A stretch of DNA of 64,000 nt from Galdieria sulphuraria (taxonomy: Eukaryota > Rhodophyta > Bangiophyceae > Galdieriales > Galdieriaceae), in assembly GCF_000341285.1 (NCBI RefSeq), contig NW_005178448.1:31612-95611 (forward strand). Direction: 5' to 3'. The position numbers and the translations under genes were made by a program. The notes below the pieces were generated by a model. That model did not search any database, was not told the DNA's origin, and saw only the letters and a program-made list of their open reading frames with translations. Shown piece by piece: positions 1 through 64,000 of this stretch. Position 1 is the first letter of the stretch; every line of letters begins with the position of its first letter.

Positions 1-811
1 ACACTCCTGAATCTAATAGACCCAGTATTAATGCCCAAGTAGGTGGAGAAAGTATAGTGCTCGACCAAAATAAACCAACTTTCTGACCAAACTCGTTTCT
101 TCTTTCAGCAGGTAATATGGGCATTGTTTCGGGTGTGGCCAGATTATCCTTTATCTTGTTGTATTCTTCTTCAGTTGGAGTGTAAATATGAGCTGCTGCT
201 CCATTTACACCAAATAGCCAGATGAATAGTAGTATGACGTGTAAAGCAATCATCGACAGGGCGACAAACTGCACAGGTATCGTGAGAAATGTAGGAGCTC
301 TCGAAGGGGTTGCTAAAGTGATCAATGCACCTATACACACAAGAACTGCTCTTCCTGGATAAGCACTGAAAAACTTGCGCCTCTGTTCGTATCTATGAAT
401 GAGCTCAGGTGATGATGGCACTCTAGGTCTGGGGAAGTCTCTGGCTATTGCTGGCTTGTATAACCAATCAGGAACCTTTTTTGACACACTTTCAACTAAT
501 CCATCAAACGATGAGAGTTGATTGACGCTACTTGTGTCATATGAAGTCGGGGCTTCTTCACTCGGGTTTGACGAAACTGGAGACGGACGAGTGTTATCAT
601 TATGCGTCGAGCTTTCTCCCACTGGTTTCCAAGTTGAGACACCATCCAAAGAACTTTTGGGAAATTCATTTCCAGTCAAGTTTTGGTTCACAGCATCAAA
701 GTCACTTTTCATTTGATAACGTTTGTATTCTCGCTTGGCTAGACGATTCAAGGGCAAACAGTAGGCACTCTGGCAATTTCTACAAAATAATCTCTTTCTT
801 GTATTCTTCAT
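1..811 (-). CDS. Multi-pass membrane protein, 3' end cut by window edge
   Basis: The minus strand is open from an ATG at 811 to the window edge, about 270 codons without a stop, so the C-terminus is missing. The N-terminus is basic and has a CRNC...C cluster (about residues 10-18). A Ser/Thr-rich hydrophilic stretch follows. Three hydrophobic segments come next: AVLVCIGALITLA, then FVALSMIALHVILLFIWLFG, and a third near the edge around WALILGLL. I do not recognise the family. The layout (basic, Ser-rich start, then several membrane helices in the C-terminal half) would suit an organelle membrane protein, but that is inference. The frame stays open without an intron, which supports a real gene. 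Confidence 0.6.
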   Translation of the reverse strand, partial: MKNTRKRLFCRNCQSAYCLPLNRLAKREYKRYQMKSDFDAVNQNLTGNEFPKSSLDGVSTWKPVGESSTHNDNTRPSPVSSNPSEEAPTSYDTSSVNQLSSFDGLVESVSKKVPDWLYKPAIARDFPRPRVPSSPELIHRYEQRRKFFSAYPGRAVLVCIGALITLATPSRAPTFLTIPVQFVALSMIALHVILLFIWLFGVNGAAAHIYTPTEEEYNKIKDNLATPETMPILPAERRNEFGQKVGLFWSSTILSPPTWALILGLLDSGV

Positions 812-824
812 TGTAAGCGTACTC

Positions 825-1031
825 CTAAATATGAACGCTTGCAACATTGTAGAGTCGGTCAGTGGCGTATTGTGTGCTAACAATGTGCAAGCCTCGAATC
901 GATCTCCCCAATACAACTCTCTGTACTATGATTTCCTCTATTTGCACTTCGTTGTTAAGGAATGTCAAAGGCAACAAAGGATGGACCTTGGGCATTTGAT
1001 TTCTCTGTAAACATTCTTTTATGTCATCCAA
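825..1031 (-). CDS. Possible small ORF or first exon, unknown
   Basis: This is a 68-codon open frame that starts with an ATG at 1031 and ends 13 bases before the ATG of the neighbouring membrane-protein gene on the same strand. It contains a plausible globular stretch (IEEIIVQRVVLGRSIRGLHI). A GT-AG pair of about 57 nt ending in atatttag could splice its last part away and give a slightly different C-terminus. No family is recognised. It may be a short gene, an upstream exon of the neighbour or chance. Confidence 0.25.
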   Translation of the reverse strand: MDDIKECLQRNQMPKVHPLLPLTFLNNEVQIEEIIVQRVVLGRSIRGLHIVSTQYATDRLYNVASVHI

Positions 1032-1453
1032 ATATTATTTAGAAAGCATTCTATAATGATTAGACTTGATGAAGCTTTTGAAAGAATGATTCAATGTCAA
1101 GCTCCAAAGAAAGTTATCTTCCCGATGACTTTGCACACATAATTAATTGTTTTGACAAGGCTAAATAATGTATTCGCTCTTGTCTAGCTTAAATTACGGG
1201 CATAAATACTTTGATATTCTCTTTTAGTATTTTGCATGAATTCTCGATGGCTGCTGGTTTCAATGGGTAAGAGACTCTACAAAAAGAAGTTTCGTATGTC
1301 GCTTTAAACATACAAAAAGAGACGAAAAAAAGCCCGAGTTCGATAAAAGAAATAAGAAATATAGGCTCTGAAGAGAGTCAAGGAGCACGTGCATTTCTTC
1401 TTCCCAAAGGCCAAATAAAATTGTAATTTGGTCGGGAGCTTTGTGAAAGAAGA
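1032..1453. other. Intergenic, divergent promoter region
   Basis: About 420 bp lie between the divergently oriented minus-strand genes and the AIG1-like gene. No coding potential is seen. The 3' part has an A-rich stretch. No named promoter element can be supported. Confidence 0.4.
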
Positions 1454-2350
1454 ATGTTACGACTGGGAAGAGGAGAATATTTCTTTAGACCGCTATTCTA
1501 TTTCACGGCGTTATTTATTTTCTTTCAAGTAACACGCCTTCAATTCTTTACTAGTCCCACTCACAAAAAACAAAGGCGTTTTGGAGGGAAATTGATATTT
1601 TTGACCGTTCAAACCAACCTCATTCTGTTTGCGTATACTTTGTTGGCACTTGCAACTTCCTGCCTAAAGGCTTTTTTACCGGATAATAACAAGTATTCAT
1701 GGTTCAACCGGTTGGAAAAATTCTGTTATCAGACGAGTGGTCTTGCGTTCCCAAGTGGTGCTTTTATGGGTCTTGGCTATTACACCCTCATACACTTTCA
1801 CAAGGAGTAAGTTATATTGCAAGAGAAGTAGCTAATTTATCTTGTTTTCCAGAGTGAGAAAAGTTGCACACCAAGTGAAGCATTTCGACAAACTCATGCA
1901 CTTGTTGCATGGGTTTCCCTTACTTTATGTTTTCTTGGACTCGGTAAGAAATATTCTCTTATGCTTTTTTTAAATAGAATAACTATTGTAAAGTTCTTTT
2001 TGGACCCTTCCGTGATAGAAAAATATAGGCAGTCTTTTTGGATGGAAGCAAGTTGGAGTCTAGGCTTTGCTTTTTTCTATTTTTGTTGGACTTTTCTTTG
2101 TGCTTATTTAAATGACTGGAATTGGCCATATCCGGTAAGCTACTGAGTTTTTCTGTTTACTCCAAATAACTCGCCTGGAAACTAGTTCCAACATGAATTA
2201 TCCGCTTTCAAACAAGTTGTTTTCTATAGTATGGTATTTGCTATAGTTCCCATGTTAGTTTGGCTAGGAAGAAACATTCGTGGTTCGCTGCATTGGAAAT
2301 CTTGGAAAGAGAGCAAGGATAAGAGTCATGATGCAGTTAAAATAGAATAG
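1454..2350 (+). CDS. AIG1/ADTRP-like membrane lipid hydrolase
   Basis: Four exons (1454-1806, 1853-1943, 1994-2134, 2186-2350) join in frame to 249 aa; introns are 46, 50 and 51 nt with GT-AG ends. The protein has the androgen-induced-1 layout of several membrane helices. It has the Thr-bearing segment KLIFLTVQTNL (in human AIG1 the catalytic Thr43 lies in WKFLT) and the His-bearing MHLLHGFPLLYVFLDS (human His134 region). AIG1 and ADTRP hydrolyse fatty acid esters of hydroxy fatty acids with a Thr/His pair. Family membership rests on the order of these motifs and overall length; the substrate here is inferred. The exon 2/3 junction was chosen because only the aaag acceptor at 1993 keeps the frame. 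Confidence 0.75.
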
Positions 2351-2418
2351 AGAAAATGTGGGTTACTTTCTATGTAAAGTTCTGGTTATCTTATTTACTG
2401 TTTCTTGGTAAATTGGAC

Positions 2419-3164
2419 TCAACCATCTACAGTGTTCATAGTAAGTAAAAGAATGAAGGTCCAGACACAGTTAATTACCTTGACAAATCCGGTTGGATTA
2501 TATAAGACTGGCAATAGGTGCCACCTTGTCGATGGACCTCCTTCAGATTCGCGCCTTTCGCTGTATTCTTTAAAATATAGCAAAATAGGGAAATAGGAGC
2601 TTGGAATAAACCTCCAACTTAGCCACTCTGTGTACGGATAGCTCCGAATAAGTTTTCCGCCACGGGTAATATCAAAGGCTACACAAAAGTAACTGTCAGC
2701 AAAACCAACCAAAAACTACTCTATTTTGTAACCTGCCATTCTCTGTAAACTCTATCGTATAGGTGAAAACTTGAAAGAAGGCTACAATTGTCAGAATACC
2801 AAGGAACAACTCCAACCACTCCCAGTTTAAAACAGGTCTAGAGCACAAAACGGTGGAAGCCAACAAAACAACTGGAACTCTATTTTTTTTGACCTTTGTT
2901 TACTTTCTTTATCTGATTTTAGTAGGGACCGAGTTACCTCTTGTCTGGCTCTAGTTGAACCCTAGCATAAACAGAGAAGTTTCGGTTAAAAGGCTCACGA
3001 CTATGTTTTAGTAGAACTTTAAAGTTTCTGGATAAACAAATTACTGTTCTAGACGTCAAACATGGCTTGTATTCATTTCTAAGCAAAGGTTGGTTAATCA
3101 ATCTACCAAGTTTCAGTAAAGTTGAAGAACCATCGCAAAACATAAGACCAGCATGACTCATCAT
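2419..3164 (-). CDS. Predicted organelle-targeted membrane protein, unknown
   Basis: Three exons on the minus strand (2938-3164, 2733-2879, 2419-2692) join in frame to about 215 aa through introns of 58 and 40 nt. The first about 70 residues are rich in basic and hydroxyl residues and poor in acidic ones, like a transit peptide. Two close hydrophobic helices follow (VPVVLLASTVLC and FLGILTIVAFFQVFTYTI), then a soluble loop and a C-terminal hydrophobic segment (WTFILLLTM). A further intron near the 3' end (donor gtaatt after the GFVK codons) would shorten the C-terminus. No family is recognised. Confidence 0.5.
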
Positions 3165-3197
3165 TTAATACGAGATTCTAATGCATCTCTTTCTCAT

Positions 3198-4553
3198 TCA
3201 CCAAAAATGATGAGATGCATCCGTTGTTTGATTGACCTTATGAATCCAATCTCGATCAATCTTATCTTTCAGTTTCCATAGACAACGCCCATAGCAAGCT
3301 AAACCATATTTCACGCCAATTGCTCGTTTATCGCCAGTTGATATTAAAGAAAGATAATATTTCTGAGGACAAAAATGATAAAGCTGGGGTTGATTCCAAT
3401 TATAAGAATAGGACTCACACAACAAGCGAATATTTTCTCCCAAAATAGCTCCTTGTCGAACTGCATAAACTCCAGCTTTCGGAAGATTTCCAAAAAAAGA
3501 ACAACAATCTCCACAGGCAAAGATATTGGAATAATCTAAGGTTTGCAGGGTTGGCAGTACCTTTACAAACCCTTGGTTATCTTTAGCCAAAGAGTCACAT
3601 TGTCGAAGAAACTTGGGAGGTTCAGCTCCAGTACACAAAAGTATAAAAGCATAAGGTAAACGAGTACCATTCTGAAAAAACATTTCTCTAAACATTCGCT
3701 CAGAAACATTCTTCAAAATGTACATCGCAAACGAACCTCTCTTTGATAGCAACGATATGGAGACTATCTTCATATTGAATATTTCTTCCTCTCAAGGCAT
3801 TCCTTATAAGCATAGCTGGTAAAATACCAAAGTTACGACGTAAACCATCCTATCCAACACGTTTTAGTAAGATGAGAGTAAAAGTATAACCAAACATGAA
3901 ACGGATACATACCGATGCTGACTCAATAATACAAACGTTGTTATCGATACCTTTCTTTCTCAAACGACTTTCTAAACAAAATGCGAGTTCTACACCGGCA
4001 TAACTTCCTCCAACTACAACAATAGAATCTCTACAGCTTCTCTCTTCTAAGAGTTCCTTTTCCAATCGATCCAGTTTGGACAATACTGTACCAATCGGTC
4101 TAACAGTTAAGATGCGGCCACATTTCAACACAGCCTCATCAACCGCGACTTGTCCCAACGAAGGAGTTTCTGATCCAACATTGATAGATAAAACGTCGTA
4201 GGAAAGTTCAAATTGGGTTCCTCTTGTGGACCTACAGCGAATCCTTTGTTTTTCAGGTATTATTTCATAGGCCGCGGACTGCAAAAATGCCGCATGAGTT
4301 TCCGAAACTGAAGCGCTTCACTTACCTTGACCCAAGTCCAACCAAAATAACTACAAACCGACTTGACATCTACGCAAGCTTCTTCCAACTGGTAGTCGCC
4401 TGCTATACATCCAGTTACCATTCCACTATATACAACTTTATCTTCTGGACAAATAACTATCTTCTTCCAATGCTTGTCAAGAACCTTATTCCAGCTCCTC
4501 ACTACCTGAACGTGGCAGTGACCTAGGCCAACCAGAACAACCGTCTTTTTCAT
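3198..4553 (-). CDS. FAD/NAD(P) oxidoreductase, SelD-associated type
   Basis: Four exons (4326-4553, 3913-4278, 3737-3849, 3198-3687) give 398 aa; introns are 47, 63 and 49 nt. The N-terminus has the FAD-binding motif VVLVGLGHCHVQVVRSW and the YSGMVTGCIAGDY block typical of the NADH-dehydrogenase-like flavoproteins found alone or fused to selenophosphate synthetase. A second Rossmann motif (VVVGGSYAGVELA) and the FAD-binding FACGDCCSF segment follow. The family transfers electrons from NAD(P)H through FAD. The start at 4553 puts the GxGxxH motif near residue 8, as in relatives. No SelD domain follows, so it is the stand-alone form. The acceptor is unknown. Confidence 0.72.
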
Positions 4554-5088
4554 GAGCGTAACTTGTCTCACAATATAAATAGTCAATATAACTATATTTG
4601 TCGTCACGATAATCTTTTGCAAGCTTCTATGAGAGCTGTGATACTTCTTAAGAGAAGATAAGGTGACACTACTGAAAAGATGATATGACAATCTCCCTTG
4701 TTGTCCAGTCTACTCTAACAGTTATTATTTTTGAATTAACAGAACTCAAAAAAGAAACGTAGAGTTCTTACGGTGGGAGTCAATCAGCTTGAAAGAGAAT
4801 AAGGAAGCTTTCCACGATTGTTTCGAAAGAAAAGATAGATGGATCTCTTCGAATGTGTGGCCATAGAACAATTTCCAACAACGTAACTTGGAAGGGGATT
4901 CCCTCCATTCTTCTCAATAATGAAGTTTCGGAATGTTTCAGTTGTTCCATGTCTCTGTCAAGTTGTAAATGGTGGATATATCAAATCCATATTAATGAAA
5001 TACAACAAACTGTTTTTTTTCGAAGGAAGAGCTCTTGAGTAGCCTTCATTGCACAATTTCTTTCGAAGCAGAAGAATTTGTCTTGTTT
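4554..5088 (+). other. Intergenic and possible 5' part of the next gene
   Basis: About 530 bp separate divergent starts. A short plus-strand open frame (about 4853-5038) and in-frame codons upstream of 5089 could hold a 5' exon of the fucosyltransferase-like gene, but no ATG in the same frame was found close by. Nothing else is recognised. Confidence 0.3.
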
Positions 5089-6738
5089 ATGATATGCGTT
5101 TTAGCAGTTTATTCTCACGACAATTTAGCTCTCAAACATCACCTCTCTCATCGTTTTACGGAAGAACCGAATGAAGTCTTAGATTGCTTTGGAAAAAAAA
5201 ATGTAAACTTCAATGACAACGAAATTTTGAATTTTCGGCGGCATATGATTTGCAAAGCTTTCTTGAAAACCTTACTTGTTTTATGTTGGCATGTTACTAC
5301 TTTAATACTATTCAACTGCACAGCGTCTTACTTTTTAGGCTTTCCGCAGGTTTGGCAACAAGTTCTCCATGCAGATGTTCAAAACCATCTTCTAGAAACG
5401 ACAGAACAACTTCGCTCCTTGTGTTCATCTACTGAAGAAAATTCAGGTGCTCTACTTGAAGTTGCCTTGACAAGGCAACAAGAATTGGCACAACAAGCTC
5501 TGCGAAGAAACCTGTCTATACCTCTTCTAATTTATACACAAAGTAGTTCTGGATGGGGAAATAACATATTGGGATTGATTTCCACTCTACTCTTGGCAAT
5601 GGTAACAAAGAGAGCTTTGTTCGTGCACTTCCATCCAGTCAAGTTGGAAAATATAATACAAGACAAATGGGGTGTATTTCCTGACTTATCTTTACTGGCA
5701 ACGAGTAGAAACATGTCATTAGAAAAGCTAATGAAGAATCAAGTTTACTCCATTCATGCAAGCGAACATGACCAAATCTGGCTGCCATTTACAAAACAAA
5801 TGGAAAGGGCTTATTTGAATATTTTAAGGTTTCATACAGACTCCATTTCCTTTTCAAATGTAGTCTTGCAGAGTAACCAATTCTTTGCACCCTTGCTCTA
5901 CATTCGAAAAGACTATAACTACCAACTTTGTAGAATACTTGGTAGGTTTATCTCTAAAATATTACAAAATAGTGCAAACTTTCGTCCCCAAACAGGTAAT
6001 CGTCCATTCTATTCGATAGCGAACAAAGTACTGCAATTCACTCCAGAGATTAAAAGAGCTGCATTGGTATTTATGCAAGAGATGCAGTTCCATAAAAAGC
6101 TGGTTATCGGTAAGGGGATATCTTCCATTTCAGCTATATCTTACCCTTGCAAGGCATGCAAATTAGGCTAAGAAATAATGCTCCTCGCTGGAAAAAACTG
6201 AACAGTCTAGATCGACTACGATCAACTGTGCAATGTGCGGCAAATGTAGCCCTGCAACAGACAAGTCTTAAACCCGTTGTTCTCTTCATAGCAAGTGACG
6301 ATACAGACAATCTAAGCCATATTAGAAAGATGACTTGTCTCGAAATAGCTACTTTCGACTCTAGAAGAGCAAATCGGTATTTCTTAAATGATTCAACTCA
6401 GATTAGGGCAGCAAAACACGCCTTTGTCGATATTTTCTTACTTTCTCAAACAGATCAGATGGTTTCAAGTTGGGGTTCCACTTTCGGATATTTGGCACAT
6501 GGAATTTCAGGTGAGGGTGATTCTTGTTAACATTTTCTTTACAGTATTATTTTTCGTGAAAATAGGGCGACCGCCATTCAGTGTAGATCTTCAAGGACGA
6601 TGCTCCAGGTTGCTTTCCTCGGAACCTACAATGCATCACTTTTATCGTGTAGACAACTTAAGATTAACTCAAAAACCATATTCCTGCTCAATAATAGAGT
6701 GGATAAATATGAACCACAAAGCACGTGTCATCCCTTGA
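5089..6738 (+). CDS. GT37-like alpha-fucosyltransferase, type II membrane protein
   Basis: Three exons (5089-6109, 6154-6510, 6566-6738; introns 44 and 55 nt) give about 516 aa. A hydrophobic anchor (KTLLVLCWHVTTLILFNC) near the N-terminus suggests a Golgi type II enzyme. The catalytic part shows the order of motifs known from plant xyloglucan fucosyltransferases: SSGWGNNILGLISTLLLA, the donor-binding VIGMQIRLRNN, WGSTFGYLAHGISG and a C-terminal CSRLLSSEP. The IGMQIR motif is restored only when the first intron is removed, which supports the model. The family moves fucose from GDP-fucose to galactose in wall polysaccharides; the red-algal acceptor is unknown. The exact start is uncertain: 5089 is the first ATG in the long open frame. 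Confidence 0.72.
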
Positions 6739-6792
6739 AAGCTTACACGTTATATGTTCTCATGAAATTTGTTCGTAAGAGCCCATTGCCTA

Positions 6793-8370
6793 ATGGCCCT
6801 CAACTCTCAAACTGACAAGTGCGACTTGGAAAAGACAGTAAGATATAAGAAGTTGTATCCACCACACCTTTCAGAATGGTGCTCTTCCCTTGGTACCTAT
6901 CCTAATGTTTTATCAAAATCTGGTGGTCATCCTTTTGTGTCAAACGATGACTACTTCATTGGCGACGTCTCTTTTCCAAACTCTGATACTCTTAAAATCA
7001 GAGAATTATATCTTCGTGCTGGACCGCGAGAGACTTGCGTGTTTCATCCACAAAATGTCAAGGTTGAATCTCTTTTATATTGTTTAGATAGATGTTGTTG
7101 ATCTTCGTGTTTCAGGCTGCCGTTGTTACTTGCGGTGGTTTAGCTCCTGGAATGAACTCTGCAATCGCACAGTTAACAAATACTTTAGTTGGAAGTTATG
7201 GGTTGAAACAAATTTTGGGTGTTAGATATGGTTTCCGTGGCTTCCTTGAACCGTCTCTATCGTTGTTCCCGCTTAACCCAGACACTGTTAAGTATGTGTT
7301 GCTATTGATTGCTACTTGTCCGTTGTGTCACTTTGCATAGCGATATATCTTTGAAAGGAGGTAGTATTCTTGGTAGTTCAAGAGAAGTACCCAGAGCAGA
7401 AGCAATTGTAGACGCTATATCCGACAACGGCTTTAACCAAGTTTATATTATTGGAGGTGGTCCAATCGATGGAACTCTGAAAGCATCACAACAAATATTC
7501 GAAGAAGTAAAGAGAAGAAAAATGAAATGTGCTGTAGCGGTAATACCTAAAACTATCGACAACGATATTATGCGAATTCAGCGTTCCTTTGGTTTTGAAA
7601 CTTCCATCGAAGCAGCAGCGCAAGCCTTACGTAGTATCCATTGTGAAGCTTCATGTTCCTATCATGCTGTAGTAAGGATGTCATTACTTTTATTTAGTTA
7701 CTTTTAAACAATATCTTATAGGCTGTAATACAAGTTCCGGGAAGAAATAGTGGTTTCTTTGCAGTGGAAACTGCGCTGGCTTCGCGTTTGGTTGATGCTT
7801 GCCTTATTCCGGAATTTTCTTTCAAGTTGAATTCGTTTTTAAATCATATCTACGAACGTGTAAAGGCCAAGGGATTTGCTATGATTTTGGTTGCTGATGG
7901 AGCTGGTCATGAATATGTAACAGCGAATGGAAAGGGTTATGCAAATTTTTGTCCTGTTCTTATGGACGAAATTAGAAAATATTTTGACGAACGAATGGCT
8001 GAAGTTCGTATCACATTTTGTTTCAGAATGACATCCTAAATGTTCATTTCGTTTTGCATAGGCAAACATTTTATTTCATGATGTTAGTTTTATTGCACGC
8101 ACAGTTCCTTCGAATGCTGCAGATAATCTGCATGCTTCCATTCTTGGTTCCTATGCAGCGCATGGTTGCTTTGCAGGTTTCTCTGGTTTTGCGACTAGTA
8201 TGATTAATGATATGGTTGCATATATTCCACTGTAGGTGTTTGAAGAGACTCTTTTTCTATATATCTGCTTATACTGTTGTGTGACAAGGTCGGAACTTGC
8301 TGGTAGGACGAAGACTGTTCCTCCACAGATGTGGAGTGAAGTAGTTTCTATGACAGGACAAGATTTCTGA
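6793..8370 (+). CDS. PFK: Plant-type 6-phosphofructokinase
   Basis: Six exons (6793-7062, 7116-7291, 7341-7671, 7722-8003, 8062-8231, 8289-8370) join in frame to 436 aa. The order of blocks matches plant PFKs: RAGPRE, VTCGGLAPGMNSAI, LKGGSILGSSR, the catalytic IPKTIDNDI, VPGRNSGFFAVETALAS, ADGAGHEYV, TVPSNAADNL and C-terminal PPQMW. It phosphorylates fructose 6-phosphate, the committing step of glycolysis. One oddity is that the phosphate-binding loop, normally GGDGT, reads GGGPIDGT (about residues 187-194), a three-residue insertion. The phosphoryl donor (ATP or pyrophosphate) is therefore hard to call. It starts only 54 bp after the fucosyltransferase stop. Confidence 0.85.
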
Positions 8371-8693
8371 CTCTTGTAGCAAATAACTGCCTCTCTCGTA
8401 AATAAGAGCTGTTTTTTAATAGTTTTCGAATAGTGAGACAACGATAGGAAAGTTCACTGATCATAGTTGTGTTGTCTTAGTTCTGTGTTGTTGTATAATC
8501 CTGATTTTGGGTTTTTCTCTTTCTTGCTCAAACCTTTTGTTTTCCATTATATTTTTTTGAATATCAATAGTTTTTTGTTTTATTGCTGGACGTGTGATTG
8601 TTTTTCAATAGTTCTGACGCGAGCTCTTAACTGTGCACCATTCAACTAGCATCTCTTTGTTCTTCTAAGATCATTGTGATCTGCCCTCCTTGT

Positions 8694-10428
8694 ATGGTGG
8701 TTTCGTTCCCAACGATTCTCATGTCGAAAGCTCCTATCTCATTGGTTCATACGAAAAAGTTGACCTTGATAAAGTCCAACTTGTCACAGTTGTTTACTAG
8801 TGTAGAAGACGGCGCTAGTGACTATACCATAGTGGCTAGTTTGGGATGTAAAAACATTGGAAAGAGCACGTTACTCAACGTCGTGTTTGGTACCGGTTTT
8901 GAAGTTGGAACAGATCGCTTCAACACGACCACAAAAGGTATCGACGGAATGCTTATTGAAGGTTCCGATATTGTTGTACTGGATAAGCCACAAAGGGATC
9001 TCGTTCTGTTCGATGTAGAGGCGTTTGATAGTGGGTACGTTCCAGCTTTGACTTGTGTATGTTGTAATTAAGTAGCTTTGAATAAGTTTTCACGGTGGGA
9101 GACCCAGTGGTGAAAGTTCAGTCCGTCTTGCGACAGCAGTTTCTGACGTCATCGTGTTGCACGTTCACAGCAGAGATGTCGGCCGATTGGAGGCCACAGG
9201 TTTGCCGTTATTTAAAAACGCCATAGAGGACGTTATGAAACTTCGTTCGTTGGGAGTATTATCTTCTCATTCAAAGAAGCTTTTGGTCGTAGTATTTAGG
9301 GATGTTGAAAGTGAGGAAACTAATAGAGAAGACTTGATCACCGCGTTCATTGAAGACTGCAACAGTCTCTTGGGAGCACGGGAAGAAGGATCAACGGGAA
9401 TCAAGAAAATCTCTGACCTCTTCGACATAGAGTTTGCTCTGTTCCCTCATTATGTCTTTCATAGGCAAAGTTTTGAACGAACTGCTACTTCGCTGAGGGA
9501 ACGTTTTAGAGAACCGACATCAGATGACTACTTTTTCATAGAAGATAGATACAGCAACCCAACTCCTGCAATGGAAATATCTCTTCATATAACACAAGTA
9601 TGGGAAAGATTGGGAATTGAAAGCTATCTGGTAACAGCTCCGGAATATGAAATGAATGCGACGTTTCACTGTGATAACTGCTTCGAACAAGCGCTAACGA
9701 CTTATTTTAGTCGCGTTCGTGAATGGAAAAGAAAAACAGAAGAAGGTAGGATCATCCAAAACTTTGGTAAAGAAAGTACCGAGCTGCGTAATGAAATCTT
9801 GGCACTGTACGACGATGAAGCTGCACAATACAAAGGAACGAAGGCATTTGAACGAAAAAGGAAAAGTCTATTGGAACGAGTGCAACTAGATCTGTATACA
9901 ATGTATTCCAAGCTATTGAATAAGCTTAAAGAGGTGTCATTTGATATATTTAGAGAGTCTCTCAGTCATATTCAGATTTCGGATAATGTCGAAAAAGATG
10001 TAAACAAAGCAATCAAAGCTGCCGATAAATATTTTTGCTCTCGTGCTGAATTGTTGAAATGTAAAGGAACATCGTGGCAGTTTGATTCTGAGAGAAAAGA
10101 ATTGTTATCAGTTATGAGAGAGAACGCAACAGAACGTTTGCAACTGGCGAGAATTCAGGGAGCTTATGTACCACCTGCAAGAATGCCTATCTCATTATCA
10201 TTGAATTATTTGCATCCAAATCCATTTGGAAAAGATTCAAGATACGAAGACTTCCAAGCAGAAAAGGAAAAGGTCAAATTTGATCCTGGAAACACAAGAA
10301 GAGGGGGTATAATGGAAGCCATGTTAGGAGGAAAAGATAAAATGAGGACTGGAGTTGGTAGAACAGGTTCTTCCAGCGCAACCAAAAGTCAAGGAAGTCA
10401 AGTTATAAAGCCTGGAAAAATTCAATAA
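8694..10428 (+). CDS. RHD3/Sey1-like dynamin-family GTPase without membrane anchor
   Basis: Two exons (8694-9034, 9087-10428; one 52-nt intron) give 560 aa. The GTPase part shows the P-loop SLGCKNIGKSTLLN, a switch-I Thr in RFNTTTKGI, the DVEAFDSG element in place of the usual DxxG, and the RD motif of the G4 loop (VVVFRD). The following block (TAVSDVIVLHVHSRDVGR) and the long helical part fit RHD3/Sey1 proteins, which fuse ER membranes. Family members are usually about 800 aa and end in two transmembrane helices. This one ends in a Pro/Gly/Lys-rich tail with no hydrophobic segment. It may be a soluble relative or rely on a partner. An ATG at 8721 is an alternative start. Confidence 0.75.
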
Positions 10429-10960
10429 AAAATTAGCAACTAGGAAATTTTTGTGAAACGAATTTCATACCTATCATATCATTCAAAAATTTTAGCCATG
10501 TTGGCAGTTGTGCTAATTCAACATAGGCTACTTCTAACACCCGGTTGAAAAAAAAGATAAATTGCATTTATGACATAACTAAGAAGTTCTACCCTGTAAA
10601 TTTATTATTAAATAGCTAGCGAAATTCAATTGAGTTGAAAGCAACATTTCAAGGATGAAACAAATGCAATAAAGAATTCGATTGATTTCATTTTCAAAAT
10701 ACAAAATACTGAAATTATTATCTAAAGTTTGTGGACAAAGACAAACACGGTGGGTATTCATCAGCTGGTTTATTAAAATTTTGATACTTCCTTGTCAATT
10801 TCAAAATTGAAGCTACATAAGGCTGCTTTGAAATCAAACTTGGTTTGAATCCTTCATTTTTCTCAGTTATAACTGGAATTTTTAAAATTTTTTTGAGATT
10901 TCAATGTCTCAACCTAATCATAGACAATATTCTTCAACTTGAGTTTAAAGGAATCCAATT
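10429..10960. other. Convergent 3' intergenic region
   Basis: About 530 bp of A/T-rich sequence lie between two convergent stop codons. Only shadow ORFs occur. Poly-A and poly-T runs fit overlapping 3' untranslated ends. Confidence 0.4.
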
Positions 10961-12360
10961 TTATTGATTCTTTTTCGTTTCGGAATCATCCTTTTCGAGA
11001 GCATGAATACGTTCTGTCAGCGTAGGATGGCTATTATGATAAAGAGAATACAGTGGGTCTGGATGCATTGTTGACAAATTTTCTAAATGGAGCGTTACGA
11101 GAGCCTCGATAAGATAAGATGAATATCCCATATTTCTTGCATAATCATCTGCTGAATATTCAAATCTTCTGCTAATAAAGTTCATGATCAAGCTAAGCAC
11201 ACTATCTAACGGAGTAAGTAGCTCACTAAAGAGAAGAAGACCAATGATATGTGCTTTTGTATCAAATCCAAAGGAGCGATAAATCGACTCATTGTTTGCC
11301 GTCTTGCCATACGACCATGAAAGTACTAAGCTATGTAAAAGTCCAATAAGAAGCATTTTCTGAGTATGCTTCATTTTCCAATGACCCATTTCATGAGCCA
11401 ACACTGCGAGAATTCTCTCGTCATGATCCTTGTTCTGTTCTAATAATGAATCGTAAAGGACGATCCCTTTCTTCCAGATACCATACATAAAAGCATTACT
11501 ATGTGAAGATCTCTTCGAACCATCCATCACATATATCTTATTCAGAGGAAATCCTACCTGTGTAGCAAGCTCTTCAATCTCTTGACGTAACTTTTGATCT
11601 TGCAACGGTTGAAATTTGTTGAACAAAGGCATTATCAAAGGAGGGTATAATAAAGCCAATAAAATACTTAATGAACTTGTGAACAGCCAAAAATAAAGCC
11701 ACAGTTTTTGTCCACTCAGTTCCAGGACGTACCACAGTCCCATTAAGGAAGGATATCCAATCACTGCAGAAATCAACGTTCCAGTAACGAGATCCTTCAC
11801 AAAAAGCTTCCCTGTGGTTTTGTTAAAACCATATCTTTGTTCCAATACGAATGTATTGTAAATACGAAAGGGCAAGGAGATGAGCTTATTTCCTAAAAAC
11901 AGTACAGAGGAAAACAACAGAGTTGTTTGCAATTCTGCCGGTATGGAATTCATAAAAGAGTGTTTTTCTATGATTTGTGAACAATACTTCCACAATCGAG
12001 GCAAAGAGTGGGTTGCAAAGAGGGTCATGTGAACCCCCGTTTGTATCACTTCGCTAAGAATGGAGAAAGTGTTCTTGTCCTTCCCATAATTCTGAGCTTT
12101 TTGAAATTTTTCTGGTTTCACTTGTTTTTCTAATTCTTTGGGAATGTATTTCAACTCATAACACTTGCGCTGTCTCCAATCTAGATAAAGTTCCACAGCA
12201 CTGACGCCGGCCTAACAAAAACCGCTTAATCCACTTGTATTTTGCTAAAGTAAGATTGACATACTTGGAAAAGCAAAACATATTGGAGATATGGAGTGGT
12301 TTCGTTATCGTCACTTGAGAATAACGAAGCACTCCATTCACGCAGCCAACCTAACAACAT
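10961..12360 (-). CDS. STE24: CAAX prenyl protease 1 (STE24 type)
   Basis: Two exons (12265-12360 and 10961-12211; 53-nt intron) give 448 aa. The zinc-protease motif HEMGH sits in VLAHEMGHWKMKH. The third metal ligand region is RRFEYSADDYA, and the GSKRSSHSNAFMYG block is diagnostic of STE24/ZMPSTE24. Several hydrophobic helices surround them, as in this ER membrane barrel. It removes the last three residues of farnesylated CAAX proteins and can make a second cut in some substrates. The first exon supplies the first membrane helix and ends 49 bp from the stop of the neighbouring oxidoreductase gene on the same strand. Confidence 0.9.
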
Positions 12361-12409
12361 GTGATCCAATCGAAAATCCAATACTTGCAATGATGTTACT
12401 TGAAGACTT

Positions 12410-13477
12410 TTACATTTTTGGATGCGCAAGAACACTCGCAGTGGAGTCTATTTCATCTACTCTAACTGTTCTCTTTTCTTTCATCGATTGCAAAGCTGCA
12501 TAAGCCAAAACTACTGGAATTCTACCATCTAATCCACTTACAGGAGGAGTTTTGTGGTTCTGAATGATATCCACAAAAGTTTCCATTTCTCGTGCATATG
12601 CTTCTTTATATCGGTCCATAAAAAAATTCAACGGAAGGTCCCTATGAATGGTCTGAGAGTTACTTATGATTGCTGTATTGGGAAAATTGTTGCCAATGTT
12701 GACTGAGCCATTGGAACCCAGAATTTCGATTCTCTGATCATAACCATATGCAGCCTTTCTACAACATTCTATTGTGCCGATACAATCGTTTGCAAATTTT
12801 ACACTTACAACAGCACAATCGATATCTCCAGCTTCACCGATGGCAGGATCCACCAAGTTTGCTCCCAAAGAGGTTACTTCCACTATCTCTGATCCCATAC
12901 AGAAACGTGCCATATCAAAGTCATGTGTCATCATATCAAAAAATAAGCCGCCTGATTGCTTAATATAGCTAATAGGAGGGGGAGCTGGGTCTCTTGAGAC
13001 GATGTGTAACATGTAAGGTGTTCCAACTTCGCCAGACTTTACAGCTTCCCGTACTCTACGAAAGTTGGCATCAAAACGTCGCTGGAATCCTAGTTGAAAC
13101 AAAATCCCTGCTCTTTCAACGGCAGTCAAAGCTAGGTCGATTCTTTTCAAGTCGTAATCGATAGGTTTTTCACAAAATATGTGCTTTCCGGCACGGGAAG
13201 CGGCAACAATAATATCTGCGTGAGTATCTGAAGGAGAACAAACGACGATACCGTGAACTTGAGGTAACTTGAGAACTTCTTTCCAGTCTTGAAATACCAA
13301 AGGGATGTGGAACTTTTCGGCTGCTGTGGTGGCAGCTTCATAAATAAAATCTGCTACCGCTACCAGTTGGACGCCCGGTACTCTAGTCAACGCTTCACAG
13401 TGTACCAAACCAATACGACCAGCACCTATTACAGCAATACCTACTTGGTGCTTCGTATTATTATTTTCACGTGACAT
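12410..13477 (-). CDS. Inositol 2-dehydrogenase-like Gfo/Idh/MocA oxidoreductase
   Basis: A single uninterrupted exon of 355 aa is read from the ATG at 13477; upstream in-frame codons lack an ATG. An NAD(P)-binding Rossmann motif (AVIGAGRIGLVH) is followed by the catalytic-lysine motif CEKPI and the FFDMMTHDFDMARF segment with the Asp/His pair of inositol dehydrogenases. The C-terminal alpha/beta domain is complete. The likely reaction is oxidation of myo-inositol or a related polyol at the expense of NAD(P). The gene is intronless among intron-bearing neighbours and looks strongly like bacterial enzymes, which makes gene transfer from bacteria plausible. The substrate is inferred from the family only. 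Confidence 0.82.
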   Translation of the reverse strand: MSRENNNTKHQVGIAVIGAGRIGLVHCEALTRVPGVQLVAVADFIYEAATTAAEKFHIPLVFQDWKEVLKLPQVHGIVVCSPSDTHADIIVAASRAGKHIFCEKPIDYDLKRIDLALTAVERAGILFQLGFQRRFDANFRRVREAVKSGEVGTPYMLHIVSRDPAPPPISYIKQSGGLFFDMMTHDFDMARFCMGSEIVEVTSLGANLVDPAIGEAGDIDCAVVSVKFANDCIGTIECCRKAAYGYDQRIEILGSNGSVNIGNNFPNTAIISNSQTIHRDLPLNFFMDRYKEAYAREMETFVDIIQNHKTPPVSGLDGRIPVVLAYAALQSMKEKRTVRVDEIDSTASVLAHPKM

Positions 13478-16400
13478 GGAAAACAACAATTCTAAAAGTC
13501 GAATGTTCACATGGCTCGTGTGATAAGGAGATGACCGGATTCCCTTGGACACAACAGCTTGGATGATTATTAGTATAAAACTTGTTTTGATTCTATCTTG
13601 AGAATAGAATGATATTCAAAGAAATTCAATCAAATGATTTCAAATGCAAGCAAAAAACACCGGGTCGAAATATATTCCTCGAATTGCGTATCCAACACGA
13701 CCAGTTGAGTAGGTTACCATTCAAAAAGGATAAAGAAAAGCATAGCAGTAGAATAAGAGCTAAGGGGCTGTTTGTTTTATTCTCACAAAGGATAAGCAGT
13801 AACACTGCTACATTGGATATATCTGGGAAGTTATGGAAGCTATACAGCTATGATGGATTGAAATAGAAATAAAAAATGTTTGAGATGATGCACATCTTAC
13901 TTTCAAAGTAAGGAATGCAAAGCTAAGGAAAATAGATTAAGACAACAAGTCATATCACAGAAGAATTGGACGGTTAAAAGCTGGCTGCATCAACTCAGAG
14001 AGACTTGCTGATGGGAAGAAAATATGACATTATATTGTCCACTGATGAGAAAAAAAAGATGAAAAGAAGAACTGGTAAGATAAATCAATGCTTTGGAAAT
14101 GATATGAAGAAGCAGTCGATGGAATATAGAGAGCAACTGAATTTCAATTCAAAGCAATCTCGTAAAAGGAACATTCCCAATATGATAACAAAAAGAACCG
14201 TAGATAACCCTGAAGACTAGTTACAATGAATAGAGAATTGTACATTTCGAAAAAAAACAACTTATGAGCATCAACGAGTTATATCCCCGCATTCTCCAAT
14301 GTTCGATAAAAGCACGCCTTGTGTGACTTTCAAATGTCGTCTTATAAAAGATGTTCTATAATATATTAGATGAAAGAGGACATCCAGATTGACCATTTCT
14401 TCAAAATATTGTAAAAAGTATATCAGCTGATGATACAAAATGTCTATAGACACAAAGAATATATAAACTCTTTCATTTACATGTTCATATCATTCAAGTG
14501 CTTATTTGGTCTTGGTCTATTATGAAGAAGCTTTTCAAGGCAAGACCATCTTCTTGACCTGTTTATCCTTCATCTACATTCTCAAATATTCATTCTGCAG
14601 GATTCTGTCTTTTTGAGGATGTGCTCCTCTTTTAGTCAACAAAATATTCAATCATATTTTGAGAAAGACTATTCAAATGAACAAGTTTGACTTTCAGAAG
14701 AGAAAAACAGCACCTTTGACATTCTCAATCTGAAGTAGGTACGTATAGAAACAAAATGGAACCCCATCCAGCCAATTCCACTTCAATGCTTACTCGCCTG
14801 TTGCTCCTGTAGTAATTGAACATGTATTTTGTATAAAGAACTAGAACCAACTAAAAGATGTTAAATATCTCTCAGCTGCAGTATATTCAATAACGTTTCT
14901 ACCCTTTGTCAATGCCATAATCGAACACTTCTGGAGGTTAACGATCGTGCAGAAAGCTCCAAGGCTTTTCGAAGAGTGGCATATTGTCATGAATATCTTG
15001 TTGATCAATGTATCCGGCAATTCTTCGAAATAAAAGTTACTTTTTCATTTTCTGTTGATTCTTATTTCTCTTTGTCAAATGCCTTGGATCTTTCTTACGA
15101 TAAGAAATTCAATTCAACATCGTATCTATGAAATATCATTTGACAAACAACTCGTCATTCTCGTTGAGATGCTCAGCTAAAAACTATTTTTGAAACTAGA
15201 ATGTTATAAAAAGGATTCTTCCAGGTGAAGATGATTCTTGGAAATGGAATATCGTGAATCAACTTTTGTAAACGCATCCGTTGCATTTAAAGGAAATATT
15301 ACGATGGGTAAGATATCTAAGTTCAATTTTCCATTGGAAACGATTCTTTCCTTTCCAGAAAATATTTTTCAGGCTGCCGAAGAGACAAACACTGAAATAA
15401 AAGTCGTCCTCCTTCACACCAACAACAAATAGAGTAGAAGCCTCTCTAGCTGAACGATATAGGCTTCTTCCTGCTCTGATATAGAATGTAAGTTTAATAT
15501 GAAGTCTTTGCATATATCTATCAGAGCTAGAAAGGAGAAATAAAGTCTAAAAAATGATGATAACAATCAACCCTTTGCATCAATTACTCGTGAATATACC
15601 ATATAGCGAAGAAATGTACATTGTAGCCAATTCTAAAGAAGAGATTCGACTTTAAAGAAGCACATCTAAAGGAATCAATTCTTCCTTTGTATAATAAAGT
15701 TGCCAAACTCATTTTCAATGGCCGCATTAGTATATAATTGATTGGGCTTAGCGAAATCAGTCAAATCCATCGAGCTGAAATATATTTTACGAGGAAATAC
15801 AAACCCATCAGATACAACACAGAAATCAAGAAATCCATTCGCAACAGCAGATGATACACACAATGAACCGAATAAGACTTGGAATGGTAATATCCAGCAC
15901 AGTTATACAAAGATCTGAGAATCCATATCCTTTGCCTCCGTCCTTTTTATTAAGAGCGATCATAAATAGAAAATAAATGAAAAAATATGGATTCGAAAAG
16001 CAGGCAGAAATTTTCATAACAGGCTGTGAAAGAAAGAAGAATAGTAAACTAAAAAGTAACCGAACAATGCTTATTCAATACGGCTCTACTGTCCAGTATT
16101 TCTGGTAAGGTTTTCAAAAGTCCTAGCCGACTATACAATTCAAACACCTGAATATAATTTGGCTCCCATTTCAGTAGGTTTCCTATTCCAAAATAAGACA
16201 ATCACGATGAGACTCATCACAAAATGCATCTATCTGTTCTTCACCTCGATGTTCATCTTAGAGGTTCATAAATTACGCTAAATGTGATTGTAAAGAGTGA
16301 CGAGGCTGAGAACTTGCACGTAGAATTAACCAAGACGTTAACGGATGCAAAAAAACTCTTTCGGTATACTCTTTTTAGTTCCTTCTTTGCCATTGAGTTG

Positions 16401-17556
16401 GACCTCTCAAGTTTTCTCCCGTTGCAGTCCAGCAAGTGCTTGAATTCACTATTTCACAAGTTCCTTTCACACAAGAATGAGAATTTCGAGAAAACATTCG
16501 TAAAGTTCTTCTGAAAATCTGGAACTCTGCCTCGCATTCGTCTTTACAATGATCTGGGTCTGAAACAGAACAAAGCAAATCAGGGATGGACCTAGCTTCC
16601 GGTTTCTTCAATCCAGTGCTTTCAAAATAGATAAGAGGATGGTCTTTGAATCAACAGCAGACAGGAAGTGAAGCAATTCTAAAAATAAAATTTCCTTCTC
16701 ATTCTGTTTTAACTTGCATGAAAATTTGCGCAAGTTTCTAGTATGGAAAACATTGCCATATTTCTTATATCAAGCCATATCTATCTATAAGTATGCTAAA
16801 AGATATTTCTTCAGTAGCGAGACTCATAGGATGTGTTTCTTCATCCATATAATCTCAAAATACTATAGACATGAGCAACTTGTTCCAGTTGTTCCTTGCA
16901 CTCTCGATCTGTAGTTTTTCAAAGGATCTTAGCATGATATGGGGAAAGTACATCAAAGAGCTTTCATATTTCAGGCTTGTTTAGAACAATGTTTCCAGTT
17001 GAATATGATCTATCTTCTTCTTCTTTCAAAAGTGGGATATATTTACTAGCATTTTGAAATGAATTGCAAACGAAACAAAGATGTCTTGATCAGTATTATG
17101 AATAAAATTTCTCATTTTGAACTCAAACCGATGAAAAACGCAGCCTTTATAGAGTCGTTAAAATTTTTGAAAAGCCAATCTGAACATGGTAGCTGAAGGT
17201 GCGTTGTGATAGCCCCTGACAGCTGGTGCCAGAGTGACAATATATCTCATCAAAGCATAGATAACCTTACAAAAACTTCAATTTGGCCCAGGTTTTGAGA
17301 AGGAGAAATGAATGCAATCTTTGAAACATACCTAAAGTGATGAAAGCAAGGTCAAGGAGTTTCGAGCTTAAACTTGCTCAGCAAATATCTCAACTTTATT
17401 AGGAAGTTCTACGTGAAAAATACTACGTGAACTAAGTAATAACTGTTATTTAAATAATCTTGACTAGTCAGACTCTCTCGAGAAGAAACTTGCTTTTTGT
17501 GGCTAAAAGGCGCCTCAATTCCCTTTTTTCTATTGCCCATTTGATTGGTTTTGAAA
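13478..17556. other. Long stretch without a convincing gene
   Basis: About 4.1 kb of A/T-rich sequence. Open frames here are short (at most about 85 codons), overlap on both strands and show no family motif. A minus-strand piece at about 16375-16611 is Cys-rich, but it has no clear start or partner exon. No tRNA, rRNA, transposon end or tandem repeat was recognised. It could hold regulatory DNA, unrecognised noncoding RNA or decayed genes. Confidence 0.5.
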
Positions 17557-18543
17557 ATGACCGGACCCAGCTTGGATACCGGAAGGAGTCTTCACTTAAC
17601 GGAAAGGGCTGATTTGTTGAATGAGATAGTGGAACACCACAAAAGGGTTGACTCGGAATTAGGAGAATTCGAAGACCCTGACTCGACTTTGATTGATAAG
17701 AGGATGACGGAGAATGAACAGTTACGAACGCGTTCTACTGCACCCCAAGGACAAGTATTATTGAGTGGGGCTTTTCTATTATTTGCAAGAAGTGCAGCAA
17801 CAAGAGCAGAGAAAATTTCGGTAACTCACCAAGAATTTACTTTGGAAATGATTATCCGACGACTAAAAGCGTTGAACAAGTGTTCCGGTCCAAGTAGTGG
17901 TTCCAACTTGAACGGCTATGGCGAAGAACAGTCTCACTATGATGAAGATAACTTTGAAAATGTTGCAATTGATTGGAAGCAATTGGGTAAACAGCTTGCA
18001 AGGTTTTATCGAATTCCCCCTTCCGTTGCGTTTGTTCGAGGACCCATCAGAGCTCCGCCCAAGCTTCCTAGGACACGTAGTCGACTGGAAGGCAGCGCAA
18101 GGGAAGAGAAGCGGATGCGTCAGACAGATAATTACCTTGTTCAACGACCAACTTTGGTGGATCCCAATGAAGGTCTTGGCCAGATAGAGACTGACAAGAA
18201 GGTTCAAGATATGTGCAGAGCTATTCGTGCACAAGAAGAATCAAGTTTCTTTCAACTTGTATTGGACAAATCTTCGTATGCAAAGACAATTGAAAATATT
18301 TTTCATCTTTCGTTCCTTATCAAAGATGGACAAGTATCCATAGCGGAGAGAAATGGGGTACCATGGGTCAAGTATATGGACCCGAAGAGCTCACAACTTG
18401 AATCCAATCAAAGTGATAAACCAAATACATCGTCGGCTCCACTACGAACTGGCACTACACCGTCACAATTACAGTTTGAAAATGGTCAACTTATTCTTAG
18501 TCTCGACTACGAAACTTGGGAAGCATGGAAAAAATGTTTGTAG
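17557..18543 (+). CDS. NSE4: SMC5-SMC6 complex kleisin subunit NSE4
   Basis: An intronless 328-aa frame starting at 17557. The C-terminal third carries the Nse4 winged-helix signature SSFFQLVLDKSSYAKTIENI followed by HLSFLIKDGQVSI. The middle part (IDWKQLGKQLARFYRIPPSVAFV) fits the linker seen in plant and animal homologues, and the N-terminal helical region fits the SMC-binding part. Nse4 bridges the SMC5 and SMC6 heads and is needed for recombinational repair. It ends 124 bp from the convergent STN1-like gene. Confidence 0.85.
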   Translation: MTGPSLDTGRSLHLTERADLLNEIVEHHKRVDSELGEFEDPDSTLIDKRMTENEQLRTRSTAPQGQVLLSGAFLLFARSAATRAEKISVTHQEFTLEMIIRRLKALNKCSGPSSGSNLNGYGEEQSHYDEDNFENVAIDWKQLGKQLARFYRIPPSVAFVRGPIRAPPKLPRTRSRLEGSAREEKRMRQTDNYLVQRPTLVDPNEGLGQIETDKKVQDMCRAIRAQEESSFFQLVLDKSSYAKTIENIFHLSFLIKDGQVSIAERNGVPWVKYMDPKSSQLESNQSDKPNTSSAPLRTGTTPSQLQFENGQLILSLDYETWEAWKKCL

Positions 18544-18666
18544 CAACTGCATTGTTCTTATTTCATCCACTTTGTTCTATAGGTGTACTCTTTTCATTTA
18601 TATCCATTTTTGTTTATATAAAGATGCCTAAACGATAATAATCAATTTACAGTAGCTGTCTTTGTG

Positions 18667-19548
18667 TCACACTTGTTCCACTTTTTCTTTATAAGCTAGT
18701 CTCAGAATACTTTCCTCAACACGTTCCAAACTGATTTCCTCCACGTGGAAATATTCCTCTAGTCGATATGCAACTTCTCTTAAGGAAAGCGTCTTTGAGG
18801 CTATGTTTTGATTAAAAATTTGCATTACTTGTTTATCCAAAATATCATCGATAAGTAAAACATAAGTTTCAGGTTCCTTGGATAGAGGAATTAGATACCC
18901 CAAATGAATCAACAACTGCACTATCTGATTCCTTCTACAACTTGACAACTCTTGCATTTTCGGACAATTCTCTCGTTGAATTACTTCCCACAGTCTTTGG
19001 AGGCTGATCTTCCCACCTTGATTGAAATGTTTCTTCCACAATTTCCAACACGTAGCAGCAGCAGTGGAAACTTGAGCAGAAAAGGATAACACTGCATCCG
19101 TTTTCAAATTGTGTGCTCTTTGTTGTCGACGAATCCAATCTGACGGAATTTCTAACTCACAAACTTTTGACTTGTATTTTTGTATCTGTTGGAGCCAATA
19201 TTTACACTCTACGTCGGGATTATTATGGATGGCAATTTTAGTTGCGTTCAAGAAAGCCCCGTTTGACAACTTCCAATTACCGGTTACTTGAGCAACGTCA
19301 CCCAGTTGTAGTAACGTTTCCATTCCAAGTTTATCTCTTTTTGGGCACCTGAAAGCAGTCAACTGTAACGAGTCATCTATCATAAACTCTAGCCAGTCCC
19401 ATCTGTTTTCAAGTGAAACGATAACTCCGAACAGTTCACAAGTGATGATTCTGCTTTCACCTTGTTTTCTGAAAATATACCACTGAAAGTTACAACAAGG
19501 TGACTTATGATCGGTTGTATCAAATGTATACATTCGACCACTCATCAT
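18667..19548 (-). CDS. STN1-like CST-complex OB-fold protein
   Basis: A 293-aa intronless frame; ATGs at 19548 and 19545 are both usable. The N-terminal half has the pattern of an OB fold as in STN1: IT(C)ELFGVIVSLEN, then WLEFMIDDSLQLTAFRC, LQLGDVAQVTGNW and KYWLQQIQKYKSKV. The C-terminal half has two helical blocks that could be winged helices, as in animal STN1. STN1 acts with CTC1 and TEN1 at telomeres to recruit DNA polymerase alpha. Another RPA32-like OB protein is the main alternative. Confidence 0.6.
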   Translation of the reverse strand: MMSGRMYTFDTTDHKSPCCNFQWYIFRKQGESRIITCELFGVIVSLENRWDWLEFMIDDSLQLTAFRCPKRDKLGMETLLQLGDVAQVTGNWKLSNGAFLNATKIAIHNNPDVECKYWLQQIQKYKSKVCELEIPSDWIRRQQRAHNLKTDAVLSFSAQVSTAAATCWKLWKKHFNQGGKISLQRLWEVIQRENCPKMQELSSCRRNQIVQLLIHLGYLIPLSKEPETYVLLIDDILDKQVMQIFNQNIASKTLSLREVAYRLEEYFHVEEISLERVEESILRLAYKEKVEQV

Positions 19549-20344
19549 CAAAGACTCGCTCTCTCAAAACAGAAAAACTCCTCTCATTTTCAATCGAACC
19601 GTTTCTCTACCATTGGATTGAGGGTGCGTTGTGTTGCCTCCCACATTGTCTGTGATGTTGTAAAAAAGCCATTTCAAGTATGTTTTACGGATCCACACCA
19701 AAACATCTCAAGTTCCTGTAGTATCACGTGAGAAAATGAAAAGCATCATAACATTGTACCCCGAAAAGGAGTTCATTTTTAAATCTCGAACACTCTGTGA
19801 TCAAACTGAACAGTTTTACTAAGATACTGGACTAGAATGGTTGATGACAGCTTTCAATTCATGACAAAGTTAGTGAACTATCTTTGTAGAAGTTTCGAAT
19901 TGCCAGAAAATCATTCAAAAGAGTATTCAAAGCTGTCCCGTGTCTTGCCAAGAGTTTGTTATTTATTCGTTTCAACTTTGTATACTTGAAGCAGAAATCC
20001 AAATAACTTTCCTGAATATTGAAAATCCGCTTTTATTCCAGTTTATCCAAAAACTGGAAGTGTTCCTAGCAGGACAATAAGACAAAGACATTAGCAGTGT
20101 AAAACTAGAAAAGTTCCACTAAATCGATCAACGTGGTTGGAAAATATCCATGAATATCATTGTTCTTTCTATCTTCTTTACTTTGTTGTTGTCGATCTAG
20201 TTACTTGCTAAGCAATAATGGTAGGGGTTGTCCATCATATCCACAAATCGTCCCAATGGGAGAATCTCCAAAATCTCCTTTAATAGCTCCCCCTTCAAAT
20301 ACCCGCATAGTGCTTCATTATCTTTTCAAACTTATCTTTCGCAT
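19549..20344. other. Intergenic promoter region
   Basis: About 800 bp lie between the divergent STN1-like and phycobilisome-linker starts. Open frames are short and show no motif. It must contain the promoter of the highly expressed linker gene, but no element can be named with support. Confidence 0.4.
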
Positions 20345-21831
20345 ATGGATTCCAGCTTGTCGTTTGTCAACAGCTCCATCGTATGGGGAACTAACAGAAA
20401 CTATGTAGGTGGACTTTCAACTAGTGGTAAGTTATAAAGCATCGTAGTAACTGTCAAAGTGAAAGGATACATATTTGACTGTTAGGGTTTCGGGGTAGAC
20501 CAATAGCGTCCAATATCCAGAAGACTGGTAGATCAAGGCTTGTGTTTTATGCTCGAGCAGACAATGGCAAAGATTCCAAAGACTCCAAAGATATCTCATC
20601 GTCAAGAGATAAAGTAGAAAACAAAGCTGAAGAGAAGAAGGACGTTCGTAAACCTGCAGAATCCAGTGCTACCCCTTCTTCCGCACCCACCGCACGAGTA
20701 GAGGCACCAAAAGCACAGACTTCCTCAGCCACTACTAGTCAGCGAAGCAGTGCTTCAACCGAAGGATCTGGTGGCATTAAGATATCTCAAGGAGGAGTAA
20801 AAGATAATACTGCAGTTCCTAAATTTTCCAAGGATTATCTTTCTGCTAACGGTGTGTCCATGTTACCCAAAATCGGCTTTGAAAGAGTGAAGGAGAAGGA
20901 ATATAAGATCATACCTGGGAGAGTCCGAGCTGGACGCTTTCCACCAGATGAGACTAGAAACATTTTGGAAATGGCCTATCAACGAATATTTGGAAATAAC
21001 TATATCTTTGAAGCTGAAAGGGAAGAGCTGAAGACCATTGATTCGGCATTCCAGAATGGAAGGTATCGTGTGAAGGACTACATTCGTGCTCTGAGCAAGT
21101 CAGATGTGTTTAAGAACAAGTTTTTCTATAATCGTCCAGTTTATAACTCTATTGAGTTGTGTTTCCGAATTTTATTGGGAAGACCTTGCGACAGTTATGC
21201 CGAGTTGAAAGGCAAGACCTCTATTTATGACTCTCACGGTTTTGATGCACTTATTGACTCGTTCTTGGATGATGGAGAATATGACGAGGCTTTTGGATAC
21301 GATAATGTACCTTATAATCGTCCATATACTCTTGGTACTCGCAATTCCACTGCCCAGTTTGCTCAGTTATTACGAATGAGTAGTCGTGCAGCTGATGCCG
21401 ATTACAAGTCGAATGAACGCAAGGCATTTACTTCCAGCATTCAAGCTAACCGTTTTGGAATACAAACCGTGCCTCGACTTTTGAATCGTATTACTGCCCG
21501 TCGATCTATGGGAGGAAGACCAGGACCTGTTGGTGCTCCTTGTGCTGGTTTCCGTATGGGTGTGGAAGCTGATAATGATGGTAAAGTCTACCGTCTAGAT
21601 GTGACTGGATTCACTGAGTGGACCACTGGAGCTGCTGGTGCCGCAGGAATAACGTTGCGTTCTCGCTCGGGAAGATTATATCGTAACTCTACCAGTATGT
21701 CCAAGGGAGTCTTGTCTCAATTCCGTCGTTCCAATCAAGCTTATCTGATTCCTAAAGACAAGATGTTGGAGCGTATGATTCAGATCCATCAGAGAGGTGG
21801 CAAGATTGTCTCTGTTGTTCCCACTGCTTAA
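20345..21831 (+). CDS. Phycobilisome rod linker polypeptide, nuclear encoded
   Basis: Two exons (20345-20426, 20486-21831; 59-nt intron) give 475 aa. The first about 50 residues (MDSSLSFVNSS..., basic, no acidic residue after the start region) form a plastid transit peptide ending near FYARA. A Lys/Ser/Ala-rich stretch of about 100 residues follows. The pfam00427-type linker domain comes next (IIPGRVRAGRFPPDETRN, AYQRIFGNNYIFEAER, DYIRALSKSDVFKNKFF). The end is a CpcD-like cap (AYLIPKDKMLERMIQI then RGGKIVSVVP). A linker domain plus CpcD cap is the layout of CpcC-type rod linkers that stack phycocyanin hexamers. The gene is strong evidence for a red alga. Confidence 0.92.
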
Positions 21832-21927
21832 TTAGTGCAATTTGCTCGCAAGAAATAGTTATTCTTCTTACAATCTTTTGTTTCTGTTGAATAAAAGGGG
21901 TAGTTGTGTTTGGAAAGGCCGCGCTTA

Positions 21928-22368
21928 ATGTCTTTGTTGGATTTAAGAACCGCCTTTTTCAATTCTTCCTATGTCACACAGCCTATAGGAAATAAGAGTC
22001 ACGAAATACTTTGCAAATTGGAAAATATTCAGAGGAAAAAGGTTTGTCTTGCCTTTTGTAGTAAAGTATTTAAAGTTTTCTAGCTGGAGGATATACGCAA
22101 TGCTCCAGCTCCCCTTCCGTTAGGAGTGAAGAGTGAGACTTGCAGTGTTATGAACGACCACTCCAACCCCACTACAATAACAGAGGCAAGCAACAAAAAA
22201 ACTCTTATATTTTATTAACTGGAATTATTCTAGTTTGCTACTAACCAAGGTCAGTTAGGAAGCAATCGTCAAGGGGCTCCCTTGGACGATGATGCCATGA
22301 TAGAAGAAGAAGAAGAAGAAGAAGAAGAGACTTTAGCTAGTCCCATATCCTCCTGGATTGGACAATAG
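21928..22368 (+). CDS. Small acidic protein with poly-Glu tract, unknown
   Basis: Three exons (21928-22041, 22084-22185, 22234-22368) keep one frame for 116 aa. Intron 1 is 42 nt with GT-AG. Intron 2 is 48 nt and begins GC (cagag|gcaagc) with a normal ttctag end, a GC-AG intron. The N-terminus is helical (MSLLDLRTAFFNSS..., then LENIQRKKLEDIR), the middle is polar and the C-terminal part has eight or nine Glu in a row. No family is recognised. In-frame joining of all three exons supports a real gene. Confidence 0.55.
22302..22328. repeat. (GAA)n microsatellite inside a coding exon
   Basis: A run of GAA/AGA triplets encodes the poly-Glu tract of the small acidic protein. Confidence 0.9.
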
Positions 22369-22437
22369 CGCTGATATTGAGTGATTGGAAAGCATGACAA
22401 CGACTATCGGCTACAGCGAGCACCTTTTCGTCGAGCG

Positions 22438-23073
22438 CTAATTCTCTGTCAGCAAACTTTGGTTGTTCTCGTCGAGCCATTTCTTATAGTTCTTCGCAAG
22501 CTGTGTTTCCTGAGACAATACTTTAGGAAACGGTCGTATATACATGCGTTAGAATGAGCATACCGTCCACTGTAAATAATTGAGTTTTGTATCACGGAAA
22601 GCTCTTTTGAAGTTATTTCCATATTTATGGAAAATATTGCTCAAGTACAATTTTTCACTATAATACAAAGAGAAACACAAAGCTTACCATTCATACCAAC
22701 GGAAACCTGCAACGACAACTTACCTTCGAGTCAATTGCTTGGGTTTTTTGGGAGCTTCTTGCTTGGATAGTTGTTCATAATATTCGATAAGCTCCGAATG
22801 TGTGTTATTATTCCAAGTCTTTCTAGATAGGCATTTGTTGGAGTCGTATGCAACGCCTAATCGTTCCAACTGTGCGGCTGCACGTTGTTTCGGTAACCAA
22901 AGTTGTTTCAACGCTGAAAAAGTTCAGAGTTTTATCAGGAAAGGAAAGACTAGTAACTTACCTGAGTCACATACAACTTTGTTACTTATTCTACCACTTC
23001 CAACTCTTGCTTGTACTTTACGAATTTTGGCTTTAGCGGACCTACCCAAGTATAGCTTTCCTTTCTTGCCCAT
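22438..23073 (-). CDS. NOP16: Nucleolar protein 16 (60S ribosome assembly)
   Basis: Four exons (22962-23073, 22724-22913, 22564-22657, 22438-22509; introns 48, 66 and 54 nt) give 155 aa. The start is highly basic (MGKKGKLYLGRSAKAKIRK). The core LKQLWLPKQRAAAQLERLGV then AYDSN matches the Nop16 block with the invariant Trp. The small 3' exons add the conserved end: a KYGNNFKRAFRD-type segment followed by TETQLAKNYKKWLDE. A reading that stops at 22720 would miss these last two exons. Nop16 is a nucleolar factor for early 60S subunit assembly. Confidence 0.8.
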
Positions 23074-23264
23074 ATCCACCGATGAATAATAATCATTTGA
23101 TAACAGACAGTTGTTGTTGGTCTATACAAGGGAAGTATCATATAGCAATTCAATAGAAAGAATGGTCGATTCTTGTCACTCTATAAACTTTTCTCAAAGT
23201 AAACAAACATGAAATTCTTTATAAATATTCCTTTCTCCACCCATTCTTCATTTTCTGGTGAAGA

Positions 23265-23630
23265 ATGATTCATACGAGAAAAGAGGGTTGTCCACAAGTA
23301 CTGTCACCTCCTCTATACTTATCGTTTTTGATCGTCAGTGGCTTATGTATATTTACAGCGGTAACCTGTGTACAAGTGGATATGGGAGTGGTGTTGGAAT
23401 GGTTTCGAATGCTTGCTCTAGCCATATTTCGTACTCCTACTATGTTGTATGTGGCTTGTTTTATGGCTTGGAGCGCTCACTTGGTGGAAGCTGTTGTGGC
23501 TTATCGAATATGCATACAGTTAGGAGGTGGAAGAGATATGTGGAAGTGGACTATCCAAACTTTTTGTATAGGATATCCTTCCCTTCGTTTGTTGCAAATA
23601 GAACAAAGGAAACGAAAGAGAAACACCTAA
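23265..23630 (+). CDS. TMEM254-like (DUF4499) membrane protein
   Basis: A single exon of 121 aa starting at an ATG. Three hydrophobic helices are visible. The C-terminal half fits the DUF4499 pattern: HLVEAVVAYRICIQLGGG, then WTIQTFCIGYPSLRLL and a basic KRKRN tail. The molecular role of the family is unknown. The longer overlapping frame starting at 23258 is a shadow. Confidence 0.65.
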   Translation: MIHTRKEGCPQVLSPPLYLSFLIVSGLCIFTAVTCVQVDMGVVLEWFRMLALAIFRTPTMLYVACFMAWSAHLVEAVVAYRICIQLGGGRDMWKWTIQTFCIGYPSLRLLQIEQRKRKRNT

Positions 23631-23689
23631 GTCACCACCTGGGTGATTTATTTTGCTGGAGTTTTGGAAATGGGGAGGTGCTGAATATA

Positions 23690-23694
<5 letters not shown>

Positions 23695-23721
<27 letters not shown>
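23695..23721. repeat. (AT)n microsatellite
   Basis: About 13 AT dinucleotides in the 3' region between the TMEM254-like gene and the next minus-strand gene. Confidence 0.95.
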
Positions 23722-23928
23722 CGATGATGTATGTGTGTCGATATAAGTATACAACCACGATTCAAACCATAATACTGTCTCGCAAAAATGAAAACCTTCT
23801 CAAAAGTAAAGGCCGTTTGGTATCGGTGTCACATAAATTTCCTGTCGCGAGTTATAACCCAACCGCAACGTTAGTTTTCTATTGGAATCAAAAACAATCT
23901 TTTGTTGAACGCCGATGGAACCAAGAAC

Positions 23929-24519
23929 CTAGCACTTTTTTAGACAAAGAGATCTCAATCCACTCCTCACTCGTATTACCCGTTGGTTGCTTTTCCTTGA
24001 ACTTTTCAGATTGCCGTTGATATATAGTTTAGTTAGTTGTTCTTTACCAAAAGAGGCAACAATTTTATCTGCCTCGAAGCCATAATAATCGTTAGGAACG
24101 GTTGAACGATAAGGACATACATAGGAGGCTGCCTTTGCCTATTTCAATGTTAGAAAAGAAACGAAATATTGAGACTCAATACTGACGAAGAAAAAACCCT
24201 CGTTTCCTAGTTGAAATAGACGTGCACGGAGAGAAAACTTGGCTTGAGAAGAGAAAGGCTTCAGTGTAACGGAAAACCGAAGAGGAATTCGTTCTTCCTC
24301 GGACTTTACATTCCATACTTGAAAGAACGTAATATCTGGTCGATAAAGATCATAATCCCAAGGACAAAAGTGGTCGCTTAAGTAGTTGAGAACTTGCTTT
24401 AACTTGGGAGTTTTTTTCTTGGTTGTTTCTCGTTCTTCCTCAAATTTCGGTAATATTCGGAACTCGCTTGGAGGCCTTGGTTGCAATTTCAACTGCTGGT
24501 TGGAAGAGCGAGAAAACAT
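23929..24519 (-). CDS. Hypothetical protein, two exons
   Basis: Exons 24187-24519 and 23929-24138 join in frame across a 48-nt GT-AG intron (donor gtcagt, acceptor aaatag) to give 180 aa. Without splicing the first exon stops inside the intron. Contents include LNYLSDHFCPWDYDLYRPDI and a second half around YVCPYRSTVPNDYYGFEADK. A weak resemblance to plastid DUF2358 proteins (a short Asp-Tyr/Tyr-x-x-Asp-Ile core) was considered but cannot be confirmed. A longer N-terminus from an upstream exon is possible. Confidence 0.5.
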
Positions 24520-25155
24520 AAGTGATGGTAGTTTTTCCAAAGTCACAAACCAAAGTCAGTGAAAAGAGCGCACCCAATTTGTGTGGATTTCAATTTCTAT
24601 GAGATTACTTATCATTTCCTACAACCTTCTTCTGTCGCATGTTTGTATAGGATGGGAAATTTTCCTTCAAGTCGGATGGATTGGATAATAACACTTACAA
24701 CGTGGAATATTCGGTGCATAACTATTCCAGGTTGAAGAGCTTTCTTTGTCTTGTAAAAGAACAATAGTTGCTTCCATAGAAATAAAGGTGGACTTTTCCA
24801 ATTCCGAATATCCAAAAGGATTTGCTTAATGGAGTTCCAACTCTCATTAGGAAAAGACTTTTGATGGTATCCTTTTGATAAGGTTATTGGGAATCATGAG
24901 TTGATCATATTGAGGGGGAGCTTCCTTCTAAGAAGTAAAGTTATGGACTGTTGCAGTGTATGTGGTTCATTTTCTAACACTTTGACTTGCAAAAAGTCCA
25001 CGATTTTTTATATGAGCAAACTTTCATAGAAAATACAAACTACATTAATTTTTTATCCAAATAATACAAATGAAATTTCACAAGAACGGATAGCAAACTT
25101 GTTTGCTTCCATAATTCCATCTCCTTTATACACACTCTTATATACAGACAACTTA
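24520..25155. other. Ambiguous region with short open frames on both strands
   Basis: About 630 bp. On the minus strand there is an open piece around 24690-24850 (with SWNSIKQILLDIRNW) ending at a good gtaagt donor. A second minus-strand frame starts at an ATG there. On the plus strand an open piece runs from about 24652. None has a complete start, splice set and stop that I can defend. A small gene is likely here. Confidence 0.3.
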
Positions 25156-25959
25156 TTACACTTCCATTCCTACCGCCTTGGCAGCATCCAATAATAATCT
25201 AAACTTGTACTCGGTCTGCCGTCTGATACTCTTAGTATCTTTTCTCCGCCTGCAGAAAGGACGAGCTGTATCCTTCTTGAAAATGGAACTCCACTTGTTT
25301 GCCTTGCCCCGATAACGTTGGGTCCATACAGAAGACTCTTTCCGAAAAGAGCCTCGCTCTTCTGCAGGAAGTGAGTCTGCATCCAACTCAATAAGTACAG
25401 GGGAGCCTTCCAACTCGTTGTCACTTTCTGAATACAAACCCGACAAGAACCAACAACTTCTCTTTTCGTCATCATCTATAGAATGGTCTCTTCTTACAGT
25501 CATGCAACTTGTGTTCTGAGTACCTTGCTCGTCTATGACCTTTTTGTTTACTTCGTTCTCTTCCTTAGTCACCACCACTCTGTTCCGACAACTGTTTCTA
25601 AAAGACTTGGAGGCCGCATAAGCAATAGCTGCAGCAGTTGGGGTTTTCAAGAAAGCCTCATATTTGGAAGTTTCTGATTCTCCATCTTGCACTGTAGAGG
25701 AGCCTTGGTAGGGAAAATAGTGACTTTGAACTTGGGATTTAATACTGGTCAGTCGATGGGCCCTTGCTTGCTTATGTGTAACTTTCTCTATCAAACGAGT
25801 AGTTACCGGTGGCGAAGCTTGTTTTCCATCTATATACAACTTTCCTTTTTTCCAACGCACCCCACAAGCGTTACATAGAGTTTTAGGTCCCTTTGGTCCA
25901 CTTCTCCACAAAGGAGTATCCGTTACTCCACAAACAACACAACGGAGACGTTCTATCAT
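25156..25959 (-). CDS. GATA-type zinc-finger transcription factor
   Basis: An intronless 267-aa frame. A single GATA finger lies at the very N-terminus with spacing C-x2-C-x18-C-x2-C ([12 protein letters not shown] ... [12 protein letters not shown]), the plant-like loop length. The rest is Ser/Lys/Arg-rich, with a basic segment [17 protein letters not shown] near the C-terminus that could be a nuclear signal. GATA factors bind WGATAR-like sites. Targets are unknown. Confidence 0.85.
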
Positions 25960-26092
25960 TAGTTTTCAAGTCTTCACAGTCATTGTGGGTCAAGGCCCTT
26001 GTTCCTTTGGGTTGAACACACACTCACACACAACACTGGTTCACCAACCATAACCCTTTTTCCACATCATCATCCATCCATAAAGATAGCCA

Positions 26093-26870
26093 ATGGGTTC
26101 TCTTGGTATTGTTACCAACGACCCTTCTCCGTATTCTGTACATGTACGTTTGTTCTTGCTTGCAATAAGTTATTGACGAGTTTTAGTTTCATCTGACAGG
26201 TTTTGGTCGCTTCCATCGGGTTTCACAAAACCCGACAGAGTTTCTTGTAAAACAGTTTGTTTCTTTTTGTGAAGAAAGAAGGGGACTTCACGAAGCAGCT
26301 AGGGTCGTTACTACGACAGTTGCAACGACTAGTGTAAAAGGTGCCCAACAAGCGCTGGATGAAGTATATGGCAAGTTGCACCGGGACAAGAGCGTTCGTA
26401 ACGTTATCATCCATTGTGGAGTGGATGCTTCTGCCAATTGTTTTCGACTCGAAGAAAGAGCTTACAACGGTAAGTAGGCAAGTGGTTTCCCAGATGGACT
26501 AACAAATAGTGGAACAGAAGCTTCCTTCAGTTGTCCAGATGAAAGTGGTTGGCAACCAAAAGTTGTCCCTATTGATGATACCAAACCAGTGGATTCTTTT
26601 CTAGTTACTAGCATCAACATTCGGCAAGCAGTAGAGGAACTTGAAAAGAAGGGATTTCACGTCAAGAGTTCGGAGGATGCTGGGAGGTTTCTTTGTAATT
26701 GGATATATTACCAGTCGCTGACAAGAGCACAATGTGAATTTTCTGTTAAAGTAGTTTTTGTACATTTTCCACCTATTCAAGACTCGCAAGAAATACAAAG
26801 TTATTGTGAGTTTTTGTTACAATTGTTAAACGTGATTACTACTCACGAGCTGTCATCCATCGATGAATAA
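26093..26870 (+). CDS. Pyroglutamyl-peptidase I (peptidase C15)
   Basis: Three exons (26093-26143, 26187-26469, 26518-26870; introns 43 and 48 nt) give 228 aa. The N-terminal glycine motif LTGFGRFHRV is followed by QNPTEFL. The catalytic Glu lies in the NCFRLEERAYNEASF region, the catalytic Cys in SEDAGRFLCNWIYYQSL and the His in VVFVHFPPI. The acceptor at 26517 was chosen because it restores YNEASFSCPDESGW, a block conserved in plant homologues. The enzyme removes N-terminal pyroglutamate from peptides in the cytosol. Confidence 0.85.
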
Positions 26871-26989
26871 ACAATAGTTGTGAAGCCTTTTCTTTTGGGT
26901 TGTTTTGCTGTCCCGTAGAAAGGAATGGAATGTGATTTCGTTTTCGTGATTTTATCGATTGGGCATGGTGGATCAGTCTTAAGTTGGCC

Positions 26990-27696
26990 ATGGATATGGT
27001 AGAAACTGTCCTTCCGAGAGCTACTAAAGTTCGTATTGCTGGGAATAACCGTACAAGACCGTAAGAAGAATTTATTTATGAACAAACCAGCTGAAAGAAC
27101 AATAGGAGTCTTGTGGGTCAACTTGGATACATCAAGTCTGGACAAAGCCTTGGTGGTTGGCATGAAGTAGTGTTAGAAGTAAGTCACCTTTCGTTTTGTG
27201 TTAAAGTATTTTTCAATATGGCTGAAAGGATGGAGAAGAACTGAGAGTACAACGCAACGCATTGGAAGTTGTTTATGACGAACAAGGCTTTCCAATCACG
27301 GTGGATGTTCCTCCCGAACCAAAAAGTTCTCAAACAAATAACTACAGGGGCACTGGGAGAGATGAAAACTCGAGACTTTCGCACGACGGTTCAACTCAAG
27401 AAGACGATGTTTCCAATATTAGACTCCGCCAAAGGAAACCTGTAAAGTTGGAAAAGAAAAAGAGGAAACGACCTAAAGTTGCTGCTTGTTTAAGTCGCTT
27501 GAACCTATCATCACTTCGACGCTATCGTAAAGCTTTCAACTTGAAAGTTGGTAAGGATTGTAGTAAAACCGAGCTTTTATTGGCTGTGAAACAACACTTC
27601 TCGGAAAATGACGTCGATGAAAGCTCTACTATTTTGGAGTTTATTAACAAAATATGTAAAGAAGAGGATGGAGTGGATGAGATATCGGACAAGTGA
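26990..27696 (+). CDS. SAP30/Sin3-binding-domain protein
   Basis: Three exons (26990-27060, 27106-27178, 27229-27696; introns 45 and 50 nt) give 203 aa. The C-terminal block NLSSLRRYRKAFNLKVG, then KTELLLAVKQHF and a DESSTILEFI end, fits the SAP30 Sin3-binding domain. The N-terminal half (RIAGNNRTRPSLVGQLGYIK and GGWHEVVLEDGEELRVQRN) resembles the conserved start of plant SAP30-like proteins. A basic KKKRKRPK stretch suggests nuclear import. SAP30 proteins tie Sin3-histone deacetylase complexes together. Confidence 0.72.
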
Positions 27697-27798
27697 CCAA
27701 CAAGTGAAAGAAACAACAACAACTTTCTAACGAGATTATAGTTGACTGCAATTGTCGATAAATAAAATTGATATTATTCGGTTTGTATGTTTTGTGTC

Positions 27799-29665
27799 AT
27801 GAGTAGAAGACAATTAAGACGTCTGGAAAGAGAGTTGAAAGCTGTTTCGTTAAAACCTGAACAGGGAGAAGAAGAACAGCAAGTGAGTGCATTTGAAGAA
27901 CCAGAGCTCTTTCAGTCTGTCAAAAGTCCCTTTTTACTGTTGCAGTCTTCCGTAAGTGACGTACCAACAGAAGCCCTTTCAGAAGACGAGTCGGAAGAAG
28001 ACCAAATAGGGTCCAACCAGAAGCCAAAAAATAGTAAAAGTTTTGCGCCAAATAATGATGTGAAGAAAAAGAGAAGAAATAGGAAAAACAAGAAGAAAAC
28101 AGTTTCACAAGACTGGGATGAAAACCTAACTCAGAAGGAACCTGCCCAGAGCCAAACAAAGGAGCAAGTCATAGGAACGGATTTACCGAAAGTGTTTTGG
28201 GTGGATGCTTCTCTTCTCCACTCCAAGCACGAAATTAGGAAACTTTTCGGAAGTAGTATTGACGATTCAAGTGACAAGAAACAAGGACGTGGAAGAATGG
28301 CTGAAATGGGAGTCCGCTCACGACTTGTACGAAGCAACTTTTCTGCAAAGCGCAAGTCACTTTTGATTTCACCTGGAAGGGACTGGCTGGGAACACCCGA
28401 AGACATTAGACTTACTTTGGTTGAAGAAGATTTATCTGGATGTAAATGGTTCAGATATGACTTTGAAGGAATTTTTGTATCCACTAGAAATGACTTTGAG
28501 AATATTGTAGAAATTGGAGATCCTTCTCTTTTGGTAGATTTTGTGAGTAGACATCCCTACCATGTAGAAGCACTCGTTCGACTATCTGAGAGTTATGCGT
28601 TGATGGGAGAACCAGAACGTTCCGTCAATCTGTTGGAAAGAGCAATCTATATTTTAGAAGGTGCTTGGCCTGCAAACTTCAAACCTTTTCGTGGCACTTG
28701 TCGTTTGAAGTTTGAACAAGGCTCTAATTATCTTTTATTTGTGGTAAGGAAGGTGTTGGTTATATCGTCTTGTTATGATTATTGTAGGTATTGTTTCGTT
28801 ATTCACACGCTCTTATTCGAAGAGGACTTTATCAGACCAGTTTACAAGTAGTAAAACTTCTTTACAACTTGGACTGGGAACATGATCCTATGGTGAGTAC
28901 TTTTTAGTTGTTGAAAAGTCAATTGACTCCGAAACTCAGGGTGCTCTGTTGTATATGGACACTGTATCTATTTTAGCTCGTGATTACATATTTGTCATAA
29001 GCTCGTATGAAAATACACATCATTTGAAACTGGAGTTGTTACCTAATTACAAACTGAATTATGCTTTGGCTAAGTTCCTTTTAGGGCATGATGATGCCAA
29101 CAAAAAGTTGTTGGATGCTATCTTAACTTTTCCAGAGACGGTTTTGATGATGTTGGAAGCCTGGAAGCTTGAGATGAGTGAAACATTTCTATACAGTTTA
29201 GGAAGCTTTTCACAACGTAAAAACAAACTTTCAGCTTCCATGGTGAGCATGCTGGATAAAATTTCCAAAGTCTTTATATCTTTAGCCGAACCAGCGTGGA
29301 ATTCTATACAAATCAGGAATTGGTTTTTGGAATGTGTAATGACCGCCTGTTCTTTAATTGATCAAGATACTATAAGTGTGGAGCAGCACGAGAAGAATGA
29401 TTTTTGTTTAATTGATGCCCAACTTTTTTCCCAAGTTAGTATTGCAGACTTTGCTCATGATACTTCTAGTCTTCCAGCCAATCTCATACAACAACAGCAT
29501 CCCATCGGAATAGCAGAAGAAGAGACTTTCACAGAAGAGGAGAGTTATGGTTCCCTTTGGAGAATTTTAGTGGAAAATCTGTTGGGCAATCCTTCTCGTG
29601 GTAATGCAAATGACGCTTCGAATATGACACATGAAGACCATAATAGTGGGGAACAACAAGATTAG
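27799..29665 (+). CDS. TCF25: TCF25/Rqc1 ribosome quality-control protein
   Basis: Three exons (27799-28743, 28788-28892, 28940-29665; introns 44 and 47 nt) give 591 aa. The start MSRRQLRRLERE is the classical TCF25 N-terminus, which favours the ATG at 27799 over 27787. A Lys/Arg-rich NKKKT region follows, then the helical core with HPYHVEALVRLSESYALMGE, ALLYMDTVSILARDY and PNYKLNYALAKFLL. The family member Rqc1 works with Ltn1 on stalled 60S subunits and directs ubiquitin-chain type on nascent chains. Confidence 0.85.
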
Positions 29666-29751
29666 AATGATTATGATGATACTGAACAAGGTCAAAGCCA
29701 TGTGTAACTTTATGTTGGACATATTTGTCAATAATAGATACTTTATGGAAA

Positions 29752-30748
29752 TTACAGTTGCTTTGCACGTTGAACGGCCTCCTGAATGGCATGGATAATA
29801 GCTGTCCTGAAGTGTCCACTTTCAAGTGCTGCTGTGCCATAAACTGTTGTTCCAGCAGGAGATTCAACTTGATTGCGCAGTTGTGCAAAGTGCAAATCAT
29901 CCTTTTTGGCAAGTTTGGATGCTCCATAAACCATTTCCAACGCGAGACGATTGGCAACCTTTGTAGTTCATTATTTTGGACACGAGAATGATTCACATTC
30001 CTACCTTACGGTTTAATCCTTGCCGCACAGCACCATCTGCAAGTGCTTCCAAAAACATATAGACGAAAGCTGGACCACTTCCACATAAAGCAGTGACAGC
30101 CTCCATACAGTTTTCGTCTACTTGTTCCAGTTGGCCAACCAACGAAAACAATTTCACTACTCTATCTATATCCTTTGGATCAACATGTCTATCTGCACAA
30201 TACGCACCGGCAACGTGTCCAACTGCAACAGGAAGGTTGGGCATCACTCTCAGCACGCGGACTCTATTACTTTCTCCGAGTTGAGAAGCGATTTGTTCAC
30301 AAGTCTTTCCAGCTGCGATACTAACAAACAACTTCTGATATAACACTTCACTGTTTACACTCTCTCTAAGTTGTCTTAAAACAGGATCAAGGCTCTGAGG
30401 TTTTACTGCCAGGAAGATCATGTCACAACTTTCCACCAAGTGTCGATTATCACTTGAAATATGACCAACACCCAGTTGCTTAGCGTTGTCTGCACTCAAC
30501 TGTGTTCTAGTAGTGGCGTGGATAAGATCACCAGGTATTCCAGCCGCAATAAAGCCTCTTATGATAGCACCTGCCATGTGACCACAACCTATAAAGCCAA
30601 GTCTTTCTGTAAAATTGTCTTGCAGACGAGCACTGCAGATGGAAACAGTTCGTTTCTTCTTGCTATCAAAAATATCTTTTCGGTTATGAGGAACCAACCA
30701 AGGTAAGTGTCGAAATGCTGTTCCTGTAAAACAAGCAACCAACACCAT
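29752..30748 (-). CDS. proC: Pyrroline-5-carboxylate reductase
   Basis: Two exons (30005-30748, 29752-29958; 46-nt intron) give 316 aa. The start at 30748 gives a basic transit-like leader; an ATG at 30814 would add residues encoded by a TC microsatellite and is less likely. The NADPH-binding motif is LGFIGCGHMAGAIIRGFI. The signature VTALCGSGPAFVYMFLEAL and the C-terminal QVESPAGTTVYGTAALESG block complete the enzyme. It makes proline from pyrroline-5-carboxylate with NAD(P)H. Confidence 0.9.
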
Positions 30749-30770
30749 TCTTCCTCCCACAAAGTTAATA

Positions 30771-30789
30771 TCTCTCTCTCTCTCTCTCT
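30771..30789. repeat. (TC)n microsatellite at the 5' end of the P5C reductase gene
   Basis: A run of TC dinucleotides upstream of the preferred start, probably in the 5' untranslated region. Confidence 0.9.
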
Positions 30790-30975
30790 TTTCTTCAAAC
30801 AACAGACAATCCATTTACACTCTCCTTTTTATATCACCAAACAATAGTCAACTCTTTGTGAGTCACAATGGTAAATAGAATGAATGAATATGTTCACCTA
30901 GTTCATCATCTCATTGTCGACAACTCTTTCCGAGAATATATATATATCAATTGTCTTTAGTTGGCGACGAGAGAA

Positions 30976-32307
30976 TCAACATAAACTTGCTGATTGAGTA
31001 TTTGGTTGAAAGACAAGCCAATATTTTCCATTAGGCAATATAACCATGATTAAACCCATCGAATGTTCCATTGCAGGTGAAGCTGCTCTTATCTTGCTCC
31101 CTTTATACATAATGGGCACATCTTCAAAAGATAAACAGGATACTATGGCCCATTTCACTCTATTTTGTTGAACCTTTTGTCATTCAGATAAGATATACGA
31201 CTTGGAAAAGTAAACAACTACTGAATACCTCACTTTGTATGGACTCACAAAAAGCTTTCGTCACATGACATCCAATGAAACCTTGCCATTGTTGATGCTG
31301 TATATTCTCTTCTGTCCATAAAGAATCATCTCGAAAATATTCCTTTGAATACATTTCTTCCAAGTGAGGACAAATATAGTCACATGATAATTCACTTTGC
31401 ATATCCATCAGAGCAGGACATTGAGCAACGATGGCTCCCATCCACTGAACCAAAAATTCCATCTCTGAATGTATATCTTCTTCGGTTGTTGCTTGTCCAT
31501 TTTGAATATAACTGGACCAACGAACAAACCAATTATGAATCAAAGGAACACGTTGCCCTTCAAGAAATAAAGTGGTAGGTTCAACGGATAGCTTTTGACA
31601 GCCTTGTAAAGGAACTTGATCCAAAGGAATAGAACAACTGATGGCCATATCGACAGGTTGGGCTGTTTTCTTCAAACACCTAACTCCTATATAACACAAA
31701 CGACACTAATAGAATATGCCCACTCTTACCACTCTAAACGACTTCTTAGAGTATTTTGCTTGCCAGTTGCAAGACGATGAAGATCAATCTGAAGCAAACA
31801 ATCAGTATTCAAAAGACAAGAAGGAACAAACGTACTTGGATATGAAAATATTCAGACTTTCCTTTTAGGTTAAGTTTGGAGCCAACCAACCCAAATTGTT
31901 CGTAGCTTTCTTTATCTAGTACTAAATGTAAGAATCCATCTGGTGTCACACACATATTGTTGGTACGATCTACAGCACTGTGTAATAACATAATGCCTTT
32001 AAGACTACTCTTTCGTTCTACACCGTTTACTATCCATATCAGTCACAAGTTAGATAAAATAGTTACCTTTTCCAGGAAATCCAAATGCTTTCAATGTCTC
32101 AAGTTGTATGATACTTTCTAAAGGCAACTTACATACATAAAATAACACGGGAATATCTGTCGAAGTAAAAGTTGAGGACTGAGTAGGAAGGACTCGAACA
32201 ACATCCAACTGTTTACAAAAGAACAGTCTTTCTATCAAATCCTCTGGAAGGTTCTCTCTGCAAGATACTGCAACTTTAGGTCTCACTTGACTCGGCACAC
32301 GCAACAT
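30976..32307 (-). CDS. RPP40: RNase P/MRP protein subunit p40 (RPP40)
   Basis: Five exons (32067-32307, 31836-32017, 31730-31788, 31229-31679, 30976-31173; introns 49, 47, 50 and 55 nt) join in frame to 376 aa, close to the 363 aa of the human protein. Matching landmarks are MLLHSAVDR, GFLHLVLDKESYEQFGL, the Trp-rich middle and the end block SMGLIMVILPNGKYWLVFQP. RPP40 is a protein subunit of nuclear RNase P, which matures tRNA 5' ends. Exon junctions were placed by phase; the 59-nt third exon is supported only by phase and splice sites. Confidence 0.75.
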
Positions 32308-32441
32308 GGCAAAGGATTGTGGATTGGAACGAATTAAACAAGCATTTAAAAACAGAGTTGCACAAATGTTACTTGAAGAACATAGCTATTGTGTAATTTT
32401 TGAAAATTATTTATGTGAATCCTTTATGATTCGAATAAACT

Positions 32442-33647
32442 TTAGATGGAAATGCTACCCAGAAACTCCTTTGCACCTTCTCCCTGTCCCCACAACGCTG
32501 CAGTAGCTGAATTGGCATACTTGCGAGAACTCTTTGATAAGAAAGCTCTTATCAAACCATAAGCTTGATTTACAGGCTTTTGGTAGTATGTACCGACTGC
32601 TTCACTCCTTTCTGCTGCAGTTACCAGAGCTTCTCCCACCAGTATAGCATTGAATCCTTCATCTCTTAATAGCCAGGCAACGGCAGGATCAGATATACCG
32701 CTTTCTGCCACTGAAACTATCTCAGGTGGTAATAGTTGACGTAGCTTTATGGCATGTTCCAAAGATACTTCAAAATTCTTCAAATTCCTGTTATTGATAC
32801 CTATGATCTTGGCGCCAGACTGAAGAGCTATATCAACTTCGTCTTCGTTGTGGACTTCCACTAATGCTTCAAGGCCTAAAGCGTAAGTTGCCTGCAACAA
32901 CTCCTTTGTTCGTTTGCCCAAAGCAGAAACAATAAGCAAGATTGCCGACGCTCCAGCTTCCGCTGCTTCGGCAATTTGAACCTTATCAATTATAAAGTCT
33001 TTACGAAGAATAGGAGCTGGTCCTGGATAGGTTTCTCGATATTGTTGTTGAGCCTTATATACTTTCCGCAAATCATCTAAAGTCCCTCCAAAACCTTCCA
33101 AATCTGTCAGCACTGAGATGGCACTGGCACCCCCTTCTTTGTATATTCTTGAGAGCCCTGCAGGATCACGAATACTTCCAATATGTCCTTTACTTGGAGA
33201 TTTGCGCTTTATCTCTGCAATAACTGAAAGAGTAAAATTGGGCTTCTTAAGAGCACAATAAAAGGTATCTTTAGGTTCAAAAGACCCTTCCATGGCTAAG
33301 CGACTCGTTATAGGATTGTCACTTGACTCATTTGCCAGTTTCTCCTTCAGTTGTTCAACTTCCACTGCTTTGCGTTTGAGAATAGACTGCAAAATGTCTT
33401 CTCCACTGTCACTGTTCGACATTTTCAAAACCAATGGACTTGTGTCTGAATAACGACCCAAGGAACGAAGTTTACCAAGCTTTTTCGAGTTGTCTATAAA
33501 AACACTATATCGTAAACTACTTGAAGAACGACAAAATGATATGTTGTGTTTCCGCCAGCGGTGATAACAACCGACAGCAGAAACATGTTGCGAAACAAAA
33601 CCAAGGCAGGTCAACATCTCTTCTTCTTCGTCAGAATCTCTTTTCAT
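32442..33647 (-). CDS. trpC: Indole-3-glycerol-phosphate synthase, plastid type
   Basis: A single exon of 401 aa. The TIM-barrel signatures are all present: VIAEIKRKSPSKG, GASAISVLTD, ILRKDFIIDKVQI, GASAILLIVSAL, GLEALVEVHN, IIGINNRNLKNFEV, SVAESGIS and AILVGEALV. The first about 85 residues are basic and Ser-rich, a plastid transit peptide. The in-frame ATG at 33617 gives a more typical transit start. An out-of-frame ATG at 33651 overlaps the first in-frame one and opens a six-codon upstream frame, so translation may begin at 33617. The enzyme closes the indole ring in tryptophan synthesis. Confidence 0.92.
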   Translation of the reverse strand: MKRDSDEEEEMLTCLGFVSQHVSAVGCYHRWRKHNISFCRSSSSLRYSVFIDNSKKLGKLRSLGRYSDTSPLVLKMSNSDSGEDILQSILKRKAVEVEQLKEKLANESSDNPITSRLAMEGSFEPKDTFYCALKKPNFTLSVIAEIKRKSPSKGHIGSIRDPAGLSRIYKEGGASAISVLTDLEGFGGTLDDLRKVYKAQQQYRETYPGPAPILRKDFIIDKVQIAEAAEAGASAILLIVSALGKRTKELLQATYALGLEALVEVHNEDEVDIALQSGAKIIGINNRNLKNFEVSLEHAIKLRQLLPPEIVSVAESGISDPAVAWLLRDEGFNAILVGEALVTAAERSEAVGTYYQKPVNQAYGLIRAFLSKSSRKYANSATAALWGQGEGAKEFLGSISI

Positions 33648-34357
33648 CCATGGAGAGTGTCCGATTGCCTATAAGCTCTTTCAACTTTTGATGAATGTAA
33701 AATTTTCTTCAAGGTTGCAATTGTTGAAACTTCCAATACTTGAAAATGGCTGTTATATTCTGGTTATGATGGTGTTTATTTCAAGTCGTCTAGTTGTCAC
33801 TTTGGATGAGATGTGTATCTTAGAATGAAAATTGATACTAGTGACAACAAAGTCAAAAGGAACAATTAAGAAACACAATCAATTTATACAGAGTCATTAT
33901 AGCAAGAGACTTTGAACCGGTTGGGTTCTACAAATTCTTCATGCTTCATAAGAAACTCAATTTTACCTTATTTCATACTCTTCGTTAACTGCATGGCCAT
34001 GAGGTTGATCATGTTCCTGGGACAGTCTATGTGTAATCATATTACTGTATTGCAGCAAAGAAAACAACCTTTTACGGGACCTTTCACAACAATAGAAAAT
34101 AATAGGTTATCAACAACAGCCGTTCTCTAAAAAAGATATATCAGAGGAATACATGACAGGCAACTTTTCTGTAGCTATTAGAGACAATGCTGTATCTCTA
34201 TTTTCTTCTGTTGGCTGAAAAAGGGAATCAATTTGTTTCAAAATTGTAAACAAAACCTTTATGTCATTTTAAACAAATAATAATTCTTCAGCATTTCACA
34301 AGAGTCGATAATCATGTTCCGTTAGAAACATAAAACGAAATAGTTGCCTATTCGTAT
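33648..34357. other. Intergenic, no gene seen
   Basis: About 700 bp upstream of the indole-glycerol-phosphate synthase gene and downstream of the SPC24 gene, A/T-rich, with only shadow ORFs. Confidence 0.4.
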
Positions 34358-35081
34358 TTACGTGATGGTACGTTCGAACATTTCCCAAAGTTGATTCACA
34401 ATAGTAAAACTGGTGTTGGCTTTGATAGGAAATTCGAATGGTTGAATGTCATCACCTTTTTTTGACAGAATATATCCACTAAATACATCCTCAAGTTGGT
34501 CCCACGAAGAAAAGAAGCTTTTGGTACGCAATCGAGAAATATCCGCATACAGACTCAATAAATATTGCATCCTGGGAATTTCTTTGTTCATTTCATCACA
34601 CATGTTTGTATAAAGTTGCAAATAACGTTGTTCTTCGTTTTTGACGGAATCTAATTGGGACTCTACAAGGGAACAGTCTTCTTCAGCTTTCATTATTTCA
34701 CTGATGATACTTTGCTTCTCTTTTTCGAGCATTTCCAACTTCTTTTGATATTCTTCTTCACTTTCAAACCCTTTCGTCTTTTGTAATGCTTCGTCAACAC
34801 GAGTTTGAAGAGCTACAAGAAAACCAGTGGTCAGTGGAAGGATACAACACTAAGCAAAGTTTACAACCTTTTAGTTTTCCTTTCCAGTCATGGACCTTTC
34901 TCTGTTGCACTTGTCCCAACTCTTCAAGTTTCTCGCAACCTTGGTTCAACGTTTTTGCTTCTTCTTGATTATCAAAGACAGCAATTAGCTCATCTAACAA
35001 ACTGACTGTCTCTAAAAATGCGTTGGAGGAGCTAGAACTAGGTAATGGAGTAGAAGGTGTTGCTTCTACATGAGTACCCAT
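34358..35081 (-). CDS. NDC80-complex subunit SPC24-like
   Basis: Two exons (34868-35081, 34358-34812; 55-nt intron) give 222 aa. A Ser-rich start is followed by a long coiled coil (LDELIAVF..., KKLEMLEKEKQSIISEIMKA, YLQLYTNMCDEMNKEI). A small C-terminal globular part has LYADISRLR, DIQPFEFP and VNQLWEMFE, which match the order of the SPC24 RWD-like domain. SPC24 pairs with SPC25 to attach the NDC80 rod to the inner kinetochore. The call rests on layout and short motifs, since SPC24 evolves fast. Confidence 0.65.
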
Positions 35082-35253
35082 AACTTTATATCAATAGAAG
35101 TCTGCTTATACGAAAATAGATAGACAAAAGGAAAATGTTTGGAAAAGGCAATCTTAAATTTTGGCGCCCTGTGAGAATTTTTAAAATTTGAATTGGGTGA
35201 CCACAACAGGATTCCGTGGACCTACAGCTTTCATCGTGTGTTCATGTTAACCG

Positions 35254-37489
35254 ATGGAACCTGTCAAAACAAGGGAAGATAGAGGTGCTGAGAGTATAAT
35301 CCATGTGAAAACGGAATGTAAGGAAAACTGTACAATGAATTCAATACCAAAGTCTGAGAAGAGAGAACTACATAAAGCTGCGCGTGCTGCACCTCGAAAG
35401 CCATTCATTCAACCATTTAGGAACGAACCGTTAAGGAATATGGGAGTATTGTCTAGTTTACAACCTACAGGAGCGCCAGGTTCTTATGCTCCTATAGATA
35501 GACTCAACCAAAAAAAGCGAAGTCCTTCTTATGAAAAGGGAGTCAAGACAGAGTTGAAGGGACAGGGAGAACACTCAGGTTCTCCTGACAACCAGAAGAA
35601 TAGTCCTGAAGTTTTTGCAACCAAAGTTGTTCAAGAGAGCTCATCCTCTTCTAGCTGTACAAAGGTAGCAAAAGATTCGAGTCCATACGGAAACCGTACG
35701 AAGAGTTACAACATTCAAGATTTATCGAAGAAGAAAGAAAAGGAGACAAGATATGAAACAAATAACCAATCTAACAGTCCAAATGGAACATATAGTTTAA
35801 ACCAAAGCCCTGAAAAAGCAACTACGATATCAGACTCAAGAGTAACGTCAAACAATAGCTCTTCGTGCTCTAATAGGACATCTCCACAAACCTCTAGTGG
35901 AGAATGTCGCGAACAGAACGCCACACAAAGAAACAACGATGTGCCGTACGTAACTCAAATTTTCCAAAAGGCTTTAATAGTGGCACATGAAGCCGCAACT
36001 AACGACGAAAGCGGTGACTATGAACAAGCGTACAACCTTTACATTCAGGTTATTGAGTTATTCATGCAGGTAACAATTTTATTAGTTTCATTGGGGGCAT
36101 CTTCTTATTATCATAGGCTATTCCTTTTCTGGACTCTTCAGAAGCAAATCTTTGTATGAAACAGGTCAATGATTTTTTATCGAGATGTGAAGCTCTTCGA
36201 GAATCTCTTTACGAGGCCAGCATTTGTGGCGATTTCACCTCACTTTCCATATTAAATGAACACGATTCTAGCGCCATTCTATGGTGGAATGGACCCGATG
36301 GAGTTGCTGGCCAACGAGACCACCTCAATCCACAATGGCATTATTCGAATTACACTAAACAAGGGTCACATTCGAATTCTCCTGCGTCTGGTGAAGCTGG
36401 CAACAATTCTTTCAACAAGACTCGTTTACTCACCCCCAATGAATTGGACCAGATGAAACAAGAGATTGAAATGTGGAAAGCAAGATACGCAGAGATGACA
36501 TTAGCTGTTGATAGTTCCGGAAATCCTGAAAAGTCCAGGGCTCTCATTCTCTCCAAACGAATTGAGAATCTACATGCTGGCACGTTTGGAGAATTCAAAA
36601 AACTTGAACCTCTAGATCCTAAGGCATTAGACATGTGGAACAGGGAGTTGCATGTATTATACGATACGTTGGAAAACATTGTCGTCCAACAACCTGCACA
36701 GAAGGTCCTTGAGGACGGGACTACAATTCAAATCATGGTGAAGGCGAAACGACCCGATATTGCTAACTATCTACCTCGACTTCAAGAGCTGGATAAACTT
36801 TTACAAGACTTTTTCTCTTCTCTAGAATGTCTTAGAGGAATTATAACATATGAAAGTTGTTCAAAACCTTCTCAAAAAACAGAACAATGGTGGGTCTGCG
36901 AACCTCTACTTCCCAGCTCGGGTCTCTCTCCTGAAATTGTATGGTTTCTGACCGATTTAGAAGGAAAAAGTAGAAATATTTGGCTAGAATGTCGTCAAAT
37001 TAACGAAGCAATTATAGCAAAGATGAATATGCCGACTCTTTTGTTTCTAGCTTGCCAAAGAAAGCCAAGGAAGTACTAGGTGAAGAACTCGAAGTGAATA
37101 TGAGCAATCCCTACTTCAATATAGAAAAGTTTATGAAAGAAAAAAAGAAATGGAATGAATCCAACGCGCAACAAACAGTAACAAAGTTGGAGAAAGCTGT
37201 TTGCATATGGAAATTGAAGATGGATGAAGGAATGAAAGCCAAATGGACTCTGAGAAGGGATCGTATTCAAAAATATTCTGTTCTTTTAAGAAGGGCAGAT
37301 GCTGCTATTCGAGTTTTGAAACAGCGTTTCCCATATATGCTTCAAACAGAACTTGAGCAATCAAAAATATTTCACAATACAGAGATTGGCAAGGCAGGTC
37401 TTGAAGTCTATTCTCGAGTGCTTGAGAGTCGTGCGGGAATATTGGCTGATAGGATTTCTTATCTGTTGAAAAAAACGAGTCATAAATAA
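35254..37489 (+). CDS. MIT-domain plus PRONE-domain RopGEF-like protein
   Basis: Exon 1 is 35254-36069. After a 47-nt intron, exon 2 runs to 37489. Residues 1-225 are low-complexity and Ser/Asn-rich. Residues about 230-310 form a MIT domain (FQKALIVAHEAATNDESGDY, YNLYIQVIELFMQ, VNDFLSRCEALRESL). From about residue 370 a PRONE domain follows: GTFGEFKKLEPLDPKALDMW, IQIMVKAKRPDIANYLPRL, QWWVCEPLLPSSGLS, INEAIIAKMNMP, SLPKKAKEVLG, LEKAVCIWKLKM and LEVYSRVLESRAGILADRI. PRONE proteins are nucleotide-exchange factors for Rop/Rac GTPases. The frame changes at about 37047: the first frame stops at 37079 while conserved PRONE residues continue in another frame. A single missing base is the simplest reading. 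MIT domains bind ESCRT-III tails. Confidence 0.78.
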
Positions 37490-37923
37490 AGTATATATAC
37501 AAGAATATCTATTTTGTTCAGTTCAATTGAGAATTTTGCGTCTCAAACTACTTCTATTCATGTGGGACAACTGTCTTTTCCTCCCCGACTGCTTCCAGCA
37601 GAATCGACCCAAGCGGTTTTGTCCAAGTGACATATTTGTGTCCATTCCTTTTCCTCGTTCATTTAGTCGGAATCTATTGTGTGCCAACAACGGTTGTATT
37701 GATTCGTCTCGTCTGAACCCCTTTGACGCAATACTTTTAACGTGCTTTAGTTTGCAAAGTTTTTTGCTTTACTCACTTGTCACTCTTTTTCTCCAAGAGT
37801 TTTACTCTCGCCTCCTATATAGTCTTTCAGGTGCTTCACGTTCGGAAGCTAGTTGGTGATATTTATGTGCTTGAACCCGTTGGTTTCCTTCATATTCTCT
37901 CTTTCTTGAAGAAAAGCCCGCTC
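37490..37923 (+). other. Intergenic with possible 5' exon of the next gene
   Basis: About 430 bp of pyrimidine-rich sequence. A frame beginning at an ATG near 37560, spliced by a GT-AG pair ending in gctttag at about 37747, would run in frame into the voltage-sensor gene start at 37924. It could equally be untranslated leader. No independent gene is recognised. Confidence 0.3.
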
Positions 37924-39807
37924 ATGAGCGACTTATTTAACGATAGAAGAGTTACATGGGAGGATCCTGACGGTGAGGTAGATGTTGTGGTGGAAGAAGG
38001 CTCCTTGGCACGTGAAGAGGAAAGCGACTCTTTTCGACAAGACGAAGAGAACTATGACGTGGAAAACTCGTCGAAAACATGTTTTCCTGTGTGGGAAGCG
38101 AAATGGTCGCGAAAGGCAAAAGTCGAACGAGTGTTGAGACTGCGACCGGAAACGGAGCCTCATACGAGGTAAGTCTGAGCGTATTTTTTTGTTGGGTTCG
38201 AGTCTCAACGCATTGCAAGTGAGCCTTGGTTTTCAAGAAGTAGAATGCGTTTGCTTGCAGACTCCCCAGCGGTGTATTTAATAGATTCCATTCTCATTAT
38301 TATCAACTTGCTTATTTTTCTGTCAAAATATATTGTCATGTTCCGGACAGCTTGGTAAGAAAAACTGCTTTGTGAGGTTGATTAATTCTTAACGGTTTGA
38401 AAGGACACTAGACGCAAGCAGCAGATATGCTTATATAGTTACCACGTGGCTGCAGACTGGAGCCAACTTATTGGTGTGGACAATATTTAGTATTGAAACG
38501 TTGTTACGAATATATACCTGGGGCAGAGTGCAATTTTTTAAACAAAGATTGAATATTGTAGACTTTACAATTGTTAGTTTTCTGGGTATCACTTGTATCA
38601 TTGAGTTGGTATGTTGGAGATTGTTGAGTTGTATCCTTGTTGAAGTAACGGAATATTCAGGTTCTTTTTGCCCCTGTAACACGATCTTCGTTAGATGTGA
38701 ATGTTGAATGGGACGTTCAGTTGGTTCAACTTTTTCATGTTATATTTTCTACTTTGCGTTTTGTGGTTGTGATACGCCTAGGCACAGCCGAAAACTGTAA
38801 GTCATAGTTACAAGCTAATAATTGTCTGTTTGACGATGGACTATGTTGTAGTGAGAAGAAAAGCTTATCGCACTGCTCAAGAAATGAAAGAAACACAAGT
38901 GGCAAGAGGACTTGAAACGTCATGGTTAGTGAAAGAGAACGAAGTGCAGTTTGGAGAGCAAATTGGGATTGGAGCAGTTGGAGTGGTTTATTTGGGTCTT
39001 TGGCAAGGAACTCTTGTAGCAGTTAAACAAGTATTGTGTCCTCATTTGGATTTAGATTCTCGTAAGACTTTGGAACATGAAGTCCGAATCAACTCTTTGT
39101 TGAGACATCCAAACATTGTTTTATTTATGGGAGTTATATTCCATAGCGACCAAAGTATATCTCTACTATCTGAATATTGTGAAAAAGGCAGTTTACAGCG
39201 TCTTATTTATGATAAGCAATTCGACCTCAACTACACTTTTATTATGAAATTTTCGGTGGATGCAGCTCAAGGATTAGCTTACTTACACTCTAGAAGTCCA
39301 CCTATTCTACACAGGGACTTGAAAAGTGCGAATCTTTTGGTAGATTCCAGTTGGAACTTGAAGATTGCTGATTTTGGAATGAGTGCAGTTCTTTCGAATA
39401 TTCATCAAGATGGAGCATTAGGAACGATACAATATACGGCACCTGAAGTATTGAGAAATGAACGGCCTTCACAAGCTTCCGATATATATAGTTTAGGGAT
39501 GGTTCTTTGGGAAATGGGTGCTCGAGAGTTACCTTTCAAAGGAAAGAATAGATATGAGTTGTTTATTGGCAAAGCTGAACATGGAGTGAAACCTGATATT
39601 CACAAATGTGAGTTGCGAACCAGTTGTAAATATATTTCATTAGTCAATCGCTGTCTGTCTTTTGAACCAGGAAAGAGGCCTTCAGCTGTGAACTTGATAG
39701 AGTTGCTTCATCGATTGATTGATGAGGACAGTGATATTTCTGCTGCCTTATTAAGTTTGGGGGAAAAAGACTTGAATACGGACTCTATTTTGTTTAATGG
39801 TGTATGA
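37924..39807 (+). CDS. Voltage-sensor domain fused to a TKL (RAF-like) protein kinase
   Basis: Five exons (37924-38168, about 38244-38354, 38404-38608, 38661-38796, 38852-39807) keep one frame for 550 aa. Residues 1-82 are an acidic cytosolic part. Residues about 88-228 form four helices. S1 has Asp96 (AVYLIDSILIIINLL). S2 has Phe147-x-x-Glu150 (FSIETLLRIY). S3 has Asp172 (NIVDFTIVS). S4 has Arg220 and Arg226 (LRFVVVIRLG), aligning with the first and third Arg of RLWRVAR in Hv1. A basic helical linker leads to a kinase domain with GIGAVGVVY (271-279), Lys291, Glu309, HRDLKSAN (Asp388), DFG (406-408) and APEVL, all catalytic residues present. The joining intron (38797-38851, gtaagt...ttgtag) preserves phase. 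Unspliced, the first part would stop right after S4. Confidence 0.75.
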
Positions 39808-39949
39808 GAGTTGCTGTGATACGTTTCGTTGACATATGTTTGTATATATGTATGTAATGTTTGTCTTCCAATTAGTTTAGTTATAAAAACGATTCATACG
39901 CTATGAATTTTCTAAAGAGTGATTGTTGGGAATATTCCAAGTTGTGTTG

Positions 39950-42900
39950 ATGTACACTTACAAGTCATCGAGTATACGCTGTCAAGAAGCAGTCATAGAA
40001 AGCACACCTGGTATTTATTACGACTCACTGACGAGAACCTTTCGACTACGTTGTAAAAACTCTGTATATGCCTTTCGTGTCGATGACAGCAGAAACTTGG
40101 AACATCTGTATTGGGTAGGAAATGAACGATAAGAGTTCACTTTTCATCCATCTTCTTCTTTTTAGGGTTCTTCTATTCCTTTGGAAGATGACTTGTTGTT
40201 TCTAGGGTTTGGTAATAACCCTACACCTTTCGATCCCAAAGGCTATATTGGTAGGAGACCTTTTGGACCTAAGAATCTTCTTTTCAAATAATAACGAAGA
40301 ATATTAGGAGATTCTTGGGAGAGTTTGAATCCTCTTGGTTTTGCTGACCTCAAACAATTGGATCCTGATGAAGTGGCTGAAAAGTGGAAAACTTATACAG
40401 TGGAAGCCCAAACTCCACGTGCTACAGAACCACGTAGATTGGAGAATGCGAGGTGAGAAAAAGTCTGTATGTTTATGTATATTTTGAGAATAGCTATTGT
40501 GTATTATAGTTGGAGATTATGGAATATGGACAAATTGAAAAGAACAGGAAGTACACTGAGTGGAGTTGATAAACATGGAAGTGTTACTTTGGAAGAGAAC
40601 TATCCATCAACAAAGGCTGTTTTTGATGATTCGCATCGAAAGGTATGTATGGTCTTTCTCTTTTCTATATATAGTGTAAGCTTAGGATTGTACTATGATA
40701 GGGTTTGAGTTCATTGGAAGTTGTTTACGATGATGAACCCTGGAGTGGAGGAGATCGTAGTGAAGTTTCTTCTCCTTCCTATTTTAGAACGGATAGTGTA
40801 GATACTGGACATTCTAGTTCAGAGAAAGGTTGGATTGTCATTATATAGAAAGACAGTTGTGGTAGAGTGAAGAGAATGATTTGTTTTTTAGAAGAAGAAA
40901 GTAGTGATACTAGTGTCAAGCGCCGATTTTTGTCTCACAAGACTTTACCTACTTGGAAGAGGTCTCCATCCCTTCGTAGAGGAGAAGGTTTTGAAAAGAA
41001 CTTGCCAAGTATAGATAGTTTAGAAGACGAGTTTTTATCTTGTAGCCGCTTTGGATCATTTTCTTCTCCTACTCCGAGACAACAACAACAGAATGTCTGG
41101 ATCAATTTAGGTATACAGTTATAGTTCACTGTGGACAAGTTTTTAAAGTTTGCCTAGATCCCGAAATTGTCGGAAAGAATACCAAACTGTTGGAATATTC
41201 AGATCGAGGTACTGGAGATTACCGTTCCTGTTCGTTTGAAATAGAATATTCTGATGGAACAACGTTATCTCCTTTGGTATACTCAAGTCATCGCATATTT
41301 GGTGGAAAGGTAATATGAAATTACACAATAGTGATAAGAATGAGCGTTTTGAATGTCTTTAGCTTTTGCCACCATATCCACTTCCTGGACTTTATGTTAA
41401 TGTTGATTCCGATGCAACTACTTTGGAATTGACTATGATCGATCCTCTAACAAAAGTGGCAGTCATTGTAAGCAACTCGATCATTTTGGATTGTATATAA
41501 GGTTGTCATTTGTACATAGTTGTATTACACTGTTTTCCATGAATATGATGCGATTGTGAGAAGAACAGTGTTCCGAAATCACTTAGATGAAAGTTTGATC
41601 ATTCGTCGTTGTTTTTCTTGCACACAAGACTTCGATACCGACGATTTCTATCTAACTCAGCTATCTGGTTCTTGGGCTAGAGAAAGACAATTGGTGACTA
41701 AGAAACTGTATCAAGGAATGTCTTTAGTGGAATCTACTAGAGGTGCATCTTCACATCAGGTGAGATTGAGAAAGGATTGCTTGGTTACCAAACTGGATGC
41801 TCAAGTGATAATATTCAATAGCATAATCCTTTTGGAGTGATTACTTTAGGCACACCAAGAGAAGATCAAGGTGAAGCGTTTGCATTTAGTCTCGTGTATT
41901 CCGGAAACTTTCGTTTGGAATCCGAATTGGTAGAAAGTGGTCGTCTACGTGTCAATATGGGTATCAATCCACAAGTAGGCAACAATTGATCAGATAGGAA
42001 AGAATACTGAACAAAATTAGCAATTCTCGTGGGATTTAGGACCAGCAGAAGAATTTTCTACTCCAGAAGTGGTGTTATGTTATAGTGACCAAGGCTTGGG
42101 TGGCATAAGTCAACAATTTCATCGACTCTATCGTTATCATTTGATTCCTCCCATGTGGCGACATACCATTTGTCCAGTTCTTATCAATACTTGGGAAGCA
42201 ATGTATTTCAATGTGACTCATGAAGCTGTCGTTGAATTGGCAAAAAGAGCAAAGGAATGTGGAATTGAGTTGGTGGTTTTGGATGATGGCTGGTTTGGAA
42301 ATAGAAATAATACTCGCTCAGGCTTAGGTGATTGGAAAGCGAATAGAACGAAATTCCCATTTGGTTTAGAAGGCTTATGTCGTGAAATTAACGAATTGGG
42401 TTTGCGTTTTGGGATTTGGATCGAACCAGAGATGGTGAATATTGAAAGTGAGTTGTATCACCAACATCCAGATTGGTGTCTTCATATCCCAAGAAGAGCA
42501 AGAACTACTGGAAGGAATCAATTGGTTTTGGATTTCTCCCAAGAAGCTGTAAGAAATCATGTTATTGAGGAAGTTTCTAGTATTCTGAGTAGTTGCAATA
42601 TTGAGTAAGTGGCAATAGCTTTTTGAATGGAATTGAACTGACGATAGGGAAGATATGTGAAATGGGATATGAATCGCCATTTGACAGAAGTGTTCTCACA
42701 AGCCTTTCCTCCGGAACGACAAGGAGAAATCGCTCATCGTCATATCTTAGGTGTTTATGAAGCTTTTGCAAGGATTACGGGTGCCTTTCCACAAGTCTTG
42801 ATAGAATCTTGTTCGGGAGGTGGTGGTCGTTTTGACCCAGGAATGCTTTATTATTCAGCTCAAATCTGGTGTAGCGATAATACAGATGCATTATCTCGTG

Positions 42901-43699
42901 TCCAAATCCAATATGGAACCAGTTTGGTGTATCCTGTGTGTTCGATGGGTTCTCATGTGAGTTCAATACCCAATCACCAAACCTTAAGAAGCACTACTAT
43001 GAAGACCAGAAGCCTAGTTGCGATGTGTGGAACTTTTGGATATGAAATGGATGTCCGCCAACTTTCAAGAGATGAAGTGGAAGAAATAAGGAGTTATATT
43101 GAACTTCGAAATGAGTTTGCACCCCTTGTTCTATTTGGAACCATGTATCGGCTATGGAATCCATTTACAAGTGACTCGGGTGGTTGGATGTTTGTGAATG
43201 ATGAAAAGACCGAGGCTTTAGTTATTGCCGTCAATCTCAATCGTCCAATTGGTTTGCAGTTACCGAGAATGCACCTTCGTGGAATTCGGGAAGATTGGGA
43301 ATATTTGGTAGAGGTAAATATTGGATAATAATAGCGTTGGTGCCAACTGAAAGCTGTTTGACAGGAACTTTGTCCAGGAAAACTGAGAACTAATGTATCG
43401 ACAGGTGCCATAGAAACAGATCCTAGAGGAGTAAGTAAAAGTGTTTGCTTGTCATTTCTCTAAAGTATATTCCAGGTATTCCAGTGGAGTACAAACTTGG
43501 GAGGAGTTACCTTGAAACTTTCAGGTCGCACTCTTATGAAAGTTGGACTACCTGTGAAGTTTATATTTGAAGGCGACTCGCTTCTCTTTTCCGTTCGAGC
43601 AGTGAGTCTTTTGACCTGACTCTAATTCATTCAATAAAAGCATCTTTTGTTCCGTAGAACATTCGATACCCTTCTTTGGAATTCCATTACTCTCTTTAA
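39950..43699 (+). CDS. GH36 alpha-galactosidase with a large insertion
   Basis: Fifteen exons (first 39950-40114, last 43658-43699) with introns of 38-63 nt join in frame to about 1003 aa. The catalytic barrel has VVLDDGWFG, FGIWIEPEMV, the nucleophile Asp in YVKWDMNRHLTE, ESCSGGGGRFDPG and the acid/base Asp in IWCSDNTDA. The N-terminal beta domain (HLYW..., LYYTVFHEYDAIVRRTVF) is split by about 160 residues of acidic, Ser/Arg/Gln-rich sequence encoded by exons 4-6 and absent from usual family members (about 720 aa). The enzyme releases galactose from alpha-galactosides. In red algae floridoside is a likely substrate. No signal peptide is seen, which fits an intracellular role. Confidence 0.85.
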
Positions 43700-43743
43700 G
43701 GCACATTTTGTAAATAAGTCTTTGGTGAACTGTGGTGCTGCAA

Positions 43744-44535
43744 ATGTACAGAGATCGTTATCCGTATTATGACGGAGAAGTTTATGATGATACTGGTGTA
43801 GTTTTTCCTGAAAATATTGAGAGACGTCCCAATGGAAGACGTGTCATAGTAGAAGAACCAGAAGACTATGGAATGCCCAATGACAGAGGTGTGGAAGACG
43901 AATACGACGAAAGAAACCCTTTTAGAGGAGGACATAGTATGCAACCTTGGAACCAATCTCCTTTTGACCACTTTGACCGACTGTTTGAAACTCCTTTTGC
44001 TGGACTGGATAGAGGAAGTTTTGGGGGAATGTTCGGCAACATTGAACAATCCTTGAGAAGGCTAGAAGAAGACTTTGCTAGAGGAGCAGGAAGAGGTAAC
44101 GCTCATGTATATAGTTTTTCTTCAAAGAAGCACTTTGGCCCAGAAGGAGAGGTTTATGAAGAAAGTACCACAACGACAAGGGAAGGAAACCGAACAGAGG
44201 TACGAAGACATTTGAAAGATAGTGCTGCAGGAAATGAAGAATATGCATGGAAACGAGAAATAGATGGAAGAGGCAGAGAAGTTATCAGGAGAAGGGATGG
44301 TTCAGGACAAGAAGTTACAAAGGAAAACTACTACAACCTAACTCCTGAAGAAAGAGCTCAATTTGAGCAACAGTGGAGAACACTTGCTCGTGAAGGTTTG
44401 GACTGGAGAGGAAGCGAAGGAAATAATGCTTCTCTCCCGCAGTTATCAGATAGGAGTAGTTGGATGGAGCACGACAGAAACCAACATCGTGGTGGTTTGG
44501 GAGGATTCTTTAGAAAACTTTTTAAACATGACTAG
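43744..44535 (+). CDS. Myeloid leukemia factor (MLF) family protein
   Basis: An intronless 263-aa frame starting 44 bp after the alpha-galactosidase stop. An acidic, Arg/Asn/Gly-rich N-terminus precedes the MLF core: HVYSFSSKKHFG, VYEESTTTTREGNRTEVRR, then KREIDGRGREVIRRR and a C-terminal LTPEERAQFEQQW. The MLF family is conserved but its molecular role is poorly defined; members bind 14-3-3 proteins and act in nucleus and cytoplasm in animals. Confidence 0.75.
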   Translation: MYRDRYPYYDGEVYDDTGVVFPENIERRPNGRRVIVEEPEDYGMPNDRGVEDEYDERNPFRGGHSMQPWNQSPFDHFDRLFETPFAGLDRGSFGGMFGNIEQSLRRLEEDFARGAGRGNAHVYSFSSKKHFGPEGEVYEESTTTTREGNRTEVRRHLKDSAAGNEEYAWKREIDGRGREVIRRRDGSGQEVTKENYYNLTPEERAQFEQQWRTLAREGLDWRGSEGNNASLPQLSDRSSWMEHDRNQHRGGLGGFFRKLFKHD

Positions 44536-44566
44536 TGCTTCTCTCGAATAAATATTTTTTCATGGT

Positions 44567-45131
44567 TTAGTCAGACCAAAGTGTTTCCCGTATGAGTCTT
44601 CCAAGTTCTTCTAGTTTTTCTTGGGTCAGACCGTTTCCTTCTCTGTTCTCTTTGCTCTTTTTTGAAAATGCAACGAGGAACTTGATATATTGTCTCAGGG
44701 TTGGTTCCAAATTGCAGAAACAACTTACTTGGTCACCGACATCGTATATGACTACGTCTAATTGACTAGTTGCTAGTATTATTGTTTTGCACGATTTACG
44801 AAATACAAGTGAAGCTGATCAGTTTTGTTATCTTTCATAAACACACGCAAACAACAACTCTTACTTAGTTGTGTCGCCAGTTGTTTTACCTGAAATACTA
44901 TCTCAGGTTCCACATCTATGACGGGTTTTACACGTTTGTTTGGAGTCCTAACACAACAGCAAAGGTTAAGAGGGTCTTTACCAAAAAAAAGACAACGTAC
45001 AGAATGATGCCAGTTTCAGTTATCACGAAACAATACTCCAAGAGAGGAAGTTGCAAACAAAGTTGAGTTAGCTTCTCTTCTAAACCATGGAATCTTCCTC
45101 TTCTTCCTGTTGAACAACAATTATTCAACAT
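44567..45131 (-). CDS. Small conserved-looking protein, unknown
   Basis: Three exons (45001-45131, 44793-44947, 44567-44757) join in frame to 158 aa; the second intron is only 35 nt with an unusual gtgcaa donor, so that junction is less certain. The protein looks globular: LEYCFVITETGIIL, PEIVFQVKQLATQLSKS, VVIYDVGDQVSCFCNLE and a C-terminal helix LEELGRLIRETLW. A roadblock/LC7-like fold was considered from the pattern of strand, helix and strand but no motif proves it. Convergent with the MLF gene, 31 bp apart. Confidence 0.5.
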
Positions 45132-46768
45132 GTATAAACCCTTCAACTTTCCAAAGTCTTCAAATCTTGCCAATAAAAAAAAGAGATGATAAAATTTTCA
45201 TTTTTCTTATCATCGATGGAAATCTCTTGTCGAACACTTTTGTAGATACACAAACTCCTTACGATAAGGAGGATTGAGCCTCAAACAAGAACTTATTGAA
45301 ATTTTTGACTGTAAGAGTAAAAGTGGTGATGCTTTTGCTTCTCCTTGCACTTATATTTCAAGATTGATCTTACTTTTTTCTTTGCAAATAGAAGTGAAAG
45401 ATTCTTGCTTTTCCATTATTTCTAAATATATATTCTTTTTACAAAAGTAGACAAAATTGATCAACATATTTAAAAGAATAAGACCTTTACCGATTTGGAT
45501 AGTAACAACCACAATACCATTTGAGATGAGATTGATTGACTCGGCAAAAGAATTAAACAAACTATTTTATTTTATTCTGCTGAAAATATTGCAAAGTTGG
45601 CGACAATTTTATTTCTTATAGAACAACTTGGATAAAAGCGTTTCTCTTATTTTTCAAGTATGACTTGTTCCTAGTAGAATGAACACTTCTTGTATTGTTT
45701 ATACAAAATACTGAGTTGTCTTTGATTCTTGTGACAAGTATCCAAAGGAACCTTCCACCATATACCCATCAGGTTATATTTCGCAAGAGTCTTCTTCCAA
45801 GTGTCTATTAAGAAGAACTTTTGTATATTGTCTGCTCAAAATATCGTTTGTTCAAACAATAGATTTGCATGGTGTTACAACAGATTCTTCCTTCTATTTC
45901 GATATTGACAATCCTTCACTAAGATTGCCGAATCATATTAGGAATTCGAAAATTTTTATCAAAGTAGTTTAGTATTTCCTTTGTTCTTTTAAGAAAATTA
46001 AAGCCGCATAGATAATTTAGCTTATTATATTTTCAGAAATGCCGCTATGGACCTTCAAGTTATTATGATGGAATGTAGGACCAGATACTTATGTTTTGCC
46101 TTTAGTTGCATTTTCGTATGATCTTCTATGATATATGTATGGGCAAGCTTTGGTTTTTGTACATTCCGTTCTTGGATTGATTTGAAAACCGTACTATTAT
46201 TCCTTGTTTTCCTTTGCACTCTCCTGTCGATCTTTCTCATTTCTTGAAACTTCTGAAATCATAATGTAAACCTGTTCAGATGCTGTAAAAAGTCAATATC
46301 AACTGCTTAAAGACCAACTCAGTGCGAGGAAAACAGAAAATTCTGTTGGTTACTCTACGACTTAAGTTGCTCTTGGTGAAAATATGATTAGAACAATCTT
46401 CGGTTCAAATGACTAGAGAAAGTTGTTGTGACAATTCCATTCACAAACAAAGTATGTAGATAATTTAGAATTTTTTCAGTTTCTAGTGCATTATGTGATG
46501 ATAAGATATGTAATTGTATTGAAAGTTGGTTGAAGGGACCTCGCTATAAAGATTAACTTGAGGTTGCTCGACATAATTACATTGGAAGTTTTGATTCTTT
46601 GGCTATGTTTTTCTCAAGTATAATTAAAGATGCTCTTAGTTTACTGTCTAGTAAAAACACTGCCAAGTATCGTCGTTTCTCCAAAATGTTTGAAGCTTTT
46701 CATCCAATTTTCTTCATCACTTTTGCATTCCTATTTTTTATGGAGTATTTGTCGTTGAAACTTTCTCT
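45132..46768. other. A/T-rich intergenic stretch
   Basis: About 1.6 kb with short open frames only. A plus-strand frame from about 46603 to 46790 overlaps the start of the next gene in another frame and shows a hydrophobic segment, but no gene can be supported. Confidence 0.45.
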
Positions 46769-49273
46769 ATGGAATCAATTTACTATTTAAAAGAACCACA
46801 AGTTGACAGAGAGGAAGACGTAAGGGCTATCATTGAAACTTTTCGTTCCCAGTTCTCGAAGAAGATGTACGGTGGTCCTTTGTTCAATCGACCGGCTTGT
46901 TGTTTTGCCCCGCAAATATTTGGAGCAGGGAAAACTTTTCTAGGCCGAAATTTTTTGTCTTATTTGAATATTTTTACTGAGCATGAGTGTTCAAGTGTAC
47001 AGACTTTTCAACAGCCACGCAGTTCATATGAGAAACCCCAGTTGAGTGCTCCGAAGGTTCCTTGGAAACACTTTGCGGAACACACATTGTCAGTTGTCTT
47101 AGAACTAGGAGAGAATTTTTCTCGTGCTCCTTTTGCAAGTTTTCGAAAGGCTTTAAGGTATAACATAGCTCTGGCTACAGCCGAGTGCAACGGTATGACT
47201 GCCCGAGAAACTGTAGAATTCACGGACGCAGCGATGAAGCAACCTAGTGTTTTTTTATTTCTCCAGTATCTTCTCGAACAATTTCAGAAACAATATTTAT
47301 TTTTGATGATAGACGAACTTAGCCACCTGAGTTACATCACCAAATACTATAGTGAACTTACCATGAAACAGTTCGTCGAGCCCAATCCAAGTTATATCCC
47401 GTATCGCAAATTTTTTCGAACTGTAGATGAGTTGCTTAATACAGGAAAAGTTATCCTATATATTGCTGGGCGAACCGACGAAATCTCAGCCCGCCTGTCT
47501 GATGCTCGCTCCAGTAAAGTCACCCTCCATATGTTGCGGTTGAATCCCTTTAAACTAAATGATATTAACGAATATATTGAGCTGGAAACTTATAATGGAA
47601 AGTCCTTGAAGGACTGGTTATTGCCCTCAAATGATTTACGATATCAATTCGTAGAATTGTTGAAAAAGAAGACAGGAGGTATTCCGTTAATTGTAAAGAA
47701 TACTTTACTAGCCCTAGTAGAGAAACTTGCAAACTTATCTCAACCTGCTATCAACGATGACAATATGGAACTTTTATTAGATAGTGTCTTTGAAGATATA
47801 CTAAATGAGTCAGGAACCTTTATTATTCCGGAGATACTAGATTCCGCAACCCTTCTTCGATATCAATTTGTCCTTTTGAATTATCAACTCGGAACAGTTT
47901 TTCCAATTGACTTTGTAATTACTATATGTGGAACGAGAACTTATTTGATGGACTTGGTTGCAACTTTTGGGTTTTACCGTGAAAGTTGTGGAATTGACGG
48001 GATTGATTTGGGCACCGAATTCAAGATTGGTTGTTGTGAATTTATATTGAGAGCTCATAGCAACTATAAATTTTTCCGTGAGGCTACTGAACTCTTTCCT
48101 TTATCTCCGTTTAGTTATATTTCCGACACTTCAACAGCAAAGGGAGTCTTCTTTGAATTTGTATTTATGAAGATCTTTCGCTTTCGCTTATTAACTTTTC
48201 TTCATTCTAACTCCTCGCCTATTGTACATTCTGCTATTCCAGGAATTTTCCAGGGTTCTTTTATTGAACAGGACAATGTTTCTTATTCTATGGAATCAAC
48301 AAAATCTAATGATATACCCATCTTGAGAAATGTCTCTGATTCATTTTCTGATCATTATAGAAAATATTTACAACGTTGTGGTATTTTTGTTCCAAAAGAT
48401 GGCAATTCTAGTGGCGCTGATGCATATGTTGTATTCCATAATGGACAAACACGTTATGTTGTTGGATTTTCATTTAAATTTTATCACAAAACTGAATTTT
48501 CGAAGAGAGATATTGAGAAGGAAGCAGAACAATTTTTCCAAGAAGTTATTTCCGTTTTGAATGACGAATCTCTTTCATCTGTTCAACTTTGTTTTCAGTT
48601 TGTGGTAGTATATACTAGTTATGGTCAATCTGTATTTTTCTCTGTTGAAGAACATAATATTGTTGAAGATGCAAGTTATTTGGCCACTGAACATTCTTCA
48701 GGGTCAACTTTGAATGAAAGTAGTCGATCATGTCTGCAATTGACAGTTGTTTCCCAAAGGAATTTTGAACGATTCTTGGGAATAGATAATGTCGAAATGT
48801 TGAGGAAAGTTGGGGAAGCAAACCGAGGAGAGTTCTGTAAATATTTTTCAGTATGGTGTAAAACTATCTTTGAGTCGATGTCCAGTGCATATGTTTCATC
48901 TTTGGAAGCTGAGCAATCAAATGTTACTTTAAGAGTATCTCGAAATATAAGACAGAGAACAAGCATGGAGAATAGGATGCAAATGGAAGAGCTTCAAAGT
49001 GCTATGCAAGTGGAAGAAGGAGATACACGAGGCGAACAAAAGGTTGCAGCATCGAGTTCTTTGTCTTCGTCATTTGATTGGAATACTTTCCTAAGAGAAC
49101 GTTGTGGTCTTTATGAAGAGGACGTTGCTTATTGTCTTCCGAAAGTCGAAGATATCGATACGGACGAGCTTCCAGCGGTGACCGAAGAAATTTTAAGGGA
49201 CTTGGGTATAGATAAACCTGCGTTGAGGTCGAAGATAAGATCTTCTATAAGGTCATATCTTGCTAGCGAATGA
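46769..49273 (+). CDS. P-loop NTPase with nuclease-like and SAM-like parts (Crinkler/RHS-like)
   Basis: An intronless 834-aa frame. The P-loop QIFGAGKTFLGR (residues 49-60) and Walker B YLFLMIDELSHL (about 176-187) are followed by an arginine-bearing IAGRTDEISARL and a long helical part. This is the layout of NTPases seen in Crinkler/RHS-type proteins and related STAND-like ATPases. In the middle, GADAYVVF ... VVGFSFKFYHK (about 550-575) resembles a PD-(D/E)xK nuclease core, with Asp and Lys in place; this is tentative. The C-terminal about 60 residues (WNTFLRERCGLYEEDV ... ILRDLGIDKPALRSKI) look like a SAM domain. The gene stands alone between two gene-free stretches. Confidence 0.6.
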   Translation: MESIYYLKEPQVDREEDVRAIIETFRSQFSKKMYGGPLFNRPACCFAPQIFGAGKTFLGRNFLSYLNIFTEHECSSVQTFQQPRSSYEKPQLSAPKVPWKHFAEHTLSVVLELGENFSRAPFASFRKALRYNIALATAECNGMTARETVEFTDAAMKQPSVFLFLQYLLEQFQKQYLFLMIDELSHLSYITKYYSELTMKQFVEPNPSYIPYRKFFRTVDELLNTGKVILYIAGRTDEISARLSDARSSKVTLHMLRLNPFKLNDINEYIELETYNGKSLKDWLLPSNDLRYQFVELLKKKTGGIPLIVKNTLLALVEKLANLSQPAINDDNMELLLDSVFEDILNESGTFIIPEILDSATLLRYQFVLLNYQLGTVFPIDFVITICGTRTYLMDLVATFGFYRESCGIDGIDLGTEFKIGCCEFILRAHSNYKFFREATELFPLSPFSYISDTSTAKGVFFEFVFMKIFRFRLLTFLHSNSSPIVHSAIPGIFQGSFIEQDNVSYSMESTKSNDIPILRNVSDSFSDHYRKYLQRCGIFVPKDGNSSGADAYVVFHNGQTRYVVGFSFKFYHKTEFSKRDIEKEAEQFFQEVISVLNDESLSSVQLCFQFVVVYTSYGQSVFFSVEEHNIVEDASYLATEHSSGSTLNESSRSCLQLTVVSQRNFERFLGIDNVEMLRKVGEANRGEFCKYFSVWCKTIFESMSSAYVSSLEAEQSNVTLRVSRNIRQRTSMENRMQMEELQSAMQVEEGDTRGEQKVAASSSLSSSFDWNTFLRERCGLYEEDVAYCLPKVEDIDTDELPAVTEEILRDLGIDKPALRSKIRSSIRSYLASE

Positions 49274-51141
49274 TGAATGTATTTGAGAGTTTTTATTTTT
49301 CAATATGTTTCGTTCATTGTATTTGCAACTGATAAATACCAAATTTTCTTTCATTCTATCTTGAGCATTGAAGGAATGCTTTCAAAGGAGATATAGAGTC
49401 TTTTATGTCTAATGAGGGATAATTGCTGATCTGATATCCGCAAGAATGAAATAAGACTCTTGGTTTGTTAATGAAATTTCTTTTCCAATTGGAAAAAAAG
49501 ATGTCGACTAAGTAAATCGTTGACATATCAAGTTTGCGATGGTTCTTATCAAGATCGATAGGGTTATCAAACTAGGAGGAATCGACTCTTATATTTTTAC
49601 AAAATCACAACACATGATATTCCAATGGTACCCTTTCAAGATATTGTTTCCAAGCTATCATACAAGTTCCGTAGTTCAACTATAAGAAAAATAGTGACAA
49701 TTTTGAACAACTTTTTTTTTCTATGTTGTCTCACAACAAGATTTCCAATTGGGAGCTTCATTCATAAGAATACTATCAAACGGTTCATTTTGAAAGTGGT
49801 TCAGATCAATGGAAAAGCAGTTCGATTCTTTGTTTCGAAAATGATGAATAGTTTGTGAGCCAGGGTCATCAAGGATTATTCTCTTTTACTTTTCTTATGT
49901 CGAAAGTAGTGACTGGAAATTGTATAACTATCGCAGTTTCTATTTCATCTTTTACGGATCACGAAAAAGGTTCTGTTCTAACTAATTGGACTTGTGTTTG
50001 GATTAGAAAAAGTTGCAACTCCCTTCTTCGATACAAGCAGTCTTTGGCAAGTTGTAGATTTTTAAAAAACTATTATGGTCATCAAGACTCAATTTGAATG
50101 CTTCATGTAGTCCTGCAGAGACAAGAAGCCAAGTCTCAATATCCATTGCTCTGGAGATTTAAAGTCCTATATTCAGAACAACGAAAAGGATGATGAAGAA
50201 TTTGAAGAGTAGATTAGTTGGACTCGTAGAGAATTTTACGTTCGAAGACTCAAATACTTTTTTTTTATAGCGACATGTGTGCTTACTGGTTTGAAACAAG
50301 ATTGTGTATGGTTTTGGTACTGAGTTTTGAAGAGGAACTTGATATAAAAGAAAACATGAAGATTTCACACAAGAAATGCATGCTTTCAGTTGAAAATGTT
50401 GATAACGTTGACAACTCATCAAATGATATCCTCTAGTTTGGAAAGATACAATAAGAGATCTCATAGAAAACTAGAATCTTGCAATCGATAAAGCCAACGT
50501 GAGGACGCTCAAGTTTCCGACTTGAAAGGTTCGAAAATTCGAATCTCATCAGACCAAGACTTTCAATTTCTCGTTATATACACAACTTGTGTGTTCTTTA
50601 TCTAATACTTGTAGAGTGTTTAGTGGCTGCCTCTTTCTACTCCCTTGAACGTATCAATAGTCCTATGAAAGACTTTAAAAAAGGCAAAGACTCTTCGTAA
50701 AAAAAGTCCTTTTTTAAATCAACGCTATTCGATGGAGAAGCTATTTGGAAGGTTTTTGCGGTGAATTGTTTTAGCTAAAAATAACTAGATGGTTTCAAAC
50801 AAAGAAACTTTGCACCTGTTGTGATATGCTAGAATGAAAGTTATGATTCGTTAGTTTTTAAGCTGGAGATCTTTATATGGCGCTAGTTTTGCAATCCTTC
50901 TTTTGCTGCAATAGTTGTTGAAGTAAACCATGATTTATGAACAAAATGGTCTTCTTCTGAAGTTTATAAATCAGACCAAAAGAGGACTGAATTCCAACCA
51001 TTTGGTCGTAATCCATGAAATGATGTCGCATTCGATTGATGACACAGCGTAATCTGAGAATATAGTCCCAGTGTATTCCCAACTTGGACACATTGGAACG
51101 ATAAAGGTATTCAAAGGTACCTCGAAACCTACTTCGCTTAA
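49274..51141. other. A/T-rich intergenic stretch
   Basis: About 1.9 kb with scattered short frames. At 50873-51265 a minus-strand open frame of 130 codons overlaps the start of the next gene. It contains GTFEYLY, which also occurs in similar form (STFEYLR) in a minus-strand frame at 54788-55114. No tRNA fold could be completed around 50500. Confidence 0.4.
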
Positions 51142-54100
51142 ATGAATAAAGACGAAAGTATTCGAAAAAACGGGTCAAGTGTGAAAAGCAACATTCAACA
51201 GGAAGCGCTTGGACCTGTCGAAACGAATGACTCAACAGCAGATATGGAACAGGATAGAGGTACATCTATGAGGAATGTAGACAACGGTTTTCCATCTGGT
51301 CATATTGAAGAATCTCTGTCTTCAGTTGCCCCAAGGCCAAGGGGTTATCATAGTACACAGTTCCTTACACAAGAAGAAACTATTTCTGAGTCAGAATCGA
51401 AACCAATTTCTTATAAACAGGCTTGTGTGGAACTTTCAAAGCAGGGTTCAACGAATGAGGTTTCCATTCAGTGGGGTTCAAAGCAAAATAGTCGTAAAAC
51501 ACTGGTCTACCAAGCAGTCCCAGCATTTTCACCTCGAAACCCGAAAGTGGATGCCTTGGAGAAGACGATAGACGATAGACTTTTGACAGCTACTCGACTT
51601 GTAGCGACAGTCCCGTGTAAAACAAGGATGTTCGATGAACTTCTCAAGCAAAGTCCTGTCACTGCAGCGGACTTTGAATTCAGAAATGAAAACGTCTTTC
51701 TAAAGGTGCTGGAACAGATAGAAAGTTCTGAGAAGCACTATTTTGCAGAAAATTCTATGGTTATGAGATTAGATCTTTTTCAGGTCTCGCAACTTGAGAG
51801 CAAAATGGCACAGGAGGCGTGGTATGGAGCGTTCACCAAGTTTAAACAAATTGCCATCGTCACTTCAGTATCAGATATCGTGAATGCATGTCACTGGCTC
51901 CAAGTTTGCCATTCTGGCAAAAAGTGTTTATCTCCAACACTCTTTTTATGGGCACAGTATAAAGGAAATTGTCAAGTTTTAAACGCCTTGTTTCGAGAAT
52001 TCGACCCGATATACTTATATGTAAACCTTCATATACTGAAGGAAAAAGGAGTAGACTCTTTATTCTACCAAAAGCTGAATGACTGCAAACATCTACATTG
52101 TTTGGTGGTGAATGATATGACAATTTCTTTAAGAGAACTTGACAACATTCTAAAGTGTTCGTCCTCAGTCTTTGTGGGCTACCTTTCAAGTAAAATGATC
52201 TCCAAAGAATTGGAAAAGGTTAAAGTGAGTTTGCAGAACAATATGAAAGAGGTACATTTGATTACGTCAGAGTTATGCTATCATTTGCAGCAGACTCCTA
52301 ATAATGACTTTAAAGAATATTGGAGTTTTTCTAAAGACTTTGGAACAAGACTTTGTTTCTATCCTGACAAAGTAAAGCTAGAATTTGCATGTAAGGCTTT
52401 ACAAGCAAACTCTACATTAGAAATTCTAGATATTGATAGCTGCAATATGAATTCTGATGACGCAAAAAAGTTATCAGAGGCGTTGAAGAGAAATTCTACC
52501 CTGGATAATCTATGCATAGGTATTAACAAGATCAATTCTGAAGGAGCAAGATATATAGCAGACGTATTGAAAATGAATTCCACACTCACAAAATTATCTA
52601 TTTATGGTAATAATATTGGTTCTGAAGGAGCGAGATATTTATCTGAAGCATTGAAAGTAAACTCTACATTAAAAATGCTCTGTATGGGTCGCAATAATAT
52701 AGGTTCGGAAGGAACAAAGTATATTTCAAATGCTTTGATGCACAACTCTACCCTGACCGAATTATGTATCTATGGTAACAACATAGATTCCCAAGGAGCC
52801 AAATATTTATCTGAAGCCTTGAAGGTGAACTCAGGTTTGAAAACATTTCGTCTTGGTCGCAATTCAATTGGTTCTGAAGGCGCAATGGTTCTGTCCAAGG
52901 CACTGGAAAGAAATTCCACATTGACAGAGTTATATATTTATGCCAATAAGATTGGCCCTGAAGGAGCGAAGCATTTGTTTGGAGCAATGGAAAGACATTC
53001 CAAGCTGACAACATTGTGTATCGGTATTAATAATATTGGCCCAGATGGAGCTAAAGCCTTATCGGAAGCTTTACAAAGAAACTCCTCGTTAGAAACATTA
53101 CAACTTTATGCAAATGAAATCGGCTCTCAAGGAATGAAATATCTGTCAGAAGCATTGGAAATCAACTCAGCACTGACGACATTCCTCATTGGCTGTAATG
53201 ATATTGGCAATGAAGGGGCAGGACATCTTTCTGAGGCATTAAAAACAAATTCTACGCTGAAGGTATTGTATATTTATGGCAATAATATAGATGCAACTGG
53301 AGCAAGATACTTGTCAGACATGTTGCGAAGAAATTTATCACTGATAAAAATGCATATATATGGAAATTCTATCGGTTCAGAAGGATTCAATGCTCTGGTG
53401 GAAGGACTCAAAGAAAATTATACCATGAAAGAACTTTACATTAATATCAAAGACGATAGCATTGGTTCAAGAGAAACGTCCTTGATAAGGGAGTTATTGC
53501 ATCGAAATAATTGTCTTAGTGATGAAGTCGATTCACCGATTTCTTTCACGCAGGAAGAAGAGCAAATGATTATGGAAAGACGCAAAAAATTGGATCTGCC
53601 AACACAACAAGATCACGACGCTGCCTGTAAAGCTGCCTTTTTGTTGATATCTTATCTTCAGCATCGACGCAAATTATGTCTAATTGACAGTAATGAACCG
53701 AATAATGCATCACCGTCTGATTCTTTATTAAAGCCATTATTTCTGATGGATCCCACCGATTTACCGAATGTGCGAGCTCAAGAAGAATGTTTCTTGTCAG
53801 AAACACATTCCTATCGTTGCGGCATTTGCTCCTTTGTTTGTCTCTATCCTTGCTGCTCGGACAACTGTTCGCATATTTTTTGCAAAGTTTGCATAACGAG
53901 AAGGCTCGATGAAAATAAAAGCTGTCCTCTTTGTGAAACTCCATGTGAGTCTTGGAGACAGGTTCCGGTTATTGATAGTATGATTCGTCATTTAATTGTT
54001 GATTGTCCCTTAAAATGCGGTTGGCAAGGGCTGCTTTCTGTTTACGATAATTGTCATCAAATGGAATGCATTCATCAAAAGGGAAGGTGCAATTTGTGTG

Positions 54101-54372
54101 GTTTGGAAATGGAACTTGGACAGTTTACGAACATACATTTGGTTGAAAGTGATTGCCGTATACCATGTCGTTACTGCAACCAAGTTATCGGTGCACCACT
54201 CATGGAAGTGCACGAACACTATGAATGTCTACTGGCTCCCTTTCAATGCTCTCTTTGTCAAAAAATATTGACATGGAAGGATAGTTTAAATCATTCGAAT
54301 ACATGCTGTGGCTCCATTCCAGCTTTTATGGTACATGTTGAGGGTGATCTGGTTTCCGATACTTGTGTTTAA
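51142..54372 (+). CDS. LRR protein with RING and TRAF-type zinc fingers (putative E3 ligase)
   Basis: An intronless 1076-aa frame. Residues 1-120 are polar. Residues about 120-410 form an unrecognised alpha/beta part. About 13 RNI-like leucine-rich repeats of 28 residues follow (about 411-780; consensus LSEALKxNSTLxxLxIxxNxIGSEGA). Repeats 2-11 alternate between an IGxNxI form and an IYGNxI form. A RING finger (CGICSFVCLYPCC ... HIFCKVC ... CPLCETPC, about 893-935) and three Cys/His clusters of TRAF type follow (CPLKCGWQG, CNLCGLEMEL, CRYCNQVIG, CSLCQKIL). The layout suggests ubiquitin ligation directed by the LRR part. The target is unknown. Confidence 0.78.
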   Translation: MNKDESIRKNGSSVKSNIQQEALGPVETNDSTADMEQDRGTSMRNVDNGFPSGHIEESLSSVAPRPRGYHSTQFLTQEETISESESKPISYKQACVELSKQGSTNEVSIQWGSKQNSRKTLVYQAVPAFSPRNPKVDALEKTIDDRLLTATRLVATVPCKTRMFDELLKQSPVTAADFEFRNENVFLKVLEQIESSEKHYFAENSMVMRLDLFQVSQLESKMAQEAWYGAFTKFKQIAIVTSVSDIVNACHWLQVCHSGKKCLSPTLFLWAQYKGNCQVLNALFREFDPIYLYVNLHILKEKGVDSLFYQKLNDCKHLHCLVVNDMTISLRELDNILKCSSSVFVGYLSSKMISKELEKVKVSLQNNMKEVHLITSELCYHLQQTPNNDFKEYWSFSKDFGTRLCFYPDKVKLEFACKALQANSTLEILDIDSCNMNSDDAKKLSEALKRNSTLDNLCIGINKINSEGARYIADVLKMNSTLTKLSIYGNNIGSEGARYLSEALKVNSTLKMLCMGRNNIGSEGTKYISNALMHNSTLTELCIYGNNIDSQGAKYLSEALKVNSGLKTFRLGRNSIGSEGAMVLSKALERNSTLTELYIYANKIGPEGAKHLFGAMERHSKLTTLCIGINNIGPDGAKALSEALQRNSSLETLQLYANEIGSQGMKYLSEALEINSALTTFLIGCNDIGNEGAGHLSEALKTNSTLKVLYIYGNNIDATGARYLSDMLRRNLSLIKMHIYGNSIGSEGFNALVEGLKENYTMKELYINIKDDSIGSRETSLIRELLHRNNCLSDEVDSPISFTQEEEQMIMERRKKLDLPTQQDHDAACKAAFLLISYLQHRRKLCLIDSNEPNNASPSDSLLKPLFLMDPTDLPNVRAQEECFLSETHSYRCGICSFVCLYPCCSDNCSHIFCKVCITRRLDENKSCPLCETPCESWRQVPVIDSMIRHLIVDCPLKCGWQGLLSVYDNCHQMECIHQKGRCNLCGLEMELGQFTNIHLVESDCRIPCRYCNQVIGAPLMEVHEHYECLLAPFQCSLCQKILTWKDSLNHSNTCCGSIPAFMVHVEGDLVSDTCV

Positions 54373-56308
54373 ATTGTTGGTTAATGTCAAAGTATTAGAA
54401 ACAATTCGTTGTGGATTTGAAAAACTCAATAATTCAAGTAAATCATTTGTTCAATTGCGAGATAATGGATACAAAAGCTGAAAGAATTATTGTTGGAACC
54501 AATCATCCTTGAACAAATATACTGAGAAGATAAACTGGAGACAACTAGGATTATCTACTTGGTATTTGACATGACTGAGGTAAATATTTGTAACTAGCCT
54601 TGTTCAAAGTACTTTGGAAGCAAAAAACAACTTCAGACGTCATATCAACAAAAACTTTGTATTAAATCTATAAGTGAAAAATCTACCCGAGAATCTACAG
54701 ACACTTGACAGGTTGATAGTCTTTGTTGACAAATGTTTTTAATTCCAGCAATTGAGCTTCTCTCATTGCGCCTAAGCTTTTTGATGACTACCGTGTTATG
54801 GTAGATGCTGTTCCTGATTGAAAGCTTGAATAATTGGTCCACTTGAAAATACGACGAGATAAAAGAATAACAATCAGTGATTCAGGTGGCCGTTTCAACT
54901 CCTTGCAAAGGTGGCTGCTTGACGGAGTCTTTGTCACAGCTGTTTGTGTGGCATCGACTTGAAGCAAGAGAAGATCACAAAGTGCCTTCAAAGTGAGGAA
55001 GTCTATTAAGGCAATAAAAACCTCAATAATAGGATAACAACGTCTCTTGTGTAAACAAAGAAAACGCAAGTATTCAAAAGTAGACTGAATCCTCCTATGG
55101 ACACTGTGTTTCAACGTGGCAAACGCAAAAGAATAAACCAGCAGTATTTATTGCCGTGTTTCTAAACGCAGAATTTCAGTTGCTAAGCTCTGGCTACTTT
55201 AGGTTCAATGTTGAAAACCATTTTGAGAAAGTTTGAGTACTATTCTATGTAATGTGTTGGTATTATAGTGGGTTCTCTGCATTGATCATCTTCCATTCAC
55301 ACATTGCCCTTCGATTGTCCTATGATATAGCAAAACGCTATGTTATGCTCTTAAATTTATTCTTTAAAAGGCATTCTATTCAAAAGTGTTCCGTTCGTTC
55401 ATATTTGAAGCAAGAAATCCATACAAAAAGAGAACAACTTCCTATTTGCAACTCTCTCGATAATGGACTTACTCCATTCTCACTATTAAGTGTGTCATTT
55501 CTTGGCATATATCGAATCAACTGATTGTGACTATTTATCCTAATAGTTGTTTCTTCCCAATAGTATGGCAATATACGACATGGCAATGTCATTTTTTTAC
55601 ATGAATATACATGCGTAAATATTAATATTCAAACAATAATATTCTCTTCCTACTGCTTGTGTACAAGCTTCTGTTCACTATAGTTGATATTTATCCCACA
55701 AAGTTCTTCAAGAATACTACTATGGCAATCTGGGCTTAAATATCAACTTGGAAACAGAAAACCATTCAACTCACCTCCTTAAGCTCGTTACATTTGACTA
55801 TTTCAGTTTTATTTCTCACACAGTAAACTCTTCAAAAAAGGGGGACTATTATCAAAGGTGCAAAAGTTATACTCTCAATTATACATATATGGATTACACA
55901 CTTAAAAAAGGGAGGTATTGGAAAGCTAGCTAGTGAGATAAGATAGCACTGAAGTCTAGCATATTTCTACTCGTCCGGAGTTGAAAGGAGTGTGCAAGGT
56001 AAAAACTTTGTCCAACAACGTCAATCCCATTTTGCAAGATTGCAGCTGAGTGATCTCAATTCGGTTGCAAATGGAAAAACAGCGTGGATCGCATTATCCA
56101 AGTTGATCAAAAAGCGATTTGTTTTGTAATGGGAATCTTGAACTGCCTTTTTCAAATATTCTTCTATAGCTGTTTCTATATTTGGAAAAACCAATCGTCA
56201 CATGTAGAAATGGAATAATATTCTGAATCGACAAATCTCAAGCTTTATATAAGCTCCTGAAACAACAAAATTTTGTTTTATCTTTTTATTCTTAACTTTT
56301 AAGATAAT
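54373..56308. other. A/T-rich intergenic stretch
   Basis: About 1.9 kb. The minus-strand frame at 54788-55114 (STFEYLRFL and LKALCDLLLLQVDA) is protein-like and may be an exon or a gene remnant, but no start or partner exon is clear. The rest shows nothing. Confidence 0.4.
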
Positions 56309-57385
56309 ATGAAGAGGTATTTATGTTATTTGCTGGTAACTCTACTTGTGGCAACTGTTCTCACTCGCTCTGCAAACGCGGATACTGGGACTTTTTCTTC
56401 TTCATTTTCTTCTGGTAATGGTGAAGCTTCAGGCTCTTCGGAAGCAACCAGTGGTGCTCAATCTTCAAGTTCCGACTCTCAAGCAAACTCAAAGGGACTC
56501 GGTTCAGCTCTGTCTATTGACTCCAGTTCTACCTCTTCACAAGGTAGCTCAAGTCTTTCTATCTCATCTTCTGAAGGTACTGCTACTGCAAAGGGAATAA
56601 CAGCTGGAGCCAATGAAAAAAGTAGCACAGCAGCAGGTTCGAAAGCAACTTCTACTAAAAATGGAGCTGCTTTCGGTGCAGCTGGATCAAATAGCTTCGA
56701 TTCCACAATAGATGGTATCAACTTTCAGGGATCTCAATCAACTAGTTCATCAGCTTCCTTTGGACATGGAGCAGCTGCTTCTGCAGCTCAAGGTGAAACT
56801 CCTAATACTAGTGCAAAAAGTGCATCCGCAACAGAAGGAAATGCATTAGCACAGGACACTTCCAACAGCAACTCAGGACCAAGTGGAGTATCAAGTAGCA
56901 GCCAAGCCAACACAATCGCTTTTCCAAATGGTGAAGCTGCAGCTTCAGGAGAAGCTAAAGCATCTGAGAACTTGAATTGCATGTGGCAGTATAAGCAACG
57001 ATGTCTTCCATGTGCTTCAGTTGATAACGGTATGTGCAAATGTTACTGGAAAGTTTTCGATAGTTGTGTCTGTCAAAGCCTCACTTGTGCCAAACCATTC
57101 TTCAAAGCAAGTGTGGATTCTGAGGTGCTCTCTTTGTCGGCTAATGGAGGTTTTTCTCAAGCGTCCGCAAATGCAGCTTCTACTGTTTTAGGAGGAAAAG
57201 ACAGTGCTTCTGTTCTTGGCTCAACTTTTAGTTCAGGCTCAACTTCTGCCTTCAGTGGCGCAAAAGGCAAACAGAACCAGGCAAAAGGCAGTGCGGAAAG
57301 TTTCGGATCTTCCTCTAGCGGCGGAAAATTTGGAAGCTACTCTGAAAATTACTTTCGTTCCGATATTCAGGTATTAGCAGCCTAA
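56309..57385 (+). CDS. Secreted Ser/Ala/Gly-rich protein with an eight-cysteine island
   Basis: A 358-aa intronless frame. A signal peptide (MKRYLCYLLVTLLVATVLTR) probably ends near SANA. Most of the protein is Ser/Ala/Gly-rich and low in complexity. A compact Cys module lies at about residues 224-255 with spacing C-x7-C-x2-C-x7-C-x-C-x7-C-x-C-x4-C (CMWQYKQRCLPC ... CKCYWKVFDSCVC). Low-complexity secreted proteins of this kind often coat walls or form extracellular matrix. No family is recognised and no membrane anchor is seen. Confidence 0.75.
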   Translation: MKRYLCYLLVTLLVATVLTRSANADTGTFSSSFSSGNGEASGSSEATSGAQSSSSDSQANSKGLGSALSIDSSSTSSQGSSSLSISSSEGTATAKGITAGANEKSSTAAGSKATSTKNGAAFGAAGSNSFDSTIDGINFQGSQSTSSSASFGHGAAASAAQGETPNTSAKSASATEGNALAQDTSNSNSGPSGVSSSSQANTIAFPNGEAAASGEAKASENLNCMWQYKQRCLPCASVDNGMCKCYWKVFDSCVCQSLTCAKPFFKASVDSEVLSLSANGGFSQASANAASTVLGGKDSASVLGSTFSSGSTSAFSGAKGKQNQAKGSAESFGSSSSGGKFGSYSENYFRSDIQVLAA

Positions 57386-57767
57386 ACGGCAAGTGTTGAA
57401 ATCTTCCAACTTGCTTTGTCACTTCTCACATATGACAATTCTGGGTCATTCTTGTTGCTGAAATATTACAAACATATATTCTGGGTTCTTTGTTGAACTG
57501 TTTTTTTTCTCTTTGTATCACGTTATAAAAATTTGTGTGTTTTTCAATGAGACTTTTACTAGCTTTCTCTCCCTCCAAATTGGCAATTCATTATTCTCAT
57601 CTATCAGAGAAAAACTTCATATTCATTGATCACCAAACAAGCTTACTTTTGAGCTCCTCATTATATTGTATTGCGTATCAAGTGGAAAAAGAAGAGACTA
57701 CTTGTTGAGCTTACTTTTATTGGTTCATGGGTTTTTCAAGCCTTGTTGATCAACCAACCAGACCACT
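57386..57767. other. Intergenic
   Basis: About 380 bp of A/T-rich 3' sequence between convergent genes; nothing recognised. Confidence 0.4.
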
Positions 57768-57983
57768 TTAGGATAGTACAAGTTTTCTTTTAGCAGCATC
57801 AATTAACCCATCTATTTGCTTTGGAAAATGGTTGATTAGCTTGTTAGATGCCCTGAAAAAGAACAAATCAGTACAACAAGTGCACAGCTGTTCAGTTTGG
57901 CTCATTAGAGACAAAGCTTGCAAGGCCTTTTGAGTATTTATGCCATCGTCAGTATTTCTTTCAATTTTCTGCTCTTCACTCAT
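57768..57983 (-). CDS. Very small protein, unknown
   Basis: The unspliced frame gives 71 aa. Removing a 33-nt GT-AG segment (57853-57885, with a strong ttctttttcag end) gives 60 aa that read as one amphipathic helix pair (LQALSLMSQTEQLASNKLI then HFPKQIDGLIDAAKRKL). Both versions are in frame. No family is recognised. A 33-nt intron would be at the short extreme for this genome. Confidence 0.45.
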   Translation of the reverse strand: MSEEQKIERNTDDGINTQKALQALSLMSQTEQLCTCCTDLFFFRASNKLINHFPKQIDGLIDAAKRKLVLS

Positions 57984-58519
57984 GAAAATGTATGACTAGT
58001 CAGAGAATTCTGATAATCTTGCCTCAGTTGGAGTGAAAGTAATCTATAAGTGCATTTCAAGACATCCAGTGACTTTATTTAGGACACTTGAGACAGTTGA
58101 ATGAAATTGTTACCTATTCGGAGTTCTAACAATTTACCTCTTCGGAAGTGGGAAGAAAAGATTCGTACAAAGCTACTTGAGACTGTTGAATAAATGGTTG
58201 AAAGTGCACTGATATACTTTGTATCTAGTAAGAATTCATAAAATATTTGGAAACCTGTTTATCATACAAAAAATTCTTCTTCTGCGACAGTAACTAGAAG
58301 GTTCTATTCTTACGAAACTTTAAAGAGTTTTCCTCGTTGCTACACGAAAATTCATTTTTCACAATCATAGCATGTGGTGCGTGCCCAGTTTCCAACAATC
58401 CTAAAGGTGGCTGATGGCAACCAACATCAGATTCATGGATATGGTTGAGACAAAATAATGCTACTTTCAAATAGCTTCAGCTACAAAAATCAATCGGATA
58501 TCATCAACCATTTGGAAAC
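57984..58519. other. Intergenic
   Basis: About 540 bp without recognised coding or RNA features. Confidence 0.4.
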
Positions 58520-59572
58520 CTACAAAGTTTTAAAATAAAATGAGTTGTTGAGACCATTTGTTTCCTTTAGAGCATTATCTACCGTCGTTAGAAAAGGAAA
58601 AGATTGTATTTCAGCAGACAAATTTAAAGGGTAGGTAATGCTATTCACGTTCATGCATACGTAACCCCATTCATATAAATGCCTAATGACATTGTTGGAT
58701 GCATCGTCATTTCGGACTTCTACTACTACACCATCCACCAACTGATGTTGAAAAAAGGATTGCATTCCAAGCATTGCTCTCCATTCGCTACCTTCCACAT
58801 CCAACTTGAGAAAAGTGATACTAGTAGGATACGGAATAACTTCATCTATACGAATAGTAGAGACATTTTCACTACCAACAGCCTCTACGTCATATGAAAC
58901 AGATGTTCCTCCAACATTTTTGTCTGATACAAAGCCAACTTGCACTCGGGCTCCACTGATGTTCGATACTGCTCTCCTCATCAAGTGAAAACGGTCTCCA
59001 AAAGAATTGATTCTCACAGCCATTGCGACTCCAAGAAATACTGATGATTGAACCTCAAAACCAAAAACTTCACAGTTTTTACTAGCAGCATATAGACCAA
59101 AGGAGCCAAAGTTCGTTCCAATATCTAGACAAAGACAATGTCCAACTCGACTTTTTGAAGAGTGCATATTATCGACAGTAGAAAGTCGATTGTTTCTATT
59201 TTGATGATGCCAATCAAATATATGATGTACGAACCTATCAAAATATCCACCAGATGACAGCATGCTAGCAGAAACGATGGAGTCAATTCGTGCTTTGAAT
59301 GCAACGAAATAATAGGGAGGGTTCGAATTACTGATACTTAAAACGTAGTCTTTTAAGCTAAGTCTAGTTATAGATTGTGTATCAGTGGAGACACCGTCCT
59401 CTGTGAGAAGAGGCTGAAAGGTATACTTTGGAAATGATGCCTCATGGATAACATTTGTCTCCTCGTTCACACAAGTTATTTTTCGTCGACTACTGAAAAT
59501 AACAACCAAAATGAAGCAGTTGAAAGCAAACCAAACAAGAGAAATCTTTGTAGATGCGAACCCCACCCGCAT
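58520..59572 (-). CDS. FkbM-family methyltransferase, type II membrane protein
   Basis: A 350-aa intronless frame. A hydrophobic anchor (SLVWFAFNCFILVVIFS) near the N-terminus suggests an ER/Golgi lumenal enzyme. The SAM-binding motif is HCLCLDIGTNFGSFGLYAA, followed by CEVFGFEVQ. The FkbM block ITFLKLDVEGSEWRAMLGM is complete. FkbM enzymes O-methylate sugars and other small molecules. With the anchor, methylation of surface glycans is a fair inference. Confidence 0.8.
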   Translation of the reverse strand: MRVGFASTKISLVWFAFNCFILVVIFSSRRKITCVNEETNVIHEASFPKYTFQPLLTEDGVSTDTQSITRLSLKDYVLSISNSNPPYYFVAFKARIDSIVSASMLSSGGYFDRFVHHIFDWHHQNRNNRLSTVDNMHSSKSRVGHCLCLDIGTNFGSFGLYAASKNCEVFGFEVQSSVFLGVAMAVRINSFGDRFHLMRRAVSNISGARVQVGFVSDKNVGGTSVSYDVEAVGSENVSTIRIDEVIPYPTSITFLKLDVEGSEWRAMLGMQSFFQHQLVDGVVVEVRNDDASNNVIRHLYEWGYVCMNVNSITYPLNLSAEIQSFPFLTTVDNALKETNGLNNSFYFKTL

Positions 59573-60272
59573 TGCTGAGTAACAATGGAAAAATTCTTGT
59601 CTAATTCTCGTCGATGAGAATGTCCTTGTTCAATAGAGAGACTGTTTGCCTTTTTAAAAGAAAAAAATAAAGAAAAGAGTTGCTACCTTATATTAGGAAT
59701 GTGCTAAGCTTTGTATATAATATAGAAAGCTAGAAATCTTGAAACACAGACTTCAACTTGCGTATTTTGCAAAGGAGTGCAATTAGGATACGGGCAAGGA
59801 AGTGTATCGAATAATACAACAAGAGAACACTTTGAAAGGTTTGAAATGTTGTATAAAAGTAAACTGTTTTCTATCTCTTCCCAAGTTACTTATGTTTGGA
59901 CGAAGAGAGAACAGTTAGTCTTGTTGAGAAAGTATATTGAAGAATATTTTCTCAACAGTTTTTGGCTTCCCAGTTCAAAGACTTGATTTCATTTTGCCGT
60001 TCTCGAATATCTTGCACATTATGGTTAATGATACCATTAAACTGAACACTTGCCTACAACCAAAACCTATTTCCAGTTAATCCAATTTTTATTTTTTTTA
60101 GTAAGAAAATAAATTGAAGCTACTCTTTCAACTTTTTGCAATATAGGCCTAGCGTACCTGACCGGAATTTCAGTTTTGATGATGCTTTCCACGGTTGAGC
60201 TAAACTTGTACCCACCTTCAAGACAGATTCAATCATACAGTGTAATACTGGTTGGCAATATTCCAACTAAAG
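59573..60272 (+). other. Intergenic with a short protein-like plus-strand piece
   Basis: About 700 bp. A plus-strand open piece ending at 59986 (with ISSQVTYVWTKREQLVLL and ATG at 59846) looks protein-like but is short and has no clear partner. Nothing else is recognised. Confidence 0.3.
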
Positions 60273-60716
60273 TTAAGATAATAAACCTGTGGAGGTTTCT
60301 TGAACACTGGAATTTGTGCCTTGCAAATAACTATACAACTCTTCATATATGTAAGTATTATTAACTCCATATAAAACTTGAAAGGCTTCATAAATTCCTT
60401 TTAATTGCGATTCGTGTTGGGACACCTTGCTTGACAGTTGAGTGACTCTATGGGAATTCAAGAAACACAGAGCGTATAACAGCTCTGCATCAAACGAGAC
60501 GAAATCGTGACAGATCCCGTAGCAGCTGGTATCATCACAAATATCTATCGGATAAAAAATTGGAGATAAATATAAAGAAGGCTTTTCGAAACAAATGCAT
60601 AAATCATAATTTTGTGTAGCAGAAAGAGGAATAGTATTTGCTCTCCTCGCAAATTGTACAATAATAAGTATACAAACGAGCCAGAATAACAGCCTTAACT
60701 GGGCTCTTTTCTCCAT
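60273..60716 (-). CDS. Secreted six-cysteine protein, paralogue of 61282-61725
   Basis: A 147-aa frame with a signal peptide (LRLLFWLVCILIIVQFA). The mature part has a CxC start (DLCICFEKP), then PIDICDDTSCYGICHDF, one more Cys, and a conserved helix LKGIYEAFQVLYG followed by NNTYIYEELYSYL. The same pattern occurs in the plus-strand gene at 61282, which has the same total length. The pair is divergent, 565 bp apart. Function is unknown; two N-glycosylation sites near the C-terminus fit secretion. Confidence 0.7.
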   Translation of the reverse strand: MEKRAQLRLLFWLVCILIIVQFARRANTIPLSATQNYDLCICFEKPSLYLSPIFYPIDICDDTSCYGICHDFVSFDAELLYALCFLNSHRVTQLSSKVSQHESQLKGIYEAFQVLYGVNNTYIYEELYSYLQGTNSSVQETSTGLLS

Positions 60717-61037
60717 TGTATAACAACAATCGACTTGATAACAATGAGAAGAGGTTGACTTGACGCCAAAAAAACAAGCTGAAAATCAACTCGTCTTCAA
60801 TCAATGAACAAGTCACCTATTGAAACCAGCTCAATTTTCCATCATCCATCGCAGGTGAGTTGCGCATCCATTTCTCCTCTTCCCTTGGACCTGGAATATT
60901 TGCTGGCAATTGCTAACCATTCATTGGTGGATCACCTTGTGAGTTGCGCATCAAAGTTGCGCACACGTTCATTTTCTAGAAAGCTTGTGATCCAGAATAA
61001 TAGCTTAAATACGAGGGTGTTGCACCGTGCAGAATTG
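60717..61037. other. Divergent intergenic region with a short repeated motif
   Basis: About 320 bp between divergent surface-protein genes. The 14-mer gtgagttgcgcatc occurs twice about 90 bp apart, followed closely by a third ttgcgca. It may be part of a shared promoter. The upstream open frame through this region lacks other support. Confidence 0.35.
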
Positions 61038-61325
61038 ATGTTTTTGTGCGCTTGCTTTTGTGCATCGAGTATTGTACCGGTGCTCACATCTGTTCATAGT
61101 TGCGACAGTTGTGACTGTACTCAATTCTGTTCTAGTACTGTAAACTCTACCCACTGCCTACTAGACGCAGTTCGTGATACAGTAGATTCGGTTTCTTCAA
61201 CTAGTTATACAAGTTCCGTTGCTATTGCAGCTCTTGTCATTTCCATTTTTTCAGTAGTCTTTTCAGTTGTATCAACCATCTATGTCACCAAAAGGCGTGT
61301 TTATTCAGCTAATTCTCATCTTTAG
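61038..61325 (+). CDS. Small Cys-rich membrane protein, tentative
   Basis: A 95-aa frame: a hydrophobic leader (MFLCACFCASSIVPVL), a Cys cluster (CDSCDCTQFCSS), one N-glycosylation site, a strong transmembrane helix (SVAIAALVISIFSVVFSVVS) and a short basic tail. It overlaps the start of the next gene by 44 bp in another frame, so one of the two starts may be wrong or they may be alternative transcripts. No family is known. Confidence 0.45.
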   Translation: MFLCACFCASSIVPVLTSVHSCDSCDCTQFCSSTVNSTHCLLDAVRDTVDSVSSTSYTSSVAIAALVISIFSVVFSVVSTIYVTKRRVYSANSHL

Positions 61326-61725
61326 CTTGCTTGCTTATGTCTCGGGATCCACTACCATTGATTATACTCACCAAGCCGACGTTTGCTTATGTAAGCTTGA
61401 AGGTGCATTAGAGCCTATCATCCAACTGATTGATTCTTGCACCGAATCTTCTTGTGACAGTATGTGTAGTTCCTTTGCTGACAGCATCAATTTCAATTCT
61501 ACTTGCCTTTATAGTCAGACAAATGTTGATGATACCATTGACGAGGACCTCGAGATTATAAGAAGTCAAATCAGTGGAATTTATGACGCTTTCAAAGCAT
61601 TATTCGGAGGCAAAGGTACTTATATTTATAAGGCTCTGGAGGCAGATCTGGAAAAACGTGAGGATGATTCAGATTTTAAATATCTCAAGCCGACACCGAC
61701 ACCGACAACGGCACCAAAGAAGTGA
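61282..61725 (+). CDS. Secreted six-cysteine protein, paralogue of 60273-60716
   Basis: A 147-aa frame starting at 61282. The signal peptide (FIQLILIFSLLAYVSG) is followed by DVCLCKLEGAL, LIDSCTESSCDSMCSSF, one more Cys and the shared helix ISGIYDAFKALFG with GTYIYKALEADLE. The end is acidic and then Thr/Pro-rich. Equal length and matching Cys pattern show that it duplicated with the divergent neighbour. Function is unknown. Confidence 0.72.
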   Translation: MSPKGVFIQLILIFSLLAYVSGSTTIDYTHQADVCLCKLEGALEPIIQLIDSCTESSCDSMCSSFADSINFNSTCLYSQTNVDDTIDEDLEIIRSQISGIYDAFKALFGGKGTYIYKALEADLEKREDDSDFKYLKPTPTPTTAPKK

Positions 61726-62074
61726 AAGTCGTTATATCCATAGTTATATTTTTAGTGTTGTGTTTTTTGCCTTGTTTAGGCAGCCTTTGAGTTTTCTAAA
61801 GTTAAATTCGTTTCTTTCTTTGAATGCAATCCATATACGTTACATTTCGATTCTATCTTCACAAAACACTTGAAAATCAATTACACTGTCAACTGATAAA
61901 TATGTATTGTATCAAAAGTAATGAAAGGTGGATGAACATCTCTTGAAAGCAACTCCTTATTTTATTATCTCGATAAGAAAATGATCGAAAAGTTTAGGAG
62001 CAATTCAAGCAACTAGTGATTTCCATTGACTGTTTTGTTCTATCCTAGAAGCAAAGAGTTGGTTTCTGTGAGAT

Positions 62075-62250
62075 ATATAGAAAAGGAAGCTGGTGAGAAC
62101 TAAAATGGTGCACAGACACGAGTTCTATCGAAACGTCGCAAAGATAGCATGCATGTCAACATAAATAGAAAAAGAAGCTAGTGAGAACAAAAATGCATCA
62201 CATCAGACACCAATCATGGAATCGGCGAAATTATAGCATGCATGATCAAA
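62075..62250. repeat. Imperfect tandem duplication upstream of the cytochrome b5 gene
   Basis: Two copies of about 80 bp (roughly 62075-62156 and 62163-62245). Both begin near atagaaaa-gaagct-gtgagaac and end in tagcatgcatg. The second copy contains the ATG of the cytochrome b5 gene. The ORF-free stretch from 61726 to here shows nothing else. Confidence 0.75.
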
Positions 62251-62670
62251 AAACCTTCGTCCCCAGGATACAGCCAAGTAGACTGGTTAAGAAGCAAACG
62301 GAATAAAACTCGCACGACAACAGTTCCCATACGTATGGAACAAGTCAAACAACACAACCGGAAAGACGACGCGTGGTTGGTAGGTTACTTGTTTGTACAA
62401 TTGTGCAAAAGTTGTTGTTCATTCTTAAAGGTTCTTCGTGGGAAAGTGTACGACGTTACAGAATATATTCCTTTTCATCCAGGAGGAGAGGCTGAAATTT
62501 GTCGTGCTATTGGGAAAGTAAGTCAATTTAAGGGACAAGTTGGTTGTTGAAGGTTGTTGTAGGATGCAACAAAGTTATTTCTTGCCAAACATCCGTGGGT
62601 AAACGCGGAATTTTTGCTATCAGCTTGTCTTATAGGTTATCTTTCAGAGGATTGTAGGGAAGGAGTATAG
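62242..62670 (+). CDS. Cytochrome b5 domain protein, RLF/Ncb5or-like
   Basis: Three exons (62242-62379, 62431-62517, 62563-62670; introns 51 and 45 nt) give 110 aa. The N-terminal PGYSQVDWLRSKRNK resembles the start of plant RLF and the b5 part of Ncb5or. The b5 domain has VKQHNRKDDAWLV, LRGKVYDVTEYIPFHPGGEA and KHPWVNAEFLL. The His of HPGG and the His before PWVN are the haem ligands. No reductase domain follows, as in plant RLF. It is likely a soluble electron carrier. Confidence 0.82.
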
Positions 62671-62835
62671 TTTCCAGTTGGAAAGCTCCTGTTAGGATTC
62701 TCAAAATTGTTTTTTAGCTACAAAATGTTGGAAATAATTGAAGTCACTAGAGATAATTAGTAGTACCTTTAAAAGCCACTGTTTTCTAACACAAACAACT
62801 ACAGGGAGCATCTTTATTCCGAAAGACAGCAACGA

Positions 62836-63984
62836 CTACACAATAATACGCATAACTACTAAAACAATAACCACTACAATCCCTGCAACTGCAACGCTTC
62901 CCAACACAACGCCAGCAATTGCAGTAGGGCTAGTTGAACTGGAAGACACGGCTTTGTTGGATGGATCACTGGAACTGGTTGCCGTTGCAAGTTGACTTCG
63001 CAATGATGACATATTTCTTTTCAAATCCTTATATTCCCTATTCAATGTAGAAATATTCGTCTCTATTATGTCGATACTTGTCGTGTAGTTAAGAGAGGAC
63101 ATGGTTCCATTCAATTGTTCCAAATCGTAAATAACTTGTTGTATCTCTTCCTTCGTATGGTTACTGTCCTTGCTGAGGTTCTTTCCAAGACTCATCATTT
63201 CATTGTACAATTTCGTAAAGTTATTGCTCATGTCCATTTCTATGTTGGACAACATAGTTTGAGTCGAGTTCAAGCTGGAATTGGTGGTACTCTCAAACAT
63301 GGAAACATAGTTGGCAAGAATAGTCAGATTGGTAGCCATTCCATCTATTTCGTTGGTTTGATTCAAACTCTCCAACATTTGCATAATGCTTTGAATCTGG
63401 GTATTCATAGTGGCCAGTTGTTGGGACACATTGTAACGTTCACCACAATCTCCTTGACAACATTCTGGCTGATAATAATAATAATAATAAGGATTATACC
63501 ATGAAGAATAATAATAATAATTGTAGTAGTCAGAAGGGTAGTAGCCGTAATAATCAGAAGGATAATAATAATCTTGCACATTCTCTTTCACATTCACATC
63601 TGCAACGGAACTTATATTCACTTTCACGTTGGGTAGATTGGACGACACTTGGATATTCTCTTGTATTTGTTCGCTCACTTGAGACTGTACCGTCGTATTA
63701 CTTGAAGGTTGTGGTTGCGGGCAATACGGATAGATATAGAATGGATATGCATACTTGTAATATTGTTCAAGTGCATCTAACACACTAGCAAAAGTTGATT
63801 GACAGTTTTCTTGTGTACAATTCATGCAGGTAGTCATATTATCTATATTACCCAGAAGATAAGGCTGTTGTCCATAATAGCCGCCGACATATATATAACA
63901 GGAACAGTTGTGTTGTGTTGCAGAGACCACTGAACAAGCCAACAGAGTAATGAGCAAGCTATAGATGGTTAAATAGTTGTTCAT
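62836..63984 (-). CDS. Tyr-rich, heavily N-glycosylated surface protein with C-terminal anchor
   Basis: A 382-aa intronless frame. A signal peptide (IYSLLITLLACSVVSA) is followed by a Cys module (NCSCYIYV ... CMNCTQENC) whose CxC start and later C-x2-C-x4-C recall the six-cysteine paralogues next door. A Tyr-rich block (YYGYYPSDYYNYYYY and more) leads to CCQGDCGERYN. A long helical region carries most of about 16 N-x-S/T sites, then a Ser/Thr stretch and a single transmembrane helix (AIAGVVLGSVAVAGIVVV). It looks like a type I cell-surface glycoprotein. Function is unknown; Tyr-rich proteins can cross-link in walls. Confidence 0.75.
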   Translation of the reverse strand: MNNYLTIYSLLITLLACSVVSATQHNCSCYIYVGGYYGQQPYLLGNIDNMTTCMNCTQENCQSTFASVLDALEQYYKYAYPFYIYPYCPQPQPSSNTTVQSQVSEQIQENIQVSSNLPNVKVNISSVADVNVKENVQDYYYPSDYYGYYPSDYYNYYYYSSWYNPYYYYYYQPECCQGDCGERYNVSQQLATMNTQIQSIMQMLESLNQTNEIDGMATNLTILANYVSMFESTTNSSLNSTQTMLSNIEMDMSNNFTKLYNEMMSLGKNLSKDSNHTKEEIQQVIYDLEQLNGTMSSLNYTTSIDIIETNISTLNREYKDLKRNMSSLRSQLATATSSSDPSNKAVSSSSTSPTAIAGVVLGSVAVAGIVVVIVLVVMRIIV

Positions 63985-64000
63985 TTAGCTTCCTGTTGTA

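Follow-up and report, generated by a model that had tools for sequence, protein, structure and literature searches.

Introduction

The voltage-sensing phosphatases (VSPs), represented here by Ci-VSP and TPTE2, combine a pore-less S1-S4 domain containing a charge-transfer centre with a linker placed straight after S4 and a C-terminal cytosolic enzyme, a PTEN-like phosphatase. According to the accessible text of one report, S4 movement reaches the enzyme of these proteins through the post-S4 linker (PMC11289409). In the accessible parts of the sources, the proteins that carry a voltage sensor are channels, a Na+/H+ exchanger, phosphatases or cyclases. The voltage-sensor/cyclase fusions of ciliates, Plasmodium and oomycetes also unite a voltage-sensor domain with a signalling enzyme, which is a nucleotide cyclase and not a kinase; those of ciliates and Plasmodium are described, in the same partial sources, with a K+ channel pore. 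An S1-S4 domain and a protein kinase do occur in a single chain in TRPM6 and TRPM7, but these have six helices with a pore, an atypical alpha-kinase and a large N-terminal region (PMC12799467, accessible part). TMEM266, as portrayed in the available portion of its description, is a pore-less S1-S4 protein that has the F/E/D charge-transfer triad and is not a proton channel. It resembles the algal protein described below in these respects and in lacking a charged residue at a core position of S1 where a charged or polar one is usual, but differs in keeping the RxxRxxR motif, in its disordered C-terminus and in having no enzyme.

Here we analyse a window of algal DNA (the whole stretch of 64,000 nucleotides, G+C content 38%) in which one gene appears to encode, in this order, an acidic N-terminus, a voltage-sensor-like S1-S4 domain, a linker of about 35 residues and a TKL-type kinase with its catalytic residues. 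This is the domain order of the VSPs, with a TKL-type kinase where these have the phosphatase, and with two S4 arginines compared with the four of TPTE2, the protein giving the best pairwise score among the three tested (TPTE2, Ci-VSP and Hv1). Pore helices S5-S6 and an alpha-kinase, as in TRPM6/TRPM7, are missing: an ordinary kinase domain lies within about 35 residues of S4. The kinases CTR1, Raf and MLK share the kinase domain, and we know of none with a transmembrane sensor in the same chain.

The sequence-only reading of this DNA knew of no described sensor-kinase protein. We likewise found none in the literature searched, which lay mostly outside subscription journals; there may be unpublished cases, or cases known only from annotation. 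The word kinase is absent from the accessible part of a 2024 review of voltage sensors, and from that of the text of a 2023 review whose figure legend refers to all reported VSD proteins. Relatives of the S1-S4/kinase protein were not found in viral, bacterial and archaeal contig collections.

Gene structure

The open frame runs on the forward strand from the ATG at 37924 to a stop codon ending at 39807, and is divided into five exons by four GT-AG introns (Table 1) that we infer to be spliced out in the cell. The exons had been described as lying in one phase; five exons and an unbroken frame are indeed present, but the phases at the exon ends are 2, 2, 0 and 1. Intron 1 offers three in-frame acceptors, with ends at 38219, 38237 or 38243 (intron lengths 51, 69 or 75 nt), so that exon 2 starts at 38220, 38238 or 38244 and the protein has 558, 552 or 550 amino acids. 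The choice alters at most eight residues, all before S1. We provisionally prefer the 51-nt form because its length is closest to those of the other introns of the gene (49, 52 and 55 nt). In the 552-aa version the introns measure 69, 49, 52 and 55 nt, 51 nt being possible for the first. This version, or parts common to all versions, was used for the Pfam, PDB, Smith-Waterman, MAFFT and contig searches, and the 558-aa version for the S1-S4 profile and shuffle scores, the loop charges and the third-residue register. The exon 1 region is acidic, with 23 Asp/Glu and 12 Lys/Arg in residues 1-86 of the 558-aa version.

Table 1. Features of the candidate S1-S4/kinase gene (positions in the window)
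Feature	Position	Strand	Description
Exon 1	37924..38168	+	Acidic N-terminal region, predicted cytosolic; begins at the first ATG of the frame
Intron 1, preferred form	38169..38219	+	51 nt, GTAAGT..GCAAG; alternative in-frame ends 38237 or 38243
Exon 2	38220..38354	+	Pre-S1 region and S1 (about 38266-38343)
Exon 3	38404..38608	+	S1-S2 loop, S2 (Phe 38486, Glu 38495, Arg 38507), S2-S3 loop, S3 (Asp 38561)
Exon 4	38661..38796	+	S3-S4 loop and S4 (about 38715-38780)
Intron 4, linking	38797..38851	+	55 nt, GTAAGT..TTGTAG; would join sensor and kinase in frame; read-through meets TAG at 38805
Exon 5	38852..39807	+	Remaining linker (RRKAYRTAQEMKE...) and TKL-type kinase (Pfam match about 38944-39705); stop codon at end

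Kinase domain

The identity of the kinase is certain from its Pfam matches (Pkinase, 5.5e-51; PK_Tyr_Ser-Thr, 4.5e-44), the first of which answers the kinase half of the profile search proposed earlier for this locus. Every catalytic residue had been claimed to be in place, and the G-loop, the VAVK lysine, the alpha-C glutamate, HRD, DFG and APE are all found. The best PDB matches are to CTR1 (5.8e-48, spanning query residues 12-270, and 2.9e-47), followed by an EGFR chain (5.5e-36). The best 60 of the 577 PDB sequences reaching 1e-20 comprise CTR1, MLT/MAP3K20, B-Raf, MAP3K9, MAP3K7 and one EGFR chain. From these closest matches, and not from a tree, the kinase can be called TKL-type (CTR1/Raf/MLK-like), the TKL group labels of the matched kinases being those that we take them to have. 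Structure prediction of exon 5 from the single sequence gave a model too poor for use (mean pLDDT 29).

Sensing residues of the S1-S4 domain

In a MAFFT alignment the S2 motif F-x-x-E-x-x-x-R and the S3 aspartate fall on the charge-transfer centre of TPTE2, Ci-VSP and Hv1, in agreement with the F-x-x-E in S2 and the Asp in S3 recognized previously; the centre itself is represented by F155, E158 and D180 (558-aa numbering). S4 (STLRFVVVIRLGTAENLRRK) contains two arginines, at 38757-38759 and 38775-38777 (i, i+6), with a valine between them in the third-residue register, which reads S225, R228, V231, R234, T237, N240 and R243 in the 558-aa version. The two arginines had been named Arg220 and Arg226; both exist, and this numbering is valid for the 550-aa version, becoming Arg228 and Arg234 in the 558-aa one. 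S4 therefore has R-xx-V-xx-R and no RxxRxxR, the motif that the TMEM266 paper, in its accessible part, describes as shared by the S4 segments of every voltage-sensing domain.

Compared with TPTE2, S4 keeps arginines 2 and 3 of four, with Ser and Thr at 1 and 4; compared with Ci-VSP, which has four arginines of its own in those columns, it keeps the second and fourth; and compared with Hv1 it keeps the second of three, its other S4 arginine facing an Hv1 asparagine. These comparisons are specific to the MAFFT alignment, as the S4 segments do not coincide in the pairwise local (Smith-Waterman) alignments: the algal S4 falls on the post-S4 linker of TPTE2 and Ci-VSP, and the Hv1 alignment ends before S4.

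The Pfam profile Ion_trans (PF00520) gave no match to the algal protein at E-values up to 10, in searches where the HMMER filters drop most weak matches, so the ion-transport half of the proposed profile search came back empty. TPTE2, Ci-VSP and Hv1, our yardsticks, do match this profile (5e-15, 3e-15 and 4e-10). Hydropathy peaks above 1.2 lie on S1, S3 and S4 and none on S2; two more lie within the kinase. The Lys/Arg to Asp/Glu counts are 10/5 before S1, 4/0 between S2 and S3 and 6/4 after S4, compared with 2/1 between S1 and S2 and 1/3 between S3 and S4. These loop charges fit a predicted arrangement of four helices with both ends cytosolic, in which S2 would be a helix without a hydropathy peak. 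Of the "four-helix voltage sensor" that had been proposed, the S1-S4 similarity to the superfamily stands above shuffled controls (see below), but neither an Ion_trans match nor RxxRxxR is present. Voltage sensing by this domain is plausible but unproven on such evidence, and the case for it is weakened by the reduced charge motif of S4.

Possible coupling of the S1-S4 domain to the kinase

The explanation that we consider probable, though well short of assured, is that a single gene specifies a pore-less S1-S4 domain, a short linker and a cytosolic TKL-type kinase, and that a rearrangement of S4 alters where the kinase lies, whether it dimerises or how active it is. S4 would be rearranged either by the membrane potential or by some other input to the S1-S4 bundle, such as a ligand or a lipid; the rearrangement would be passed on through the linker directly after S4, and the kinase would respond to it through this linker much as the phosphatase does in VSPs. 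Such a route is suggested by analogy, because the order of the parts is that of the VSPs and the linker has about 35 residues.

The alternative to be taken most seriously, although we think it somewhat unlikely, is one membrane-anchored kinase in which the S1-S4 domain has lost voltage sensing and serves as an anchor, a dimeriser or a ligand-binding bundle in the manner of TRP S1-S4 domains. With a ligand as the driver of the coupling, the two explanations would overlap. The presence of only two S4 arginines, six residues apart, and the unmatched Ion_trans profile are what a domain that has lost voltage sensing might display. TRP S1-S4 domains bind modulators (PMC12799467, accessible part), and one to nine transmembrane helices are predicted on TKL kinases of P. 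infestans in the available portion of the paper cited for them. Such a loss is opposed by the conserved F, E and D of the charge-transfer centre and by the position of both S4 arginines in one third-residue register.

Within the coupling explanation a bolder proposal can be put forward only tentatively, and we regard it as rather doubtful: that this is the first natural voltage-regulated protein kinase, in which a Raf/CTR1-like kinase is under the direct control of a pore-less sensor that has two gating arginines, so that one molecule converts potential into phosphorylation. The missing S4 arginines may in that case allow a gating-pore current, a kind of current that VSDs without S4 charges usually show according to the abstract of the 2023 review. 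A sensor on a protein kinase would, if true, link phosphorylation directly to membrane potential, could be tested in an alga and would be usable as a tool. Even a voltage-insensitive S1-S4/kinase chain would be an example of voltage-sensor folds reused as receptors.

One gene or two

The sensor and the kinase could also belong to two adjacent genes, namely one for a sensor-only protein ending at the TAG at 38805-38807, where the S4 frame stops if unspliced, and one for a separate kinase starting at the next in-frame ATG, at 38836. Both reading frames permit this arrangement, which places an in-frame ATG inside the putative intron. We consider it improbable, since only 28 nt, as counted on the sequence, would separate stop from start (a gap of 37 bp, given earlier, has to be corrected) and since the first protein would end, right after S4 as had been pointed out, nine residues past the second S4 arginine. 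Exon 5 opens with RRKAYR, which continues the Lys/Arg-rich stretch following S4, again in disagreement with two genes.

The consensus GTAAGT donor of the linking intron and the preservation of the frame, both noticed in the sequence-only reading, are readily seen in the DNA. GTAAGT is not over-represented in the window (29 seen, 31.2 expected), a point in favour of two genes, and a consensus donor alone therefore has little weight. A GTAAGT-YAG intron of 45-60 nt that keeps the frame at such a stop is found in 2 of 61 neighbouring ORF pairs of the window, counted on both strands, with real and spurious ORFs mixed, as an ORF of at least 40 codons ending at most 60 nt from the opening of an ORF of at least 100 codons. 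The two are the sensor/kinase pair and a pair at 20427 leading into a phycobilisome-linker ORF. Introns supported by protein families in other genes of the window have comparable lengths, 48 nt in a melibiase gene (flanked by profile positions 184 and 186) and 46 nt in a P5C reductase gene. Branch-point-like motifs were not used as evidence because their enrichment test failed across the window (YNRACG, 7 seen and 3.9 expected, with a maximum of 9 in 60 resamplings; YNRAC, 21 seen and 27.1 expected). Taking into account the 28-nt gap and the frame-keeping intron, we reject two separate genes; a single gene for sensor and kinase is much the likelier reading of the DNA.

Retention of the linking intron (38797-38851) would yield a sensor-only product ending right after S4; the intron also contains an in-frame ATG for the kinase.

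Comparison with the Hv1 proton channel

At first reading a proton gradient had been proposed, beside membrane potential, as a possible switch of the kinase, attractive in an alga presumed to live at very low pH. A proton role of the Hv1 kind is not borne out. One could imagine a kinase attached to a proton channel of the Hv1 type, as residues 1-266 match the Hv1 chimera 3wkv in the PDB (E-value 0.074, absent from the 19 matches of the S1-S4 core) and as Hv channels are present in many red algae, according to the accessible section of the review cited. Membership of the Hv1 type fails because an asparagine (38305-38307) occupies the Hv1 Asp112 column, as read from both alignments covering S1 (the Hv1 pairwise alignment and MAFFT), and because RxWRxxR is absent from S4, which has RFVVVIR. 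The Asp in S1 listed earlier is real, at 38284-38286, but lies seven residues before that asparagine and outside the selectivity-Asp column. The Pfam profile VGPC1_C gave no match either. We therefore reject the proton channel, to which we assign a very low probability; judged by these residues, a VSP-like sensor is the better reading.

Relationship of the S1-S4 domain to the voltage-sensor superfamily

A single-sequence search of the PDB with residues 1-266, up to an E-value of 10, gave 43 matches (best E-value 0.0025), comprising 12 voltage-gated Ca channel chains, one TPTE2, 29 chains labelled 'Ion transport protein', which we take to be bacterial Na channels, and one labelled 'Ion channel' (3wkv). 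The S1-S4 core gave 19 (best E-value 0.01): 14 voltage-gated Ca channel chains, TPTE2 and four 'Ion transport protein' chains. The protein reached Smith-Waterman scores of 86 with TPTE2, 58 with Ci-VSP and 67 with Hv1, compared with 47, 36 and 37 for the reversed targets. The TPTE2 score was reached by none of 1000 shuffles in each of three kinds (shuffle means 35-40), the Ci-VSP and Hv1 scores by 4 and 3 of 1000 block shuffles (blocks of ten residues).

A profile built from three sequences (TPTE2, Ci-VSP and Hv1) gave 25.1 bits with the S1-S4 part, a score reached by none of 5000 block shuffles (maximum 15.4), and 20.7 bits with the whole 552-aa protein (maximum 9.5 in 1000 shuffles). Most of the similarity sits in S2-S3 (23.3 bits), to which S1 (4.5 bits) and S4 (2.2 bits) add little. 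With leave-one-out profiles the candidate reaches 10-23 bits, compared with 38-80 for the known members. By these scores the S1-S4 domain is a member of the superfamily that is remoter from TPTE2, Ci-VSP and Hv1 than these are from each other.

That this similarity is a chance resemblance among hydrophobic helices might be argued from the weak single-sequence E-values, from S1 and S4 hardly scoring alone and from the few block shuffles that equal the Ci-VSP and Hv1 scores, but we reject it on the shuffle tests as most improbable, the profile score having no equal among the shuffles, the reversed targets scoring lower and all 43 PDB matches being Ca channels, TPTE2, 'Ion transport protein' or 'Ion channel' chains.

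One further ORF of the window, at 61562-61870, scored 11.9 bits with the same profile; it was taken as a chance match, a single Arg-rich stretch being aligned and no Pfam match being found.

Genomic surroundings

The phycobilisome rod linker ORF mentioned above lies at 20479-21831. In the PDB it is matched best by multi-repeat linkers such as CpcN (3.8e-126), but its near-full-length matches are LR1 linkers (residues 9-332 on 46-370; 8-332 on 45-362), presumably of red algae. This linker, with introns of the spliceosomal type around it, makes a red alga the likely host. Introns are abundant in Galdieria-type algae but not in Cyanidiales, according to the accessible part of PMC9812998.

In the gene just upstream (35251-37489, forward strand) an MIT domain (1.1e-07) is apparently combined with a PRONE Rop-GEF domain, the latter matched on two ORFs (4.6e-32 and 1.3e-26, profile positions 2-203 and 200-355) and labelled plant-specific by Pfam. 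Plant PRONE proteins act with receptor-like kinases, and the position of an MIT-PRONE gene beside a TKL-type kinase is noteworthy for this reason.

Several other ORFs of the window deserve mention. A low-complexity Tyr/Asn/Ser-rich ORF on the reverse strand (62836-63984), with a C-terminal hydrophobic stretch, and a low-complexity Ser/Ala/Gly-rich ORF on the forward strand (56303-57385) both look like secreted or surface proteins and have no Pfam match at 0.001. An ORF of 859 aa at 46694-49273 (forward strand), also without a Pfam match at 0.001, recalls by eye the archaeal-type ATPases reported from Galdieriales (PMC9812998, accessible part). Finally, a single forward-strand ORF of 1076 aa at 51142-54372 contains many leucine-rich repeats (LRR_6, 6.6e-27), and its Cys/His-rich C-terminus, unreported by Pfam at 0.001, looks RING- or TRAF-like by eye.
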